Shown here: positions 1 to 64,000 of the stretch, piece by piece
How the letters are laid out: each line of letters starts with the position of its first letter
Position numbering within the stretch: position 1 is the stretch's first letter
Assembly: GCA_017537965.1 (NCBI GenBank)
Contig: JAFYJV010000022.1
Location: 24,912 to 88,911 of the forward strand
Direction of reading: 5' to 3'
Length of the DNA stretch: 64,000 bases
DNA from: Bacteroidales bacterium
Lineage (GTDB): Bacteria; Bacteroidota; Bacteroidia; Bacteroidales; F082
The notes under the pieces: model-generated
Database searches by the model: none
Seen by the model: the letters and a program-made list of their open reading frames with translations, nothing else
What the model was told of the DNA's origin: nothing
Program-made: the position numbers and the translations under genes

Positions 1-2
1 TT

Positions 3-587
3 CAGCTCTCAGTCTATCATCCATTGTATGACCGCTATGTGCCATACTCATATCCTGTCAACGTGGGAAAGAACCGTGTTGCGGGTGCTGCCTACAACAT
101 GATGTACCGTCCGAACGGCTTCTTCAACCTGCGGTTCAGTTCTTATCTCTACCAATCTCACCTTGAAACGGTGTTTAACGGAACGCCTTATTCTTCCGAT
201 ATGTGGACCTACAGTCTCAACATGAATTTGTGGGCCAAACTTTGGAATAGGTTGGAGGTCACGGCCTCGGGCTATTACAGTTCCCCGACGCAGTCGCTCT
301 TCAGTGAGCGTCATGCCCGTTATGGAATCAATGCGGGTATGCGAGCCGACTTCTTCGATCGTAAGATGTCGGTCTTCGTCAATGCAATGGATATCTTCAA
401 CTGGAACCGCTATGGCTATTCCAATAGCAGCCCGTATGTGACCGCCAACACCGATTCTAAATATAACAGTCGTAGCGTGTCGGTGGGCGTGACCTTCCGT
501 TTCGGCAAGATGGAACTCGAGCAGAAAGCCCGTGAGGGTGCCGACGACTCGCAAGGTGCCCCCCAAGGAGCCGGGAAAGGGATGTGA
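3..587 (+). CDS. Outer-membrane beta-barrel protein (TonB-receptor-like), C-terminal fragment
   Basis: Only the C-terminal ~194 residues are in the window; the frame is open from the first bases, so the gene starts upstream. The sequence alternates aromatic and polar residues in short strands (for example NLRFSSYLYQS, LEVTASGYY, VSVGVTFRFGKMELE), as in the last strands of a large outer-membrane barrel of the TonB-dependent receptor / OMP_b-brl_3 kind. The last strand ends in VTFRFGKMELE and is followed by a short charged and glycine-rich tail, as is common for this family in Bacteroidota. Barrel assignment rests on pattern only; the substrate cannot be inferred without the plug domain. Confidence 0.75.
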   Translation, partial: QLSVYHPLYDRYVPYSYPVNVGKNRVAGAAYNMMYRPNGFFNLRFSSYLYQSHLETVFNGTPYSSDMWTYSLNMNLWAKLWNRLEVTASGYYSSPTQSLFSERHARYGINAGMRADFFDRKMSVFVNAMDIFNWNRYGYSNSSPYVTANTDSKYNSRSVSVGVTFRFGKMELEQKAREGADDSQGAPQGAGKGM

Positions 588-630
588 TTTTCGCCCCATT
601 TTCATCCCTGTTTTCTAGGTTTTTTTCACA

Positions 631-665
631 AATACCCCGTTTTTCGTCCCTAAAAACGGGGTATT
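631..665. other. Perfect 14-bp inverted repeat (possible terminator hairpin)
   Basis: AATACCCCGTTTTT is followed by a 7-nt loop and its exact reverse complement. It lies 44 nt after the barrel-gene stop and before the fab promoter. There is no T-run after the 3' arm, so it is not a textbook intrinsic terminator, but its position suits transcript-end formation. The rest of 588-773 contains only the promoter of the next gene. Confidence 0.5.
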
Positions 666-741
666 TCGTCCCAAAACGCCCTTTTTCGCCACATTTTGAT
701 CATAACGGCCACCTTTCCCCAAAGGAGTGTTTCGGTTCCTC

Positions 742-749
742 TATTTTTG
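742..749 (+). promoter_or_regulatory. Bacteroidota -7 element TATTTTTG for the fab cluster
   Basis: Matches TAnnTTTG and lies 24 nt before the KAS III start. No clear TTG is seen at -33. Confidence 0.5.
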
Positions 750-773
750 CACCGAATTTTTTTTGAAACGACT

Positions 774-1724
774 ATGAAAATAATTGGAACTGGAAGCGCA
801 TTACCTTCCCTCACCGTAAGTAATGATGATCTGGCTACCTTTTTAGATACCAGCGATGCTTGGATCTCCACCCGCACTGGTATAAAGACCCGTCATTTAT
901 TGTCAACTGAATCTTTATACGATCTGGCTGTGGAAGCAGCGACCAAGGCCATCAACGCCTCTGGACTGACTCCCGACCAGATTGATTTCCTCTTGGTTTC
1001 CAACGTGGCCAACGAACATATCACCCCCGGTTTAAGTTGTATCATCCAGAAGCGCATCGGCGTCACTTGCCCTGGCCTTGACATCAACGTGGCCTGTGCC
1101 GGCTTCGTCAACGCCTTGATGCTGGCCGACGACATGATGAAAGCCGGTCGGGCAAAACATATCTTGATTGTGTGTGCCGAGGAGCCCACCAAATACTGCA
1201 ACTGGAAGGAACGCGACACCAGCATCCTCTTTGGCGATGGCGCTGGCGCCGTGGTGCTGGGTCCAGGCGAAGCCTTCAAGGATGTACACCTGACCATGAT
1301 CTCCGACCGCGATGTCCTCTATTATGAGCGGAGTATGGAAAAGACCCCGTTTGAGCAGGACCGGGTGGCAGGTCAGCCGCTCGTGATGCGAGGCAAGGAC
1401 TTGTTCAAGACCGCAGTCTCCGAGTCGGCCAAAGACATCCAACGTGTTTTGAAGGATGAAAAGATGGATCCCTCAGAAGTGGATTTTTATCTGCTTCACC
1501 AAGCCAACAAGCGTATCATCGACGGCATTCGCACCATCTTGGGACAGCCCGAGGAGAAGTTCCCGACCAACATCGAAAAATACGGTAACACCTCTTCAGC
1601 CAGCATCCCGATCCTGTTGGATGAATTGCTCGCCGAGAACAAGATCAAGAAAGGCGACAAGATCGTCATGAGTGCCTTCGGCGCCGGATTCGTGTCCGCT
1701 GCTTGTGTGTGGGAATGGGAGTGA
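774..1724 (+). CDS. fabH: 3-oxoacyl-ACP synthase III family protein
   Basis: 316 residues, the usual KAS III length. KAS III enzymes start fatty-acid chains by condensing an acyl-CoA with malonyl-ACP. The catalytic triad is readable: Cys108 in NVACAGF, His242 in LLHQANKR and Asn272 in KYGNTSSAS. A glycine-rich DGAGAVVLG stretch (about 155-163) and the C-terminal FGAGF are also family features. The ATG at 774 is preferred over upstream in-frame starts because the alignment with KAS III begins at MKIIGTGSALP and the promoter lies between. It is first in a five-gene set with fabF, a FabZ-like dehydratase, ACP and fabG. Primer specificity cannot be read; a role in a specialised acyl chain rather than bulk FAS remains possible. 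Confidence 0.9.
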   Translation: MKIIGTGSALPSLTVSNDDLATFLDTSDAWISTRTGIKTRHLLSTESLYDLAVEAATKAINASGLTPDQIDFLLVSNVANEHITPGLSCIIQKRIGVTCPGLDINVACAGFVNALMLADDMMKAGRAKHILIVCAEEPTKYCNWKERDTSILFGDGAGAVVLGPGEAFKDVHLTMISDRDVLYYERSMEKTPFEQDRVAGQPLVMRGKDLFKTAVSESAKDIQRVLKDEKMDPSEVDFYLLHQANKRIIDGIRTILGQPEEKFPTNIEKYGNTSSASIPILLDELLAENKIKKGDKIVMSAFGAGFVSAACVWEWE

Positions 1725-1727
1725 TTT

Positions 1728-1768
1728 TTAAGAAGTCAGAAGACAGAAGGAAGAAGTAAGAAGGTTTT
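1728..1768 (+). repeat. Purine-rich degenerate tandem repeat in the operon spacer
   Basis: The spacer is built of variants of GAAGTMAGAAG ending at the fabF start. The same word family recurs at 3857-3893 and, in the other orientation, at 5600-5640 and 8084-8115, each time in or next to a translation-initiation region. Confidence 0.7.
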
Positions 1769-1769
1769 T

Positions 1770-3005
1770 ATGGAAACGAGAAGAGTAGTAATTACGGGTA
1801 TGGGGGTTGTTTCGCCGGTGGGCAATGACCTCGAAACCACATGGAATAATTTGATTAATGGAGTGTGCGGCATTGCGCCGATCCAAAGCTTTGACACGAC
1901 GGACCTGCCGGTGAAGATCGCTGGGGAGTTGAAGGACTTCGATCCCATTGCTGCCGGCGTGGACAAAGGATTCGTCAAACGCAACGACCGCTTCGCCATC
2001 TATGCCATGGCTGCCGCAGCGCAAGCCATGAAGGACAACGAGGAGATGCAGATGGATCCCAGCCGCTTGGGCGTCTATATCGGCTCCGGCATCGGAGGTT
2101 TCGACACCATCATGAACGGTGTCATCCGCTATCATGACGAAGGGGCTCGCTGGATCTCTCCGCTGATGATCCCCACCATGATCGGCAACATGGCTTCAGG
2201 TAGTGTGGCCATCCGCTACAACGCCCAAGGTCCTTGTGTGCCCATCGTGACGGCATGCGCCACGGGCACCCATTCCATCGGTGAGGCCTATCGCGCCATC
2301 AAGCACGGTTATGCCGACGCCATCATCACCGGCGGCTGCGAGGCTGGTATCAACCCCGTTTCTATTGGCGGTTTCGCCAACTGCAAGGCGTTGACCAAGG
2401 CCGAAGATCCATTGAGGGCTTCCCTGCCGTTCAACAAGAATCGCCAGGGTTTCGTCATCGCTGAAGGCGCTGGCATCGTCCTCCTTGAGGAATATGAACA
2501 TGCTAAGCAGCGCGGTGCGAAGATCTATGCAGAAGTCTGCGGTTATGGCAACAGTTGCGATGCCTATCATAGCACCGCTCCTCGTCCCGACGGCACCACA
2601 CAAAGCCTTGCCATCAAACAAGCCTTGGACGAGGCTGGCTACAAGACTGGTGAATCGTTGTATATCAACGCCCATGGCACGGGTACCCCGATGAACGACA
2701 GCGGCGAGACCAAAGCCATCAAGATCGCGATGGGTGAGGAAGAAGCCCGCCGTGCCCACATCAGTTCCACCAAGTCGGAGATGGGTCACGCCCTCGGCGC
2801 TGCTGGCGGCATCGAGCTTGTGGCCGCTGTGATGGCCCTCAACACGGGCATCATCCCTCCAACCATCGGCCTCGACGAGCCCGATCCCGAGTGTGACCTC
2901 GACTATACGCCAAACAACGCCGTCAAGGTGGATCTCGACATTGCTATTTCTAATTCGTTGGGCTTTGGAGGTCACAACGCCTGCGTCGCAATCAGAAAAA
3001 TTTAA
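1770..3005 (+). CDS. fabF: Beta-ketoacyl-ACP synthase II
   Basis: 411 residues, full length for KAS II. It elongates acyl-ACP with malonyl-ACP in type II fatty-acid synthesis. The Cys-His-His triad is complete: Cys163 in TACATGTHS, His302 in NAHGTGTP and His340 in SEMGHALGAAGG. The N-terminus RRVVITGMGVVSPVGND is typical. The start ATG at 1770 directly follows the purine-rich repeat. It is downstream of the KAS III gene and upstream of a dehydratase, ACP and ketoreductase; only an enoyl reductase is missing for a full elongation cycle here. No chain-length-factor substitution is seen, so it should be catalytically active. Confidence 0.95.
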   Translation: METRRVVITGMGVVSPVGNDLETTWNNLINGVCGIAPIQSFDTTDLPVKIAGELKDFDPIAAGVDKGFVKRNDRFAIYAMAAAAQAMKDNEEMQMDPSRLGVYIGSGIGGFDTIMNGVIRYHDEGARWISPLMIPTMIGNMASGSVAIRYNAQGPCVPIVTACATGTHSIGEAYRAIKHGYADAIITGGCEAGINPVSIGGFANCKALTKAEDPLRASLPFNKNRQGFVIAEGAGIVLLEEYEHAKQRGAKIYAEVCGYGNSCDAYHSTAPRPDGTTQSLAIKQALDEAGYKTGESLYINAHGTGTPMNDSGETKAIKIAMGEEEARRAHISSTKSEMGHALGAAGGIELVAAVMALNTGIIPPTIGLDEPDPECDLDYTPNNAVKVDLDIAISNSLGFGGHNACVAIRKI

Positions 3006-3017
3006 ACATATAGAATA

Positions 3018-3135
3018 AAACTACGAATTAAACGAATGGTTAGTGTTCTCAATATCCGTCTTCGTGAAATTCGCAACGAAGTTGCTAAATCGCCTTAAAT
3101 CAAGGAAAAAATCTAATTTGTTAAATTCGTAGTTT
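3018..3135. repeat. 118-bp intergenic element with terminal inverted repeats and inner hairpin
   Basis: AAACTACGAATTAAACGAAT (3018-3037) pairs with 3116-3135, with one mismatch and one G-T pair. Inside, CTTCGT (3060-3065) pairs with ACGAAG (3076-3081). No reading frame is supported. It fills most of the fabF-fabZ gap. It could be a miniature repeat element or an RNA structure within the operon. Confidence 0.6.
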
Positions 3136-3156
3136 AGAAATACCAAATCAACATAA

Positions 3157-3585
3157 ATGAATAGAGACGAAATCAAACAGTACCTCCCGCACCGCGAGCC
3201 CATGCTCCTGGTGGATGAGATGACCCTCGACGAGAACCATGTGGCCCACTCCAAGTACCATGTGACGGGCGAGGAGTTTTTCCTGAAAGGCCATTTTCCG
3301 GGTGAACCCGTCGTTCCGGGTGTCATCCTCTGCGAGATCATGGCACAGAGTTGTGCCTTGCTGATGAAGGACGACCTCATTGGCAAGCTGACCTTCTACA
3401 CCGGCATCGACAAGGTGCGCTTCAAAAACAGCGTCCGTCCCGGCGACACCGTTGAGGTGGAAGCCACCCTTACACTCCACAGGGCGAACATCTACATCTG
3501 TTCCGCCACCCTGACTGTGGGCGGCAAGATGTGTGTCAGAGGCGAACTCTCCTTTGCTCTCCTTCCCGACACCCGTAACAAATAA
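3157..3585 (+). CDS. fabZ: 3-hydroxyacyl-ACP dehydratase, FabZ family
   Basis: 142 residues with a hot-dog fold. FabZ dehydrates 3-hydroxyacyl-ACP to trans-2-enoyl-ACP. The diagnostic segment GHFPGEPVVPGVILCEIMAQ gives catalytic His46 and Glu60. The N-terminal PHREPMLLVDEM matches the family. It starts at the ATG right after the inverted-repeat element. The location between fabF and ACP supports a role in the same acyl pathway. FabA-like isomerase activity is not indicated. Confidence 0.92.
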   Translation: MNRDEIKQYLPHREPMLLVDEMTLDENHVAHSKYHVTGEEFFLKGHFPGEPVVPGVILCEIMAQSCALLMKDDLIGKLTFYTGIDKVRFKNSVRPGDTVEVEATLTLHRANIYICSATLTVGGKMCVRGELSFALLPDTRNK

Positions 3586-3617
3586 ACAAATCAACAAATA
3601 AACAAATCAACAATACA

Positions 3618-3857
3618 ATGGCAACACTACAAGACAAAGTCAGAAGCATCATCGCTTCGAAATTGGGTCTCGGTGAAGACGAGATCACTCCCGACAAGAA
3701 CCTCGCTAACGACCTGGGTGCAGACTCATTGGACGTCGTCGAGCTTTCCATGGAACTGGAACGTGAATTCAACCTGAAGTTTGAAGACGCCGACACTGAG
3801 AAGATCCAGACCGTGGAAGACCTGTACAAGCTCATTGAGGAGTACGTGAATAAGTAA
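3618..3857 (+). CDS. acpP: Acyl carrier protein
   Basis: 79 residues, acidic, with the phosphopantetheine attachment site Ser37 in GADSLDVVEL and the usual helix II (DVVELSMELEREF). The carrier holds growing acyl chains on the 4'-phosphopantetheine arm for the neighbouring enzymes. The upstream spacer repeats AAACAAATCAAC twice, ending just before the ATG. It lies between the dehydratase and fabG, as in many type II FAS clusters. Confidence 0.95.
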   Translation: MATLQDKVRSIIASKLGLGEDEITPDKNLANDLGADSLDVVELSMELEREFNLKFEDADTEKIQTVEDLYKLIEEYVNK

Positions 3858-3933
3858 GAATTCAGAAGTAAGAAGTCAGAAGGAAGAAGATTTTTTCTAA
3901 TTTTGAAGCTTCAAATCTTGAAATCTTGAAATC

Positions 3934-4680
3934 ATGAAATTACTCGAAAACAAGGTGGCTTTGATTACCGGCGCCGGTCGTGGCATCGGCAAGGCCATCG
4001 CCATCCGCTTCGCCCAAGAGGGCTGCAACATCGCTTTCACCGATATCGCCTTGAGCGACTTCGTGCTGGAGACCGAGAAGGAACTGCAGGCTATGGGCAT
4101 CCAAGCCAAGGCTTACGCCTCCAATGCCGCTAACTTCACTGAGACACAGCAAGTTGTTGACGAGATTGTCAAGGACTTCGGCCATATCGATGTGTTGGTC
4201 AACAACGCGGGTATCACCAAGGACACCGCCCTCAAGCGTATGACCGAGGAGCAGTGGGATGCCGTCATCAACGTCAACCTCAAGTCGGTGTTCAACTTCA
4301 CCAAGGCGGTGCAGCCCGTCATGTGGCGTCAAGGTGGTGGCAGTGTCATCAATATGAGTTCCGTGGTGGGTGTGTCGGGCAATGCCAACCAGTGCAACTA
4401 CTCCGCCTCAAAGGCCGGCATCATTGGCTTCACCAAGAGTGCGGCCAAGGAGATGGGCGTTCGTAACATCCGTCACAATGCCATCGCTCCGGGATTCATC
4501 ATCACGGCCATGACCAACGCTTTGCCGGACGATGTCCGCAAGGCATGGGAAAGCTTGATCCCGTTGCGTCGCGGTGGCACTCCCGAGGATGTCGCCAATG
4601 TGGCGCTCTTCCTCGCCTCCGACCTCTCTTCGTATGTAACGGGTCAGGTCATCCACTGCTGTGGCGGCATGAATTGCTAA
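3934..4680 (+). CDS. fabG: 3-oxoacyl-ACP reductase (SDR family)
   Basis: 248 residues, a classical short-chain dehydrogenase. NADPH-dependent reduction of 3-oxoacyl-ACP is the family reaction. The cofactor motif is TGAGRGIGK (12-20), NNAG lies at 90-93, and the catalytic Ser143, Tyr156 and Lys160 lie in MSSVVGVSG and NYSASKAG. The ATG follows the tandem spacer AATCTTGAAATC, a spacer word that recurs before iorB. It is the last gene of the fab set; a terminator follows 35 nt after the stop. Confidence 0.93.
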   Translation: MKLLENKVALITGAGRGIGKAIAIRFAQEGCNIAFTDIALSDFVLETEKELQAMGIQAKAYASNAANFTETQQVVDEIVKDFGHIDVLVNNAGITKDTALKRMTEEQWDAVINVNLKSVFNFTKAVQPVMWRQGGGSVINMSSVVGVSGNANQCNYSASKAGIIGFTKSAAKEMGVRNIRHNAIAPGFIITAMTNALPDDVRKAWESLIPLRRGGTPEDVANVALFLASDLSSYVTGQVIHCCGGMNC

Positions 4681-4714
4681 GACATTAAAAACGACAGAAT
4701 TTTTATTTGGAAAG

Positions 4715-4741
4715 GCACCTCGGAAGGGGTGCTTTTTTTTT
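4715..4741 (+). terminator. Intrinsic terminator after fabG
   Basis: GCACCTC-GGAA-GGGGTGC forms a 7-bp stem with a GNRA-type loop, followed by nine T residues. It ends the fab transcription unit. Confidence 0.9.
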
Positions 4742-4776
4742 ACCGCTTTTCTCTTGAAAGAAAAGCGGTAAAAAAA
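4735..4776. repeat. 18-bp perfect inverted repeat between convergent genes
   Basis: TACCGCTTTTCT (4741-4752) and its complement (4759-4770) are extended by a T-run on the left pairing with an A-run on the right. The T-run of the fabG terminator forms part of the arm. It ends exactly at the DUF3667 stop codon. The T-run is on the wrong side for a classical terminator on either strand. Confidence 0.6.
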
Positions 4777-5598
4777 TCATCCAATCGTAATATTAACCGC
4801 TCCCTTGTTATTCAATACGACAAGGGCAAAAACGATGGCGCCGATGAATGCAAAGAGGAAGAGCATTGCGGAATACAAAAGAACGGTCAAGATGCTTCGC
4901 CAGGCGGTCTTTACGATGCTATAGCCCAACATCTTCCTGAAGCATGCGGTGAAGGCTACGACGATGATCAGCGGCGACAATACAAAGCCCAACGACAATG
5001 CCATGTCGTGGTCAAACAGGTAGGTGAATTTGGTCAAGCATCGAAACAGTACTACAATGACCATTGCATACACAATGGTGATGATGTATTCCGCCCAGTA
5101 ATAGCGTTTGCGGTTTTCCCGGCCATAACAGGCCCGTGCCGCCACTAATAGCAACGGCAACGTCAGCAGGAAGCACAAGGTGTAGTGGTTGATGAAAAAG
5201 GATACGATTTGTTTGATAGCGTGAAAAACCTCAATGGCTTGGGAATCATCTTGTCCGACTTCCTGTGAAATAGCCACCTCGCTATCTTTAAACGCCTCTT
5301 GGATCATGAATCCGGTGGTGACTGAGGTGATGAGGATGTACAGCGTCAAGGCAAAAAACAGCATCGGGAAAGGCGAGAAATAGCGCTTGCGTTTCCCACC
5401 TAGGATGTCCACGATCATCGATGCAGGTCGGGCGAACAGGCTCTTCAAGGTAAACCAGATGCTGCCGTCACGGCTGATGATGGCAGCAGCGAGGTTCTCA
5501 AAGATGAACCGCATGGTGAACCGTCCCGTGTCGGCCTTCTGTCCGCATTCGGGACAAAAATTCCCTTCAAACTCGTTACCGCAATTCAAACACTTCAT
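4777..5598 (-). CDS. DUF3667-type membrane protein with zinc ribbon
   Basis: 273 residues. The N-terminus has a CxxC-x9-CxxC zinc ribbon (CLNCGNEF...FCPECGQ, residues 4-19), then the FTMRFIFENL segment characteristic of DUF3667, and at least four hydrophobic segments (around 75-95, 130-165, 180-205 and 225-265). This is a Bacteroidota membrane family of unknown function. It follows the LytTR regulator gene with a 30-nt repeat-containing gap, so the two are probably cotranscribed. The family call is confident; no function should be assumed. Confidence 0.75.
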   Translation of the reverse strand: MKCLNCGNEFEGNFCPECGQKADTGRFTMRFIFENLAAAIISRDGSIWFTLKSLFARPASMIVDILGGKRKRYFSPFPMLFFALTLYILITSVTTGFMIQEAFKDSEVAISQEVGQDDSQAIEVFHAIKQIVSFFINHYTLCFLLTLPLLLVAARACYGRENRKRYYWAEYIITIVYAMVIVVLFRCLTKFTYLFDHDMALSLGFVLSPLIIVVAFTACFRKMLGYSIVKTAWRSILTVLLYSAMLFLFAFIGAIVFALVVLNNKGAVNITIG

Positions 5599-5628
5599 TC
5601 TGTCTTCTTGCTTCTGACTTCTGACTTC

Positions 5629-6507
5629 TTACTTCTTATTAAACGCCTCCAGCACCCGCTTGGAATAGGTCTTCGAAACTGGAATTGAATCCAAGCCTTC
5701 GCGTTCGAATTCCAATATGAAGCCATCGGCCTCATTATGCAAGACGCTGACTTTCTTGATGTTGACAATATAGGAACGGTGGCAACGCATCAAGCAACTG
5801 GAATCTACGCAATTGTCCTCGATGGTCTTCATCTTGCAACGCAGCATGTAGCTGGCAATGGCACCGTTGCGCTGGTAATAAACATTGATGTAGTTGTCCT
5901 CAGCCTTGATGTAATAGAGGTTGTCCAGCTTCACCGAAAGCTTCAGGTTGCCGTTGTTGTCCATCAGGTTGATGATCTCGGTGTGTTCGGGAAGCACTTC
6001 GTCGTCCGACTCCACCGTGTCGCTCTTGGTAAGCGTCAGTTTGCGGCGGGAGTCCTGCAACAGGATCATCAAATCGACGATGGTATATGGAACGGCCAAG
6101 GCGATGAAAGTGATCAACAGGCTTTTCCCGAAGATGTAGCTTAAGGAATAAGAGGTTGCTTTGACAACGAAATAGGACAGATAGGTGTGGAAAGCCGCAA
6201 TCAGCACGATTTCCAGAAATAGCCAAAGAAGATATGCCCAGAAGGCAAAATGCCTCAGCTTCCTGACACTATAGGTCATCAGCGTACGACTGCATGCCAA
6301 GAAAAAAGTGCCGATTCCCACAAAGGATAACGTTCCCATAAAGCGGCTGTTGGTACCCAATTGAAACCAAGAGGTGTCGGAGAAGGGGGTGTAAGCGGTC
6401 AAAAACACCAAAGCAAACAATACCGAAATGACGACATTCTGGGCCTGACTGAAGGGGTTGGTCAGACATTCCGGGGTTTGCGTGATCAGGTTTTTGCGAA
6501 GCTTCAT
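5629..6507 (-). CDS. Membrane-anchored LytTR-family transcription regulator
   Basis: 292 residues. The first ~165 residues have four hydrophobic segments (for example VVISVLFALVFLTAY, LLITFIALAVPYTIV); residues ~185-290 form a LytTR DNA-binding domain, with the hallmarks YIKAEDNYINVYY, MRCHRSYIVN and the C-terminal IPVSKTYSKRV. It has no receiver domain, so the signal is probably sensed in or through the membrane. It probably regulates its downstream DUF3667 partner or itself. A LytS-type kinase is not encoded nearby. Confidence 0.88.
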   Translation of the reverse strand: MKLRKNLITQTPECLTNPFSQAQNVVISVLFALVFLTAYTPFSDTSWFQLGTNSRFMGTLSFVGIGTFFLACSRTLMTYSVRKLRHFAFWAYLLWLFLEIVLIAAFHTYLSYFVVKATSYSLSYIFGKSLLITFIALAVPYTIVDLMILLQDSRRKLTLTKSDTVESDDEVLPEHTEIINLMDNNGNLKLSVKLDNLYYIKAEDNYINVYYQRNGAIASYMLRCKMKTIEDNCVDSSCLMRCHRSYIVNIKKVSVLHNEADGFILEFEREGLDSIPVSKTYSKRVLEAFNKK

Positions 6508-6534
6508 TGCGATGCGGTATCCTTATTCGGGCTG

Positions 6535-6542
6535 CAAAAATA
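6535..6542 (-). promoter_or_regulatory. -7 element TATTTTTG for the LytTR gene
   Basis: Read on the minus strand, 28 nt before the start codon; fits TAnnTTTG. Confidence 0.5.
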
Positions 6543-6579
6543 GAAAAAAAGAAACATCAAAACAAGAGGTGAAACCTTC

Positions 6580-7068
6580 TTAATCTACAAAGTCCTCTTT
6601 GAGTACTTCCCATACCAAATTGGCTTCGAATCCTTTCTGAATGGCATAAGCGGCCAGTTTTTGCTTCTTCTCGAACTCGTTGGCGGCTTTGACGGTCTTG
6701 GCCTTACAGGTCAGGATGTCTTGAAGCCGCCGACGATAGGCCTCTTCGTCAAGGGTTTGCATAGCCTCGTCGATAAGTTCTTTTTCAATGCCTTTCTGAA
6801 TCAAGTGGAAACGGATCTTGTTGACGCCCCAGCCGCTCTGGTTGATCTTGCCCTTGACGAAACTCTTTGCAAAGCGGGAGTCGTCAACGAAACGGTTGTC
6901 CAGGAGATAATCAAGGATCTTTTCCTTGTCTTTTTGTGGAATGTCAAACGACTTCAACTTGTCGGTAACATCTTTGACACAACGCTCCTGATAGGCGCAG
7001 TACTTGGCCATTTTGTCCAGCACTTGGTCTGGACTCAAGGGTTGGTCGGATTTCCGAGGCATCAGCAT
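6580..7068 (-). CDS. recX: RecX-family regulator of RecA
   Basis: 162 residues. RecX proteins bind RecA filaments and inhibit strand exchange. The tandem three-helix repeats are seen: CAYQERCVKDVTDKL, then YLLDNRFVDDSRFAKSFV, then WGVNKIRFHLIQKGI and LIDEAM. Two in-frame starts exist (7068 and 7062). The second overlaps the permease stop as TGATG, so translation is likely coupled. It is last in a three-gene unit with a nicotinamidase-like lipoprotein and a permease; no recA is present. Confidence 0.88.
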   Translation of the reverse strand: MLMPRKSDQPLSPDQVLDKMAKYCAYQERCVKDVTDKLKSFDIPQKDKEKILDYLLDNRFVDDSRFAKSFVKGKINQSGWGVNKIRFHLIQKGIEKELIDEAMQTLDEEAYRRRLQDILTCKAKTVKAANEFEKKQKLAAYAIQKGFEANLVWEVLKEDFVD

Positions 7069-8081
7069 TCGATTTTAAGGTCGCCGTCCTTGATCCAGCC
7101 GATCTTGCGCAGGATCATTCCGAAGAGCCATGACAGTACGGCGGGAAGGATGAAGCAGACGAGTGCCATGCCGATCCACATGTTGGCGCCGCCATCGGGC
7201 ATGGCGGTATAGATGCCGATGGGCCCGACGAGTCCGCAGGTGCCCATGCCGGATCCGATGGGGATGTTTTCGAGATGGAACACGCAGGTGGCAAGAGGTC
7301 CAGTGATGGCGGCTGCCAAGGTCGGGGGAATCCAGATGCGTGGATTCTTCACGATGTTGCCCATCTGGAGCATGGAAGTGCCCAGGCCTTGGGCCAAGAG
7401 GCCGCCCCAGCGGTTTTCCTTGAAGCTCAGCACGGCGAAGCCGATCATCTGCGCGCAGCAACCTGCGGTTGCTGCGCCGCCGGCGATGCCGCCGAGGCCG
7501 ATGGCCAGGCAGATGGCGGCAGAGCTGATGGGCAGGGTGAGGACAGCACCGATGACTACGGAGACCACGATGCCCATCAGGAAGGGCTGCATCAAAGTGG
7601 CGTGCTCGATGAACGCGCCCAGCGCGTTCATCAGCCTGCCGATGGCAGGCCCGATGGCAAATGCCACCAGCACGCCGCTGATGATCACTACGGCAGGGGT
7701 GACCAGGATATCCACCTGGGTCTCCTTATACACCATCTTGCCCAGCTCTATGGCCACCAGCACGGCCACGTAAGCACCCATGGGACCGCCCAGTTCGTTG
7801 CCGGCGATGCCCACTGCAATGGCGCTGAACAGCACCAAGCCCTCGCAACGGAGCTTGTAGGCGATGGCGACCGCGATGGCAGCTCCCGTGGCGGCTTTGG
7901 CGTATTTGGCTATCGTGACGAATGCATCCCAGCCGGTCTTATCGCCCAAGGTCTGGAAGATCGTGCCGATGAGCAGGGAAGCGAACAAGCCCAAGGCCAT
8001 CGCCCCCAACGCATCCACGAAGTAGGCACGCCAGGTTAAATCAACCTTCTTCCGCTCACAAAAATCCTTAAACCTCCCCAT
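7062..8081 (-). CDS. PTS-IIC-like membrane protein (PTS_EIIC_2 type), orphan
   Basis: 339 residues, almost wholly hydrophobic, with about nine or ten transmembrane segments and many Gly/Ala-rich loops such as GNELGGPMGAYV and GGIAGGAATAGC. It resembles the PTS_EIIC_2 family. No EIIA, EIIB, HPr or EI gene is nearby, so sugar phosphorylation cannot be assumed; the family includes stand-alone members. It is translationally coupled to recX at its 3' end and preceded by the nicotinamidase-like gene. The substrate is unknown. Confidence 0.7.
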   Translation of the reverse strand: MGRFKDFCERKKVDLTWRAYFVDALGAMALGLFASLLIGTIFQTLGDKTGWDAFVTIAKYAKAATGAAIAVAIAYKLRCEGLVLFSAIAVGIAGNELGGPMGAYVAVLVAIELGKMVYKETQVDILVTPAVVIISGVLVAFAIGPAIGRLMNALGAFIEHATLMQPFLMGIVVSVVIGAVLTLPISSAAICLAIGLGGIAGGAATAGCCAQMIGFAVLSFKENRWGGLLAQGLGTSMLQMGNIVKNPRIWIPPTLAAAITGPLATCVFHLENIPIGSGMGTCGLVGPIGIYTAMPDGGANMWIGMALVCFILPAVLSWLFGMILRKIGWIKDGDLKIEC

Positions 8082-8111
8082 TCTTACTTCTTACTTCTGT
8101 CTTCTGACTTC

Positions 8112-8807
8112 TTAAAAAGTTATCCCTTCAATCCCGTTCTCTTTCATCAGGTCAGCCAACTTGGTGTCGTTGTCGTCAACGGCGGCGATGCAGTTGGTGA
8201 CAATGCGGATTTGCTTGGCAGGGTAGAAGGACATCAGGTCCTTGACGGTCTCGTAAACGCAATAGTCGGTAGCGATGCCGCAGATGTCAATGCTGTCAAA
8301 ACCGATCTCTTCGATGGTCTTGCGGAGCTTCTCGCCGCTTTGGGCGTTTTGGAAGATGCTGAACTCTTCTCTGTCGGGAAGATCGCCTTTTTGCATGTAG
8401 TGGAGATTAATGCCGTTGATCTTGTTCAACATTTCTTGAAGGGAGGGATACACGTCCATACCCTCGGTGCCTTGCACGCAATGGGGTGGGAATACGCCGC
8501 CGTTTTCCACGAAGGAGCAATGATCCTTGGGGTGCGCGTCTTGGGTGACAATGATCCAGTTGTAGGCTTTCCATGCGCCGTTGTCAATGGCCTTGGCCAG
8601 GTAGTCCATGGCCTCGGGACCTTTGGCGGTGGCCAGGCTCCCTGTGGTGAAGTCGATCTGAGGATCAACAATGATGAGCATGTGATTTGCTTTTACTTCT
8701 TCAACAGGTTGGCTTTCAGTGCTTTCCTTTTTTTGATTCTTGTTTCCGCAACCGGTCATAACCAGCGCTGCGATGAGTACAATGGCTCCAAAAAATGTCT
8801 TTTTCAT
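8112..8807 (-). CDS. Lipoprotein nicotinamidase-like isochorismatase-fold hydrolase
   Basis: 231 residues. A lipoprotein signal peptide ends at Cys20 (VMTGC), placing the enzyme in the periplasm or on a membrane. The nicotinamidase active site is complete: Asp48 in VDPQIDF, Lys140 in MQKGDL and nucleophile Cys183 in GIATDYCVYET, plus metal ligands Asp90 and His92 (TQDAH), His96 and His109. Nicotinamidases convert nicotinamide to nicotinate plus ammonia for NAD salvage, normally in the cytoplasm. The downstream PTS-IIC-like permease (30-nt gap) might import the product, which is inference. Another isochorismatase-family amide substrate is possible. Confidence 0.85.
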   Translation of the reverse strand: MKKTFFGAIVLIAALVMTGCGNKNQKKESTESQPVEEVKANHMLIIVDPQIDFTTGSLATAKGPEAMDYLAKAIDNGAWKAYNWIIVTQDAHPKDHCSFVENGGVFPPHCVQGTEGMDVYPSLQEMLNKINGINLHYMQKGDLPDREEFSIFQNAQSGEKLRKTIEEIGFDSIDICGIATDYCVYETVKDLMSFYPAKQIRIVTNCIAAVDDNDTKLADLMKENGIEGITF

Positions 8808-8836
8808 AATAGAAACGTTCTTTTAGAAATTTGCTG

Positions 8837-8844
8837 CAAAATTA
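8837..8844 (-). promoter_or_regulatory. -7 element TAATTTTG for the nicotinamidase-like gene
   Basis: Minus-strand TAnnTTTG match 29 nt before the start; starts the 8.8-6.6 kb minus-strand unit. Confidence 0.5.
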
Positions 8845-8941
8845 AGAAATAATTTCATTTATGAGTGAGAATTCAGTAGGAAGAAGACAGAAGTTCCTTA
8901 CAGCTCTATATAGTGTCGTTTTTTTTTTTTTGATTTTATGG

Positions 8942-8972
8942 TTGTTTTTTATTCTATTATTTCTTAATTTTG
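8942..8972 (+). promoter_or_regulatory. Bacteroidota promoter of the FISUMP gene
   Basis: TTG (8942-8944), 20 nt, TAATTTTG (8965-8972); an exact consensus layout 31 nt before the start codon. A long T-tract lies just upstream (about 8919-8931). Confidence 0.75.
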
Positions 8973-9003
8973 TAACCATAATGGAATTTTAAAACTGTTT
9001 GTT

Positions 9004-11604
9004 ATGAAAATCAATCGTTTACGTTTTTTATCGACATTTGTTATGTCTGTTGTGTTCACTGCTTTGACGGCACAGAACATCCCAATCAATCTGAATAATG
9101 GTTGGAACTGGATAGGATACCCTCAATCCTCTAAGATGAGCCTCAGCGAGGCGATGGGGTCCTTCACTCCTGCTGAGGGCGACGTGATCAAGTCGCAGAC
9201 GTCGTATTCCACTTATCAAGGTGGCACATGGCGTGGAAGTCTCCAAGAATTAGTTCCAGGTATGGGTTATGTGTATCTGTCCAAGTCGGGCCAGAGTAGG
9301 TCCTTCGTCTTCGGCGGAGCCGCAAACGACCCTTCGGCATTGCCCAATGAGGCCTTGGACGGCGAATTCACTGTGGATGCCAACGGCACGAAGGTGAAAT
9401 TCTCTCCTGGCAACCTTCAATACCGCATCGACCCTAACCTAGAGACAGAGGTCACGATGGGCACGGCAAGGACTACCACGGGCGCCATGCCCTATTATAC
9501 CTATTACAAGTATTCGCTCTGTCAGATGATCTACAAGGCAGAGGAATTGGCGGCAGCAGGCCTGGGTCCCGGCCCCATCACGAGTATCGCTTTTGAGAGC
9601 AATAGTAGCTACCATTATCTGAGAAACGGCATCACCATCTGGATATCGTCCACGACGCTGACAGAGGCACCGAGTACTTCGGTCACCACCTCGGGAATGA
9701 CGCAGGTGTTCTCGGGCTCCCTGATCCAGCAGGACGGCTGGACCCAGATTCATTTCAGTACCCCTTTCACTTGGAATGGCGAGAGCAACTTGATGGTGAC
9801 CGTGGTGATGAACCACGGGAGCTTCAACCAGTCAACAAATTGGCGGTGCAGTTCCCTTGACTTCACCTGCTGCAACTACAAGTATCGTGACAGCGATGCC
9901 TACGATCCCAGTTCGACCACCTATAGCATGTACACCATCACCAAAAGGCCGAACACCCGCTTCAACGGCAAGGGCGGTGTGGCATGGCGCTTCGCGGAGA
10001 AGCAGTGGGACTACATCGGCGAGGGTAACGCCAATACCTCGAACACCTACACGGGCTGGATCGACCTGCTCGGTTGGGGCACGAGCGGACACTCGCATGG
10101 AGCTAACTGCTTCCAACCCTGGAGCACCAGCTCGACCAATGCCGACTACTACGCCTATGGCGGCGCAAGTTACAACCTTTACGACCAGATCGGCGAGGCC
10201 GACTGGGGTTGCAACGCCATCAGCAACGGCGGCGACAAGCCCAACCAGTGGCGCACGCTGACCAAGAATGAATGGGTGTATCTCCTGAACACCCGCACGA
10301 CGTCCTCAGGCAAGCGCTACGCCAAGGCGCAGGTGGACGGGGTGAACGGCCTCATTCTGCTGCCTGATGGCTGGATGACCTCTTATTATACGCTCAACAA
10401 CACCAATAATAGTACCGCTGCATTTACCACCAATACCATTACATCCGATCAGTGGCAAACTTTGGAGCAGTATGGTGCGGTCTTCCTGCCGGCTGCGGGA
10501 TACAGGGACGAGAATACATACAATGACAATGGTGGCAGTGGCTATTATTGGTCGGCATCATGCAATGGCAGCGGAGTTACATATAGCATTGGAATAACCA
10601 ATTCTAACCTTAAAATACCTTACAATGACATGCCTGCATACGGCAACTCCATCCGCTTGGTCTGCCAGACCAACCCGCGCATCCGCACGATGGGCGCTAC
10701 GGGTGTGACCAGCACCAGGGCCTCGGTAAGCGCGATGGTGGAATGCTCAGGCAGCGCGACGGTGGGCGCACGCGGCCTGTGTTGGAACACCACGGGCGCG
10801 CCCACGGTGAGCGACAACCAAGTGGCCTCCGGCACGGGCGTGGGTAGTTTCGCGGTGCAGTTGACGGGCCTGAGTGCAGGAACCACCTATTATGTGCGGG
10901 CCTACGCCGTTATTGGAAGCACTACCCGCTATGGCAACGTGCTGACCTTCACCACGCCCGACGACGGCAGCAATGGCCATGCATACGTTGACCTAGGCTT
11001 GCCGAGTGGCCTGCTGTGGGCCACCTGCAACATAGGTACTACCAGCCCCGAAGGCTATGGCAACTATTACGCCTGGGGCGAGACCACGACCAAGAGTGAT
11101 TACAGTTGGAGCACCTACCAATACTGCAATTATGATGAAAACGGTTATGACATTTTCACCAAGTATTGCACATCTTCAGAATACGGCTATAATGGCTTTG
11201 TTGACAACCTGGCCACCTTGTTGCCTGAGGACGACGCGGCCACGGCCAACTGGGGCGGCAACTGGCGCATGCCCACCAAGGCGGAGTGGGAGGAATTGGT
11301 TGACAATACGACCGTCACTTGGACTACCCAAAACGGCGTGAACGGATATTTGTTCACCGCCACTAACGGCAGCAGTCTTTTCCTGCCTGCCGCTGGCTAC
11401 CGCACCGATAGCGATCTCATGTTCGCAGGCAGAGAATGCGTTTACGAGTCGAGTTCGCTTTACACCGACTACTTGGGTTCTATCTATGATGGCACCCCGT
11501 ACGGTGTGTGGATTCTCTACATTGACCATGAATATGGCTATTTCGGCGTAACCCAAATGGGCCGCGTCCCTGGCCTCTCTGTCCGACCTGTGCTTTCGCG
11601 TTAG
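9004..11604 (+). CDS. Large secreted FISUMP-like/fibronectin-type protein
   Basis: 866 residues. A signal peptide ends near residue 23 (ALTAQ). Order: residues ~26-105, a WNWIGYP module; ~117-555, a FISUMP-like unit beginning at the common Bacteroidales motif VKFSPGNLQYR and running through GDKPNQWRTLTKNEW to LPAAGYRDE; ~557-655, an Fn3-like module ending YYVRAYAV...LTFTTP; ~660-866, a second unit with YVDLGLPSGLLWATC, NWRMPTKAEWEEL and LFLPAAGYR. These modules resemble the Fibrobacter succinogenes major paralogous domain (TIGR02145) and are found in secreted or surface proteins of unknown function. No T9SS tail is seen. The C-terminal unit is a paralogue of the broken gene at 15538-16018. 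Confidence 0.8.
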   Translation: MKINRLRFLSTFVMSVVFTALTAQNIPINLNNGWNWIGYPQSSKMSLSEAMGSFTPAEGDVIKSQTSYSTYQGGTWRGSLQELVPGMGYVYLSKSGQSRSFVFGGAANDPSALPNEALDGEFTVDANGTKVKFSPGNLQYRIDPNLETEVTMGTARTTTGAMPYYTYYKYSLCQMIYKAEELAAAGLGPGPITSIAFESNSSYHYLRNGITIWISSTTLTEAPSTSVTTSGMTQVFSGSLIQQDGWTQIHFSTPFTWNGESNLMVTVVMNHGSFNQSTNWRCSSLDFTCCNYKYRDSDAYDPSSTTYSMYTITKRPNTRFNGKGGVAWRFAEKQWDYIGEGNANTSNTYTGWIDLLGWGTSGHSHGANCFQPWSTSSTNADYYAYGGASYNLYDQIGEADWGCNAISNGGDKPNQWRTLTKNEWVYLLNTRTTSSGKRYAKAQVDGVNGLILLPDGWMTSYYTLNNTNNSTAAFTTNTITSDQWQTLEQYGAVFLPAAGYRDENTYNDNGGSGYYWSASCNGSGVTYSIGITNSNLKIPYNDMPAYGNSIRLVCQTNPRIRTMGATGVTSTRASVSAMVECSGSATVGARGLCWNTTGAPTVSDNQVASGTGVGSFAVQLTGLSAGTTYYVRAYAVIGSTTRYGNVLTFTTPDDGSNGHAYVDLGLPSGLLWATCNIGTTSPEGYGNYYAWGETTTKSDYSWSTYQYCNYDENGYDIFTKYCTSSEYGYNGFVDNLATLLPEDDAATANWGGNWRMPTKAEWEELVDNTTVTWTTQNGVNGYLFTATNGSSLFLPAAGYRTDSDLMFAGRECVYESSSLYTDYLGSIYDGTPYGVWILYIDHEYGYFGVTQMGRVPGLSVRPVLSR

Positions 11605-11635
11605 AATTAGGTTTGTTTGCGGCTCCAATGATCTG

Positions 11636-11676
11636 AACGCAGGGACGTCATTGCATGGCGTCCCTGCGTTTATTTT
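11636..11676 (+). terminator. Intrinsic terminator after the FISUMP gene
   Basis: AACGCAGGGACG pairs perfectly with CGTCCCTGCGTT around an 11-nt loop and is followed by a T-rich stretch. The loop core (GACGTCATT...CATGGCGTC) is shared with the terminator at 22198-22232. Confidence 0.85.
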
Positions 11677-11736
11677 GGATCAATCATCTTTGTTTATATT
11701 ATTTTCATGGAAATTTAAAAATAAATTCTATTTTTC

Positions 11737-11768
11737 TTGCATGGTGTAAAAATATTTCCATATCTTTG
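11737..11768 (+). promoter_or_regulatory. Bacteroidota promoter of the Rpn gene
   Basis: TTG (11737-11739), 21 nt, TATCTTTG (11761-11768), 19 nt before the ATG. Confidence 0.75.
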
Positions 11769-11787
11769 CTGAAAATATAAATCAACT

Positions 11788-12813
11788 ATGGAACATTACA
11801 TTAACCCCTTTGTAGATTACGGCTTCAAAAAACTGTTCGGCACCGAGGAGAACAAGGACCTCCTCATCAGCTTCCTCAACGCCCTCATCGGCGGCGATGA
11901 CCCCATCAAGGACCTTACCTACAAGAACGTGGAACGCCTTGGCGATTTCGTGGGCACCCGCACCAACTATTTCGACGTGTATTGTACCACCTCCACTGGT
12001 GAGGAGTTCATCGTGGAGATGCAGAACACCTGGCAGCCGTTCTTCAAGGACCGGACGATCTATTACGCAGCCAAGCCCATCCACGATCAGGGGAAAAAGG
12101 GCCTTCAGGAAGCGGAAGCCGACCTGGACGAAGAAAACAAGGAAGCCGAAGGCCAAGGCGAGGAGAAGCGACGGAACAAGAAATGGGACTATGAGCTGAA
12201 AAACGTGTATGTGGTGGCGATGATGAACTTCAAGCTGCCGGACAAGGAATATGCGGAGGACTCGTTCCTTCACAAGATCCAGCTCATGGACGTGGAAGAC
12301 TTCCATGTGTTCTATGAGAAGCTGACGCTATATTACGTGGAATTGCCCAAGATCGACCGCGTGAAACTGGATCTCGAAACGCCGTTGGGACGTTGGTTCC
12401 ATGCGCTGAACAGCCTATACTACTATGATCGGAAACCGAAGAATCTAAACGATGCGGTGTTCGACAAGCTGTTCCGTCAGGCCGAGTTGGCGGCGATGAC
12501 CCCCGACGAGGGATTGGCTTACGAACGGAGCATGAAGGTGTATCTGGACACGTTCAACCAGATCGAAGGTGGGCGCATCCTCGGCCATCGGGAAGGCCTC
12601 GCCGAGGGGGAGCGGCGTGGCCTTGCGAAAGGCAAGGAACTTGGCCTCATCGAAGGGGAGAAGAAAGCCATGTTGGAAACGGCCAGGAAGATGCTTTCAA
12701 AGGGGATGAGCAAGGAAGTCATCGTTGAGATGACTGGCGTGCAGATAGAAGATCTTGATGAGATCAATGCCCCGACAACGCCTTGGTCCACTCGGGATGC
12801 CCCAGCTTCTTGA
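11788..12813 (+). CDS. Rpn-family recombination-promoting nuclease / PD-(D/E)XK transposase-like protein
   Basis: 341 residues. Rpn proteins are PD-(D/E)XK nucleases associated with recA-independent recombination. The N-terminus FVDYGFKKLFG and the catalytic core Asp63 (YFDVYC), Glu77 and Gln79 (FIVEMQN) are present. The middle is charged (about 105-145), and residues ~255-300 are a repetitive Gly/Glu/Arg helix (AEGERRGLAKGKELGL) usual in the family. The expected end is near VQIEDLDEI; the last ~15 residues come from sequence antisense to the ygiQ 3' end, with a 50-bp overlap, so the original stop appears lost. Rpn genes spread as multicopy accessory genes. Confidence 0.88.
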   Translation: MEHYINPFVDYGFKKLFGTEENKDLLISFLNALIGGDDPIKDLTYKNVERLGDFVGTRTNYFDVYCTTSTGEEFIVEMQNTWQPFFKDRTIYYAAKPIHDQGKKGLQEAEADLDEENKEAEGQGEEKRRNKKWDYELKNVYVVAMMNFKLPDKEYAEDSFLHKIQLMDVEDFHVFYEKLTLYYVELPKIDRVKLDLETPLGRWFHALNSLYYYDRKPKNLNDAVFDKLFRQAELAAMTPDEGLAYERSMKVYLDTFNQIEGGRILGHREGLAEGERRGLAKGKELGLIEGEKKAMLETARKMLSKGMSKEVIVEMTGVQIEDLDEINAPTTPWSTRDAPAS

Positions 12814-14587
12814 GCATCGACCGCACCCACTCGCGGTTCTCGGGCTTGTACCAGAAGAAAAACCGCTGTTGGGCGAGTTTCTCCTCCTTGGTCTTCGCGC
12901 AAAACACGGGCTCCAAAGTATAAGGGTTGTAGCCTGAATAATAGATCTCCGTTGCCAAGGTCATGGGGGTGGGGGTGAAGTCCTGCACCTGCTCCAGACG
13001 ATAGCCCAAGGCTTTGGTCTTCACTGCCAAATCGGCCATGTCTTCCAGATAGCAGTCGGGATGGGAGGAGATGAAATAGGGGATGAGCTGCTGGTTGAGG
13101 TGCTCCTTCTCGTTAATGGCATCGAACTTCTTCTTCAGCTTGACGAATAGGTCGAACTTGGGCTTGCGCATCAGCTTCAACACAGCGTCGCTGGTGTGCT
13201 CGGGCGCCACCTTCAACCGTCCGCTGACATGTCGTTTCACCAATTGCTCGAAGTATTCATCGTAGCCCATGGCCTTGTTTTCCTCGGGGGTGCAGTCGTG
13301 CAGGAACAGGTCGTAGCGGATGCCCGATCCCACGGTGGCTTTTTTCACCTTGGGATGCTGATCCACCTCCTTGTATATCTCGATCAAAGGATGATGGTCG
13401 GTGTTGAGGTTCTTGCATACGGTAGGCTGTAGGCAGGTGGGACGGACGCATTTTTCACATAGCTTTTCGTCCTTGCCTTTCATCCGATACATGTTGGCTG
13501 AGGGACCGCCGAGGTCGCTGATGTAACCTTTGAAGTCCTCCATCTGGGTTACTTTCTCCACCTCCTTCATGATGGATTCCTTGCTACGTGAAGCCACGAA
13601 CTTGCCTTGATGCGCCGAGATGGTGCAGAAGGCGCAGCCGCCAAAACAGCCCCGATGCAGGTTGATGCTGTGCTTGATCATCTCGTAGGCGGGGATGGCA
13701 CCACGCTTGGCGTATTTGGGGTGGGGCAACCTTGTATAGGGTAAGTCGAAAGAAGCATCGATCTGCTCCGTGGTGAAGGTGGGCAGCGGTGGGTTGATGA
13801 TCACCCGTTGCCGTCCGACGTCCTGAACCAGTCGTGCAGCGTGTTTCTTGTTGGATTCCTCTTCGATATGCTTGAAGTTGGATGCGTATTTCTTCTTGTC
13901 TTTCAGACAGACTTCATGCGAGACGAGCTCAATGGTCTCACCGTCGAAAGCAGGCAAGGGTTGACTTTTGTCTTGAAGGAAAAAGGTCTGCTGGATGTCG
14001 GTCAGCTCGTTGACCTTACGGCCTCGCTGGAGGGCTTGGGCTATCTCTACCATGGTGTATTCGCCCATTCCGTAAACGCCGATGTCGGCCTTGGAATCCA
14101 CCAAGATGCTGGGCTTTAGGCAATCGTCCCAATAGTCGTATTGCGTCACCCTTCTCAAAGAGGCTTCGATGCCGCCAATGACAACGGGCACGTCCGGATA
14201 AAGCTTTTTCAGAATGTTGCTATAGACCACGCTGGCCCGATCGGGACGGAAGCCGGCCTCGCCGCCTGGGGTGTAGGCGTCGTTGCTTCGCAGTCGCTTG
14301 TTGGCGGTGTAGTGGTTCACCATCGAGTCCATGCAGCCGGCCGAAACTCCGAAATAGATTTTCGGTTTCCCGAACTTCTTGAAATCCCTCAGGTCGTCTC
14401 TCCAGTTGGGTTGGGGAATCAACGCCACCCGGAATCCGGCATGTTCCAACATCCTTCCGATGACCGCCGCTCCGAACGCCGGGTGATCGACGTATGCGTC
14501 GCCCGTGACGAAGACAATATCGACTTCGTCCCACCCGCGCAGGTCGGTCTCTTTCTTGGTGATCGGTAGCCAGTCAAGGAGTGTCAT
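12764..14587 (-). CDS. YgiQ-family (UPF0313) radical SAM protein
   Basis: 607 residues. The radical SAM cluster motif is Cys314, Cys318, Cys321 in RGCFGGCAFC. The N-terminal ~200 residues have a B12-binding-like fold region (VTGDAYVDHPAFG), and the family signature DLGGPSANMY follows the core. Further Cys residues (CEKCVRPTC region, about 385-395) may hold another cluster. The reaction of YgiQ is not established. It probably has its own promoter; its tail overlaps the Rpn gene by 50 bp. Confidence 0.93.
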   Translation of the reverse strand: MTLLDWLPITKKETDLRGWDEVDIVFVTGDAYVDHPAFGAAVIGRMLEHAGFRVALIPQPNWRDDLRDFKKFGKPKIYFGVSAGCMDSMVNHYTANKRLRSNDAYTPGGEAGFRPDRASVVYSNILKKLYPDVPVVIGGIEASLRRVTQYDYWDDCLKPSILVDSKADIGVYGMGEYTMVEIAQALQRGRKVNELTDIQQTFFLQDKSQPLPAFDGETIELVSHEVCLKDKKKYASNFKHIEEESNKKHAARLVQDVGRQRVIINPPLPTFTTEQIDASFDLPYTRLPHPKYAKRGAIPAYEMIKHSINLHRGCFGGCAFCTISAHQGKFVASRSKESIMKEVEKVTQMEDFKGYISDLGGPSANMYRMKGKDEKLCEKCVRPTCLQPTVCKNLNTDHHPLIEIYKEVDQHPKVKKATVGSGIRYDLFLHDCTPEENKAMGYDEYFEQLVKRHVSGRLKVAPEHTSDAVLKLMRKPKFDLFVKLKKKFDAINEKEHLNQQLIPYFISSHPDCYLEDMADLAVKTKALGYRLEQVQDFTPTPMTLATEIYYSGYNPYTLEPVFCAKTKEEKLAQQRFFFWYKPENREWVRSMLKKLGHPEWTKALSGH

Positions 14588-14605
14588 CGGTCGTTATTAT
14601 TGGCG

Positions 14606-14613
14606 CAAATTTA
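14606..14613 (-). promoter_or_regulatory. -7 element TAAATTTG for ygiQ
   Basis: Minus-strand TAnnTTTG match 18 nt before the ygiQ start, within the short gap after higA. Confidence 0.45.
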
Positions 14614-14623
14614 GTAAAATTGT

Positions 14624-14986
14624 TTATGCTCCTAGCATCGCTGCGGGTGTAATCCCTAATGTTCTGCAAAGCAACCGCGCGATTTTCAATGTGGGTTCCG
14701 CTCTGCCGCTTACATAATCATTAATTCTTGACGGACTCACCCCAATTAGGGTGGCGAGTTGTTTTTGGCTCATTTCCTTTTCCTCGAGCGACAATTCGAT
14801 CAATTCAGCCACGGTTGGCTTTTCAATGGGATAATGCTCCTTCTCGTATGCGATGACGATGTCCGACATCAAGGTCAATTCAACGGCATTGCGATCATTG
14901 GAGGGAGTGTCATCATTCACCAAGGGCAGCAGCTCCTCAATCCTTGCGAGTGCGAACTCATATTGTTCTTTTGTGATCTGGTTCAT
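14624..14986 (-). CDS. higA: HigA-type antitoxin with HTH domain
   Basis: 120 residues. A helix-turn-helix of the Xre type lies at about 74-97 (SQKQLATLIGVSPSRINDYV), and the N-terminal ~60 residues match the COG5499 HigA arrangement. It should bind and neutralise the toxin encoded just upstream and repress their shared promoter. It lies 12 nt downstream of the toxin gene, the toxin-first order typical of higBA. Confidence 0.88.
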   Translation of the reverse strand: MNQITKEQYEFALARIEELLPLVNDDTPSNDRNAVELTLMSDIVIAYEKEHYPIEKPTVAELIELSLEEKEMSQKQLATLIGVSPSRINDYVSGRAEPTLKIARLLCRTLGITPAAMLGA

Positions 14987-14998
14987 AGTAATCTCGAT

Positions 14999-15298
14999 TT
15001 ATATTGTTTTAACATCTATTTTCTCGTATTCGCTATGCGTTCCCACAAAGCGGATAAAAACATGGCTGATGGTGAATTTCACTACCACTACGAGACGGTA
15101 TTTGTTCCCTTTGATGTTGAACACATAGCGTTGGTTGCCCACATGGTCGGTTGTGGGGAAGTCCACTTTAATGTCCGATAGGTTCTTCCATTCTGCTTGT
15201 TCCGCAATGTCATACCATCGTTCTAGGGCCACTTTTGAGTCTCCATGTCCTTCTTTTTCGTAAAACTCAACCAGTTTTCGATGCGATACGATTCTCAT
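14999..15298 (-). CDS. higB: HigB-type mRNA interferase toxin
   Basis: 99 residues from ATG 15298 (MRIVSHRKL); an upstream in-frame ATG would lie inside the promoter. It belongs to the RelE-superfamily HigB group (COG4680): WYDIAEQAEWKN, then VFNIKGNKYRLVVVV and FIRFVGTHSEYEKID. Such toxins cleave translated mRNA at the ribosome. The conserved basic and His residues (Lys-Tyr-Arg and GTHSEY) are intact, so it looks active. Its partner is the HTH gene 12 nt downstream. Confidence 0.9.
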   Translation of the reverse strand: MRIVSHRKLVEFYEKEGHGDSKVALERWYDIAEQAEWKNLSDIKVDFPTTDHVGNQRYVFNIKGNKYRLVVVVKFTISHVFIRFVGTHSEYEKIDVKTI

Positions 15299-15305
15299 AA
15301 CGCTG

Positions 15306-15333
15306 CAAAGGTACAAATAATTTTGAAAAACAA
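15306..15333 (-). promoter_or_regulatory. Promoter of higBA
   Basis: Minus-strand TACCTTTG (15306-15313) with TTG (15331-15333), 17-nt spacing. The -7 box lies 8 nt from the start codon, so the leader is very short. Confidence 0.5.
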
Positions 15334-15440
15334 TATAAATTCGATAAAAAATTTTGATTTTCGGTAGTTTTATGTTTCCATCTTGCGCTCGCTCTTGAAG
15401 AATTCTCTTAACGTTATGGCTGCTTTTTTCCGGGTTTTCC

Positions 15441-15467
15441 TTGCGATTTAGTTTTTTTATACCTTTG
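15441..15467 (+). promoter_or_regulatory. Promoter-like element before the broken FISUMP gene
   Basis: TTG (15441-15443), 16 nt, TACCTTTG (15460-15467), 70 nt before the ATG. Spacing is shorter than usual. Confidence 0.4.
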
Positions 15468-15537
15468 CTCTATCTTATGCCTAAATCCCTTCGAGATTGT
15501 GTGGGCGAAAACCTTTAAAGAGTTTAATTGTTTTATC

Positions 15538-16018
15538 ATGAAGAGAATCATTCATCTGTTCGTATTGACCGTCCTGCTAATAATGGGAGGCCAGACCTTT
15601 GCCCAAAACAAACATGAATATGTTGATCTCGGCCTGCCGAGTGGAACCCTATGGGCCACCTGCAACGTGGGTGCTACTTCCCCTGAAGACTATGGTGATT
15701 ACTATGCTTGGGGCGAGACCAGCACGAAAGATACCTACTACTGGACCAATTACAAGTACGCCAACGGCGCCCACAATAAGCTGACGAAGTACTTTCACCT
15801 CGAAGAAGAACGGCCAGAATCTCTTCTTGCCCGCCGCAGGCAACCGTTGGGGTGCCGAGCTCCGCGGCGTTGGCATCGGAGTCCATTACTGGTCGAGTTC
15901 GCTCTCTGGCGACCCGTATATGGTGTGGCTTTTCTACTCCACACCGTCCATGCGCTGTGTGGATGACAACTACCGCAACAATGGACGCTCTGTTCGTCCA
16001 GTGCGTTCCTCGCGTTAA
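15538..16018 (+). pseudogene. FISUMP-like secreted protein, internally deleted and frameshifted
   Basis: The first part encodes a signal peptide (ends QTFAQ) and YVDLGLPSGTLWATCNVG through HNKLTKY, all in one frame. From about 15803 the homology continues in another frame: NGQNLFLPAAGNRWG, then HYWSSSL and NGRSVRPVRSSR to the stop at 16018. The segment expected between them, with the NWGGNWRMPT / EEL motifs seen in the intact paralogue at 11.0-11.6 kb, is missing. The junction lies near 15795-15803. In the original frame translation would end at 15966 with an unrelated Arg-rich tail. It is most simply a dead copy. Confidence 0.85.
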
Positions 16019-16019
16019 A

Positions 16020-17438
16020 CTATCGCTCAAACCATCTCAAAACCTTCATCTTCTTTTCTCCCACTTTGCCTCCGTAGGGATGCTCCCTCAATGGGAGGTT
16101 GAAACGGGTCTTGCCTTTCAACACTGTCTGTGGATGAGTGAACTCCCTGAAGCCCCATTCGCCATGGTATGCACCCATGCCGGAATGTCCTGTGCCGTTG
16201 AAAGGAACGCCCTTCACCATCATGTGGATGCACACCTCGTTGATGCAGCCGCCACCGTATTGTTGGGTTTTCATGACGCGGTTGGCCCACTTCATGTCCT
16301 TGGTAAACAGATACATGGCCAAAGGATGCTCGCGGTCGGCAACGGTTTCCATCAAGGCATCGACCTCCAAGTCTTTGAATGGAACGACGGGCAACAGAGG
16401 ACAGAACAACTCGTGCTGCACGATATGCTCGTTGATATCTACGGGATAGATCATCGTGGGGGCATAGCGACGGGACCCCCTGTCGCCAATGCCGCCAAAC
16501 ACAATACGGTCGCGGTACTCATCGGCCAACTTGACGCATTTGTCGTAAGCCCCATCGGTGATGAGCTTGGGATATTCCGGATTGTTTTCGGGATGTTCAC
16601 CAATTTGAGCCACAAAGGCTTTTTTCAGCTCCTCCAGGAACGGCTCCGCCACCTCCTCAGCAACTGCAATCTGGTTGATGTTGATGCAGATCTGTCCAGC
16701 ATTGCACAGCTTGAAGAAGGCGATCTTGCGGGCAGCATCCTTCAAGTCGGCGTCTTTGCGAACCACACACCAGTTCCCGGTCTCGCCACCGAGCTCCAAT
16801 GCTACGGGAGTGAGGTTCTTGGCAGCTTCGGCCAACACATGCTTGCCAACAGAGGGTGATCCCGTGTAGAAGATCTTGTCGAAGCGCTGTGCCAAACAAA
16901 GGTCGGCTATGTCATGTCCACCATCAATCAGCGTGACGTACTCGGGCGGAAACACCTCGGCGAAAAACTTCTTGAGGGCTGCTGTGCTGGCTGCCGACTT
17001 GCTGCTCGACTTGACTACCACAGTGTTGCCTCCGGCCATGGCGGCTGCCACCACACCGATGGTGAGCAGGATGGGGAAGTTGAACGGGCTGATCACCAGT
17101 GACACGCCGTAGGGCATCTTATAGACCTTGGTGACCATGCTTGGGAAACACATCAACCCACTGAAATGCCGTTCAGGACGGGCCCAACGTCGTAGCCCTC
17201 TGATCATCTCATTGACCTCGGTGACGATAGGGCCGATGTCGCAGAGATAGGCTTCAACGCGGCTTCGCCCCAAGTCCTTGGCCAAAGCGTCTTCAAACTC
17301 GGTTTCGTGCTCCAAGACCGCTTGCTTCAGTTTCTTGAGTTGTTGGATCCTCCATTTTACGGGAAGGGTTGTTCCTGTGCGGAAAAATTTTCGTTGTGCT
17401 GACACGATGTCTCGGATTTCACTTTCGGTATAGCTCAT
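16020..17438 (-). CDS. Aldehyde dehydrogenase family protein
   Basis: 472 residues. NAD(P)-dependent oxidation of an aldehyde (or reduction of an acyl group). Catalytic residues are readable: Asn120 (SPFNFP), Glu215 (ALELGGE) and nucleophile Cys251 (NAGQICIN). The N-terminus resembles the shorter class-3-like (AlkH/Ald3) aldehyde dehydrogenases that start with a LRRWARPER segment near 82-90. Its start overlaps the alcohol dehydrogenase stop (ATGA), so the two are translationally coupled. The pair suggests alcohol-aldehyde-acid interconversion; the substrate is unknown. Confidence 0.9.
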   Translation of the reverse strand: MSYTESEIRDIVSAQRKFFRTGTTLPVKWRIQQLKKLKQAVLEHETEFEDALAKDLGRSRVEAYLCDIGPIVTEVNEMIRGLRRWARPERHFSGLMCFPSMVTKVYKMPYGVSLVISPFNFPILLTIGVVAAAMAGGNTVVVKSSSKSAASTAALKKFFAEVFPPEYVTLIDGGHDIADLCLAQRFDKIFYTGSPSVGKHVLAEAAKNLTPVALELGGETGNWCVVRKDADLKDAARKIAFFKLCNAGQICININQIAVAEEVAEPFLEELKKAFVAQIGEHPENNPEYPKLITDGAYDKCVKLADEYRDRIVFGGIGDRGSRRYAPTMIYPVDINEHIVQHELFCPLLPVVPFKDLEVDALMETVADREHPLAMYLFTKDMKWANRVMKTQQYGGGCINEVCIHMMVKGVPFNGTGHSGMGAYHGEWGFREFTHPQTVLKGKTRFNLPLREHPYGGKVGEKKMKVLRWFER

Positions 17439-18652
17439 GATGCTTGCTCGTTAATGGTGATGCTTTGAAGTATTTGTTGGATATCCGCGTTGCTCATGGT
17501 GATGGGGGAGGAATAGTTGATGGAGTCGGCGGCAACCATGCGAGTCAGTTCCTCGTGGTCGGATGCTTGTACGGGCGATTCCAATTTGTCCAACCCGCAG
17601 GTGGTCATCAGGTCTTCGATAGCCTTCAGAAACCTTTCAGCCGCCTCTTTGTTGTCGGTTTTCTCTGTGGCCAGTCCGCAATAGCGTGCCATTACAGCAT
17701 ATTTCCTTTGACAGGCTTCCATTTGGAATCGTAGCACGGGAAGCATCATCAATGAAATGGCTTGCCCGTGGGGGAGGTGATACTTGGCCCCTATGCTGTG
17801 GGCAAAGGCGTGTACGTAGCCAGCCAACTGGGTGTTGATGGCATTGCCTCCATACATGGCGGCACGGCACATCGCCAGCCGCGACGCTATGTTCTCAGGC
17901 TCGCGCATCACCACGGGCAAGTGTTGAAGAATCAGCCGAACTCCTTCTAAGGAAAGGTATGCATCCTCGACATCGACCGCCACGTCTCCCACTGTCCCTT
18001 CCACTACATGGCTGAGTGCGTCCATGCCGCATGCGGCAGTCACCTTTTGCGGCGCATGGATGGTTAGCTCACTGTCGAGAATCACATGGGTCACGTTTAA
18101 GCCGACAATCACGGTGGAGCCCTTTTTGCCGCGTGCATTGGTCACAACGGCACCTACGGTCACTTCAGCTCCTGTACCGGCGGTTGAGGGTACAGAAATC
18201 ATCGGCAGGGTTTTCCCAGGAACCACCAAGAACTTGAGCAACAAGGCTTTGGTTCCAAGATTAGGCATCCGCACACCTGCCGCAATCATCTTGCAGGTGT
18301 CGAGCACCGATCCTCCGCCAAGGGCAATCACGCATTCCGCTTGACACTCGGTGGCAATCGAACGTCCCTTGTCAATAAGTGCGATGTTCGGTTCGGAGTT
18401 GATGTCGGTGTAAAGCGTGAATCCCACGCCTGCATCATGCAGCGACTGTACGATAGCCTGCTCGTAACCGAGGCCGAATAGCGTTTGGTCGGTCACCAGC
18501 AACACATGTTTGTAACCGCATTGTTTGCATATCTCGCCAATTTTTCCGCGCGATTGATGGCCTTCTACCACTTGCGGCTGAGGGAAGGGAACTTTGTGAA
18601 TGACCTTGCCCGGCAAACGGTGGATCTGTTTTCTGAAAAAATAAGTGTCCAT
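17435..18652 (-). CDS. Iron-containing alcohol dehydrogenase
   Basis: 405 residues from ATG 18652; an upstream in-frame ATG at 18685 falls across the promoter. Group III metal-dependent ADH: dinucleotide-binding GGGSVLDTCK (112-121), PSTAGTGAEVT (155-165), and metal ligands Asp211, His215 (MDALSH), His281 and His295 (VHAFAH...LPHGQA). The butanol-dehydrogenase-like layout suggests aldehyde reduction or alcohol oxidation with NAD(P)H. It is the first gene of a two-gene operon with the aldehyde dehydrogenase. Confidence 0.92.
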   Translation of the reverse strand: MDTYFFRKQIHRLPGKVIHKVPFPQPQVVEGHQSRGKIGEICKQCGYKHVLLVTDQTLFGLGYEQAIVQSLHDAGVGFTLYTDINSEPNIALIDKGRSIATECQAECVIALGGGSVLDTCKMIAAGVRMPNLGTKALLLKFLVVPGKTLPMISVPSTAGTGAEVTVGAVVTNARGKKGSTVIVGLNVTHVILDSELTIHAPQKVTAACGMDALSHVVEGTVGDVAVDVEDAYLSLEGVRLILQHLPVVMREPENIASRLAMCRAAMYGGNAINTQLAGYVHAFAHSIGAKYHLPHGQAISLMMLPVLRFQMEACQRKYAVMARYCGLATEKTDNKEAAERFLKAIEDLMTTCGLDKLESPVQASDHEELTRMVAADSINYSSPITMSNADIQQILQSITINEQAS

Positions 18653-18672
18653 GGTCCTTGCTCTTTGTACTG

Positions 18673-18680
18673 CAAAGGTA
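18673..18680 (-). promoter_or_regulatory. -7 element TACCTTTG for the ADH/ALDH operon
   Basis: Minus strand, 20 nt before the ADH start codon. Confidence 0.5.
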
Positions 18681-18801
18681 CGCATCTTTTGTTGAAAAAC
18701 TATTTCCCGATTTCCTTTTTTATTCCAAAAAAGATTCCGACCTTTGCCGCCTCAAAATTGAGAGCGGAATTTGGTTTTAAAAAGTTATAATTCATATAGT
18801 T

Positions 18802-19791
18802 ATGAATAAGATTCTGAATGAAGTCGGCCACGCCTTGGCCAGCAAGAAATTCTGGGTGGAGCTTCTCATCATGACCCTCGGCATGATGATGACTGCCATC
18901 TGCGTCTATTACTTCCTGGTTCCCAGCAAGTTGATCGTGGGTTCCATCTCGGGTCTCTCCATCGTGTTGACCAATATCTTTGGGAGCATGGGTGTCAATA
19001 TCAGCCTGTCCATGATGATCTCCATCATCAATGCTATCCTATTGGTGCTGGCTTATCTGCTGATTGGCAAGGAATTTGGCTTGAAGACGGTCTATTGCGC
19101 CATGATCCTGGGTCCATTGACAAAGGTATGTGAATGGATTTATCCTTGGGAAAATTTGGCTGTCACCAATGAATACATCGCCAAGATGCCCGGTGCCGAT
19201 CCTGGTGCGGTTTATCAATCGGTGATGGGCAACCCGTGGTTCGACCTGCTCTGCTGCGTGCTGATCCTCAGTGCAGCGCAAACAATGATGTTCTCCATCA
19301 ACGCCTCCACTGGCGGCCTTGACATCCTGGCCAAGATTGTCAACAAGTACTTGCATTTCGACATTGGCAAGTCGGTAAGCGTAGCGGGTGCCATCATCTG
19401 CCTCACGGCTTTCTTCATCAATCCCTTCCAGATGGTGGTCATCGGCTTGATTGGCACTTGGATCAACGGCATCATCGTCGATTACTTCACGGCCAATCTC
19501 AACAATCGCAAAAGGGTCTGTGTCGTCTCGAAAGACTATGACCGTATCCGTCGTTTCATCATCGACGACCTCGACCGTGGCTGTACCCTTTATGAAGTGA
19601 TCGGCGGCTACACCAACGAGAAGTCGATCGAGCTGGAGGCCTTGCTGACCAAGGATGAATTCTCCTCGCTGATGGCCTTCCTCGACAAGAACGAGATCAA
19701 GGCCTTCACCACTGCTGGCAACGTGAGCGAGGTCTATGGCTTGTGGGCAAAAGACCGCAAGAGAACGCGTAAACATGCTGAAAAGCGTTAA
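18802..19791 (+). CDS. YitT-family membrane protein (DUF161 + DUF2179)
   Basis: 329 residues. Residues ~15-215 contain about five or six transmembrane segments with the family motifs NIFGSMGVNIS and FSINASTGGLDILAKI; residues ~230-310 form the soluble DUF2179 domain (RVCVVSKDYDRIRRFI...LYEVIGGYTNEKSIEL). This is a common family in Bacteroidota and Firmicutes with unresolved function. It is transcribed alone between the divergent ADH operon and a carboxyltransferase gene that has its own -7 box. Confidence 0.9.
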   Translation: MNKILNEVGHALASKKFWVELLIMTLGMMMTAICVYYFLVPSKLIVGSISGLSIVLTNIFGSMGVNISLSMMISIINAILLVLAYLLIGKEFGLKTVYCAMILGPLTKVCEWIYPWENLAVTNEYIAKMPGADPGAVYQSVMGNPWFDLLCCVLILSAAQTMMFSINASTGGLDILAKIVNKYLHFDIGKSVSVAGAIICLTAFFINPFQMVVIGLIGTWINGIIVDYFTANLNNRKRVCVVSKDYDRIRRFIIDDLDRGCTLYEVIGGYTNEKSIELEALLTKDEFSSLMAFLDKNEIKAFTTAGNVSEVYGLWAKDRKRTRKHAEKR

Positions 19792-19830
19792 TTGTTGAAA
19801 AGTTTTTTTTAGTTTTAAGTGATTGTTTGT

Positions 19831-19838
19831 TATCTTTG
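19831..19838 (+). promoter_or_regulatory. -7 element TATCTTTG for the carboxyltransferase gene
   Basis: 21 nt before the ATG at 19860. No clear TTG at -33. Confidence 0.55.
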
Positions 19839-19859
19839 CAAATTGTCTGAATATATCGT

Positions 19860-21626
19860 ATGAAAAAAGAGGTAAAATTCAGTCTGGTTTATCGCGACAT
19901 GTGGCAGTCGTCAGGAAAATATGTGCCACGTAAGGATCAATTGGAGCAGATCGCTCCCTTGATCATCGACATGGGTTGCTTCGACCGTGTGGAGACCAAC
20001 GGTGGAGCCGCTGAGCAGGTGAATCTGCTCTATGGAGAAAACCCCAATCCCTCGGTTCGTGCTTTCACAGCGGCTTTGCATAAAGGTGGCATCGAATGCC
20101 ACATGCTTGACCGTGCCCTCAATGCCTTGCGGATGAACCCCGTCCCCGCGGATGTGCGACAACTGATGTATAAGGTAAAGAAGGCCCAAGGCGTTGACAT
20201 CACCCGTATCTTCTGCGGTCTCAACGACGTGCGCAACATCATCCCGTCCATTAAATGGGCCAACGAAGCAGGCATGATCTCGCAAGCCGCCATGAGTATC
20301 ACCTACTCGCAGGTGCATACCGCCGAGTATTATATCGCCATGGCCGAAAAGCTCATCGAGGCTGGCGCCAAGGAAATCGCTTTGAAAGACATGGCTGGCG
20401 TGGGCCGTCCCGCCTCTTTGGGCAAGATCGTCAACCATATCAAGACACAGCACCCCGATATCAAGGTGCAGTACCACGGCCACACCACCCCAGGCCTCTC
20501 GATGGCTTCGATGCTCGAGGTCTGCAAGGCTGGATGCGACTACGTTGACGTGGCCATGGAGCCGCTGTCGTGGGGCACCGTCCATCCCGACGTCATCAGC
20601 GTTCAGGCTATGCTGAAGGATGCCGGCTTCCTCGTGAAGGACATCGATATGAAGACCTACATGGCGGCTCGCAGCATGACGCAGAGCTTTATCGATGACT
20701 TCCTCGGCTACTGGATCGACCCGCGCAACCGTTACATCAACTCATTACTGCTGGGTTGCGGTCTCCCAGGTGGCATGATGGGCTCGCTCATGGCCGACCT
20801 CAAGCCGGTACACGCCGCCATCAACATGAACCGCAAGAAAGAAGGCCTTCCGGAACTCAGCGAAGACGAGATGCTCGTCGAGATGTTCCAGGAAGTGCAA
20901 GATATTTGGCCGAAACTCGGCAACCCGCCTTTGGTGACGCCATTCAGCCAATACACCAAGAACATCGCCCTGATGAACCTCTTTGCTCTCAGCAAAGGCG
21001 AGCCTCGCTATGAGACCAGCATCGACCCTGCAGCATGGGACATGATCCTCGGCAAGGCTGGCAAACTGCCTGGCACCTTGGCTCCCGAAATTGTGGAACT
21101 CGCCAAGAAGAAAGGTTTCGAGTTCTTCACGGGCAACCCACAGGACAACTATCCCGATGCCTTGCCGCATTTCATCGAGATGATGGAAAAAGAAGGCTGG
21201 GATCGCGGTCAGGACGACGAGGAGCTGTTTGAGTTCGCCATGCACGAGAAACAGTACCGCGAGTACAAGTCGGGTGAGGCCAAGCGTCGTTTCAACCAAG
21301 AGTTGGAAGCCAAGATGAAGGCCAAGTTCGAGAAGGCTGGCGGCGAGGCTAAGATTCCGGACCTGCGTGCCTTGCGTCATCCCAACGCTGAACCAGTCAT
21401 CGCTCCCGTCAGTGGCATCGTGATGTGGGAAGTCGATTTCGACGACAAATCCATTGCTCCTGCTCCAGGTACCGTTTACAAGGAAGGCGACCTGCTATGC
21501 GCCATCAACAGCGAGCACGGCATGGAGCCTGTTTATGCACTTTGGCCTGGCAAAATTGTGGAAGCCACGGCAGAACAAGGTAAACGCGTCGCTAAAGGCG
21601 ACACCATCGCATTTATTGAAAAATGA
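19860..21626 (+). CDS. Carboxyltransferase (pyruvate carboxylase B / oxaloacetate decarboxylase alpha-like) with degenerate biotinyl domain
   Basis: 588 residues. Residues ~5-280 are an HMGL-like TIM barrel with metal-site features (FSLVYRDMWQSSGKY with Asp13, ALKDMAGVG and QYHGHTTPG). Residues ~280-470 are the conserved carboxylase domain (LGCGLPGGMMGSLM). Residues ~510-588 look like a biotinyl/lipoyl domain (APVSGIV, then LWPGKIVEA), but the expected AMKM biotinylation motif is replaced by SEHGM and the acceptor Lys seems to be absent. It may use a separate biotin carrier or have lost biotinylation. Role: carboxyl transfer between pyruvate/oxaloacetate or a related acid. No carboxylase, carrier or Na+ pump subunit is adjacent. 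Confidence 0.82.
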   Translation: MKKEVKFSLVYRDMWQSSGKYVPRKDQLEQIAPLIIDMGCFDRVETNGGAAEQVNLLYGENPNPSVRAFTAALHKGGIECHMLDRALNALRMNPVPADVRQLMYKVKKAQGVDITRIFCGLNDVRNIIPSIKWANEAGMISQAAMSITYSQVHTAEYYIAMAEKLIEAGAKEIALKDMAGVGRPASLGKIVNHIKTQHPDIKVQYHGHTTPGLSMASMLEVCKAGCDYVDVAMEPLSWGTVHPDVISVQAMLKDAGFLVKDIDMKTYMAARSMTQSFIDDFLGYWIDPRNRYINSLLLGCGLPGGMMGSLMADLKPVHAAINMNRKKEGLPELSEDEMLVEMFQEVQDIWPKLGNPPLVTPFSQYTKNIALMNLFALSKGEPRYETSIDPAAWDMILGKAGKLPGTLAPEIVELAKKKGFEFFTGNPQDNYPDALPHFIEMMEKEGWDRGQDDEELFEFAMHEKQYREYKSGEAKRRFNQELEAKMKAKFEKAGGEAKIPDLRALRHPNAEPVIAPVSGIVMWEVDFDDKSIAPAPGTVYKEGDLLCAINSEHGMEPVYALWPGKIVEATAEQGKRVAKGDTIAFIEK

Positions 21627-21674
21627 ACTTAACACTTATAATTAACCTATTGTTCAATTAAAATCGTCAAAACA

Positions 21675-22175
21675 ATGAAAAAACTGGTTTTAGTTCTCGC
21701 AATCGTTTTTGCAGGTTTAACTTCAGCTAACGCACAAGTTTGGATCGGCGGTGGCGTCGGTGCACAAGCCGAAAAAGGCGCCTTCGCTATTGAACTTGCC
21801 CCTGAAGTTGGTTACGTGATCAACAATCAATGGCAATTGGCTTTGGGTGCTGACTACACCTTTATGAACGTTAGTGGATTTGGCTCCTATAATGAGCTTT
21901 ATCTTGAACCTTACGTCCGCTATGTTGGTGGCACCATCGGAAAGAAATTCTCTCTGTTTGTCGACCTTTGTGGCGATTTCGGTGTTGTCAACGGTAACGG
22001 TTATGCTGTGATGCTCCGTCCTGGTATTGCTTGGCAAGCCACTGACAAGTTCACGGCTGCATTCCGTTTTGGTTTCGCTGGCTATGACCACGATTTCAAA
22101 GGCTCTGGCAACAATGGATTTGTCATGAACTGCGATCTCGCTGCTCCGCAAATCAGACTGTATTACAACTTCTAA
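21675..22175 (+). CDS. Small outer-membrane beta-barrel protein
   Basis: 166 residues. A signal peptide ends near residue 21 (TSANA). The mature part alternates hydrophobic and polar residues in about eight strands (WQLALGADYTFM, SLFVDLCGDFGVV, FTAAFRFGFAGYDHDF) and ends with an aromatic residue (IRLYYNF), as outer-membrane barrels of the OMP_b-brl/porin type do. It lies 48 nt after the carboxyltransferase gene, with a terminator after its stop. Function unknown. Confidence 0.8.
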   Translation: MKKLVLVLAIVFAGLTSANAQVWIGGGVGAQAEKGAFAIELAPEVGYVINNQWQLALGADYTFMNVSGFGSYNELYLEPYVRYVGGTIGKKFSLFVDLCGDFGVVNGNGYAVMLRPGIAWQATDKFTAAFRFGFAGYDHDFKGSGNNGFVMNCDLAAPQIRLYYNF

Positions 22176-22197
22176 TCTTTGATTAGATATTGAATTT

Positions 22198-22232
22198 AAA
22201 GAGACGTCATTTTCATGGCGTCTCTTTTTTTT
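22198..22232 (+). terminator. Intrinsic terminator after the small barrel gene
   Basis: AAAGAGACG pairs with CGTCTCTTT around a 12-nt loop, followed by a T-run. Confidence 0.88.
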
Positions 22233-22234
22233 GT

Positions 22235-22242
22235 TATTTTTG
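22235..22242 (+). promoter_or_regulatory. -7 element TATTTTTG for the fucosidase gene
   Basis: Directly follows the terminator T-run, 17 nt before the ATG. Confidence 0.5.
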
Positions 22243-22259
22243 TGCCAAACCTTAACAAC

Positions 22260-23993
22260 ATGAAACGCATCCTTCTCCTGTTGTCGTTGGCCTTCGTCGC
22301 CACTTCATTCCGTGCCCAGGTCCTCCCCACATGGGAATCCATCAACCAACGAGGATATCCTCAGTGGTTCTCCGATGCCAAGCTGGGCATCTTCATCCAC
22401 TGGGGCGTGTATTCGGTACCGGCCTTCGCCAGTAAAGAAGGCTATGCCGAATGGTATTATCGAGGCCTCATGACCAGCGATGACCGCAAGGCGTTTCAAG
22501 AGCGCATCTATGGAAAGGATTTCCAATATGAGGACTTTGTACCGATGTGGAAAGCCGAGCTTTGGAACCCTGACGAATGGGCGGAATTGTTTGAGAAATC
22601 GGGAGCGAAATACGTGTTGTTGGTCTCCAAGCATCATGATGGCTACTGCCTTTGGCCCAGCCAATATGCATTGGGATGGAATAGCGTGGAGACAGGGCCA
22701 CACCGCGACATCTGCGGCGAACTGACCGAGGCGGTGCGAAAACATGGCCTCAAAATGGGCTTCTATTATTCTTTGCCCGAATGGACGAGTTCCATCCATC
22801 GCTGGTATGTCGATCCCGATGACGACATCGCCGAGTATGTCGATACCCACATGATTCCTCAATTCAAAGAACTGATCGAACGCTATAAGCCTACCGTCTT
22901 GTTTACCGATGGTGAATGGCGCAACAGCGCGGAGCAGTGGCATGCCACCGAGTTGATCTCATGGTATTACAACACGGTGGGAGATGACGCTATCGTCAAC
23001 GACCGCTGGGGCAACGGCGGTCAGCATGGCTTCCGCACTCCCGAATACAGTGCGGGCATCACCCTCACTGACCGTCCTTGGGCGGAATGCCGTGGCTTGG
23101 GCCGCTCTTTCGGCCTCAACCGCAACGAGCCAATTGAAAACTATATGTCCTCCGATGAACTCATCCGCCACTTCGCTACGCTCGTGGCGGCAGGCGGCGG
23201 CATGACCCTCAACGTGGGCCCTGCCGCCGACGGCAAAATTCCGCTCCTTCAACAGGAACGTCTTCTGGATCTTGGAAAATGGTTGAGAATCAATGGCGAA
23301 GCCATCTATGGAACTCGTCCTTTCAAGAAATTCTACGAGATGAAGCCTGTCACAGTGGCCCGAAACGACAAACAAATCGACTTCGACTGGAAACGCAATT
23401 CGCCCGATCCAGCCATCAGCTGTGACCACTTCCAAGCGCATTGGCAAGGGGTGTTTTCCTGCCAAGCCGACACCTATACTTTTGAGATCCAAACGGATGA
23501 TCGGGCGAGGTTGCTGATCGACGACCAAGAAGTCATTGGGAATGTCGGCAAGTCTTCTCAAGGCAAGATGAAACTCGCTGCAGGCCAGCACAAGATAGAG
23601 GTGTTCTACGAGGAAGACGAGTTGGAAGCGACCATTGCCCTTTTCTGGTCTTCAAAGAAAATGCCCAAGCAGATCATGGAAGGTTTCCAGATGGGTGCCA
23701 TGCTCCCCGCTATGGGTTTGAAGGCGACCTATTCCTGCGAACAACCCAATGTGTGCTATACCCAAAAGAACGGAACTGTTTATGCCATTGCCTTGGATTA
23801 TCCGCAAGATGAGTTGGTGTTGAATCTCGACCGGCCGGATGACAGCATGAGAGTCAACTTGTTAGGTTGTCACAAGACTTTGCCTTGGAGATATGAGAAT
23901 GGAAAATTGATAATCGACACGAGTGGCTTGAATTACGGCGACCTTCAAAGCACAGCGGCTTGGGTCTTCAAACTCACTCAGTCTGGTCTTTGA
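22260..23993 (+). CDS. Alpha-L-fucosidase, GH29, with PA14-like domain
   Basis: 577 residues from ATG 22260 (MKRILLLLSL, signal peptide to about residue 19); an earlier in-frame start lies within the terminator. GH29 enzymes remove alpha-linked L-fucose from glycans by a retaining mechanism. Family motifs: LGIFIHWGVYSVP (42-54), SKHHDGYCLWPS (123-134), and nucleophile Asp217 in VLFTDGEW. After the catalytic domain, residues ~385-475 read as a PA14-like module (DTYTFEIQTDDRARLLID...AGQHKIEVFYEE). Periplasmic or surface action on host mucin or plant glycans is likely. The stop overlaps the convergent CpeT-like gene by 20 bp. Confidence 0.92.
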   Translation: MKRILLLLSLAFVATSFRAQVLPTWESINQRGYPQWFSDAKLGIFIHWGVYSVPAFASKEGYAEWYYRGLMTSDDRKAFQERIYGKDFQYEDFVPMWKAELWNPDEWAELFEKSGAKYVLLVSKHHDGYCLWPSQYALGWNSVETGPHRDICGELTEAVRKHGLKMGFYYSLPEWTSSIHRWYVDPDDDIAEYVDTHMIPQFKELIERYKPTVLFTDGEWRNSAEQWHATELISWYYNTVGDDAIVNDRWGNGGQHGFRTPEYSAGITLTDRPWAECRGLGRSFGLNRNEPIENYMSSDELIRHFATLVAAGGGMTLNVGPAADGKIPLLQQERLLDLGKWLRINGEAIYGTRPFKKFYEMKPVTVARNDKQIDFDWKRNSPDPAISCDHFQAHWQGVFSCQADTYTFEIQTDDRARLLIDDQEVIGNVGKSSQGKMKLAAGQHKIEVFYEEDELEATIALFWSSKKMPKQIMEGFQMGAMLPAMGLKATYSCEQPNVCYTQKNGTVYAIALDYPQDELVLNLDRPDDSMRVNLLGCHKTLPWRYENGKLIIDTSGLNYGDLQSTAAWVFKLTQSGL

Positions 23994-24564
23994 GAAAAGT
24001 GAGGCCGATGAGGTGGGATGTTCTTCTAAGGAGACGTTTGACGTAGAAACGTTCATCCTCACGCACGAACTTGAAATGGATACGGTCAAAGGCAGGGAAA
24101 CACTTCAGTGATTTCCGACGGCTCCAGTTGGTCTGGTATTCACCATCTCCAGTCTTAATAAACACAAATTTGCTCTTCCCCTTCAGAATACTGGTGTTGT
24201 AACCGTCAAAGAAATTCGGATTACCCCATTTTCCTGCAAACACCTCGGGATGTCTTAATCCATGCACCACCACCTTGACCGTGATGTCAGAATTAGGGCG
24301 GATTTCCATGATTTTTTGCTCCAAGACCTGTTCGGTTTCATTGTTCATGGCTTCCAAGTAAAGCCATTGATATGGGTCGTTGGTTTGTTGCCAGATAGGG
24401 GTGAGGTGCAACGAAATAGAGGTGGAGTCATTCACTTCTGCATTGTAGTCTCCCTTGATAGTCTGAAAAAACTGCTGCATTTCGTCAATGGAGGCATCCG
24501 ATTGTTGCGCCAGGCAAGGAAACGTCCAGAGGCAGATGAGAAGGAGGATAAGGGTTCGTTTCAT
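23974..24564 (-). CDS. Secreted CpeT/CpcT-family protein
   Basis: 196 residues. A signal peptide ends near residue 19 (FPCLAQ). The rest follows the CpeT/CpcT pattern: DEMQQFFQTIKGDYNAE, LHLTPIW, WLYLEAM, then RHPEVFAGKWGNPNFF, and a late KC segment (about 149-151). In cyanobacteria the family attaches bilins to phycobiliproteins; secreted members in heterotrophs are uncharacterised and may bind tetrapyrroles. The catalytic role should not be transferred. It lies 12 nt downstream of a TonB-dependent receptor gene, so it is in the same operon. Family call is from remembered motif spacing; moderate certainty. Confidence 0.65.
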   Translation of the reverse strand: MKRTLILLLICLWTFPCLAQQSDASIDEMQQFFQTIKGDYNAEVNDSTSISLHLTPIWQQTNDPYQWLYLEAMNNETEQVLEQKIMEIRPNSDITVKVVVHGLRHPEVFAGKWGNPNFFDGYNTSILKGKSKFVFIKTGDGEYQTNWSRRKSLKCFPAFDRIHFKFVREDERFYVKRLLRRTSHLIGLTFLKDQTE

Positions 24565-24576
24565 GGTCGTGTTGTT

Positions 24577-26952
24577 TTAGAATGACAGTGTCAAACCCAG
24601 TGAGGGCAAGATGGGCAGCTGGTTGACGACTTCACTTGTGATGACGTCCACATAGAAAACGTTGGCTCTGTTGTAAACGTTGGTCAGGCTAAAGTCGGCT
24701 TCAAGGGTCGTATGTTCGCTGAAGTAGAATTTGCGTTTGACGTCGAGGTCCAAACGGTGGTAGGTGGGCAGACGCCCTTCGTTGAGCGATCCGTAGAGGA
24801 GTCCCATCTCGCCGTTGGTGGTAGTGTAGTCGAAGTTGATGCCATCTTGGAAAGTGAGGAATTCATAATAGCCTTGGATCTGTGTGAAGGGGAAGCCTGA
24901 ACCGAAATTCCAGCGTCCGCTGAACTCCCATTGGCGCTGGTCTCCAGCGGTGTAGGTCAAGATGAGGTTGATATTGTGGCGACGGTCGAAATGGGGTTGG
25001 TATGACACCATGTTCACCTTGCCCATTTCGTATTTCTCGTAGTTTCTGTTGACGAATCCCAAAGCATAGACAGCCCAGAGATACCAGTTCTTGTTCTCAT
25101 ATTTCAAGGAGAGATCAAAGCCGTAAGCGTCTCCCGACTCCAGCATGAAATCTTTTTTCAGCAGGTCGCTGATGACGGCGTTCTCCTCGTTATCGGGATA
25201 GATCTTGTTGCGGTTGAGGTTCGTCAGCTGGACAAATTGCTTCCAATAGCCTTCGAGGTTCATGGTCATGTTGTCGCTGATGTCGAATTCCGTACCGATC
25301 ACATAATGGTTGGCTTTCTGCAAGCTGGACTTGATCTTTTTCCCGTCGAACTGATTGGGGACTTGGGTGACACCCGACAAAAACCCGTAGAACAAGTTCA
25401 CGACATCGCGGTCACTGGTGGCGGCCACGAAATCTTGCGAGTAGCGTCCAGCAGCACCTTTGAAGCGCAAGCGGTCGCTAACATTGTATTTCATGGCGAT
25501 GCGAGGCTCTAGCGAGGGGACATTGAAAGAAGGATAGTATTGCAGTCGGATACTAGGCTCCAATAAGAGGCGCCCCAATGAGGCCTTGTATTTGACGTAT
25601 GTGCCAATCTCTGTGGAGTAGTTGTTCTCTTGGATGCGATAGTGACCGTAAGTGCTGTAAGTCAAGTATTCCGTGGAGAACCCCAGTACTTCGATGCCAT
25701 ATTTCAATGTGTTTTTGCCAAGGAAATAGTTGAAGTTGAATCCCATGTTGAAGCCGTCGATCTTGCTGTAGCGAGGCTTGTCGATCTCGTTTGTTTGCTC
25801 CATCGTTGATTTGTAGCTGGAATAGGCCACGTTTCCTTCGATCATCACTGGTGCCTTACCGGGGATGATGAGGAAGTTGGATCCAGCGCCCCATGAATTC
25901 CAGTTGAAATCGGAAAGCGACTTGTAGTTGTTGACTTTGTCATTGAATGAGAATCCAAACAAGTTGAACTTGGAGCCGTTCGGGGCGTTGATGGAAATCT
26001 TGCTATAGAGGTCGGAATAATTGAAAGGCAACCCTTCTTCCGTGGCGTATTTGTACAGGTACTGGCTGGATTTCTCCAGATAGGAGTGCTTGGCAGAGAG
26101 CACGAAAGTGATGGCAGCATCGTCGTTGGTCTTTGCCTTCTTGAGAGGACCTTCCAAGGTCAACTTGGCGCCGAAGCAGCTGGCACCTACCTTTCCTCCC
26201 CAGCGTTTCTTGTTGCCGTCGCGCGTGGTGATGTCCATCACGGAAGAGATACGTCCTCCGTATTCGGCGCCAAAGCCTCCGGTGAAGACCTCGGCGTTGC
26301 GGATGATGTCGGTGTCAAACACGGAGAAGAGCCCGATGGAGTGGAAGGGATTATAGATCACCATGCCGTCCAACAGCACTTTGTTCTGTATGGGCGAACC
26401 GCCACGGATATACAGCTGACCGCCTTGGTCGCCAGTGAAGATGACACCCGGAACGACTTGCAAATATTGGGCAAGGTCGGCTTGGCCTCCCACGGTCGGG
26501 ATTTTGTTGATGGTTCTGGGAGTCACCGTGATGACAGAGGTCTTGGTCTCCGTTCGCGCCTCGATTTTGTCGGCAGTGATGCTCACCGTCTCCAAGGTCA
26601 TGCTGGTTTCCTTCAAGTAGTATTTTTTGTTGATGGTCTGTCCCTTGGATAGGCTGATGTGATCGACGAGGGTGTCGTAGCCTACACTGGTGACGTATAA
26701 AGTGTATTTGCCGTCAGGGATGCGCGTGATATTGAAATAGCCGTTTTCGTTGGTGGAACAACCTAGAGTGGTGCCTTTCAAAAAGACGTTGCAAAACATC
26801 ACAGGCTCGCCCGTGGATTCCTCATAAACAAATCCTTTGATGTCGTTGTATTGTGAAGCCGTTGAAGATGAACCGTGTTGTGCAAAAGCAGTGGTCGAAA
26901 ACAGCAAAATGGAAAGCGTGAATAATAGAGAAAGTAAGCCTGTTCTTCGCAT
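24577..26952 (-). CDS. TonB-dependent receptor with carboxypeptidase-regulatory-like domain
   Basis: 791 residues. A signal peptide ends near residue 24 (TTAFAQ). Residues ~36-115 are a CarboxypepD_reg-like domain (DIKGFVYEESTGEPVMFCNV...YTLYVTSVGYDTL). The plug follows (TPRTINKIPTVGGQADLAQYL, LYIRGGSPIQNKVLLDGM), then a barrel ending PSLGLTLSF. It has no SusD partner, so it is a receptor of the CirA/FepA sort rather than SusC. It actively imports a ligand across the outer membrane using TonB. Its only operon partner is a CpeT/CpcT-like protein, which hints at a tetrapyrrole-like ligand; this is inference. Confidence 0.9.
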   Translation of the reverse strand: MRRTGLLSLLFTLSILLFSTTAFAQHGSSSTASQYNDIKGFVYEESTGEPVMFCNVFLKGTTLGCSTNENGYFNITRIPDGKYTLYVTSVGYDTLVDHISLSKGQTINKKYYLKETSMTLETVSITADKIEARTETKTSVITVTPRTINKIPTVGGQADLAQYLQVVPGVIFTGDQGGQLYIRGGSPIQNKVLLDGMVIYNPFHSIGLFSVFDTDIIRNAEVFTGGFGAEYGGRISSVMDITTRDGNKKRWGGKVGASCFGAKLTLEGPLKKAKTNDDAAITFVLSAKHSYLEKSSQYLYKYATEEGLPFNYSDLYSKISINAPNGSKFNLFGFSFNDKVNNYKSLSDFNWNSWGAGSNFLIIPGKAPVMIEGNVAYSSYKSTMEQTNEIDKPRYSKIDGFNMGFNFNYFLGKNTLKYGIEVLGFSTEYLTYSTYGHYRIQENNYSTEIGTYVKYKASLGRLLLEPSIRLQYYPSFNVPSLEPRIAMKYNVSDRLRFKGAAGRYSQDFVAATSDRDVVNLFYGFLSGVTQVPNQFDGKKIKSSLQKANHYVIGTEFDISDNMTMNLEGYWKQFVQLTNLNRNKIYPDNEENAVISDLLKKDFMLESGDAYGFDLSLKYENKNWYLWAVYALGFVNRNYEKYEMGKVNMVSYQPHFDRRHNINLILTYTAGDQRQWEFSGRWNFGSGFPFTQIQGYYEFLTFQDGINFDYTTTNGEMGLLYGSLNEGRLPTYHRLDLDVKRKFYFSEHTTLEADFSLTNVYNRANVFYVDVITSEVVNQLPILPSLGLTLSF

Positions 26953-26979
26953 GATGTCTTTGAATTAAAAACGAATCAG

Positions 26980-27011
26980 CAAAGATACAATAAAAATGGC
27001 AAATCCCACAA
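26980..27011 (-). promoter_or_regulatory. Bacteroidota promoter of the TonB-receptor/CpeT operon
   Basis: On the minus strand TTG (27009-27011), 21 nt, TATCTTTG (26980-26987), 27 nt before the start codon. Confidence 0.7.
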
Positions 27012-27023
27012 CAAAATGTAAAA

Positions 27024-28001
27024 TCAATATCTTTCAATGCTGATGTCAGACACCGCGCAACTCATGTCGATGATGATTTGATGCTCGCTTTGTCCGAATC
27101 CCGGCGTTTGCCACAGTCCACGCTCCACCTTTTCGAAACCCTTGAAATCCTTCCCTGTGATGGCGGATTCGATGCGGATCTGGCAGTCCACTTGTGAAGG
27201 CACCATGATGTCGATGTCGGAAGCGCCGGTGCTGATGTCCATCTTGGTGTCGCAGCCGTTGTCACCCAACTTGATGTCAAGGTCGCAAGCACCACCGTTG
27301 ATCTCGATGTTTTCCACCTTGTAAGGAGTGAAGTCCAGGTCGGCATCGGCCGCACCCATGTCGATGTTGAAACTCCAAATGGGTTGGGTACACAGGGCCA
27401 TGTCAAGGTCATTGGTGTTGCCTTTCCCATACCGCTTCTTCTGGCCTTTTCCGCTGACAAAGATCGAGGTTTGGTCATCACCTCGTTCTGTTCTGAAGCT
27501 GTATTTCACGAAGTTGCTGTTGATATCGACCTTGGCCAGTTCTGCACAGGGTCCTCCCAACTTGAGATCTCCGGCGCCAAAATCAAGTTCCATGCTGGCT
27601 TTGGCCACTTCGTGGAATGGTTCCGAGAAATGCTGGTCGTAGGCGAAGGCGTCTTCTGCCACGGCAGTATTTTTGCCATATTCCTCATCGTCATCATCGT
27701 CGTCGTTGTCCCAGTCCCATACAGTAAAGTGCCTGTTGAAGAACCGACTCACGGCGTTGCCTTCGTAATGGCTGCTCTCATGGGCGTAAAGGAGACATCC
27801 GATACCAAGGGCGACAAGCAGGATGGCCGTCTTGAGGTATTCGTTTAGTGGCAGCATCGAGATACCGCAGATGATAAGGATCATCGGCCATAGCGACCAT
27901 AAGATGGACCAATGGAACTCGAAGACGTGAAGGGTGACTAACAAGGCGACGACGCCAGTGAATAGGATCAGGACTCCTATGAATAAATTTCTACTTTTCA
28001 T
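27024..28001 (-). CDS. LiaF-like envelope-stress protein (LiaI/LiaF transmembrane region + C-terminal beta domain)
   Basis: 325 residues from ATG 28001. The N-terminal ~95 residues have four hydrophobic segments (FIGVLILFTGVVALL, ILWSLWPMILIICGI), as in LiaI/LiaF-like transmembrane domains. After an acidic linker with a DNDDDDDDEE run (about 100-112), residues ~140-325 form a repetitive beta-rich domain of alternating acidic strands (MELDFGAGDLKLGG, NIDMGAADADLDF, NGGACDLDIKLG). LiaF-type proteins modulate cell-envelope stress signalling. The gene overlaps the pspC stop by 11 nt, so coupling is likely. Confidence 0.78.
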   Translation of the reverse strand: MKSRNLFIGVLILFTGVVALLVTLHVFEFHWSILWSLWPMILIICGISMLPLNEYLKTAILLVALGIGCLLYAHESSHYEGNAVSRFFNRHFTVWDWDNDDDDDDEEYGKNTAVAEDAFAYDQHFSEPFHEVAKASMELDFGAGDLKLGGPCAELAKVDINSNFVKYSFRTERGDDQTSIFVSGKGQKKRYGKGNTNDLDMALCTQPIWSFNIDMGAADADLDFTPYKVENIEINGGACDLDIKLGDNGCDTKMDISTGASDIDIMVPSQVDCQIRIESAITGKDFKGFEKVERGLWQTPGFGQSEHQIIIDMSCAVSDISIERY

Positions 28002-28428
28002 GGCTGTTTCTGTTGAAAGGGATGATAAGGGCAAGACCAAGGATAATTAAAAGGATAGGCCAGGCAGTGCGCCAGTTGATTTCGGGGACGTAACGGCCCA
28101 CGAGACAGAGCGTGCCGATACCGATCAGGGTCAGACCGGCAGCCATGCTGTTGTTCTTTTTCTTATGATCGTCAGGAGATTCAGCTGTTCCTTCCGATAC
28201 GCCTTCCCGATTCATTACGTTATTGGGCGCATCGTAGTTTTTCTTCGACGGCATGACAGCCCATAGGATAAGGTAGACAAGGATTCCCGATCCTCCGAAG
28301 AAAGCCAGGAAGAAGAACAATACACGCCAAAATGCCGGATCCATGTCAAAATAGTTGGCCAACCCGGCACAGACACCACCGATGGCTTTGTTCCTGATGT
28401 CTCTTTCAAGTCGTTTGCTGTTGCTCAT
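27991..28428 (-). CDS. PspC-domain protein
   Basis: 145 residues from ATG 28428 (MSNSKRLERD). PspC domain at about 5-65: NKAIGGVCAGLANYFDMDP, then a transmembrane helix ending VYLILWAVMPSKK. A charged linker is followed by two further hydrophobic helices (AAGLTLIGIGTLCLVGRY, AWPILLIILGLALIIPF) like LiaI-type segments. PspC proteins sense or respond to membrane stress. Paired with the LiaF-like gene it forms a probable envelope-stress module. No pspA is present. Confidence 0.85.
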   Translation of the reverse strand: MSNSKRLERDIRNKAIGGVCAGLANYFDMDPAFWRVLFFFLAFFGGSGILVYLILWAVMPSKKNYDAPNNVMNREGVSEGTAESPDDHKKKNNSMAAGLTLIGIGTLCLVGRYVPEINWRTAWPILLIILGLALIIPFNRNSHEK

Positions 28429-28518
28429 TTTGTGTTGGTAGATTAAGATTTGTGAATAAAACGATTGAATGACAAAAAAGTTACACGAAAAATCATTTTT
28501 TCTCAAAATTTATACCAT

Positions 28519-28551
28519 TTGCTCACCGCATGGCAATTTTTATTATCTTTG
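28519..28551 (+). promoter_or_regulatory. Bacteroidota promoter of iorAB
   Basis: TTG (28519-28521), 22 nt, TATCTTTG (28544-28551), 59 nt before the iorA start. Confidence 0.65.
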
Positions 28552-28610
28552 TGCGGTTAGCTTATCAAGCTTATTATGCGATAATATCATTGTAACACAA
28601 AAAGAATAGA

Positions 28611-30191
28611 ATGGAGAAATTATTGTTACTCGGAGATGAAGCCATTGCTCAGGGCTTTATCGACGCCGGAGGCAGTGCCATCAACAGTTATCCTGGCACG
28701 CCATCAACACAAATCACTGAATATGTGATGAAGTCAAAACAAGCCAAGGAACTTGGCGTTCGTGCCAACTGGTGCGCCAATGAGAAGACGGCCCTTGAGG
28801 CTTCCATCGGTGTGGCATACGCTGGCAAACGTGCCATGACCTGCATGAAACATGTCGGTCTGAATGTCTGCGGCGACCCGTTCATGAACGCTGCCATCAT
28901 CGGCACCAAGGGCGTTCTCGTGGTGGTTGCCGACGACCCCAGCATGTTCTCTTCGCAAGATGAGCAGGACAGCCGTTTCTATGGACACTGGGCCATGATC
29001 CCCATGCTGGAGCCCTCCAACCAACAGGAAGCCTACGACATGGTTCATTTCGGTTTCGAGTTGAGCGAGACACTCGGCACGCCGGTGCTTTACCGTATTC
29101 CTACCCGTCTGGCTCACAGTCGTGCCGGCGTGGTGCGCAAACCCGTCCGCAAACAGAACGAACTCACGGAACCGGCCGACGCCAGGTCGTTCGTGCTGCT
29201 TCCCGCCAATGCCAAACGCCTCTATAGGGATCTGATCGACAAGCAGCCCGCCTTCACCAAGGCCTCTGAGGAATCAGGCTATAACAAATACTTCGAGGGC
29301 GAGAACAAGAAACTTGGCATCATCACCACAGGCATAGCATACAACTACTTGATGGAGAACTTCCAAGGCGGAAAATGCCCTTATCCAGTGGTCAAGATCA
29401 CGCAATATCCGTTGCCATATAACATGATCAACAAGCTGTATGACGAAGTCGATGAGATCCTCGTTCTTGAAGACGGCCAGCCGTTTGTTGAAGAGCTGAT
29501 CAAAGGCTTCCTCGGCAAAGGCAAGAAGGTCATGGGCCGTCTGGACGAGACCATCCGTCGCGATGGCGAGCTGAACGCCGAGAAGGTGGCCAAGGCATTG
29601 GGCATGAAAGCCGATGCAGGACTTGCCATCCCCGAAGTGGTCACCAACCGTCCTCCGGCGCTCTGCCAAGGTTGCCCCCACGTGGATAGCTATAACGCCC
29701 TCAACGCGGTGATGGCCAACCATAAGGGTGGCAAGGTGTTTGGCGACATCGGCTGCTACACCTTGGGATTCAACATGGGCGCCATCCAAACCACCGTGTG
29801 CATGGGCGCTTCCATCACCATGGCCAAAGGCGCTTCTGAAGTGGGCATCTTCCCAGCTGTGGCAGTCATCGGCGACGGCACCTTCGGACATAGCGGCATG
29901 ACAGGCCTGCTCGACTGCGTCAATGAGAAAGCCAACGTGGTGGTCATGATTCTCGACAACGACATCACGGCCATGACGGGAGGTCAGCCATCATCGGCCA
30001 ACAACAAGATCCGCCAGATCTGCGAAGGTCTTGGCGTGGCTCCTGAACATATCCGCGACATCATCCCGCTGCCAAAGAACCACGAGGAGAACGTAAGGAT
30101 CATCGAGGAAGAGGTCAACTACAACGGCGTCTCCGTCATCATCCCTCACCGTACCTGCCTCGTCGAACTCAAAAAGCATCTAAAGAAGTAA
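28611..30191 (+). CDS. iorA: Indolepyruvate ferredoxin oxidoreductase, alpha subunit
   Basis: 526 residues. With IorB it oxidatively decarboxylates aryl pyruvates (from aromatic amino acids) to aryl-acetyl-CoA, passing electrons to ferredoxin. The N-terminal pyrimidine-binding domain begins LLGDEAIAQGFIDAGG; the thiamine-diphosphate region has GDIGCYTLG and the metal motif VIGDGTFGHSG...DND (about 420-455). Cys residues in LCQGCPH (about 351-357) are conserved. It ends at LVELKKHLKK and lacks the C-terminal two-cluster ferredoxin domain of archaeal IorA, so electrons must leave by another route. The iorB gene follows after 34 nt. Confidence 0.92.
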   Translation: MEKLLLLGDEAIAQGFIDAGGSAINSYPGTPSTQITEYVMKSKQAKELGVRANWCANEKTALEASIGVAYAGKRAMTCMKHVGLNVCGDPFMNAAIIGTKGVLVVVADDPSMFSSQDEQDSRFYGHWAMIPMLEPSNQQEAYDMVHFGFELSETLGTPVLYRIPTRLAHSRAGVVRKPVRKQNELTEPADARSFVLLPANAKRLYRDLIDKQPAFTKASEESGYNKYFEGENKKLGIITTGIAYNYLMENFQGGKCPYPVVKITQYPLPYNMINKLYDEVDEILVLEDGQPFVEELIKGFLGKGKKVMGRLDETIRRDGELNAEKVAKALGMKADAGLAIPEVVTNRPPALCQGCPHVDSYNALNAVMANHKGGKVFGDIGCYTLGFNMGAIQTTVCMGASITMAKGASEVGIFPAVAVIGDGTFGHSGMTGLLDCVNEKANVVVMILDNDITAMTGGQPSSANNKIRQICEGLGVAPEHIRDIIPLPKNHEENVRIIEEEVNYNGVSVIIPHRTCLVELKKHLKK

Positions 30192-30225
30192 TCTTGAAAT
30201 CTTTGAATCTTTAAATCTTGAAATC

Positions 30226-30798
30226 ATGAAAAAAGATATCGTACTCTGCGGCGTGGGCGGCGACGGCATCGTCTCCGTGGCCAAAATCATCTCGGATGCC
30301 GCATTGAATATGGGCCTTAACCTCAAACAGTCTGAAATTCACGGCATGTCGCAACGTGGCGGATCGGTTTTCTCGCACTTGAGACTGTCAAGCGACGAGA
30401 TCTTCGCCGATGTCATCCCCGAAGGCCATGCCGACATCATCCTCTCCAGCGAGCCGATGGAAGCCTTACGCTACCTGCCTTGGCTGGCCAAGGACGGATG
30501 GATCATCACCAACAACGAGCCTTTTGTCAACATCAAGAACTATCCTGACATGGAGAAGGTGAACGCGGAGTTGGGCAAGATCAAGAACGTGGTCAGCTTC
30601 AACGCCTCGGAGATTGCCAAGGCCATCAAGGCGCGTTCCAACATGGTGCTTCTGGGCGCCACAGTGCCCTATCTCGGCATCAAGTTGCAAAAAGTCGAGG
30701 AGGCCATTACCCATATCTTCGGCAACAAAGGCGCCGAAGTCGTTGAGGTGAACATGAAGGCGCTCCATGCCGGCTACGAACAGGCAACGAAACAATGA
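30226..30798 (+). CDS. iorB: Indolepyruvate ferredoxin oxidoreductase, beta subunit
   Basis: 190 residues, the gamma-type domain of 2-oxoacid oxidoreductases. Opens with DIVLCGVGGDGIVSVAKII and continues with SEIHGMSQRGGSVFSHLR (36-53), both diagnostic. It completes the IorAB enzyme. The spacer to iorA is a tandem AATCTTGAAATC repeat like the one before fabG. Its stop overlaps the M23 peptidase start (ATGA). Confidence 0.93.
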   Translation: MKKDIVLCGVGGDGIVSVAKIISDAALNMGLNLKQSEIHGMSQRGGSVFSHLRLSSDEIFADVIPEGHADIILSSEPMEALRYLPWLAKDGWIITNNEPFVNIKNYPDMEKVNAELGKIKNVVSFNASEIAKAIKARSNMVLLGATVPYLGIKLQKVEEAITHIFGNKGAEVVEVNMKALHAGYEQATKQ

Positions 30799-32147
30799 TG
30801 AAACGCATCCATTGGAGAAGGGTATTGCTCTTCCTTGTCCTGCCAATCGTTTTGATTGTGCTGTTGACAGTCTATCTTTGCCGATCCTGTGAACATCGAG
30901 GCGAGCCAGGTTATGAAGACGGAATGGTCGACACCTTGGTCGCGGAACCGACATATCTCTATGGGATCTGCATCGATTCTATGTATGTGGAGGAGGGCCA
31001 GATCGAACCCGGTCAGTTCCTTTCCACCTTGTTTGCCTCCAATCATATCGAACCAGCTGTCACAGAACATATCGCGCATCATCATAAAGATGTGTTTGAC
31101 GTGAGCAAGATCAGGGCGGGGAACCGCTATTATTTCCTTTTCACCAACGATACGCTCGAAACCCCTGTCTTTTGGATCTATGAGATCGACAGGCGCAACT
31201 ATGCCTTGTTCAGCCTCACCGACTCCTTGACGGCATGGCGTTTTCAGAAGGAGATGGAGGTAAAGATGGCCAGGACTTCAGGCGTGATCAAGTCGTCGCT
31301 TTGGAACGCCGTCATCGAGAACGGTGGCGATGCCAACTTGGCGGTGCATCTTTCAGATGTGTATGCCTGGACCATCGACTTCTTTGGCATCCGAGAAGGC
31401 GACTCGTTTGATGTGGTATATGACCGTCAGTATATCGACGGCAGTCCAGTGGGCATGGGCGAGGTGATGTTTTGCAATTTCGTCCATTTGGGCGACACCA
31501 TCCGCGCCATCGCATACGAACAAGACGGGTTGCTGGGCTTCTATAACGAGAAAGGAGAGAACCTGAGGAAGGCTTTCCTAAAGGCTCCGTTGAACTACCG
31601 GCGCATCAGTTCCACATTCTCCAACAGCCGCTTCCATCCGGTCTTCAAGTACTACCGTCCCCATCATGGCGTGGACTATGCGGCTCCTGCAGGAACTCCT
31701 GTGAGTAGCATCGGCGATGGCGTGGTGATCAAGAAAGCCTATCAGGCCAATGGCGCCGGTTACTATCTCAAGATACGGCATAACGACACCTATACCACCA
31801 GCTACATGCATCTGAAGGGCTATGCGAAAGGCATTGCCGAGGGTGTGCGTGTGAAACAAGGACAGGTGATCGGATATGTGGGGAGTACAGGGGCTTCAAC
31901 AGGACCGCATCTCGACTTTCGTGTGTTCAAAAACGGTAACCCCGTGGATCCGCTCAAGTTGGAGTCACCTCCGGCAAATCCTATCAAGGCATCGGAAAAA
32001 GAACACTTCCAAAAAGTGGCGGACTATTGGCTGAAGGTGATGCAAAGCCCAGAGGTGCCTGAGCCTTATCAGGAAGAGGAACCGGAGCAGCCGCTTGACA
32101 GCTGTTCAATGGATCAAGGAATCAATCCGACGGCTCCTCTTTCTTGA
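30795..32147 (+). CDS. M23-family peptidoglycan metallopeptidase
   Basis: 450 residues. One N-terminal transmembrane helix (about 10-29) anchors it in the inner membrane with the rest in the periplasm. Residues ~55-270 contain an OapA/LysM-like and a small beta-rich domain; residues ~285-385 are the LytM/M23 domain with zinc ligands His290 and Asp294 (HHGVD), His339 (MHL) and His372. The usual final HxH is HLD here, with Asp in place of the last His, a substitution I believe occurs in related Bacteroidota proteins. It probably cuts peptide cross-links in peptidoglycan. Coupled to iorB by ATGA. It overlaps the convergent membrane gene by 26 bp. Confidence 0.88.
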   Translation: MMKRIHWRRVLLFLVLPIVLIVLLTVYLCRSCEHRGEPGYEDGMVDTLVAEPTYLYGICIDSMYVEEGQIEPGQFLSTLFASNHIEPAVTEHIAHHHKDVFDVSKIRAGNRYYFLFTNDTLETPVFWIYEIDRRNYALFSLTDSLTAWRFQKEMEVKMARTSGVIKSSLWNAVIENGGDANLAVHLSDVYAWTIDFFGIREGDSFDVVYDRQYIDGSPVGMGEVMFCNFVHLGDTIRAIAYEQDGLLGFYNEKGENLRKAFLKAPLNYRRISSTFSNSRFHPVFKYYRPHHGVDYAAPAGTPVSSIGDGVVIKKAYQANGAGYYLKIRHNDTYTTSYMHLKGYAKGIAEGVRVKQGQVIGYVGSTGASTGPHLDFRVFKNGNPVDPLKLESPPANPIKASEKEHFQKVADYWLKVMQSPEVPEPYQEEEPEQPLDSCSMDQGINPTAPLS

Positions 32148-32565
32148 TCTTGATCTTCTTTTTGACTCGAATGGGTGCGATGATCAACACCATCAGCACT
32201 TCCAATGCGTATTTTAGCCAGGGATGGATACCTGACGTCCATAGCTGGAAGGCGATCAACAGCAGCGAGGCGGTGACGAAGATGGCCTTGCCATAAACTC
32301 TCTTGCGGAAAATCTGAATAAGACTAAACACCAACAAGCTGGAAAGCACGAACTCTACGATGAGGAACACGAAGTCCTTCGACTGGCTTTCCTGCGCCAG
32401 TTGGTCGCCATAATAATAGGAATCGATGGAGTAGTGATACAGTACCAAGGTCAGGATTTCATACAGGAACATCATGCCATAGTAGGTGATGGCAAAGGTG
32501 GCTGCCAGTTTCATCGCCAGAGTAAGCTCGGGCTTGAGGTCGAATATCTTTCCTTCGGGTGCCAT
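32122..32565 (-). CDS. Small four-helix membrane protein, unknown
   Basis: 147 residues, not recognised. Hydrophobic segments near 15-42, 66-90, 93-112 and 117-133; the C-terminus is a Lys-rich tail (RVKKKIKIKKEEPSD). It lies 5 nt after the next upstream gene and has a similar build, so the two may be a paralogous or interacting pair. It is last in the MBL-hisS-hutH unit. Confidence 0.65.
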   Translation of the reverse strand: MAPEGKIFDLKPELTLAMKLAATFAITYYGMMFLYEILTLVLYHYSIDSYYYGDQLAQESQSKDFVFLIVEFVLSSLLVFSLIQIFRKRVYGKAIFVTASLLLIAFQLWTSGIHPWLKYALEVLMVLIIAPIRVKKKIKIKKEEPSD

Positions 32566-32570
32566 GGGTC

Positions 32571-33092
32571 TTACTCTGGTTGATTGTTCTGCGCACTGGT
32601 CATCTCAATCCTTTTGAAGAACAGGTGATAGATAAAGATGAGCAGGATGGTCATCAGGAACTCGTTGAAGAATGGGTTCTGTGGCTGTTTGGAATAGAGG
32701 AACACAACCTCGGCGACGAGAATCAGCATTTGTGAGATGCTATAGATATGAAATCCGATTCGTTGAAGCTTGAACATCCTCAAGACACCTATCAGAGAGG
32801 CCACATAGAGAAGGCAGATAAGGATAAAATAGACGGGGTTGACCGAGAGTTGGACGGTCAGGTTGTCCATCATGGTTTCCATCATAGAGGTGTCAACGCC
32901 TGGCATGGTAGTTTGAAACATGGTCTCCAAGTCACCGTCCTCCAACAGCTCTTTCAAAGTGGGTAGGAAGAGATAGATGAAGAAGGAACTGAAGATCTGC
33001 AGCAAGGCGTTGAGCAACGACAGCACCAGCAGAATGGTCATTCCGACAGGCCTCTTGATCGGTGTTTGAGTGGGATCGTTCATGGCGATCAT
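32571..33092 (-). CDS. Small membrane protein, unknown
   Basis: 173 residues, not recognised. It has four hydrophobic segments: GMTILLVLSLLNALLQIFSS, FILICLLYVASLIGVL, FHIYSISQMLILVAEVVFLY and FLMTILLIFIYHLFF. The start ATG overlaps the hutH stop (ATGA); an in-frame ATG three codons later is an alternative. Similar in layout to its downstream neighbour. Confidence 0.68.
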   Translation of the reverse strand: MIAMNDPTQTPIKRPVGMTILLVLSLLNALLQIFSSFFIYLFLPTLKELLEDGDLETMFQTTMPGVDTSMMETMMDNLTVQLSVNPVYFILICLLYVASLIGVLRMFKLQRIGFHIYSISQMLILVAEVVFLYSKQPQNPFFNEFLMTILLIFIYHLFFKRIEMTSAQNNQPE

Positions 33093-34600
33093 TGGTTCTT
33101 CAATACGTCGAATGCCAACGGGTATTGCTGAATAAACTGCACGCTCTTGGCGATTTCTGTGTACATCACCTTGTCAACACGCACAAACTCCACGGATTTG
33201 CGATACTCGGCAACGAACTTCTCGATGGTCTTGGATGATTTCAGCGGGCGGCGGAACTCCAAGGCTTGTGCGGCGTTGAGCAACTCGATGGCAAGTACGC
33301 GTTCCAGGTTCTCAGCCACTCTCAAGGCCTTGGTGGCGGCGTTGGCGCCCATGCTGACGTGATCCTCTTGGCCTTGCGACGACTCGATGCTGTCAACCGA
33401 AGCAGGGGTGCAGAGCTGCTTGCTTTGGCTGACGATGCTGGCAGCGGCGTATTGTGGGATCATGAAACCAGAGTTGAGGCCGGGTTCCGCGACGAGGAAT
33501 GAAGGCAGGTCGCGCTTGCCACTGATAAGTTGGTAGATGCGGCGTTCGCTGATGTTGCCCAGTTCAGCCAAAGCGATGGCAAGGAAGTCCAGAGTGATGG
33601 CCAAAGGCTGTCCGTGGAAGTTGCCGGCAGAGATGACGAGGTCCTCGTCGGGGAAGATGGTCGGGTTGTCGGTGACGGCGTTGATCTCTTCGCTGAACAC
33701 GGAGGCCACGTAGTCGATGGCGTCTTTGGAGGCACCGTGTACCTGTGGCATGCAACGGAAGGAGTAGGGATCCTGGACGTGTTTCTTCTCCCGGGCGATG
33801 AGTTGGCTACCCTTGGTGAACTCGCGCACACGCTTGGCGGTGACGATTTGTCCGTTGTGGTGGCGGATCTGATGCACCTGATCGAAGAAAGGCTCGATGC
33901 GGCCGTCGAAGGCTTCCAAGGAGACGCAGCCGATGAGGTCGGCGAGATAGCTCAGGCGGAAGGCTTTCAGCAACACGTAGGTGCCGTAGCTGCTCATGAA
34001 CTGGGTGCCGTTGAGCAGGGCTAAGCCTTCTTTCGACTGGAGGGTGATAGGCTCCCAGCCGAACTTGTCGAGGACTTTCTGGGTAGGGACGATCTTGCCT
34101 TTGTAATGGACTTCGCCCAAGCCCAACAAGGGAAGCATCAGGTTGGCCAGGGGAGCGAGGTCGCCGGAGGCGCCGAGCGATCCCTGGTTGTAAACCACTG
34201 GCAATACGCCGTTGTTGAAGAAGTCGATCAAACGCTGTACGGTGACCACCTGAACGCCGGAATTGCCGTAGCTGAGGCTTTGCACCTTTAATAACAGCAT
34301 GATACGGATGATCTCCTCAGGCACCATCTCACCTGTGCCGCAGGCGTGCGACATGACAAGGTTCTTCTGCAAGGTGCTCAGGTCTTCTTTCGAGATGCTG
34401 TGGTCGCACAAAGAGCCGAATCCGGTGGTGACGCCGTAGATGGGCTTTTCGGGATTCTCCATCTTCTTGTCGAGGTAGTCGCGGCAATGTTGGATGCGTT
34501 GGATGGCGTTGTCTGACAAAGCCAATTTGTAACCATTGGTGATTATTTCATTTACCTGTTTGAAGGTCAGTTCTTTGGATGAAATGTAATGGGTTTTCAT
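33089..34600 (-). CDS. hutH: Histidine ammonia-lyase (aromatic amino acid lyase family)
   Basis: 503 residues. Forms urocanate and ammonia from histidine, using an MIO cofactor made from Ala144-Ser145-Gly146 (GSLGASGDLAPLAN). Catalytic Tyr55 lies in IYGVTTGFG, and the lid and core motifs SHACGTGE, HVQDPYSFR and SMGANAA are present. The whole sequence follows the HutH pattern of Bacteroidota rather than the flavobacterial tyrosine ammonia-lyase pattern. No hutU, hutI or ftcD lies nearby; instead it sits 13 nt after hisS, so two histidine-using enzymes share a transcript. Tyrosine or phenylalanine as substrate is not excluded. Confidence 0.88.
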   Translation of the reverse strand: MKTHYISSKELTFKQVNEIITNGYKLALSDNAIQRIQHCRDYLDKKMENPEKPIYGVTTGFGSLCDHSISKEDLSTLQKNLVMSHACGTGEMVPEEIIRIMLLLKVQSLSYGNSGVQVVTVQRLIDFFNNGVLPVVYNQGSLGASGDLAPLANLMLPLLGLGEVHYKGKIVPTQKVLDKFGWEPITLQSKEGLALLNGTQFMSSYGTYVLLKAFRLSYLADLIGCVSLEAFDGRIEPFFDQVHQIRHHNGQIVTAKRVREFTKGSQLIAREKKHVQDPYSFRCMPQVHGASKDAIDYVASVFSEEINAVTDNPTIFPDEDLVISAGNFHGQPLAITLDFLAIALAELGNISERRIYQLISGKRDLPSFLVAEPGLNSGFMIPQYAAASIVSQSKQLCTPASVDSIESSQGQEDHVSMGANAATKALRVAENLERVLAIELLNAAQALEFRRPLKSSKTIEKFVAEYRKSVEFVRVDKVMYTEIAKSVQFIQQYPLAFDVLKNQ

Positions 34601-34613
34601 TATGTTGAGTTGT

Positions 34614-35981
34614 TTATTTGTTGATCTGTTGAATTGTTGAAACGAGGCGATTGGCTTCCATGGTTTCTTGTCTGCCTTCCTTCATCCATTTGACGGTGAA
34701 GGTCTGCTCGTTCATCTCGGTTTCGCCGGCGATGACCACGATGGGGATGTTGCGCTGGTCGGCGTATTTCATCTGTTTCTGGATCTTGGCGGCATCGGGA
34801 TAGATCTCCGCGTTGACACCGTGCTTGCGCATTTGGTTCAGATACTTCAGGCAATAGCGCTCTTCGTCCTTCCCGAAGTTGAGGAAGATCACCTTGGTGC
34901 TTTCCGACATGGTCTCGGGGAACAGTTTCAGGCCTTCCAACACGTCATAGATGCGGTCGGCACCGAAGCTGATGCCAACGCCTGATACGTTGGGAAGACC
35001 GAAAATACCAGTGAGGTTGTCGTATCGGCCGCCGCCTGAGATGCTGCCCATCGGGAAGTCCTTGGCCTTCACCTCGAAGATGGCGCCGGTGTAGTAGTTC
35101 AGGCCTCTGGCCAAGGTGAGGTCAAGCTCGGTGTCGATACATAACTCCATGTCGTCGATATAGTCGAACAAAGTCTCCAACTCCTCGATGCCTTTTTGGC
35201 CCACTTCGTTGTCGAGCATGGGTTTCAGCTGTGCCAGTTTCTCTCGGGTATTGCCTTTCATGAAGAGGATGGGCTGGAGTTTCCCGATGGCTTCAGGCTC
35301 CAAGCCTTTCTCGGCCAGTTCGGCATTGACGGCGTCAATGCCGATCTTGTCGAGTTTGTCGATGGCCACGGTGATGTCAACCAACGCGTCTGATTTTCCG
35401 ATATACTCGGCGATGCCGGCCAACACCTTGCGGTTGTTGATCTTCAAGATGACGTTGATCTTCAAATCATTGAAGACATCATTCACGATGCTGACCAGTT
35501 CGGCTTCGTTGAGCAGGGAGTTGCTTCCGATGATATCGACATCGCATTGATAGAACTCACGGTAACGGCCTTTCTGGGGACGGTCGGCACGCCAAACGGG
35601 TTGGATCTGATAGCGCTTGAAGGGGAAGGCGATCTGGTCGCGATACATGGTGACGAAACGGGCGAAGGGCACCGTCAAGTCATAGCGTAGGCCTTTCTCG
35701 CTGATCTTGCTTGCCAGTTTCAGGGAGTCGAACGGCTCGCCGTTTTGTTCCACGCCTGAAAGGAAATCTCCCGAGTTCAGGATGCGGAAGAGGAGCTTGT
35801 CGCCTTCCTCGCCGTACTTGCCGAGCAGGGTGCTGAGGTTCTCCATCGAAGGGGTCTCGATGGGGAGGAAACCGTAGCGTTTGAAGACTGACTTGATGGT
35901 ATCGAAGATATAGTTGCGGCGCACCATGACCTCTGGAAGGAAGTCGCGTGTGCCTTTTGGAATCGAAGGTTTTTGTGCCAT
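34614..35981 (-). CDS. hisS: Histidyl-tRNA synthetase
   Basis: 455 residues, class II aminoacyl-tRNA synthetase. Charges tRNA-His with histidine. Motif 1 is near YGFLPIETP, motif 2 is [19 protein letters not shown], and the histidine-binding loop is [10 protein letters not shown] with [11 protein letters not shown]. The anticodon-binding domain covers about 360-450. The last residues, TIQQINK, are encoded by an AACAA-type spacer repeat like the one before acpP, so the repeat runs into the coding end. Operon: MBL hydrolase - hisS - hutH. Confidence 0.97.
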
Positions 35982-35994
35982 GGGTTGATGATTG

Positions 35995-37407
35995 TTATTT
36001 CAGTTCGAATGATTCACCAGGTTCGGGAATGACCACGTTGTCCCAGCCTTCTTTTCTCAAAACGCGTTTGTAATACTGCAGGGCGTCGGGATCGCCGTGG
36101 ACCAGGAAGGTCTTCTTGATCTTGGAAGGATCCTGGCATTTCAGATAATCGACCAACTCCTTGTAGTCGCCATGTCCGCTGAATGCATCGATGGAGTAGA
36201 TGTCGGCGGCCACCGTGTATTCGTTGCCGAAGATGGAGATGGTGCTGGGTCGCGGTTCGGCCAACAGCCTTGCGCCCAAAGTCTCGGGTGAGCAATAGCC
36301 GATGGCAAGGATGGTGTTTTTCGGGTTGGAAATGCTGTTGGCGATATGATGCTTGATGCGGCCGGCTTCCATCATGCCTGATGCGGAGATGATGATGCAG
36401 GGCTCTTTCCTGGCATTCAGCGTCTTCGACTCGTTTACGTCGCGGATGAAAGTGAGGCTGTTGAAGCCGAATGGGTCGGGATCGTATTCAATGACGTTTT
36501 TCACGTCGTCGTTGAACAAGTTGAGGTGCATACGGAAGATCTCAGTGGCATTGACGGCGAGAGGGCTATCGACGAATACTGGGATCTTCTCAGGAAGTTT
36601 CCCCTCGTTGTAAAAGTTGTTCAGCAGATAGACGATTTCTTGGGTGCGGCTTACTGCAAAAGACGGGATGATCAACTTGCCGCGTTTTTCCACGCAGGTG
36701 TTGTAGATGATGTCCAACAGCTGTCGCTCGGCATTGCTTCTGTCGCTATGGAGCCGGTTTCCGTAAGTGGCTTCGGTGATGAGATAGTCGCAATGGGGGA
36801 AGGGTTCTGGTGAACGGAGCAGGTAGTTGTATTCACGCCCGATGTCGCCCGTATAGGCGATGCGTGTCATCTCACCGCCTTCATCGATTTCGATGGTGGC
36901 ACAGCCGCTGCCAAGCAGATGGCCGGTGTTGTTGAACTTGACTTTGATGTTGTTGTCAAGATAGATATAGCGGTTATAGGCAACGCTGATGAAGAGTTCC
37001 ATACAGGCACGCGCATCCTGTTCCGTGTAGATGGGTTCCAAGGCGGGGAGGCCTTGACGGCGACGCTTCTTGTTGAACCACTCCATATCGTTTTCTTGGA
37101 TGAAACCGCTGTCGGGCAACATGATGTTGCAAAGATCTCTGGTGGCATCGGTGCAGACCACCTCACCCCTGAACCCGAGTTTGTAGAAATATGGGATCAG
37201 ACCGCAATGGTCGATGTGGGCATGGGTTAGGATGATATAATCGATCTCCTTGGGATCCACCATGATGTTTCTGTTGGCTGCATCGGTTTCCAATCCTTTG
37301 CCTTGAAACATACCGCAGTCCAACAAGATCTTCTTGCCATGGTCTGTGGTGATCAGATGTTTGCTTCCCGTCACTTCTTGGGCGGCGCCGATAAATTTGA
37401 TTTTCAT
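35995..37407 (-). CDS. MBL-fold / beta-CASP hydrolase (RNA-processing exonuclease-like)
   Basis: 470 residues from ATG 37407 ([15 protein letters not shown]), the canonical start of the family. Metal-binding THAHIDHCG at about 70-78, further ligand motifs [10 protein letters not shown] and AYTGDIG, then the beta-CASP and RMMBL region ([24 protein letters not shown], and near the end [10 protein letters not shown] and LVHGDPDAL). Relatives are RNA 3'-end or maturation nucleases of the YSH1/CPSF73 type; exact substrate unknown. It is the first gene of an operon with hisS. Confidence 0.92.
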
Positions 37408-37428
37408 ACCATGAAACTTTATCAAGTA

Positions 37429-37436
37429 CAAAAATA
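37429..37436 (-). promoter_or_regulatory. -7 element TATTTTTG for the MBL-hisS-hutH operon
   Basis: Minus strand, 21 nt before the start codon, in the 40-nt gap after the first C25 protease gene. Confidence 0.5.
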
Positions 37437-37447
37437 GATAAAAATGC

Positions 37448-40400
37448 TTATTCTACGATGACTTTCTTCACGCTGATGCCTTGTTCCGATTGAATCATGA
37501 TCATGTAAAGGCCATTCCCGAATGGAGCTAGGTCCAGACTGAGGCGTTCGTCTTTCATGATAGAGCAGTATATGGTTTGTCCGAGGCTGTTGAGGATGCG
37601 GATTTCACTGTCCTTGGCGGCGTTGACCGTGATGTTGCCATGGGTCGGGTTGGGATAGACCTCCATGCCACGGCTTTCTTCGCCAATACCAGTGACTAGC
37701 ACTGCGAGGATCTCGGAATAGCATTCGATGTCGTTGCCATAGTTGGCTCCGATCATATAGTAATATTCGCCTGGGAGCACATACTCATCGGCATATTCGT
37801 AATGGTAGTTAAAGGGTACATTCACCTGCGAAGCAATGATTTCCAGATGGTCGGGATCAGTACCACGGTAGATGTAGTAGCGGTTTAGGCTCATGTTGAC
37901 GCTTGCATCTTTCTCCCAGATCAGGCGCGTGCCGAATTCATCGTCATTCCAGTAATAGAAAGCCTGGAAGTTCTTGGGTGGGATGCAGGTGCTGATTTCT
38001 ACGCAAGCAGTTTCTGAAGCAGGTGATTCTACGCCTTGGAACACAGCGGTCACGGTAAAACAATGGTTGCCGTTTTCGAGGGTGGTAGAGGTGTATTGCG
38101 TCTCGGTGAGATTGGATGCTGCCAATGTATTGTTGTGATAGACATTGTAATAGTCGGCTTGTGAAACGGGTTCCCAAGTGAGTGTTACGATGTTGTCGGC
38201 ATCAGGGACAAGGTTGGCTGTAAGTCCGACAGGTTGGGTTATGACTTGCACGGTGGTCTCGGCGGTCGCAGTTTCGCCGTTGCCACTTACTGTGATGGTA
38301 TAAGTTGTTGTGGTCAATGGAGTGGCCATGGTTGTTGCTGCGTGTGGGTTGCTCAGTCCCGCTATCGGTGTCCATGAGTAGGTGAGGTTGCTTCCTCCAG
38401 TGACGGTGGCAGTAAGTGTCGTGCTGGATCCCGAGGGGATGACAGCGGGATTTGCATTGGCAGTGACGCTAAGTGGGGCGGTAACGGTTGCTGCGGAGGC
38501 ATTTGACTTCGGCGATTCGATGCCTTGATACACAGTGACGATGCGATAGGAATAAGATCCTGGGTTGAGGTTGCTGTCGGTGTAACTGGTCTCCGTGAGG
38601 TTCTGGGCAATCAAGACACTGTTGCGATACACTTTATAGGAATCGGCAGGGTTGGCGGCATCCCATTGCAGCTGGATGCTGTTGCCCGTTGCTGTGGCGG
38701 TCACGTTGTTCGGAGGACAGACTACGGTGATGGTGCACGAATCAGCTGAGCTGTGGGATCCACTAACGACGTTGCAAGTGTAGGTGGTGGTCGTTGTAGG
38801 GGTTGCTATGGGCGATTGGACATTGCTTTGACTTAGGCTTTCGGAGGGGCTCCAGCTATAGGTGAAGTACCAGTTTCCTCCTGTGGCTTGGGCGTTCAGC
38901 GTGGCGGAAGCACCCTTGGCGATGATGTTCGAACTGGCGGTAACGTTGACCTCGACAGGTCCTTCATCGCCTCCAGAAACGATATTGACAGTACCAATAT
39001 AGGTGATCTTGTTGTAGCCGAAGACCGTGAGGGTGGCTTGGGCTATTTGGGTGGGCGTTTCGAATTCGATGGTGGCAGTGCCATTGGCGATGACGGCCGA
39101 ACCCATAATCTCTCCGTTGAGAGTGAGGGTGGCCCTGGCGCCGTCGCCATTGGTTGCGTTGACCACAAAGCTGGTGGCGCCGATTGGAAGTGCTGGTGCA
39201 TGGCTGATACCCATGTCTGCAGGGACATCGTTGCGGAGGGTCAGCGTGGGGTCGCCAAAGAGGATCCAGCACATGTAGGTGCCCATGGCCGCACTGTTGT
39301 TGGCGCCATATTGGTCGATGATCTTCATGTTACCATCGAAGGAGGTGCCTCCGAGGGTTCGTTTGATGTGGTTTTGATAGCTCTCCACCAGGACATCGAC
39401 CATCTCGTCCTGACCATACATCGGAGGCACCCAGGGCTGGGAGATGTACGAGAACATGCCGCCGATGGCTCCAGTGGGTTGGTTGACGTCATTGCTATTA
39501 TTGGCTCTCAGCCATGTTTCTCCAAAACAAGGTTGACTGTGGTCGTACTTGCCGTTCAGACATGCCACCGACCAAACGATGGGCCATTTGTTTACGTTGG
39601 TCAAAGCGTTGACGTGGCTGTTGTTATAGCTGAAGACACCCCAACCGGTTTCGTTCCCGTGGTTGCAATAGTTGATGATGCTGACACCGTTGTTGATGTG
39701 TTGGCTCAGGGTAGTTGCACTGGAGCTGGTACCGCTAACATTCTGATAGTCTCTGTAAACTTCGGTATAATGGTATCCAAGCAGGTCGGTCTTGATGTTG
39801 TCGATATGCTGCCAGTCGTCCTCATTATAGTGTCCGCCATTTCCAGCAACAGTGGCGACACCTGTGCCGTAGGTGAGCCAAGTGTCGTTGGCATTCAGAT
39901 CTCTTTCGTAGGTGATCACCTTGTTGACCTGGGTGGTGACATGGCTGGTGTTTTCAGCGGAGAAACGGCCAACGATGACATCGTTGTAAAAGTCGTTGCC
40001 AGCCACTTGACCGTACCAGTTGTCGGAACGTCCGCTATAGCCTCCGTTATAGGCATAATAACCTTGGATCTGGGCATTGTCGCCTACCAATAGGATGTGG
40101 GCAATGCTGTTGTCGTTGTCGTATTGGGTTTGAATGTAGTTTTTGAGGGATTCGCTGTTGGCACCAGCGACGCTCGTACCCACCATAGTGGTAGGGATGC
40201 CGATTTGTTTTTTCCAGTTGACGTAGGGCTCCATGGCCGACATGAAGGCGTCGTGGCAGATGATGAGCAACTTGCCGGTCTCGTTGACGGGGGAGTATCT
40301 ATTTAGGGCCGCTTGATAGTTGATGAAGCGGCTGTTGTACATGGCACTGAATTCAGGATCCAACTTTATGGTGCTTGATTTGCGGTTGAAGGTATTCTCG

Positions 40401-40993
40401 CCATTGGCACGGTCGCTATACATCTCGACAGTGAGGTCGTAGTAAACACGTAATGTCTTGCTTATGGGGTTATAGGCGAAGGGATGGATCACCATGTTCT
40501 GGCCACGGAAATCGCGTAAAATATAGGGATCGTACAAGCCAACTTGCTCAGAGGGAAAGAAGGCGTCGGTGGAATAGGCGGTTCCAAAGGTGTAGGGCAC
40601 ATCATCTGGATCAATCTGGCGGCTGAAATCTCCTTTGGAAGGGGCGACTTCCATTGGATAATCAACATGATGTTCATTGACGACTCGGATGGCATAGTGC
40701 TGTTGGTCTCCAATAATGGTGGGGATTGCGATTATAGGGAGGTTGGGTTCTCCTGCTTCGGCCGTGCTGACGGCTTTGGGCATGGAGATGAGATTGGAAG
40801 CACCTCGTGGGGTGTTGACTTCGTAGGTATAGAAACCAGGCACTTGGAGATGAATGGTGATGTTGGATTCTGAGGACGAGATCAGAGAGGTTTGGAAGCC
40901 GGAAGGCGCATTGCTGGTGATAGCGTTCCACGACTGGCTTATGCCAGTTAAGGCTGCCAATACCATGAGAGCGGTAAACAGAGTCTTTTTCAT
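37448..40993 (-). CDS. Gingipain-like C25 cysteine protease with PKD/Fn3-type repeats and T9SS tail
   Basis: 1181 residues from ATG 40993. Signal peptide to about residue 19. Residues ~20-215 form a gingipain-type propeptide region, then a C25 catalytic domain with His445 (NYCNHGNETGW) and Cys478 (WSVACLNGKYD), matching the Kgp-like pattern. After an Ig-like module, residues ~680-1010 alternate PKD-like (TYTCNVVSGS, TYTITVSGNG) and Fn3-like (YKVYRNSVLIAQNLTETSY) units. The C-terminus is a T9SS type A sorting domain (VYPNPTHGNITV...GLYMIMI...KKVIVE), so it should be exported by T9SS and surface-attached or released. It lacks the cleaved-adhesin module of its two neighbours and has its own promoter. 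Confidence 0.93.
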   Translation of the reverse strand: MKKTLFTALMVLAALTGISQSWNAITSNAPSGFQTSLISSSESNITIHLQVPGFYTYEVNTPRGASNLISMPKAVSTAEAGEPNLPIIAIPTIIGDQQHYAIRVVNEHHVDYPMEVAPSKGDFSRQIDPDDVPYTFGTAYSTDAFFPSEQVGLYDPYILRDFRGQNMVIHPFAYNPISKTLRVYYDLTVEMYSDRANGENTFNRKSSTIKLDPEFSAMYNSRFINYQAALNRYSPVNETGKLLIICHDAFMSAMEPYVNWKKQIGIPTTMVGTSVAGANSESLKNYIQTQYDNDNSIAHILLVGDNAQIQGYYAYNGGYSGRSDNWYGQVAGNDFYNDVIVGRFSAENTSHVTTQVNKVITYERDLNANDTWLTYGTGVATVAGNGGHYNEDDWQHIDNIKTDLLGYHYTEVYRDYQNVSGTSSSATTLSQHINNGVSIINYCNHGNETGWGVFSYNNSHVNALTNVNKWPIVWSVACLNGKYDHSQPCFGETWLRANNSNDVNQPTGAIGGMFSYISQPWVPPMYGQDEMVDVLVESYQNHIKRTLGGTSFDGNMKIIDQYGANNSAAMGTYMCWILFGDPTLTLRNDVPADMGISHAPALPIGATSFVVNATNGDGARATLTLNGEIMGSAVIANGTATIEFETPTQIAQATLTVFGYNKITYIGTVNIVSGGDEGPVEVNVTASSNIIAKGASATLNAQATGGNWYFTYSWSPSESLSQSNVQSPIATPTTTTTYTCNVVSGSHSSADSCTITVVCPPNNVTATATGNSIQLQWDAANPADSYKVYRNSVLIAQNLTETSYTDSNLNPGSYSYRIVTVYQGIESPKSNASAATVTAPLSVTANANPAVIPSGSSTTLTATVTGGSNLTYSWTPIAGLSNPHAATTMATPLTTTTYTITVSGNGETATAETTVQVITQPVGLTANLVPDADNIVTLTWEPVSQADYYNVYHNNTLAASNLTETQYTSTTLENGNHCFTVTAVFQGVESPASETACVEISTCIPPKNFQAFYYWNDDEFGTRLIWEKDASVNMSLNRYYIYRGTDPDHLEIIASQVNVPFNYHYEYADEYVLPGEYYYMIGANYGNDIECYSEILAVLVTGIGEESRGMEVYPNPTHGNITVNAAKDSEIRILNSLGQTIYCSIMKDERLSLDLAPFGNGLYMIMIQSEQGISVKKVIVE

Positions 40994-41018
40994 GATGATG
41001 AGTTGTTGTTTAAAGCCG

Positions 41019-41026
41019 CAAAGATA
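41019..41026 (-). promoter_or_regulatory. -7 element TATCTTTG for the third C25 gene
   Basis: Minus strand, 25 nt before the start codon and directly after the terminator of the preceding unit. Confidence 0.6.
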
Positions 41027-41042
41027 GGAATATTTCATGAAT

Positions 41043-41070
41043 AAAAAAAGGGCCGCAATAGCGGCCCTTT
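41043..41070 (-). terminator. Intrinsic terminator after the C25 pair
   Basis: On the minus strand AAAGGGCCGC-TATT-GCGGCCCTTT is followed by a T-run. It separates the two-gene C25 unit (48.3-41.1 kb) from the third C25 gene. Confidence 0.92.
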
Positions 41071-41095
41071 AAAAGAGGATCGAAAAGCCAATGGA

Positions 41096-44000
41096 TTATT
41101 TCACAATGACTTTCTGGATGTCGGTGTTGACGCCATCGTTCAGGTGGAGGAGGTAGATGCCCTTTGCAAGGCTGCTCAAGTTGAGCATCTGCTCACCGTT
41201 GGCATGTCCATTCATCACCTGCTGACCAAAGCTGTTGTACAACGAATAGGTGTATTCGCCAACAAATTCAATGTGTAAGTTGCTTTCCGTCGGGTTCGGG
41301 TACACGCGGAAACTCTCGCTGTTTTCGCCGATTCCGAGGTAGCTGAGCACGTTGACGGTCACAAATGAAGGCTGTGATACATTGCCGTCTTCATCTTTGG
41401 CAATGACGCAGTATGTGTAAACGCCGTGTTCAACGGTCTCGCTGAAGCCGTTCTCAATTAGGTCAGTGGCGATTTCTTCACCATTGCGGAAGACACTGTA
41501 GGAAATAGCTCTTTCCATAGCGGTCCAGCTAATGATGACTTCATTGTCGATCACTTCAGCAACAAGGTTTTCAACGCCGTTGTTGGCCGTACTGATGCTG
41601 CTGGCTGGCATTTGGATGTTGTCAATCCATGCGCAGTCGCTACCGCTACTGACGCTATAGTCTTTTTCGTACTTCCATTTGAGGGTGTGTTGACCAGTAG
41701 TAATGGGGAAACTGACCTGACTCCAATCAAGGCTGCCTGACCATGAACCCATCTCGATGCCGTCAATGTAGAAGTAAAGCTTGTCATAGTTGGATTCGGA
41801 GGAAACCTTTCTAAAGAAGCTGATCTCATCGTCAGTAGGGATGTTGACGGTCACTTTCATTGTAGTGCTGCTTGAGTGGCTGATGGCACCTGACTTGGCG
41901 CAATAGCTGCCTTCATAGGCGTTGCTGGAGTCAATGGTCCAGGACTGACCCTCAAAGCTCCAGTCGAATGCGGAGAAATTGCCGGTCTCGAAACCTTCCA
42001 TGATATTGCCAACGCTGATGACGGTGGTGCCACTAACTGAATAGAAGTCGGCGTTGAGGAGATAAGAAACCTCAAAGCAGCTTCCTTCCTCTACGTTTTC
42101 AGCGATTGTGATCGGAACTTCGAAGACGATGGATTCCTGAGCGGGGATGGATTCAAACTCAAAAGAGGCGTTGGGTATGGTGAGCTCAGGAGCGCAGCTG
42201 AAGAGATTAAACATTCCAGCAGGAGCATCGCAGTGACCGTTGTTAGCGAATTGCAACTTGACGATGCCTTCGTGTTGGCCGAGTAAGTCGCCTTCCAAAA
42301 CCATTTGCACAAACTCAACGGTAGGAGCGTTGACATTGACGTTGAAGTTGGAATTCCAAACATCGTCGCCCGCTGTCATGTCAAGTGCGAAGTTGATCTT
42401 GGTTCCGTCGGGAATATTGTTGGAGATCTTGAAACGGAAGATGTCATCGATGGAAATGGTGGCTCCTTCAGCCAAGCTAGCGATGGTAGCTGTGTTGTTG
42501 AGGATCTCGGTGATATATTCGGATTCAGTGCTCAAAGTAACTGTCACGTCGTTGACGGTTTCCACACCGACGTTTTTCACTTGGACATTGACAGAGCCTT
42601 CTTCACCAAAGTTGAATGATCCGGTCTCCGTGTTGACTTGGAAGTCGTCAAGCACGAGGTATGGACCTTCGGCAGGAACAATCTCAATTTCTCCCCTATA
42701 GGTGACCTTATTGAAGCCGAGGATCGTGAGATCGGCCACACCTACGTTGCTTAGTCCAGGGAAGCTGAGGGTGGCGGTGCCATCCACGATTTTCGATGAA
42801 GCAAGCATCTCGCCGTTTATGGAGAGGGTGGCGATGCCGTATTCAACATCGGCATTGACGATGAGTTCAGACATGCCAAGCATCAACACGGATGGATTGG
42901 TCGAGACGTTCATCTCGGTCGGGATGGCTGTTCTCAACATCATTGATGGGTCACCGAAGAGAAGCCATGAGTTGAATGTCTGATAAGCGTCATTGGGCGC
43001 CATGTCAAGAACATACATGCTTCCGTTCAATGAAGCACCGCCGAAAGTGTGGTTGAACTGGTCAACACTGCGCCATCCTGTCAAGATGTCAACCATCTCG
43101 TCCTGGCCGTACATTGGCGGGATCCATGGTTGTGAAACGAAGGAGAACATGCCACCGACGGCACCTGTAGGAGCACCAGTAGCATTGTTCTTGGCGCGAA
43201 GCCATGACTCAGCGAAGCATGTGCCAACGTCGAACTTGCCATTCAAGCAAGCCACTGACCAAACAATAGGCAACTTGTAGTCATTGGTCAAAGCAGCGAC
43301 ATTGCTGGTGCTGTAGTTGGCCACACCCCAGCTGGTCTCTGAACCATGGTTGCAGTAGTTGATGATGCTGATACCTTCGTTGATGGTACCGCTGATGGTC
43401 GTGGTGCTAGCGTCACCACCGCTGCCACCGTGATGCTCTGTAATAGTCGTATAGGTGTAGTGCAAAAGGGTATCACGGATGCGGTCGATGTGCTGATAGT
43501 CATCTTCGCCATAGTGGCCGCTACCGGCACCGTAATAACCGATACCCATGCCTTTGTCGCCCCAAGTGGCATCCCCAGTGACATCACGTTCAAAGTAGAT
43601 GATCTTGCTGACTTGCAAATCAGCATCTGATGCATTCGACACAGAGAGACGGCCGACTAACACTTCCAGATAGTCATCATTGCCTTCCAGTTTTCCGATG
43701 TAGTTATCGGAAAACACTGTGCCACCGGAACCAGAACCCATGTTTTTAGGTGTGAGATCATTGTATTCGCCAACGATGAGTACATACTCCAGGTTGTGGG
43801 CGGGATCGTTATAGAAGTTGCTAACGTAGTTCTTGACGTTTTCGATGTTATTACCACCGGCAGTAGAGAGGCTTACCAATGTGGTTGGACGACCAGACTG
43901 GTTTTTCCACTCCACCAAGGGCTGTAAATTGCTCATGTAAGGATCTGCGCAGATGATAAGCAGTTCACCGAAATCCTCGTCAAAGGTGTACTTGGCGCCT

Positions 44001-44662
44001 GTCTCACCGAAATTGATGAAACGACGTGCATACTGAGCCTTGTTTTCCGGATCGATCTTGATAGTGTTGCTTCTGCGGTTGACCTTCTGGTTCGCACCGT
44101 TGTCGCTCACCTTCTTCATTTCGATGGTCAGGTTGTCATAGACACGCAGAACATGGGTCTGAGGGTTGTAGGCAAAGGGGCGGACCATGATGTTTTGACC
44201 ACGGAAGTCGCGCAAAATGTAAGGTGCTTCCAAATAGGCTTGAGTAGCTGGCCAGAATGCATCTTGCTTGTACATTTCGCCATAGGTGAAAGGCACATCG
44301 GCAAGGTTGACCTGACGGCTGATATTGCCTTTTGATGGTGCGATCTCAATGTCAGGATAATCGGTGTATTGTGCGTCAATGACGCTGACGGTCATTTCTG
44401 CCCTGTCGCCAATGATGACTGGGACGGGTAGCATCGGCAGGTCTGGGGCACCGGCTTCGAGAATGGAAGCCATTTTGGGGACATTGACGACGAACTGGTC
44501 GCCTTGAGGAGTCTGAACCTTATTGGTGGAAAAACCATTGAGATCGACTTGAACGACGGTGCGATCCTCCGAACTGAAGATCAGCTTTGTGGAGGGAGCT
44601 TTCTGTGCAAACCCACTTCCCACAAGGAAGAGGGCTAACAGGAGCATTAAGTTTTTCTTCAT
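41096..44662 (-). CDS. Gingipain-like C25 cysteine protease with cleaved-adhesin-like domain and T9SS tail
   Basis: 1188 residues. Signal peptide ends at GSGFAQ (residue 20). Propeptide region to about 215, then the C25 domain with His439 (NYCNHGSETSW) and Cys472 (WSVACLNGKFD). CARDB-like modules follow (about 665-875), then a MAM/cleaved-adhesin-like domain (about 905-1035, with FFRKVSSESNYDKLYFYIDG and SGSDCAWIDNIQ), an Fn3-like unit, and a T9SS type A domain (RVYPNPTESNLHIEF...GIYLLHL...QKVIVK). The adhesin module resembles the haemagglutinin domains of P. gingivalis gingipains. The gene lies 29 nt after the other adhesin-bearing C25 gene. Confidence 0.93.
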   Translation of the reverse strand: MKKNLMLLLALFLVGSGFAQKAPSTKLIFSSEDRTVVQVDLNGFSTNKVQTPQGDQFVVNVPKMASILEAGAPDLPMLPVPVIIGDRAEMTVSVIDAQYTDYPDIEIAPSKGNISRQVNLADVPFTYGEMYKQDAFWPATQAYLEAPYILRDFRGQNIMVRPFAYNPQTHVLRVYDNLTIEMKKVSDNGANQKVNRRSNTIKIDPENKAQYARRFINFGETGAKYTFDEDFGELLIICADPYMSNLQPLVEWKNQSGRPTTLVSLSTAGGNNIENVKNYVSNFYNDPAHNLEYVLIVGEYNDLTPKNMGSGSGGTVFSDNYIGKLEGNDDYLEVLVGRLSVSNASDADLQVSKIIYFERDVTGDATWGDKGMGIGYYGAGSGHYGEDDYQHIDRIRDTLLHYTYTTITEHHGGSGGDASTTTISGTINEGISIINYCNHGSETSWGVANYSTSNVAALTNDYKLPIVWSVACLNGKFDVGTCFAESWLRAKNNATGAPTGAVGGMFSFVSQPWIPPMYGQDEMVDILTGWRSVDQFNHTFGGASLNGSMYVLDMAPNDAYQTFNSWLLFGDPSMMLRTAIPTEMNVSTNPSVLMLGMSELIVNADVEYGIATLSINGEMLASSKIVDGTATLSFPGLSNVGVADLTILGFNKVTYRGEIEIVPAEGPYLVLDDFQVNTETGSFNFGEEGSVNVQVKNVGVETVNDVTVTLSTESEYITEILNNTATIASLAEGATISIDDIFRFKISNNIPDGTKINFALDMTAGDDVWNSNFNVNVNAPTVEFVQMVLEGDLLGQHEGIVKLQFANNGHCDAPAGMFNLFSCAPELTIPNASFEFESIPAQESIVFEVPITIAENVEEGSCFEVSYLLNADFYSVSGTTVISVGNIMEGFETGNFSAFDWSFEGQSWTIDSSNAYEGSYCAKSGAISHSSSTTMKVTVNIPTDDEISFFRKVSSESNYDKLYFYIDGIEMGSWSGSLDWSQVSFPITTGQHTLKWKYEKDYSVSSGSDCAWIDNIQMPASSISTANNGVENLVAEVIDNEVIISWTAMERAISYSVFRNGEEIATDLIENGFSETVEHGVYTYCVIAKDEDGNVSQPSFVTVNVLSYLGIGENSESFRVYPNPTESNLHIEFVGEYTYSLYNSFGQQVMNGHANGEQMLNLSSLAKGIYLLHLNDGVNTDIQKVIVK

Positions 44663-44691
44663 TTTACTTGCTTGGTTTTATTTCAGTACTA

Positions 44692-47600
44692 TTATTCAAC
44701 AGTAATTTTTTGGATGGTAGTATGAGTGCCAGTGGTGATACGGAGCACATAAATGCCCTTGGCAAAACCGTTGACATTGAGTTGTTGCTGTCCGGAGGCG
44801 CTGCCAGAGAGGACTTTCTGACCCATATTGTTGAACAGGTCATATTGGAAGTCGGCATTGACGCGGAGGTTGAGCGTGCTTTGGACAGGGTTGGGGTAAA
44901 CGATGATGTCGATGATCTCTTCTTCGACGTCGTCATACACAACATCCACTGTAACAAAGGAAGGTGAGGAGGCGTGGCCTTCATCATCCTTGGCGATGAC
45001 GCAGTAGTTATAGATGCCTTCGGGCAGGGTCTCGGTGAAGGTGTTTTCGCTTGTAATGGCAATTTCTTCGCCATCGCGCTTCACTGTGAAGGAAGCAGCT
45101 TCGGGCATTTCGTCCCAAGTCAAGGTGACATCAAAGTCTTGAACGGTGGCTTCCAGTCCAGTGACAGGACTCAAGGCCAAGGTGACATGGGTGGGTGGGA
45201 AGGTGATGTTGTCAATCCAAGCGCAGTCGCTGCCGCTACTCACGGAATAGTCTTTTTGATATGACCATTTGAAGGTATGAGTGCCAACACTGATAGGATA
45301 GGTCTGTAAGCTCCAAGCTTGATCACCAGACCAGTTGGCTTTCTCAATATTGTCAATGTAGAAGAACAGTTTGTCGTAGCTGCTCTCTGAAGACACTTTC
45401 CTATAGAAGGAGACTTCTCCATCGGCAAGGACGTCAACCGTCAAGATGAGGTCGCTGGATTGGCTGTGGCTGATCGTGCCCGACTTGGCGCAATAAGTGC
45501 CGTCGTAAGCGTCAGTATTGACGATGGTCCATGCAGCGGTGCCGCCGCTTGTCCATGGGAACATGTTGAAATCGCCAGACTCAAAGCTTTCAGCGATGTA
45601 ACCGACGGTAACGATATAGGTGCCGTTGGCGCTATAGTGGCCGCTGGTGAGGAGGTAGCCGAGCTCGTAGGTGGAACCGTTTTCCACGTCTTCAGCAACG
45701 GCGATGTTGACCTCAAAGATTTTGGTGCGGCCAGCAGGGAACGTGTCGATAACGATGGAGTTGTCGAGCACAGTGACGTCCTGTGAGCTGCTGAAGAGTT
45801 CGAAAACAGCATTGTAGGCATCGGCTCCGCCGTTATTGGTGATCTCAAATGTGACGACACTGTTCTCGCCAGGAACGAGTTCGGTATTGACGATGCTTTC
45901 AACATTGAACTCGGGAGCTAAGGCAGTCACGTTGAACTTGCTTTCCCAAGTGTCCTCGCCGTCGGTGCAGGTGACAAAGAACTGGATCTTTTCGTTGTTG
46001 GGGACATTCACTGCGACGTCGAAGCTGAAAGTGTCTTCGATGACATAGCTATCGTCGGCAGGAAGGGTCTCGATGACGGCTTCGTTGTTGACGAAGGTGA
46101 TGTATTCCGACTCCGTGCTGAGGGTGACGGTCACATTGTTAGCGGTTTCTGAACCAACGTTCTTAATGGTGACGTTCATGGGTACGTGAGAGCCATTGGT
46201 CACAGGATGTTGCACTTCATAGTTGTCGTAAGCAAGGTAGGCACCGTCCAAAGCGGCAGCGGGAATGACAGTGCGATACGGCACATGTTGCGGATGGGTC
46301 ACGCAGATGTGGACATCGCCTCCACTGGTAATGGGGTTGATGGCAATGGCGGTGGTGCCAGTCTCATCAATCATGCCAGCGCCATAAATCACGCCGTCCA
46401 TGGTGATGGCAGCGTATGAACCGGGAGCAGCCGTGATCTCATAGGAATCCACGCCGATGGGCAGGGTGGGCAGGTGGCTCACGTCATTCGGAGTGGGAGC
46501 GACACGATAAGGCAGGATGGAACCGTCGCCCAAGGTGTGGTAGGCTTGCCAGTCATACAGGGTGCTGATATGGAGGGTGTAGCCGAGAGCTTGAGCAGCG
46601 TTGCTGGCCAAGTTGCCAATAAATCTGATGGCGTCAACGGTGTTGTAAGCGTCATTGTCCCAGATGGCATCATAGCAGCCCATGGTGGTGATGGAGATAT
46701 CAGGCATTTGGCCGTTGGCTTGGCTGGTGGCGCCTACACCGAAGTAGTAGTCGTTGAGCCAGTAGGTGGAGGGGCAGGAACCGATGTAGGCGTAAGCGGC
46801 CTTGTTCTCGGCGCGAACCATGGCTTCACCGAAGCAGGTGCTGCTGATACCCCAGTCGGCGGCCTCGCAGCAGTTACCCATGGCGAGGAAGTACTTGTGT
46901 TCGTTGGTCAGGTTGTTGACATCGCTGACAGTGAAACTCGGTCCAGCCCAGCTGGTGTTGCTGCCGTGGGCGGTGTAGTTCACGAAACCGACGCCAGTGT
47001 TCAGGTTGTTATAGCATCCAGTATAGGTGCCATGGCTGTATTCATACACGTTGTTGAAGCCGTGTTCGGTGTTGTAGTAGTAGTTGGTTGCGTACCAAAT
47101 GGTGGGACGACCCACAGTGACACCCCAACCGCTGTCTTCACCGGCGATGAGCAGCACGTTGCTGAGGTAGCTCGGGTCGGGCATGGTGAGTTGCTCGTAT
47201 TCGAGGGCTTTGTTCAGCATGGAGGTCATCTGAGCAACGTTTTCAGCGGGGAAACGGCTATGGAACATGTCGGAGAACTCGTCGCCGTCAACACTCGAGT
47301 AGTTGAGGTCGGTGACGCAGCTGGTAGCACTGCCAGTGCCTGATTCAGGAACCATATTCTTGTCGCCCATGATCATGAGGAAGGTGGGAGCGTCCTCATT
47401 GTACTTCTGCTGGATGAACGAGCGGATGGCCGAAGAGTTGGTGCCGATCTGGTCGGTGTAGTTCACATCGACATAGAAGCCCTTTTCAGTCTTCCAGTTA
47501 ACCCATTCTTGAATGGTGGATTCAAATGCGCGGTTTGTGATGACCAGCATCTTGACGGGGTTCTGCCAAAGATCCGGGTGATCGTCGTAAACGTCACGGA

Positions 47601-48306
47601 GTTGCTTTTCGTTAAACATTGCCTTGTACACACCCGAGAAATAAGGGCTGAACGTCTTGGCAAATTCATTGTAAGCAACGGTCTTGTCGTATTCACCGAA
47701 ATTCACCTCGACTTCGATGTTGTTGTAAACACGGATGAGGTTGTTGACTGCATCATACTGCACTGGGTTGATGGTCAAAGCGCCAACTTGGATGCCACGC
47801 ATGGTGCCTTTGATTTCGAACAGGGCAATGGGATGCTCCACGAATCCGGCGGTGGTGTAGGCCTTGGCGTTGTATTCAAAGGGGAGATCACCAGGCTTTT
47901 GGTCCTTGCGAAGAGGAGTCTGCTGGGGATAGAGACTATGGATGCCATAGTCAGCAAGGTTGTAAACAGTGGTGCTATAGTTCTTCACCTTAACATTGAC
48001 GTTGTTGGCACCGAACGGCACAGCAATCAGTTTGTTGGCGGCAGGCAATGTCGGGTCGCCAATGTTGCCTGAAGGATAGGCACCATCCATGGTGATGTTG
48101 GAAAACAATCCTTTTTCGGTGGAGACTTCTTCAGCAACGATGCTGCCGAATGAGAAAGTTGCAGTGAAACCATTGTCAGAGACATTCTCACACTGCTGAG
48201 CGGATTTGACACCGTTCAAGTCAATCCGGCCTTGTGCCGTGGCTTGAGCGCTGAACAGCATTCCCATGAACAGGAATGCGAAGAAAAGTAAGCTTACTTT
48301 TTTCAT
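44692..48306 (-). CDS. Gingipain-like C25 cysteine protease (Rgp-like active site) with cleaved-adhesin-like domain and T9SS tail
   Basis: 1204 residues. Signal peptide to about residue 25 (AQATAQ). Propeptide to about 230. C25 domain with His447 (NYTAHGSNTSWAGP) and the tandem Cys479-Cys480 (LAMGNCCEAADW), close to the GNCC site of RgpB and unlike its two neighbours. It then carries CARDB-like modules (about 700-900), a cleaved-adhesin-like domain (about 925-1055, with SSESSYDKLFFYID and SGSDCAWIDNI), an Fn3-like unit and a T9SS type A domain (VYPNPVQSTLNLRV...GIYVLRI...QKITVE). First gene of the C25 pair. An Arg-type specificity is plausible but not shown. Confidence 0.94.
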   Translation of the reverse strand: MKKVSLLFFAFLFMGMLFSAQATAQGRIDLNGVKSAQQCENVSDNGFTATFSFGSIVAEEVSTEKGLFSNITMDGAYPSGNIGDPTLPAANKLIAVPFGANNVNVKVKNYSTTVYNLADYGIHSLYPQQTPLRKDQKPGDLPFEYNAKAYTTAGFVEHPIALFEIKGTMRGIQVGALTINPVQYDAVNNLIRVYNNIEVEVNFGEYDKTVAYNEFAKTFSPYFSGVYKAMFNEKQLRDVYDDHPDLWQNPVKMLVITNRAFESTIQEWVNWKTEKGFYVDVNYTDQIGTNSSAIRSFIQQKYNEDAPTFLMIMGDKNMVPESGTGSATSCVTDLNYSSVDGDEFSDMFHSRFPAENVAQMTSMLNKALEYEQLTMPDPSYLSNVLLIAGEDSGWGVTVGRPTIWYATNYYYNTEHGFNNVYEYSHGTYTGCYNNLNTGVGFVNYTAHGSNTSWAGPSFTVSDVNNLTNEHKYFLAMGNCCEAADWGISSTCFGEAMVRAENKAAYAYIGSCPSTYWLNDYYFGVGATSQANGQMPDISITTMGCYDAIWDNDAYNTVDAIRFIGNLASNAAQALGYTLHISTLYDWQAYHTLGDGSILPYRVAPTPNDVSHLPTLPIGVDSYEITAAPGSYAAITMDGVIYGAGMIDETGTTAIAINPITSGGDVHICVTHPQHVPYRTVIPAAALDGAYLAYDNYEVQHPVTNGSHVPMNVTIKNVGSETANNVTVTLSTESEYITFVNNEAVIETLPADDSYVIEDTFSFDVAVNVPNNEKIQFFVTCTDGEDTWESKFNVTALAPEFNVESIVNTELVPGENSVVTFEITNNGGADAYNAVFELFSSSQDVTVLDNSIVIDTFPAGRTKIFEVNIAVAEDVENGSTYELGYLLTSGHYSANGTYIVTVGYIAESFESGDFNMFPWTSGGTAAWTIVNTDAYDGTYCAKSGTISHSQSSDLILTVDVLADGEVSFYRKVSSESSYDKLFFYIDNIEKANWSGDQAWSLQTYPISVGTHTFKWSYQKDYSVSSGSDCAWIDNITFPPTHVTLALSPVTGLEATVQDFDVTLTWDEMPEAASFTVKRDGEEIAITSENTFTETLPEGIYNYCVIAKDDEGHASSPSFVTVDVVYDDVEEEIIDIIVYPNPVQSTLNLRVNADFQYDLFNNMGQKVLSGSASGQQQLNVNGFAKGIYVLRITTGTHTTIQKITVE

Positions 48307-48382
48307 TGATGTTAGTTTTAATAATTGATAAATACTCTATAAAAATATTTAAATAAATCTTAAAATAAAATTCTGCCAAAAG

Positions 48383-48412
48383 AAAAAAGCCCAGTTTTCA
48401 AAAAACCAGGCT
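48383..48412 (-). terminator. Intrinsic terminator after the S41 protease gene
   Basis: On the minus strand AGCCTGGTTTT pairs with AAAACTGGGCT (two G-U pairs), followed by a T-run. The C25 promoter must lie between here and 48306; no exact TAnnTTTG box was found there. Confidence 0.8.
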
Positions 48413-48479
48413 CCAAAAATACACATTTTTTTCGAAATAGCACCTATTAAAGGGAGGAAAATCGATTTTTTAACATATT

Positions 48480-50072
48480 TTATTTTAACATGGAACGATA
48501 TATTTTCTCGGAACTCGCTATGTCAATGGCTTTTCGAATGGTCGGATCCTCGGCGAGAGTGACCTCGTAATACTGTTGCATCTCCCACACATTTCTTGCG
48601 ATCAAAGCTTTGATCTGTAGTTTGATGTATTTCTCAGACCGTTTGTATTCCTCGTCGTTCCATTCCACCTTCTCGTTTTTAGCCAGTTTCTTTACCGCGT
48701 CGATCATCGCGTCGGTCACTTGGAAATCCTGGTTGTATTGCTTGAATTCCGGGAATTCGTTTTTGATTTGCTCACGGTTGGCCATGACATAATCGACAGT
48801 ATATTTATTAAAGACTCCTTTCCGTACAAGGTTGGTGTAAAGCTTGCTGTTGAAGCTGGTATCGGCTGGCATGAAGATATCGGGCATAATGCCGCCGCCG
48901 CCATAAACGATGCGGCCTTTGTCGGTCTTGTATCGCAGCGAGTCGGGGAAGTGGATGCTGTCGGCATGGAAATACTCACCATGTTCAAGCCGCTTGGTCA
49001 TCTCCTTGTAATAGTCTTCCGTGCCGCTTTCGTAGGGACGTTGGATGCATCGTCCAGTAGGGGTATGGTAACGGGCGGTGGTGAGGCGGATCATGGAGCC
49101 GTCGGGAAGGTTGAAGGGCCTTTGCACCAATCCTTTCCCGAAAGAACGCCGTCCGATGAGGACGCCGCGGTCGTGGTCTTGGACGGCTCCCGAAAGGATC
49201 TCGCTGGCAGAGGCGGAACCCTCGTCGATTAGGACGATGAGCCGGCCTTCCGTGTAAATACCCTTGTCAGTGCTCTTCCACTCCTGACGTGACGAGCGCA
49301 GCCCTTCCGTATAGACGATGAGTTGGTCGGCCTTCAGGAACTCATCGACCATGGCAATGGCCGTGTTCAGATAGCCGCCCGAGTTGCTCCTCAGGTCCAG
49401 AATCAGCGAATTCATTCCTTGGTCTTGCAGTTTCTGCATGGCAGCTTTGAATTCCTTGTCGGAGTCCTGCGCAAAACGATCCAACTTGATGTATCCCACC
49501 TTTTTCTCCATCATGAAAGCGGCATTGATACTGTTCAACGGGATCTTGTCGCGAGTGATCTCAAAGTCCATCAACTCGGGATCGTTGCCGCGTTTCACGC
49601 TGACAGTCACCTTGGTGCCTTTCTTGCCGCGCAGGTGTTGTTGTACGTATTCGTTGTCAATTTTCTTGCCAAAGGCATCTTCGCCGTCGATCTTGATGAA
49701 CTGGTCGCCAGCCATGATGCCAACCTTCTCTGAGGGGCCGCCGGGGGTGGGGCCAATGACGGTGATGGTGTCGCGGATCAATTGAAAAGTCACGCCGATA
49801 CCCTCGAAACTGCCCACCAACGGCTCATTGGCCTTCTCCACATCTTTCTTCGAGATGTAGGCGGAGTGGGGGTCGAGTTCTTTCAAGGCGGCGGTGATGG
49901 CATCTTCCACTACTTTCTCTGAATTGGCGGAGTCCACATAGAAGTTGTCAATCAGATATAGGGTAGTAGCAAATTTTTGGGCGTTTTGCTGTGCTTTCGA
50001 ATGGGGTTGCTGTGCGTAAACGAAGACGGTTGCAAACAACAAAACGTTAGTAAGTAATAGCTTGATATTCAT
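48480..50072 (-). CDS. S41-family C-terminal processing protease
   Basis: 530 residues from ATG 50072 (MNIKLLLTNVLLF, signal peptide to about residue 20). A PDZ domain covers about 85-165 (GSFEGIGVTFQLIRDTITV). The tail-specific protease core has LDLRSNSGGYLN (226-235), the serine region GSASASEIL (285-293) and Lys313 in RSFGKGLVQ, which together form the Ser-Lys dyad. It acts in the periplasm, trimming or degrading proteins from the C-terminus. It follows the Sua5/YrdC gene by 10 nt, so the two are cotranscribed. Confidence 0.93.
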   Translation of the reverse strand: MNIKLLLTNVLLFATVFVYAQQPHSKAQQNAQKFATTLYLIDNFYVDSANSEKVVEDAITAALKELDPHSAYISKKDVEKANEPLVGSFEGIGVTFQLIRDTITVIGPTPGGPSEKVGIMAGDQFIKIDGEDAFGKKIDNEYVQQHLRGKKGTKVTVSVKRGNDPELMDFEITRDKIPLNSINAAFMMEKKVGYIKLDRFAQDSDKEFKAAMQKLQDQGMNSLILDLRSNSGGYLNTAIAMVDEFLKADQLIVYTEGLRSSRQEWKSTDKGIYTEGRLIVLIDEGSASASEILSGAVQDHDRGVLIGRRSFGKGLVQRPFNLPDGSMIRLTTARYHTPTGRCIQRPYESGTEDYYKEMTKRLEHGEYFHADSIHFPDSLRYKTDKGRIVYGGGGIMPDIFMPADTSFNSKLYTNLVRKGVFNKYTVDYVMANREQIKNEFPEFKQYNQDFQVTDAMIDAVKKLAKNEKVEWNDEEYKRSEKYIKLQIKALIARNVWEMQQYYEVTLAEDPTIRKAIDIASSEKIYRSMLK

Positions 50073-50082
50073 GTTTTTGTTA

Positions 50083-50655
50083 TTATTGTCGAATGATTTC
50101 AAAAGTATTGTCTTCATTGAGTTTGATGATGGTGGAACTCTTGGGCTTCTCCATGACGTCGTGATAGAGTTGAACGGTATAATCGACGGATTGTTTCATC
50201 TCCTCGGTGATGTCGTTGTATGTCAATGCCGAAGGTTTTCCAGAGAGGTTGGCTGAAGTGGATGTGATAGGCTTTCCCAGGCGTCGGATGACCTCTTTGC
50301 AAAACTCATGGTTGACCACGCGGATGCATACGGTCTTGTCGGCCGAGATATTCCTTGCCAAGTTCTTGCTTTCCGCATAAACGATGCTCAGCGGACTTTT
50401 GGCTCCCTTGATCAGGTCGTATGCGATGATGGGCACGTTGACAACATAGTCTTTTAACCGTTCTACGGAGTCCACCAAGACGATGAGACTCTTGTTGGTG
50501 GGACGTTTTTTGACGGCATAGACCTTGTCACATGCCCTGCTGTTGGTGGCATCGCACCCCACGCCCCAGATGGTGTCGGTGGGATAAAGTATGGTCTTCC
50601 CTGCCTTCAGGAAGGAAACGGTGCGTTCTACTTCTTCTTCAAAAGGGACGGTCAT
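50083..50655 (-). CDS. L-threonylcarbamoyladenylate synthase (Sua5/YciO/YrdC)
   Basis: 190 residues from ATG 50655; the -7 box just upstream rules out the longer frame. The enzyme makes threonylcarbamoyl-AMP for t6A37 modification of ANN-decoding tRNAs. Motifs: LYPTDTIWGVGCDA (about 22-35), the KRPTNKSLIVLV substrate loop (about 47-58) and TSTSANLSGKPS (about 137-148). It has no Sua5 C-terminal domain, so it is the YrdC/YciO single-domain type. Operon partner: S41 protease. Confidence 0.92.
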   Translation of the reverse strand: MTVPFEEEVERTVSFLKAGKTILYPTDTIWGVGCDATNSRACDKVYAVKKRPTNKSLIVLVDSVERLKDYVVNVPIIAYDLIKGAKSPLSIVYAESKNLARNISADKTVCIRVVNHEFCKEVIRRLGKPITSTSANLSGKPSALTYNDITEEMKQSVDYTVQLYHDVMEKPKSSTIIKLNEDNTFEIIRQ

Positions 50656-50684
50656 GGCTTGTGTTGCTTTGCATTTTCTTGAAG

Positions 50685-50718
50685 CAAAATTACATATTTC
50701 CTTTGGTATGGAACGCAA
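50685..50718 (-). promoter_or_regulatory. Promoter of the YrdC/S41 operon
   Basis: Minus-strand TAATTTTG (50685-50692) with TTG (50716-50718), 23-nt spacing. Confidence 0.5.
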
Positions 50719-50727
50719 AAAATGATT

Positions 50728-50735
50728 TATATTTG
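50728..50735 (+). promoter_or_regulatory. -7 element TATATTTG for the glycosyltransferase operon
   Basis: Plus-strand TAnnTTTG match 20 nt before the ATG, divergent from the YrdC promoter. Confidence 0.5.
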
Positions 50736-50755
50736 CATTTTTATTTGGATTAATA

Positions 50756-51544
50756 ATGGGTAAGATTACGGGATTGGTCATCACGCTCAACGAGGAGAAA
50801 AACATTTGTGAATGCATCGAATCGTTGCGTCAGATCTGTGATGAGATTGTGGTGGTTGATTCATGCAGCCAAGACCGTACTGTGGAGTTGGCCGCTGCGA
50901 TGGGGGCAAAGACGCTGGTGCAACCCTATCTTGGTGACGGTCCCCAGAAAAATGTGGGCATTGACTTGGCTTCCAACACCTGGGTGTTCAGTCTGGACGC
51001 CGATGAACGTGTCACTCCCGAGCTGGCCGAAGCCATCAGACAAATCGATCTTGACGCCACTCCATACGAGGCATTCGCTGTTCGCCGCCGCAACTACATA
51101 GGGAGTCGGTGGATCCGTTGCTGCCATTGGTATCCCAACTATTTGGTGCGTCTTTACCGTACCGACAAGACTCGTTATACCGATTCCAAGCAACATGCTG
51201 AAGTCCCTTCATCCAACAGCGGACGCATCAAGGCGGATATCCTCCATTATGCATACAACAATATCGGTGAGATGTTCACCAAGCAAGCCCATTCGTTCAG
51301 TTCAAGAAGTGCGAAAATCATCTATCAAAAAGGCAAGAAAGTGCATGGCATCACGCCTTTCCTGCATGGATTCGCGTCGTTTTTCCTGAACTATTTCGTC
51401 CGTGGTGGAATTTTTGGTGGGATCGATGGACTGTCCATCTCCTTGGCCATGTCGATGAATGCTTACCTTAAATATGCGAGAGTGCTTGAATATCAGCGCG
51501 ATAAAAAAGTTCTTGAAGAAGAGGATTTTAATAAGGTATGGTGA
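50756..51544 (+). CDS. Family 2 glycosyltransferase (lipopolysaccharide-core type)
   Basis: 262 residues. GT-A fold: nucleotide-binding LVITLNEEKNICECIESL (5-22), VVVDSCSQDRT (35-45) and the metal-binding LDADERVTPEL (about 78-88). It resembles KdtX/WaaE-like transferases that add sugars to the LPS inner core. The C-terminal HGFASFFLNYFVRGG is a membrane-associating hydrophobic stretch common in this subfamily. The stop overlaps the next glycosyltransferase by 7 nt. Acceptor unknown. Confidence 0.88.
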   Translation: MGKITGLVITLNEEKNICECIESLRQICDEIVVVDSCSQDRTVELAAAMGAKTLVQPYLGDGPQKNVGIDLASNTWVFSLDADERVTPELAEAIRQIDLDATPYEAFAVRRRNYIGSRWIRCCHWYPNYLVRLYRTDKTRYTDSKQHAEVPSSNSGRIKADILHYAYNNIGEMFTKQAHSFSSRSAKIIYQKGKKVHGITPFLHGFASFFLNYFVRGGIFGGIDGLSISLAMSMNAYLKYARVLEYQRDKKVLEEEDFNKVW

Positions 51545-52656
51545 TTGGATTTGACGCGAAACGGGCTTTCTGCAACAATACGGGATTGGGAAACTATAGC
51601 CGTATGATTATCAGCGGTGTGGCCGAGCTGCATCCTGAGGTGCGTTGCCGTCTCTATACGCCCTATCGGGATGCTGCCTTCAAGACGTATTTCGACGCCT
51701 ATCCCAATGTCACGGTGGTTGAGCCGGAAGTCCAGATTGGCAGCAACAGCATTTGGCGTTCGTATAGTGTCGCCAAGGTGATCCGTGATGATGGCGTTGA
51801 CCTGTTTCATGGATTGAGCCATGAGTTGCCACATGGACTTCCTGCCGATTTGCCTGCGTTGGTGACGATGCATGATATGGCCGTGTGGCGATTCCCTCAG
51901 TTTTTTCCTTTGGTGGACAGGGCAGTTTACCGTAAAAAGCAAAAGGCAGCGTGCGACCGTGCCGACAGAATCATCGCTGTCAGCAAGCAGACGAAGAGCG
52001 ACTTGGTTGAGATCCTTGGAGTTCCTGAAGAGAAGATATGTGTGGTTTATCAGTCGTGTCATCCCCAGTTTTGGAATCCAGTGCCGTTGGAAGAACAGCA
52101 GCGGGTCAACGCAAAATACAAGTTGCCGGAGAAGTATGCCCTTTGTGTGGGGACCGTTGAGGAGCGCAAGAACCAGCTCATGGTGGTCAAAGCCCTTGCC
52201 GAGTTGCCTGAACTGAATCTGGTAATCGTCGGGAAACAGAAGCCATACGCCCGACAGGTAAAGGAAGAGATTGTCCGTAATGGGTTGGAAAAGAAGGTGA
52301 TGATGCTTGAAGGTGTTGATTTTGCAGACCTCCCAGGCCTTTATTCCGGTGCTTTGTTCAGCGTGTACATGTCGGTTTTCGAAGGTTTCGGGATCCCTGT
52401 CCTGGAGTCGATGTGTTGTGGCACCCCCGTGGTCTGTTCCAATGTATCCTCACTTCCCGAGGTGGGAGGAGAGGCGGCTTTGTTGGCTGATCCACAGGAT
52501 GTTGACGGCATTGCGGAAGCGATGAACCGTCTGGCGTTTGATCCCGGCTTACGACAGGACAGAAAGGATATGTCTTTGGCGCAGGCCGCTCATTTTTCAA
52601 AGGGAAAGGTCATCGGCGACCTTTTTGAAGTGTATTCTCAATTCAGCAGGTCATGA
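51538..52656 (+). CDS. Family 4 glycosyltransferase (GT-B)
   Basis: 372 residues. N-terminal domain starts VIGFDAKRAFCNNTGLGNYSR; the C-terminal Rossmann domain has YALCVGTVEERKNQ (about 199-212), the EX7E-type region FEGFGIPVLESMCCGTPVVCSN (about 280-301) and LLADPQDVD. It uses a nucleotide-sugar donor to extend an envelope glycan or glycolipid. Overlaps GT2 upstream by 7 nt and the VWA-like gene downstream by 4 nt (ATGA), so the three form one operon. Confidence 0.9.
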   Translation: MVIGFDAKRAFCNNTGLGNYSRMIISGVAELHPEVRCRLYTPYRDAAFKTYFDAYPNVTVVEPEVQIGSNSIWRSYSVAKVIRDDGVDLFHGLSHELPHGLPADLPALVTMHDMAVWRFPQFFPLVDRAVYRKKQKAACDRADRIIAVSKQTKSDLVEILGVPEEKICVVYQSCHPQFWNPVPLEEQQRVNAKYKLPEKYALCVGTVEERKNQLMVVKALAELPELNLVIVGKQKPYARQVKEEIVRNGLEKKVMMLEGVDFADLPGLYSGALFSVYMSVFEGFGIPVLESMCCGTPVVCSNVSSLPEVGGEAALLADPQDVDGIAEAMNRLAFDPGLRQDRKDMSLAQAAHFSKGKVIGDLFEVYSQFSRS

Positions 52657-54725
52657 AGATAGGAATTCCCATTTGGATGTATTTGGTTGCCTTGGCGGTG
52701 GGTGTCGCCTTCGCGATGGTGCTGTATTTCCGTAACCGCAAGCAGCATTACGGCAAGCCGCTGACCATCGTGCTCTTTTTGCTTCGCACCTTGATCGGCG
52801 GCATCGTGACCATGTTGCTGTTCAACCCATATATCCGTCAGCGTGTCACCGTGGAGGAACAGCCCGCAGTATTGTTGGCGCATGACAATTCCGCTTCTCT
52901 GGTGCTGTCGAAAGACTCGGTGTTTTACAAGACCGAGTATTTGCAGCAGTTTGCCGATTTCAAGCAGCAGTTGGACAAGGCGTTTCAAGTCGATGCATAT
53001 CTGTTTGGTCAGGAGGTGAGAGAGTTTGACGCACTTGACTTTGACGATCAGCTGACGGATCTTTCCTCGTTGTTGCAGACTATCGACCGAAGGTATTACA
53101 AACGGAACGTCGGTGCAGTGTTGCTTTTCACCGACGGCATCTATAACCGCGGCTTTGAGCCATCGTTGCTTGCCGACAAGTTTCCTTTTCCGGTCCACAC
53201 CGTGGTGCTGGGCGACACCCTTTCCTATCCTGATTTGATGGTAAAGGAAGTGCGTTATAATAAAAAGGTGTCATTGGGCGCCACCTATCCGGTGCGTGTG
53301 GTGGTGGGTGCGAATGATTGTCAGGGACAGAAAGCTGTGCTGACACTCTCTGAGGATGGGCATGTCGTTGCCCGGCAAGAGCTGGAAGTAAGTTCGAACC
53401 GTTATGCCAAAGAGGTTGACTTCATGCTGGAAGCGGAGACGAAAGGGGTGAGGCAGTTGGAGATCACCGTGCAGGGTCTTACCGATGAGTCGCAACGGCT
53501 CAATAATACCAAGCGGGTCTTTGTGGAGGTGCAGGATCAACAATACAAGATCTTATGCATTGCAGATGCCCCGCATCCCGACCTCGGTGCCGTCAAAAGC
53601 GTGCTCAACGACGATTGTGAGATGGATTTTGTGTTTGGCCGTGACGAGATCCCTGACCTTTCAAAATACCAGCTATTGTTTATGCACCAGACGCCTTCAC
53701 GTCATACGGATCTGAGTGCCTTGCAAAGGCAATTGGAGAAAAACAGCAAAATACCGATGCTGTTTGTAATAGGGGAAGCGACTGATATTGATGCGTTTGA
53801 CAGGCTTCAGAAAGCTGTGGAACTGCATCGTGGCGTGGCCAACACAAAGCTCGACGTGAAAGGGTTTGTCAACACTTCGTTTGGGACCTTTTCCGTGAAT
53901 GAGCGTCTCCGTGACCAAATCAACAAATATCCGCCGCTTGCTTTGCCTCATCTGGAGACGAATGTGCGTTTGTCGCACGACGACTTGCTGATGCAGGAAG
54001 TGTTGGGCGTGAAGTCGGGATTGCCCCTGCTGACATTCGTCAAGGATGACCGCAAGATGGCTTTTCTATTCGGAACCAATGTTTGGCGTTGGCGGCTTTA
54101 CAACTACTATCAGGATCATAACAGTCTGGTCTTTGACGAGCTGTTTTCCAAGACTTTGAATTATTTGCTGTTGAGTCGTGATGATGGATCGGCGCTTTTC
54201 TGCAAGGAAGAGTATTTCAGCAATGAGCCGGTGGTGATCAGGGCGGAACTCCGCAACCCGAGCAATGAGTTGGTGACGGATCCAGAGTTGAAACTATATA
54301 TCGTCAACAAAAAGACGGGTGAACGCTACGACTATGTGTTCTCGAAAAGCGAACACGACTATGAACTCAATGCAGGTGTGTTGCCAGAGGGCGTATATAC
54401 CTGTCGTGCTGAGACCGAGATGGCTGGCCGGCAATTGACCCTGACGGGTTCCTTCTCGGTGGTTTCGTTGGGCATAGAGGCGCAGCAGTTGACGGCGGAC
54501 ATCGATCGTTTGAGGAGTCTGTCGTCGGCCACCAACGGCAAATGCTATACGGTGGATCAGTTGCCGATGCTTTTGGAAGATCTGAAATCAGACGCCAGAA
54601 TCACTTCGGTTGATCATCATGAAACCCGTTTTGAGGACTTGATCCATTCCAAGTGGATCTTCTTTGTGCTGATTGGTCTCGCCGCCGTTGAATGGGTGTT
54701 GCGTAAAATGTTTGGTAGTTATTAA
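52653..54725 (+). CDS. Large VWA-like membrane protein, function unknown
   Basis: 690 residues. Two N-terminal transmembrane helices (about 6-24 and 38-58), then a VWA-like start (VLLAHDNSASLVLS) and GAVLLFTDGIYNRG (about 150-163), a beta-sandwich region (about 185-290), a Rossmann-like segment (YKILCIADAPHPDLGAVKSVL, about 295-315), and a C-terminal transmembrane helix (WIFFVLIGLAAVEWVL, about 665-680). The build recalls BatA-type and glutamine-amidotransferase-like membrane proteins of Bacteroidota. The metal-binding DxSxS is DNSAS. The function is unknown; cotranscription with two glycosyltransferases suggests envelope work. Confidence 0.72.
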   Translation: MKIGIPIWMYLVALAVGVAFAMVLYFRNRKQHYGKPLTIVLFLLRTLIGGIVTMLLFNPYIRQRVTVEEQPAVLLAHDNSASLVLSKDSVFYKTEYLQQFADFKQQLDKAFQVDAYLFGQEVREFDALDFDDQLTDLSSLLQTIDRRYYKRNVGAVLLFTDGIYNRGFEPSLLADKFPFPVHTVVLGDTLSYPDLMVKEVRYNKKVSLGATYPVRVVVGANDCQGQKAVLTLSEDGHVVARQELEVSSNRYAKEVDFMLEAETKGVRQLEITVQGLTDESQRLNNTKRVFVEVQDQQYKILCIADAPHPDLGAVKSVLNDDCEMDFVFGRDEIPDLSKYQLLFMHQTPSRHTDLSALQRQLEKNSKIPMLFVIGEATDIDAFDRLQKAVELHRGVANTKLDVKGFVNTSFGTFSVNERLRDQINKYPPLALPHLETNVRLSHDDLLMQEVLGVKSGLPLLTFVKDDRKMAFLFGTNVWRWRLYNYYQDHNSLVFDELFSKTLNYLLLSRDDGSALFCKEEYFSNEPVVIRAELRNPSNELVTDPELKLYIVNKKTGERYDYVFSKSEHDYELNAGVLPEGVYTCRAETEMAGRQLTLTGSFSVVSLGIEAQQLTADIDRLRSLSSATNGKCYTVDQLPMLLEDLKSDARITSVDHHETRFEDLIHSKWIFFVLIGLAAVEWVLRKMFGSY

Positions 54726-54758
54726 AAACTAAATTCATAATTCTAAATTCTAAATTCA

Positions 54759-55268
54759 ATGAAGATTCAAGATCAAACCGTCGTGACAATGACCTATGTG
54801 TTGCGCGAAAAAGATGAAAACGGCCGCATCATCCAAGAGGCCACCAAAGAAAACCCGTTTGTGTTTATTTGCGGAATGCAACAGGTGTTGCCCAAATTCG
54901 AAGAGAACCTGATGGGCAAGGAGCCGGGCGACAAGTATTGCTTCTACCTGACCCCTGAAGAAGGCTATGGCGAGCGTGACGAACGCTATGTGATGGACCT
55001 CGACAAGTCGATGTTCATGGAAAATGATGTGATGCATGAGATGGTGAAGGAAGGCGCCCAGTTGATGATGCAGACCGCCGACGGTCGCCCGATTATGGGT
55101 ATCGTCCGCGAGATCGGCGATCAGCACGTGAAGATGGATTTCAACCACGACCTGGCTGGCGTGCATCTCTGCTTCAGCGGCGAGATCTTAGATGTCCGTG
55201 AGTCCACCGACGAGGACTTCAACGACAGCTGCAGCGGTAGCTGCGAAGGCTGCTCGGGATGCCATTGA
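54759..55268 (+). CDS. slyD: FKBP-type peptidyl-prolyl isomerase, SlyD-like
   Basis: 169 residues. FKBP domain with inserted IF chaperone flap: VTMTYVLREKDENGRIIQ, then FICGMQQVLPKFEENLMGK, EEGYGERDERYVMDL, and the return strand GVHLCFSGEILDVRE. SlyD proteins catalyse proline isomerisation and bind metals with a His/Cys-rich tail; here the tail is a short Cys-rich stretch (DSCSGSCEGCSGCH, about 156-169), fitting metal binding. The spacer before it is a tandem AAATTC(A/T) repeat. Cytoplasmic (no signal peptide). Confidence 0.92.
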   Translation: MKIQDQTVVTMTYVLREKDENGRIIQEATKENPFVFICGMQQVLPKFEENLMGKEPGDKYCFYLTPEEGYGERDERYVMDLDKSMFMENDVMHEMVKEGAQLMMQTADGRPIMGIVREIGDQHVKMDFNHDLAGVHLCFSGEILDVRESTDEDFNDSCSGSCEGCSGCH

Positions 55269-55282
55269 TTTTTTAGATTCTC

Positions 55283-55324
55283 ATTTTATGAGAACTATTT
55301 TATGAGAATCATTTCATGGTAATC
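55283..55324. repeat. Three tandem 14-bp repeats before the AAA ATPase promoter
   Basis: ATTTTATGAGAACT, ATTTTATGAGAATC and ATTTCATGGTAATC follow each other head to tail. GATTCTCAT at 55276-55284 is also an inverted copy of ATGAGAATC (55302-55310). They sit 10 nt before the -7 box, where a -33 TTG is missing, and look like protein-binding sites. Confidence 0.65.
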
Positions 55325-55334
55325 AAATTTGTTT

Positions 55335-55342
55335 TATCTTTG
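55335..55342 (+). promoter_or_regulatory. -7 element TATCTTTG for the AAA ATPase gene
   Basis: 23 nt before the ATG; there is no TTG at the usual -33 distance. Confidence 0.55.
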
Positions 55343-55365
55343 CGGATGAAAAACATATTGATTCT

Positions 55366-56493
55366 ATGAAAAATCCCTTTGTTACCAATGGCTATGCCGG
55401 TGCCGAGTATTTTTGTGACCGTGCGCAGGAGACCGACATTTTGCGTGAACTCCTTCTAAACGAAAACAATATTGCCTTGATCTCTCCCCGTCGTATTGGC
55501 AAGACGGATTTGATTTGGCATGTGTTCGATGATCCCGAGATTAAGAGGGATTACCATTGTTTTGTGGTGGATATCTATGCTACCAAAAACCTGGGTGACT
55601 TTGTGAACATGCTGGGCAAAGCACTGGTTGACGAGCTCCGTCCAAAAGGAAAGAAAGCTTGGGAAAAGTTTGTAAACATGGTGTCATCGTTGCGCAGTGA
55701 GATTTCATTTGATATGAGTGGAATGCCCGTCTGGGGAGTGGGCCTCGGCTCGATTAATAATCCTACAGTCACCTTAGATGAGATTTTCACTTATTTGGAA
55801 AAAGCGGATAAACCATGTCTGGTGGCCATTGATGAATTCCAACAGATTACCCGATACGAGGATGAAACTATCGAGGCGACCATCAGGACCTACGTCCAGC
55901 GATGCACCAATGCCCACTTCATTTTTTCGGGTTCCCATCGCCACATGATGAACGGGATGTTCACCTCTCCTTCTCGTCCTTTCTATCAGTCGGTTACAAT
56001 TATCAATCTTCAGCCCCTGGATTTGGGAGTTTACACAGATTTTTGCGTAGGAAAATTCGAGGAAGCTGGAAAACACCTTGACAGGGCAGTCGTGACACTG
56101 CTCTATGAGCGTTTTGAGGCGGTAACGAGTTATATGCACCGTGTGATGAATGTGCTGTTTTCGAGGACGGACAAGGGCGCTTCTTGTGATGTTTCGATGG
56201 TGGACGAAGCCATAGAGTTCATCATTAGGCTCTCTTCCGACACCTACGAATCCTTGTTCTATCAAATGCCCGAGAAACAACGTATCCTTTTCCTGGCCAT
56301 TGCAAGAGAAGGCAAAGCCAAGGAGATCACGAGCGGGGCATTTATAAAAAGGAACAAACTAAACTCTGCCAGCAGCGTGAATTCTGCCTTGAAAGGATTG
56401 TTGGATAAGGATTTTATCACCGAAGACAAGAATGTCTTTTGGGTATATGACCAGTTTTTCCCTTTGTGGCTTAAGTTTAAGGGACTGATTTGA
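55366..56493 (+). CDS. AAA+ ATPase of the archaeal-ATPase-like type
   Basis: 375 residues. Starts FVTNGYAGAEYFCDRAQE, as in the ATPase family with a short N-terminal lead. Walker A is SPRRIGKTDL (40-49); Walker B is CLVAIDEFQQI (about 147-157); an arginine-rich sensor region IFSGSHRHMM follows (about 187-196). The C-terminal ~100 residues look like a winged-helix domain (GAFIKRNKLNSASSVNSAL). These ATPases are frequent accessory genes in Bacteroidota with unknown role. Probably monocistronic with the repeats upstream as operator. Confidence 0.85.
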   Translation: MKNPFVTNGYAGAEYFCDRAQETDILRELLLNENNIALISPRRIGKTDLIWHVFDDPEIKRDYHCFVVDIYATKNLGDFVNMLGKALVDELRPKGKKAWEKFVNMVSSLRSEISFDMSGMPVWGVGLGSINNPTVTLDEIFTYLEKADKPCLVAIDEFQQITRYEDETIEATIRTYVQRCTNAHFIFSGSHRHMMNGMFTSPSRPFYQSVTIINLQPLDLGVYTDFCVGKFEEAGKHLDRAVVTLLYERFEAVTSYMHRVMNVLFSRTDKGASCDVSMVDEAIEFIIRLSSDTYESLFYQMPEKQRILFLAIAREGKAKEITSGAFIKRNKLNSASSVNSALKGLLDKDFITEDKNVFWVYDQFFPLWLKFKGLI

Positions 56494-56514
56494 GAGTAAA
56501 ATTGTTTTTCAACC

Positions 56515-56544
56515 TTGCTTTCTTGAGTTTTTTGATTATCTTTG
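56515..56544 (+). promoter_or_regulatory. Bacteroidota promoter of the structured RNA
   Basis: TTG (56515-56517), 19 nt, TATCTTTG (56537-56544), an exact consensus; a transcript would begin at about 56550. Confidence 0.8.
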
Positions 56545-56549
56545 CATTG

Positions 56550-56802
56550 CTGTTCAGGGAGTAATGACTCTCTGAGCAGCAGGCATATTGAAAAGACGTT
56601 GAACTAACGTTTATTCGCGGCTTGTAGAATCTCGCAAATTCATATTACGACGCGATAACGCAATGGTCATCGTTCATGTTTTGGTGTATATTTTCATATC
56701 ATACCAAAAGCGTGGGCTGATGCATTGCTTATCTTTCGTAATGGGCGATGCGAGAGCCTTACAAGCGGGATAGGCAAGAGTTGATTCCCGCGCTTCTTTT
56801 TT
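56550..56802 (+). ncRNA. Probable 253-nt structured noncoding RNA
   Basis: Between a consensus promoter and a T-run there is no plausible reading frame but dense pairing. A 12-bp 5' hairpin spans 56550-56579 (loop TAATGA, two G-U pairs). ACGTT/AACGT pair at 56596-56610. A TTTTGGT/ACCAAAA-type hairpin lies at about 56680-56709. A long 3' stem, AAGCGTGGG (56708-56716) with CCCGCGCTT (56787-56795), encloses GCATTGC/GCGATGC and GCCT/AGGC helices and is followed by T6. Promoter, length and terminator fit a stand-alone RNA such as the Bacteroidales-1 motif or a 6S-like RNA; which one, if either, cannot be decided here. It explains most of the 394-nt gene-free gap; 56803-56887 holds only a leader for the next gene. 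Confidence 0.72.
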
Positions 56803-56887
56803 GTATGCCTCTTAAACATAATTACAATTCCTGCGTTCGGGAGTCCGCAAACACAAGTTGTGCCCGACACGGATTAGGGTTTTTGAA

Positions 56888-57436
56888 ATGCGCAAACTCC
56901 ACCTTCTTTTTTTGTTAGTTGTCATGTTTAGTATGACGAGTTGTATGGATACCTATTATGTGACAAAGAAGACCACTTTTGATAACGCAATCAATTCGGT
57001 TCAATCACAAATGGCAAATCAAGGTTTTAATTCGACAGGATCCAATACCAACACACGTAATGAAACTGTAGTTACGGGAACGTCATATTCTCGGTACACT
57101 GGCTATGGAACGGCGATGGCTAATAATTTCATTACCCAGGACACGTATAGGTTTGCAGATACACTTGGGAATACGATGAACTATTCTGTTACCTATTCGG
57201 CAAAACAAACAACCGATGGTATCCCGTATGTTGAGAACCTTGAATTGTGTGGCTGCGAAACAAGTAATCCCAAGGACTATGAAAGACTTTGTGGCAATGA
57301 ATCTGTAGTGAAACAAATCAATGCTGTGCCGAAAGATCAAAAAGTAGAGAAACTGAATGTGATGAAAACAACGTTGGCTACCACGGGAATAGCACTAGTG
57401 TTCTCAATTATCATTGCTTCGATCGCAATTCGATAA
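56888..57436 (+). CDS. Small lipoprotein, unknown
   Basis: 182 residues from ATG 56888; the preceding in-frame GTG codon is less likely. Signal peptide with lipobox ending at Cys19 (SMTSC), so probably an outer- or inner-membrane lipoprotein. The mature part is Ser/Thr/Asn-rich with VTYSAKQTTDGIPYVENLELCGCE and a C-terminal hydrophobic helix (TTGIALVFSIIIASIAI). No family recognised. The T-run of the structured RNA lies 86 nt upstream; a strong terminator follows. Confidence 0.75.
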   Translation: MRKLHLLFLLVVMFSMTSCMDTYYVTKKTTFDNAINSVQSQMANQGFNSTGSNTNTRNETVVTGTSYSRYTGYGTAMANNFITQDTYRFADTLGNTMNYSVTYSAKQTTDGIPYVENLELCGCETSNPKDYERLCGNESVVKQINAVPKDQKVEKLNVMKTTLATTGIALVFSIIIASIAIR

Positions 57437-57455
57437 CAAGTGGTATTAAATTAAG

Positions 57456-57495
57456 GATAGGGCTTCCTCAACATTGAAGAAGCCCTATCTTTTTT
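57456..57495 (+). terminator. Strong intrinsic terminator after the small lipoprotein gene
   Basis: GATAGGGCTTC pairs exactly with GAAGCCCTATC around a 12-nt loop, followed by T6. It also separates the unit from the convergent valS. Confidence 0.93.
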
Positions 57496-57507
57496 ATAAA
57501 TGAAAAA

Positions 57508-60186
<2,679 letters not shown>

Positions 60187-60204
60187 AGTCGTAAAAATGA
60201 ACGG

Positions 60205-60212
60205 CAAAAATA
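60205..60212 (-). promoter_or_regulatory. -7 element TATTTTTG for valS
   Basis: Minus strand, 18 nt before the start codon. Confidence 0.5.
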
Positions 60213-60235
60213 GAGAAATTTTTGGGCTTATTTCC

Positions 60236-60243
60236 TAATTTTG
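60236..60243 (+). promoter_or_regulatory. -7 element TAATTTTG for the HAD gene
   Basis: Plus strand, 18 nt before the ATG at 60262; divergent from valS. Confidence 0.5.
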
Positions 60244-60261
60244 CATCAAAATCTCATTTTC

Positions 60262-60849
60262 ATGATTAAAAACATCATCTTCGACTTTGGCGGGGTTCTC
60301 TTGGATTGGAATCCGCATTACCTTTATGATCCTTATTTTGGCGATAAAGACAAGGCGGAATGGTTTCTGACGAATATCTGTACCTACGAGTGGAATGCTC
60401 AGCACGATAATGGCAAGCCCATCATTGAAGGCACGGCGGAGCTGATTGCCCAGCATCCCGAGTGGGAGAAAGAGATCCGTATGTATTACGATGATTTCAT
60501 GAAGATGATGGGCGGTCAGATTCTCGGCATGGAGGAGCTCGTCAGAGGCCTCAAGGCCCAGGGCTATCGTATCTTCGGCCTCTCCAACTGGTCGGTGGAG
60601 ACCTTCGCCTTGGTGCGTACTGTTTATCCCGTCCTCGACCTGATAGATGACATGGTCATCTCCGGCGTGGAGCATGTGATGAAGCCCGACCGTCGCATCT
60701 TCGAGCTCGCCTTGAAGCGTTTTGGGATCGAAGCCTCGGAAACCGTTTTCATCGACGACAATCCGAATAATGTCAAAACCGCCAATGAGCTAGGCATCCG
60801 TGGCATTCGGTTCCAGTCGCGGGAGCGGCTGCTGTCTGAGTTGCCGTGA
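60262..60849 (+). CDS. HAD-superfamily phosphatase (YihX-like)
   Basis: 195 residues from ATG 60262. HAD subfamily IA: nucleophile Asp8 in IFDFGGVLLDW, Ser/Thr motif II in IFGLSNWS, Lys motif III within VMKPDRRIFE and motif IV FIDDNPNNV. The second motif-I Asp is Gly (DFG), as in the YihX-like members. Probable hydrolase of small sugar phosphates or nucleotides; the exact substrate is unknown. Monocistronic by position. Confidence 0.88.
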   Translation: MIKNIIFDFGGVLLDWNPHYLYDPYFGDKDKAEWFLTNICTYEWNAQHDNGKPIIEGTAELIAQHPEWEKEIRMYYDDFMKMMGGQILGMEELVRGLKAQGYRIFGLSNWSVETFALVRTVYPVLDLIDDMVISGVEHVMKPDRRIFELALKRFGIEASETVFIDDNPNNVKTANELGIRGIRFQSRERLLSELP

Positions 60850-60870
60850 GTTGCATCTCTCGGGCTGCGA

Positions 60871-62115
60871 TTATTTCCGCCGTTTCAGATACACCGTAAC
60901 CGGCACCATTTCGCCTTTTTCGTCGTCATTTTTCCCTTGTAGCTCCATCTTGTCATGCGAGGCGTCGAGACATGCATGCCATGCTTTTGGGCTGTTGTTT
61001 TTGGCTTCTTCGAGAAGATAGGAGAGCACCTCCGCCTTGTATTCCTCGGTCCACTGGTTCAGCATGTCTTGCTTTTCCGGCGTGAGGGCGATGTTGCTGA
61101 CATCGATTTCAACGTCAATGGAAGCTAAATCGATCGTTTGCGTCAACGAGTCTCCTTCCAGTCCCCATGTCCCTTTTTCCGTGATGATGAACTTCAGCTT
61201 TCCGTAATAGAAGGGGAGGTTTACCGTCATGGCGCTGGTATTGCGCATGGTATAGACGTGATCTTTGCTGAATTCATATTCCGTTTCGTAGTCGTCTGTC
61301 GATGAATTGAACCACGTTCCCGTCAGCGACTTTTCCGTCAAGGCGATGCCGTTTTGGCTGATGCTGTTCACGTATTCTTCCAGCTCTTCGTCGGTGATGC
61401 TCATAAGGAATTTGTTCTCATTGTTCTTGTAGGTCCATTCATTGATGATTTCGTTGAGTTGGGTCATCCTCCAGGCGGAGTAGGTGATATAGTGTTGCAC
61501 CTGTTTGTCGTCGAGCTTTGCTTTTAGGAATTCCCGAATCAAAGTGTTGTATTGTTTTACATATTGATCCACGGTCAGGAGCGCATCGTTGGGGACTTGA
61601 ACCCTTTCATATTCGTTCATCGGAACCGGTTCACGCCAGATATCCGACTTGTTCATTGATTCTTGGAATGACTCGCGGTCGAAGTAGAACGACTGCACGT
61701 TGTCGATAAACTTCATGCTTCCCAGGTTTTGCCAGGTGTCGGGGCTGCTGTGGAAGATCTTCTCCTTCGACACGTCGAAACGGAAGTCCCGGTCTCGGTG
61801 CAAGAGGTATTCGACTGCCTTGTAGATCGTGTCGTCTGGCACGGAATCCATTTGGTCGAGATGTTCCATGACATACATTGTTATGTCGTATCCCGATTCC
61901 ATGTATTCTTTCATCTTTTTCACCTGGTCGATGGTTTCGTCGATGTCGTGGATCACCATCATGGCGGTCAAGCGTTGTGCTTGTTCCTTATTGCGGTTCT
62001 CCATTCGGTTGTTCACGGCGAACGTCAGGCCCACGCCGATGGCGGTTCCCAGGACGCTGATCAGGAACTGCATCCCCCAGTTGTTGCGAGATTTCTTATT
62101 CTTTTCCTTGCTCAT
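60871..62115 (-). CDS. Membrane-anchored protein of unknown function
   Basis: 414 residues. One transmembrane helix near residues 14-33 (GMQFLISVLGTAIGVGLTFA), with the N-terminus basic and cytoplasmic, then a helical region with acidic and aromatic residues (about 50-265) and a beta-rich C-terminal part (about 265-370, with LTGTWFNSSTDDYETEYEF and GTWGLEGDSLTQTI). The N-terminal part resembles Bacteroidota DUF6090-like proteins. No active-site motif seen. No neighbour to explain it. Confidence 0.68.
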   Translation of the reverse strand: MSKEKNKKSRNNWGMQFLISVLGTAIGVGLTFAVNNRMENRNKEQAQRLTAMMVIHDIDETIDQVKKMKEYMESGYDITMYVMEHLDQMDSVPDDTIYKAVEYLLHRDRDFRFDVSKEKIFHSSPDTWQNLGSMKFIDNVQSFYFDRESFQESMNKSDIWREPVPMNEYERVQVPNDALLTVDQYVKQYNTLIREFLKAKLDDKQVQHYITYSAWRMTQLNEIINEWTYKNNENKFLMSITDEELEEYVNSISQNGIALTEKSLTGTWFNSSTDDYETEYEFSKDHVYTMRNTSAMTVNLPFYYGKLKFIITEKGTWGLEGDSLTQTIDLASIDVEIDVSNIALTPEKQDMLNQWTEEYKAEVLSYLLEEAKNNSPKAWHACLDASHDKMELQGKNDDEKGEMVPVTVYLKRRK

Positions 62116-62144
62116 TTGCTATTGATGCTACGTGTATCGGCTTG

Positions 62145-62152
62145 CAAAGGTA
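62145..62152 (-). promoter_or_regulatory. -7 element TACCTTTG for the membrane-anchored unknown gene
   Basis: Minus strand, 29 nt before the start codon. Confidence 0.45.
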
Positions 62153-62201
62153 AGAAAAAAGGCGGGTTTTATCCGAGATTCAATTTTTTTAAATAAAAAT
62201 G

Positions 62202-62231
62202 TTGCGGATTTAGAAAATTGTTGTATTTTTG
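62202..62231 (+). promoter_or_regulatory. Bacteroidota promoter of a small RNA
   Basis: TTG (62202-62204), 19 nt, TATTTTTG (62224-62231). No plus-strand gene follows within the next 600 nt, so its product should be the hairpin RNA. Confidence 0.65.
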
Positions 62232-62237
62232 CAATTG

Positions 62238-62302
62238 TAAAGAGGATTCTTGAAACAACGCGGATTGCAGTTCCGCGCCTATTCAAGGATCCTCTTTCTT
62301 TT
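62238..62302 (+). ncRNA. Probable ~65-nt small RNA, antisense to the 3' end of the BECR ORF
   Basis: AGAGGATTCTTGAA (62241-62254) pairs with TTCAAGGATCCTCT (62282-62295), with one G-U, and encloses CGCGGA/TCCGCG. It is followed by a T-rich stretch and preceded at the right distance by a consensus promoter. It overlaps the last 20 nt of the minus-strand ORF ending at 62283, so it could act antisense or merely terminate it. Confidence 0.55.
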
Positions 62303-62697
62303 CAAGGTGGATTAATAGATTCGGTTGATCAGAGATGGTGTAGATGCAATACTCTTCGCCTCTGTCATACTTCCTTACGATAAACCAAGAAGGATCGTTC
62401 GCAATTGAGGTTTGGAATAGGAAAGAAGAGAAGTGGTCCCCCTTTTTGCGATCTAATTTCCCCAAATATTTAGAGGACTCAAAGAGTGATTCTATTTGCA
62501 AAACAGCCTCGTTTTTTTTCTGTATAGTGTTTATGAGGCTGGTTGAGTATTTCCTTGATGTTTCGCGCAGTGACAATAACCGAATGGCTGAACGCTTTGT
62601 TATATAATTGTTTACCGATGATTGGAGAAGCAAGTTTCCTTAGTTCTTTTCTTCTTATGGCGATAGCTTTCCGTCTGTCATAATGCCATGTTTCCAT
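62283..62697 (-). pseudogene. BECR/LPD3-like nuclease-fold protein, broken by a frameshift in an A8 run
   Basis: Two frames together spell one plausible protein of about 138 residues: METWHYDRRKAIAIRR...VTARNIKEILNQPHKHYTEK, then in the next frame NEAVLQIESLFESSKYLG...FIVRKYDRGEEYCIYTISD. Removing one A from the run of eight (62512-62519) joins them exactly. The arrangement INQPHKHY-type, KN then WFIV and SISD-type resembles the barnase/EndoU/ColicinE5-RelE (BECR) LPD3 family. Either a null mutation or expression through slippage at the A8 run. It begins 21 nt after a TATCTTTG box and lies divergently beside hsdM. Confidence 0.55.
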
Positions 62698-62717
62698 TTT
62701 TCTCTTGTTTACCGCTG

Positions 62718-62725
62718 CAAAGATA
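62718..62725 (-). promoter_or_regulatory. -7 element TATCTTTG for the BECR-like gene
   Basis: Minus strand; a second exact copy lies at 62737-62744. Confidence 0.5.
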
Positions 62726-62808
62726 ACAACTTTATCCAAAGATATGAAAAATAAATAAACAACACTAATTAAATTACTTGACGGTTGAAGAAAGATTTCG
62801 GAAAACTG

Positions 62809-62839
62809 TTGAATATTCGGGTAAGGTTTTGTATCTTTG
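62809..62839 (+). promoter_or_regulatory. Bacteroidota promoter of hsdM
   Basis: TTG (62809-62811), 20 nt, TATCTTTG (62832-62839), 31 nt before the ATG at 62871. Confidence 0.75.
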
Positions 62840-62870
62840 AAGTCTTTTTATGAAGAGATACAAATCAACC

Positions 62871-64000
62871 ATGTCAACACAACAAGAACGTGCTGAACTG
62901 CACAAAACGATATGGAAGATAGCCAATGACCTACGTGGGAGCGTTGATGGCTGGGAGTTTAAGGCCTACGTGTTGGGATCTATCTTCTACCGCTTCATCT
63001 CGGAGAACATGTGCGACTATATCCAGCACCTGATGGCTGAAGCCGGACAACCTCACTTCGATTATGCCACTACCAGTGACACGATGGCGGAAAACATCCG
63101 CAAGAAAATGGTGGAGGAGAAGGGCTACTTCATTTTGCCTTCTCAATTGTTCCAAAATGTAGTAAAGACCGCTGACAAAGATGAGAACCTGAACGAGCAT
63201 TTGACGGCCATCTTTCGTAGCATTGAAGCATCGGCCAAAGGCACCGACTCTGAAGATGATTTGCGAGGCCTTTTTTCCGACTTCTCTGTCGATAGTGCCT
63301 CGTTGGGAAGCACCGTCATCAAGCGAAACCAGCTGTTGGCCAAGGTGCTGAAAACGGTGGCGGCCATGGAACTGGGCTCGCGCTACAACGACACGGAAAA
63401 CGACACCTTCGGTGATACTTACGAGTTTTTGATGCAAATGTACGCATCCGATGCTGGAAAGAGCGGAGGCGAATATTTCACACCGCAGCAAGTTTCGGAA
63501 CTGCTGGCACGACTGGCATCGCATAACAATCCGAAGATCAACAAGGTTTACGACCCGGCTTGCGGTAGCGGCTCATTGTTGCTGAAGTTCTCCAAGACAG
63601 TGGGCAAAACCAATCCCAACTTGAAATATTTCGGGCAGGAGGTGAACCCAACTACCTACAACCTTTGTCGTATCAACATGTTCCTCCACAATGTGAACTA
63701 CGACAATTTCGACATCCGTTTGGAGGATACCCTGCTGAAACCACAACACATGGATGATGCGCCCTTCGATGCCATCGTCTCCAATCCGCCTTATTCCAAA
63801 AAATGGGATGGTAAGGACAACACCATCCTCATCAACGATGAACGTTACGCTCCTGCGGGTGTGTTGGCCCCTAAGAGTGCTGCCGACCTAGCATTTACGA
63901 TGCACATGCTGTGGCATCTCTCTGAACTGGGAACTGCCGCTATCGTTGAATTCCCTGGAGTGCTCTATCGTGGAGGTGACGAAAAGAAGATCCGCCAATA
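62871..64000 (+). CDS. hsdM: Type I restriction-modification system methylase subunit M, 5' part
   Basis: 376 codons are in the window and the frame is open at its end, so the C-terminus lies beyond it. HsdM methylates adenine within the asymmetric target, using S-adenosylmethionine, in complex with HsdS and HsdR. N-terminal domain: [24 protein letters not shown]-binding motif [14 protein letters not shown] (about 224-236), preceded by [17 protein letters not shown]; catalytic motif [11 protein letters not shown] (about 304-312). A second in-frame ATG at 62850 would put the start only ~7 nt from the expected transcript start, so 62871 is preferred. hsdS and hsdR are expected downstream, outside the window. 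Confidence 0.95.

What the first reader, a model, noticed from the sequence alone, without database searches (positions are those of the whole stretch)
37448..48306. Three tandem gingipain-like C25 proteases with different active-site types in one 11-kb block
Seen: three ~1,190-residue proteins with signal peptides, C25 catalytic His/Cys and T9SS type A tails. The first-transcribed copy has the GNCC active-site context known from RgpB; the other two have VACLNGK contexts like Kgp. Two of them carry cleaved-adhesin-like domains and share one transcript (29-nt gap, terminator at 41043-41070); the third has its own promoter and PKD/Fn3-type repeats instead. Known: in Porphyromonas, Rgp and Kgp mature each other and shed adhesin domains. 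Inference: this organism has a co-regulated, complementary-specificity surface protease set, possibly with mutual processing. That would be notable outside the oral Porphyromonas group.
Basis: partly seen in the sequence, partly recalled or inferred. Interest (0 to 1): 0.85.

Follow-up and report, generated by a model that had tools for sequence, protein, structure and literature searches.

The report
Gingipain protease trio in gut bacteria
A gut bacterium related to strains from plant-eating animals carries, side by side, relatives of the lysine- and arginine-cutting surface proteases known as virulence factors of a gum-disease germ, and this pairing turns out to be common in its genus and found in many related families.

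Summary
The three genes are real: each has a C25 prodomain, C25 catalytic domain, Ig-like domain and T9SS tail, in a genome with Sov, PorU and 92 T9SS-tail matches. S1-pocket residues and the prodomain residue that plugs S1 agree: Lys plug in 134 of 135 Kgp-type rows (one truncated), Arg in 72 of 72 Rgp-type rows. Complementary specificity is thus well supported, though unassayed. It is not rare: the Kgp-type gene lies upstream of the Rgp-type gene on the same strand in 63 of 65 same-genus loci examined, the other two ending at contig edges, and same-strand pairs within 1.5 kb occur under 14 family labels of the order. P. gingivalis Kgp and RgpB fall inside order-wide clades. Propeptide junctions suggest mutual activation (50 of 63 loci strictly reciprocal), but controls did not tie the Lys junction to the presence of Kgp. 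Co-transcription is not conserved. 'Cleaved adhesin' holds only as a MAM-like fold.

The parts
44692..48306 (-). Kgp-type gene (W_K), 1204 aa, first transcribed; GNCC active site
47596..48228 (-). W_K prodomain region, residues 27-237, ending in Arg237 before DVYDDH
47905..47907 (-). W_K Lys134, aligned with the plug Lys of the Kgp prodomain (5mun; role recalled)
46498..47595 (-). W_K catalytic domain; His447, Cys480; Thr445 and Asp519 aligned with Kgp T442 and D516
45187..45591 (-). W_K MAM/CBM-like jelly-roll domain (residues 906-1040)
41096..44662 (-). Rgp-type gene B (W_B), 1188 aa; VACLNG active site
44315..44317 (-). W_B Arg116, aligned with the RgpB prodomain plug Arg126
43991..43993 (-). 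W_B Lys224, residue before the predicted mature start YTFDED (Arg229 in RgpB)
43499..43501 (-). W_B Asp388, S1 Asp (= RgpB D163); catalytic His439 and Cys472 lie further on
41594..41998 (-). W_B jelly-roll domain (residues 889-1023), 56% identical to that of W_K
37448..41038 (-). Rgp-type gene A (W_A), 1196 aa as an ORF; likely start ATG at 40991-40993; Fn3/Ig-like tail
40619..40621 (-). W_A Arg140, plug residue
40298..40300 (-). W_A Arg247, residue before the predicted mature start YSPVNE
41047..41070 (-). intrinsic terminator between B and A
41019..41026 (-). TATCTTTG, promoter -7-like box (TAnnTTTG, consensus recalled) for A
48414..48421 (-). TATTTTTG, promoter -7-like box 115 nt upstream of W_K

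Best explanation
The block encodes one Lys-specific (Kgp-type) and two Arg-specific (Rgp-type) C25 gingipain proteases, made as zymogens, exported by the type IX secretion system and fixed to or shed from the cell surface. Together they form a two-specificity, trypsin-like protein-digesting set of an uncultured Bacteroidales of the genus that holds Candidatus Limimorpha. Each zymogen is blocked by a prodomain residue matching its own specificity (Lys in Kgp-type, Arg in Rgp-type). The Kgp-Rgp neighbourhood was present in every genus locus that could be judged and recurs across the order, which fits an old arrangement of which P. gingivalis has scattered members. Shown: family, specificity-determining residues, tails, T9SS genes, neighbourhood, tree. 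Inferred: actual cleavage specificity, surface location, use for protein nutrition, and the age of the pairing.
For: Domains; PDB matches. S1 columns: T442 and D516 in 38 of 38 Kgp-type, D163 and W284 in 29 of 29 B-type and 8 of 8 A-type proteins loci plus the window, and in all rows that reach those columns among 64 K, 69 B and 29 A genus rows (one K row is a fragment, one A row is gapped at W284). Plug: Lys in 134 of 135 and Arg in 72 of 72 rows, PDB rows included, the one miss being truncated. Tree: PDB Kgp inside the Kgp clade (SH-aLRT 100), PDB RgpB inside the Rgp clade (99) (quick method, midpoint root). Kgp-type gene upstream of B on the same strand in 63 of 65 loci, the other two cut by contig ends. 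T9SS: Sov/SprA, two PorU, 92 tail matches at E<=0.001.
Against: No activity has been measured. Rows were sorted into types partly by the S1 residues, so only the plug and the tree are independent of them. Three divergent Rgp-type control proteins (L158, L160, L161) lack the Arg plug. Ecology is inferred from titles of related MAGs. Outside the genus pairing is not universal: among 40 rank-ordered loci (six of them from the genus) 13 are paired, 16 unpaired, 11 cannot be judged, so it could have arisen more than once.
Confidence: 0.82

Rival explanations
1. Interlocked activation: each zymogen keeps one site of its own specificity (the plug) and one of its partner's (the junction), so Kgp-type cannot finish maturing without Rgp-type and B-type Rgp cannot finish without Kgp-type. 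The genes stay together for this reason.
For: In the genus, Arg lies within 6 residues before the predicted mature start in 62 of 63 Kgp-type proteins and Lys in 63 of 69 B-type; 50 of 63 loci are strictly reciprocal. In RgpB both sites are Arg (PMC4357240, passages). K and R make up about 5% and 4% of propeptide residues.
Against: A-type junctions are Arg in 17 and Lys in 12 of 29. Lys junctions also occur where no Kgp-type gene was found: 11 of 29 class-level control proteins (one of the 29, L235 of G944, does come from a Kgp-bearing genome; its junction is Arg) and 2 of the 10 order-level control proteins that have a prodomain. Pair test on the tree: 4 independent pairs, median p 1. Arg residues further upstream (RRFINF) could serve instead.
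Confidence: 0.35
2. Plain division of labour: the junction only needs some basic residue, cut by whichever trypsin-like protease is present (C25 paralogues, host trypsin), and the genes stay neighbours because Lys- and Arg-cutting together digest proteins best.
For: Lys and Arg interchange at least 12 times on the genus tree while a basic residue is kept in all 98 genus Rgp-type rows; the genome has 10 C25 genes; Rgp-type without Kgp-type is common outside the order (44 of 45 genomes).
Against: Does not explain the strong bias of Kgp-type to Arg and of B-type to Lys in the genus, unless by descent.
Confidence: 0.45
3. The set serves mainly to process the cell's own surface proteins (as gingipains do for fimbriae) rather than to digest dietary or host protein.
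For: 92 T9SS tail matches and Cleaved_Adhesin proteins elsewhere in the genome; gingipains process fimbrial subunits (PMC10202324, passages).
Against: Several secreted copies, with further Kgp-type genes on C17 and C10, suit bulk digestion better; not tested.
Confidence: 0.2

Closest known systems
Gingipain K (Kgp) of Porphyromonas gingivalis
   Same: Prodomain, catalytic domain, GNCC site, S1 Thr/Asp, Lys at the plug column; 47% identity in the catalytic domain
   Different: Tail has CARDB-like domains and one MAM-like jelly roll and no Cleaved_Adhesin Pfam match, where Kgp has K1-K3 cleaved-adhesin domains; the gene is next to Rgp-type genes
Gingipain R (RgpB, RgpA) of P. gingivalis
   Same: Prodomain, catalytic domain, Asp163 and Trp284, Arg plug; 34-35% identity
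   Different: B-type has Lys where RgpB has Arg229 at the junction; it lies beside a Kgp-type gene, whereas the P. gingivalis locus tags PGN_1466 (rgpB), PGN_1728 (kgp) and PGN_1970 (rgpA) are far apart (PMC8861167, passages)
PorU, the T9SS sortase (C25)
   Same: C25 fold
   Different: The trio scores at most 48.5 bits against a cut-off of 420; the genome has two separate PorU genes

Membership tests
Peptidase family C25 | Pfam Peptidase_C25 over cut-off with catalytic His and Cys | tested here: met
   184, 167 and 190 bits against 23; His/Cys aligned
Gingipain K | groups with Kgp; S1 Thr442 and Asp516 (numbers and roles recalled); Lys at the prodomain plug | tested here: met
   W_K only:
Gingipain K | cleavage after Lys | not testable with these tools
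   no assay
Gingipain R | groups with RgpB; Asp163 and Trp284; Arg at the prodomain plug | tested here: met
   W_A and W_B:
Gingipain R | cleavage after Arg | not testable with these tools
   no assay
RgpB-style self-processing zymogen | Arg at both processing sites (126 and 229) | tested here: not met
   W_B has Arg116 but Lys224 at the junction; W_A has Arg at both
T9SS type A cargo | Por_Secre_tail over cut-off and T9SS genes in the genome | tested here: met
   tails 45-47 bits, cut-off 27; Sov and PorU. PorK-N and PorV were not searched; signal peptides judged by eye
Cleaved_Adhesin (PF07675) | Pfam match | tested here: not met
   no match in the tails of the trio at E 10 nor in any of 30 jelly-roll relatives; 11 matches lie elsewhere in the genome
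MAM/CBM/cleaved-adhesin jelly-roll fold | fold match of the predicted domain | tested here: met
Operon of all three | one transcript | tested here: inconclusive
   terminator and promoter-like box between B and A; neither in the K-B gap; no RNA data

The most novel reading that the evidence does not exclude
Kgp and Rgp began as an old neighbouring gene pair of Bacteroidales with interlocked, reciprocal zymogen activation: the Lys-cutter's prodomain must be cut after Arg and the Arg-cutter's after Lys, so that neither becomes active on its own. P. gingivalis would then be a late, rearranged user of a commensal gut system, with an Rgp that has freed itself by an Arg junction.
Probability: 0.3. 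Interest if true: 0.82.

Novelty: new variant of a known kind. Interest (0 to 1): 0.6.

Why it matters
Within Porphyromonas, gingipain genes have been called unique to P. gulae and P. gingivalis (PMC4700951), and Lys-gingipains exclusively associated with P. gingivalis (PMC10394638); passages of both were seen. Here Kgp-type and Rgp-type enzymes sit close together throughout a gut genus and across many families of the order, so the best-known virulence proteases of periodontitis look like members of a widespread, mostly non-oral protein-digesting set. That gives natural outgroups for asking how gingipain specificity, latency and adhesin tails arose, and for testing whether mutual activation is ancestral.

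Tried and rejected
Rejected: that the trio are PorU sortases. Rejected as Pfam membership: Cleaved_Adhesin. Weakened: the idea that a Lys junction in Rgp-type proteins depends on a Kgp partner. It looked good with the order-level control alone (of 16 proteins, 6 have no prodomain, 2 are too divergent, and the other 8 have 6 Arg and 2 Lys; two of the Arg ones are from G080, which had weak Kgp-query hits at E 3.7e-31), but failed with the class-level control (11 Lys, 10 Arg, 8 neither of 29) and in the pair test. Rejected: co-transcription as the conserved feature. A Foldseek search with the whole 514-residue tail gave low TM-scores to multi-domain Ig-type proteins, so the jelly roll was predicted alone. 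A search in the family of G273 was meant to find Porphyromonas; its best Kgp-query match was 3.0e-73 at 38% identity and no genome was recognised as P. gingivalis, so the scattered gene order there rests on locus tags in PMC8861167. Papers on gingipain zymogens and the Kgp structure were not held: Kgp residue numbers T442, H444, C477, W513, D516, the Kgp N-terminus after Arg228 and the plug Lys129 are recalled. PMC4357240 names the RgpB histidine His221; I used column 211 (recalled).

Limits of counts: one search reports 197 of 393 genomes at E<=1e-30 for the Kgp-type query and 161 of 393 for the Rgp-type; both match lists are cut off and weak hits may be other C25 proteins. Of the 96 genomes with a B-type-query hit among the 99 I examined 65: the window, four fetched, 40 (in ranking order) and 20 (partly picked from further down), one region a genome. 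regions were picked partly because a pair was likely; follow the ranking of the Kgp-query hits. One search gave 17 of 20 picked loci as paired; a stricter recount that demands the Rgp Asp163 gives 16, because in L099 another C25 gene lies between, and this is the number used. Rows typed 'other' or '?' (27 of 222) were partly left out of later type counts. L160, L161 (too divergent) and L235 (Kgp-bearing genome) were dropped. The tree is a quick search of chosen rows with some long branches; the tree is FastTree.
Full report
WHAT IS THERE. Three minus-strand genes, in transcription order W_K (44692-48306), W_B (41096-44662) and W_A (37448-41038, probable start 40993), encode C25 proteases with prodomain, catalytic domain, Ig-like domain, an extra tail and a T9SS sorting domain. 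Signal peptides are evident by eye. Among the neighbours are an S41 peptidase upstream, and a beta-CASP/RMMBL metallo-hydrolase and an aromatic amino acid lyase downstream.

LABELS ARE SWAPPED. phmmer against PDB sequences puts W_K with Kgp (4rbm, E 8e-134; prodomain with 5mun, E 6.6e-51), and W_B and W_A with RgpB (1cvr, E 1.5e-77 and 8.3e-84). Catalytic-domain identities: W_K 47% to Kgp and 27% to RgpB; W_A and W_B 34-35% to RgpB and 24-27% to Kgp. The GNCC context is Kgp's; VACVNG is RgpB's.

SPECIFICITY. The RgpB S1 residues Asp163 and Trp284 (roles: PMC4357240, passages) are kept in W_A and W_B; Kgp Thr442 and Asp516 (roles recalled) are kept in W_K. The columns are invariant in relatives: 38 of 38 K, 29 of 29 B, 8 of 8 A, window included. 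PMC4357240 describes how prodomain Arg126 of RgpB occupies S1 and is the first processing site. The aligned residue is Arg in 72 of 72 Rgp-type rows and Lys in 134 of 135 Kgp-type rows, PDB rows included, the missing one being a truncated sequence. This residue was not used to sort the rows, so it is a separate sign that the two specificities differ as predicted. In the 39 control Rgp-type proteins that have a prodomain it is Arg in 36; L158, L160 and L161, all on long branches, differ.

HOW COMMON IN THE GENUS. The own genome holds 10 C25 genes, two of them full PorU; two more, on C17 and C10, fall in the Kgp clade. A scan of genome contigs with W_K gave 43 loci, many from MAGs whose titles name rumen, abomasum, omasum, deer or horse faeces. 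In the genus sample 96 of 99 genomes have a hit to the W_B query. I examined 65 loci: the Kgp-type gene lies upstream on the same strand in 63; the other two end at contig edges. The gap is 125 nt or less in 39 of the 63; 23 have 814-1068 nt in which the longest ORF (176-269 aa) runs the opposite way, and one has 2451 nt; the one such ORF that I tested, from L207, is a TerB/DnaJ protein. A downstream A-type gene was seen in 29 of 65. The genus is taken to be the one holding Candidatus Limimorpha because contig G491:C37 has the same length, 247333, as the Candidatus Limimorpha caballi contig of L029 (inference).

BEYOND THE GENUS. Among 40 rank-ordered loci (six from the genus), 13 have a same-strand Kgp-Rgp pair within 1.5 kb, 16 do not, 11 cannot be judged; among 20 picked loci 16 do, 2 do not, 2 cannot be judged. 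The 29 paired loci fall under 14 family labels; the Kgp-type gene comes first in 27, Rgp first in 1, and 1 is an alternating array. The tree (134 rows, quick method) gives a Kgp clade of 66 rows (SH-aLRT 100) with P. gingivalis Kgp inside, and an Rgp clade of 59 rows (99) with RgpB inside; the A and B types of the genus are sister clades. P. gingivalis Kgp joins a 19-row set that holds the window's genus, but with support of only 87. Outside the order, 45 genomes of the 395-genome class sample (own genome not counted) have an Rgp-type hit at E<=1e-40, and only one of these 45 has a clear Kgp-type gene (E 2.6e-85); ten weaker hits (1.8e-26 to 4.1e-31) lie on the Rgp genes themselves.

ACTIVATION. 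In the genus the six residues before the predicted mature start hold Arg in 62 of 63 Kgp-type proteins (five of them also Lys; one has Lys only) and Lys in 63 of 69 B-type (three also Arg; six Arg only); A-type has Arg in 17 and Lys in 12 of 29. 50 of 63 loci are strictly reciprocal. In RgpB both sites are Arg. This suggests that partners cut each other's junction. Against it: Lys junctions also occur in Rgp-only controls (11 of 29 class-level; 2 of 10 order-level with a prodomain), the label changes at least 12 times within the genus, and a tree-based pair test finds no link with Kgp presence (4 pairs, median p 1; too few to reach significance). Outside the genus junctions of Kgp-type proteins are mixed and often lack a basic residue in these six positions. 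I therefore give full interlock 0.3-0.35.

TRANSCRIPTION. No terminator was found, and no TAnnTTTG box seen, in the 29-nt K-B gap; a strong terminator follows B and a TATCTTTG box lies between it and the probable start of A. In many relatives the K-B gap has its own box, and in some a terminator. Nearness, not co-transcription, is conserved.

IN PRINT. Ten searches of the open library showed no paper on a Kgp-Rgp tandem or on Kgp-type enzymes in gut Bacteroidales in what they listed; three listings were cut (15 of 25, 10 of 19, 15 of 115). I read passages of nine papers and no whole text. C25 or gingipain-like genes in sediments (PMC6752024), cockroach Bacteroidales (PMC10266427) and Cloacimonadota (PMC8542988) are reported. 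Most subscription papers and all preprints are outside that library.

VERDICT.

Noticed in passing
G000:C38:11572-18234 (loci L011, L012): Two full-length PorU-like genes in tandem (1145 and 1016 bits against a cut-off of 420).
   Followed up: no
L150, L151, L152, L154, L155, L156: Rgp-type C25 proteins of about 525 aa without any prodomain, in genera g29 and g61.
   Followed up: partly
23 of 63 genus loci, e.g. L207: Between the Kgp-type and Rgp-type genes the longest ORF runs in the opposite orientation; the L207 copy is a TerB/DnaJ protein.
   Followed up: partly
L065 (G003): Alternating array Kgp-Rgp-Kgp-Rgp on one strand.
   Followed up: no
L015:14637-18001: The Rgp-type gene beside the Kgp-type gene is split into two overlapping ORFs in this MAG; pieces not joined.
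   Followed up: no
G000:C10:79-3081: An ORF of 1930 aa near a contig end with four Cleaved_Adhesin matches.
   Followed up: no
window 28611-30798 and 33089-34600: Two genes with 2-oxoacid:ferredoxin oxidoreductase domains and an aromatic amino acid lyase (HutH-like by recall), in keeping with amino acid fermentation.
   Followed up: no
L070:1942-6351, L077:1113-5609: C25 proteins upstream of the Kgp-type gene with His/Cys but neither S1 type (Thr and Asn at the Trp513 and Asp516 columns).
   Followed up: no
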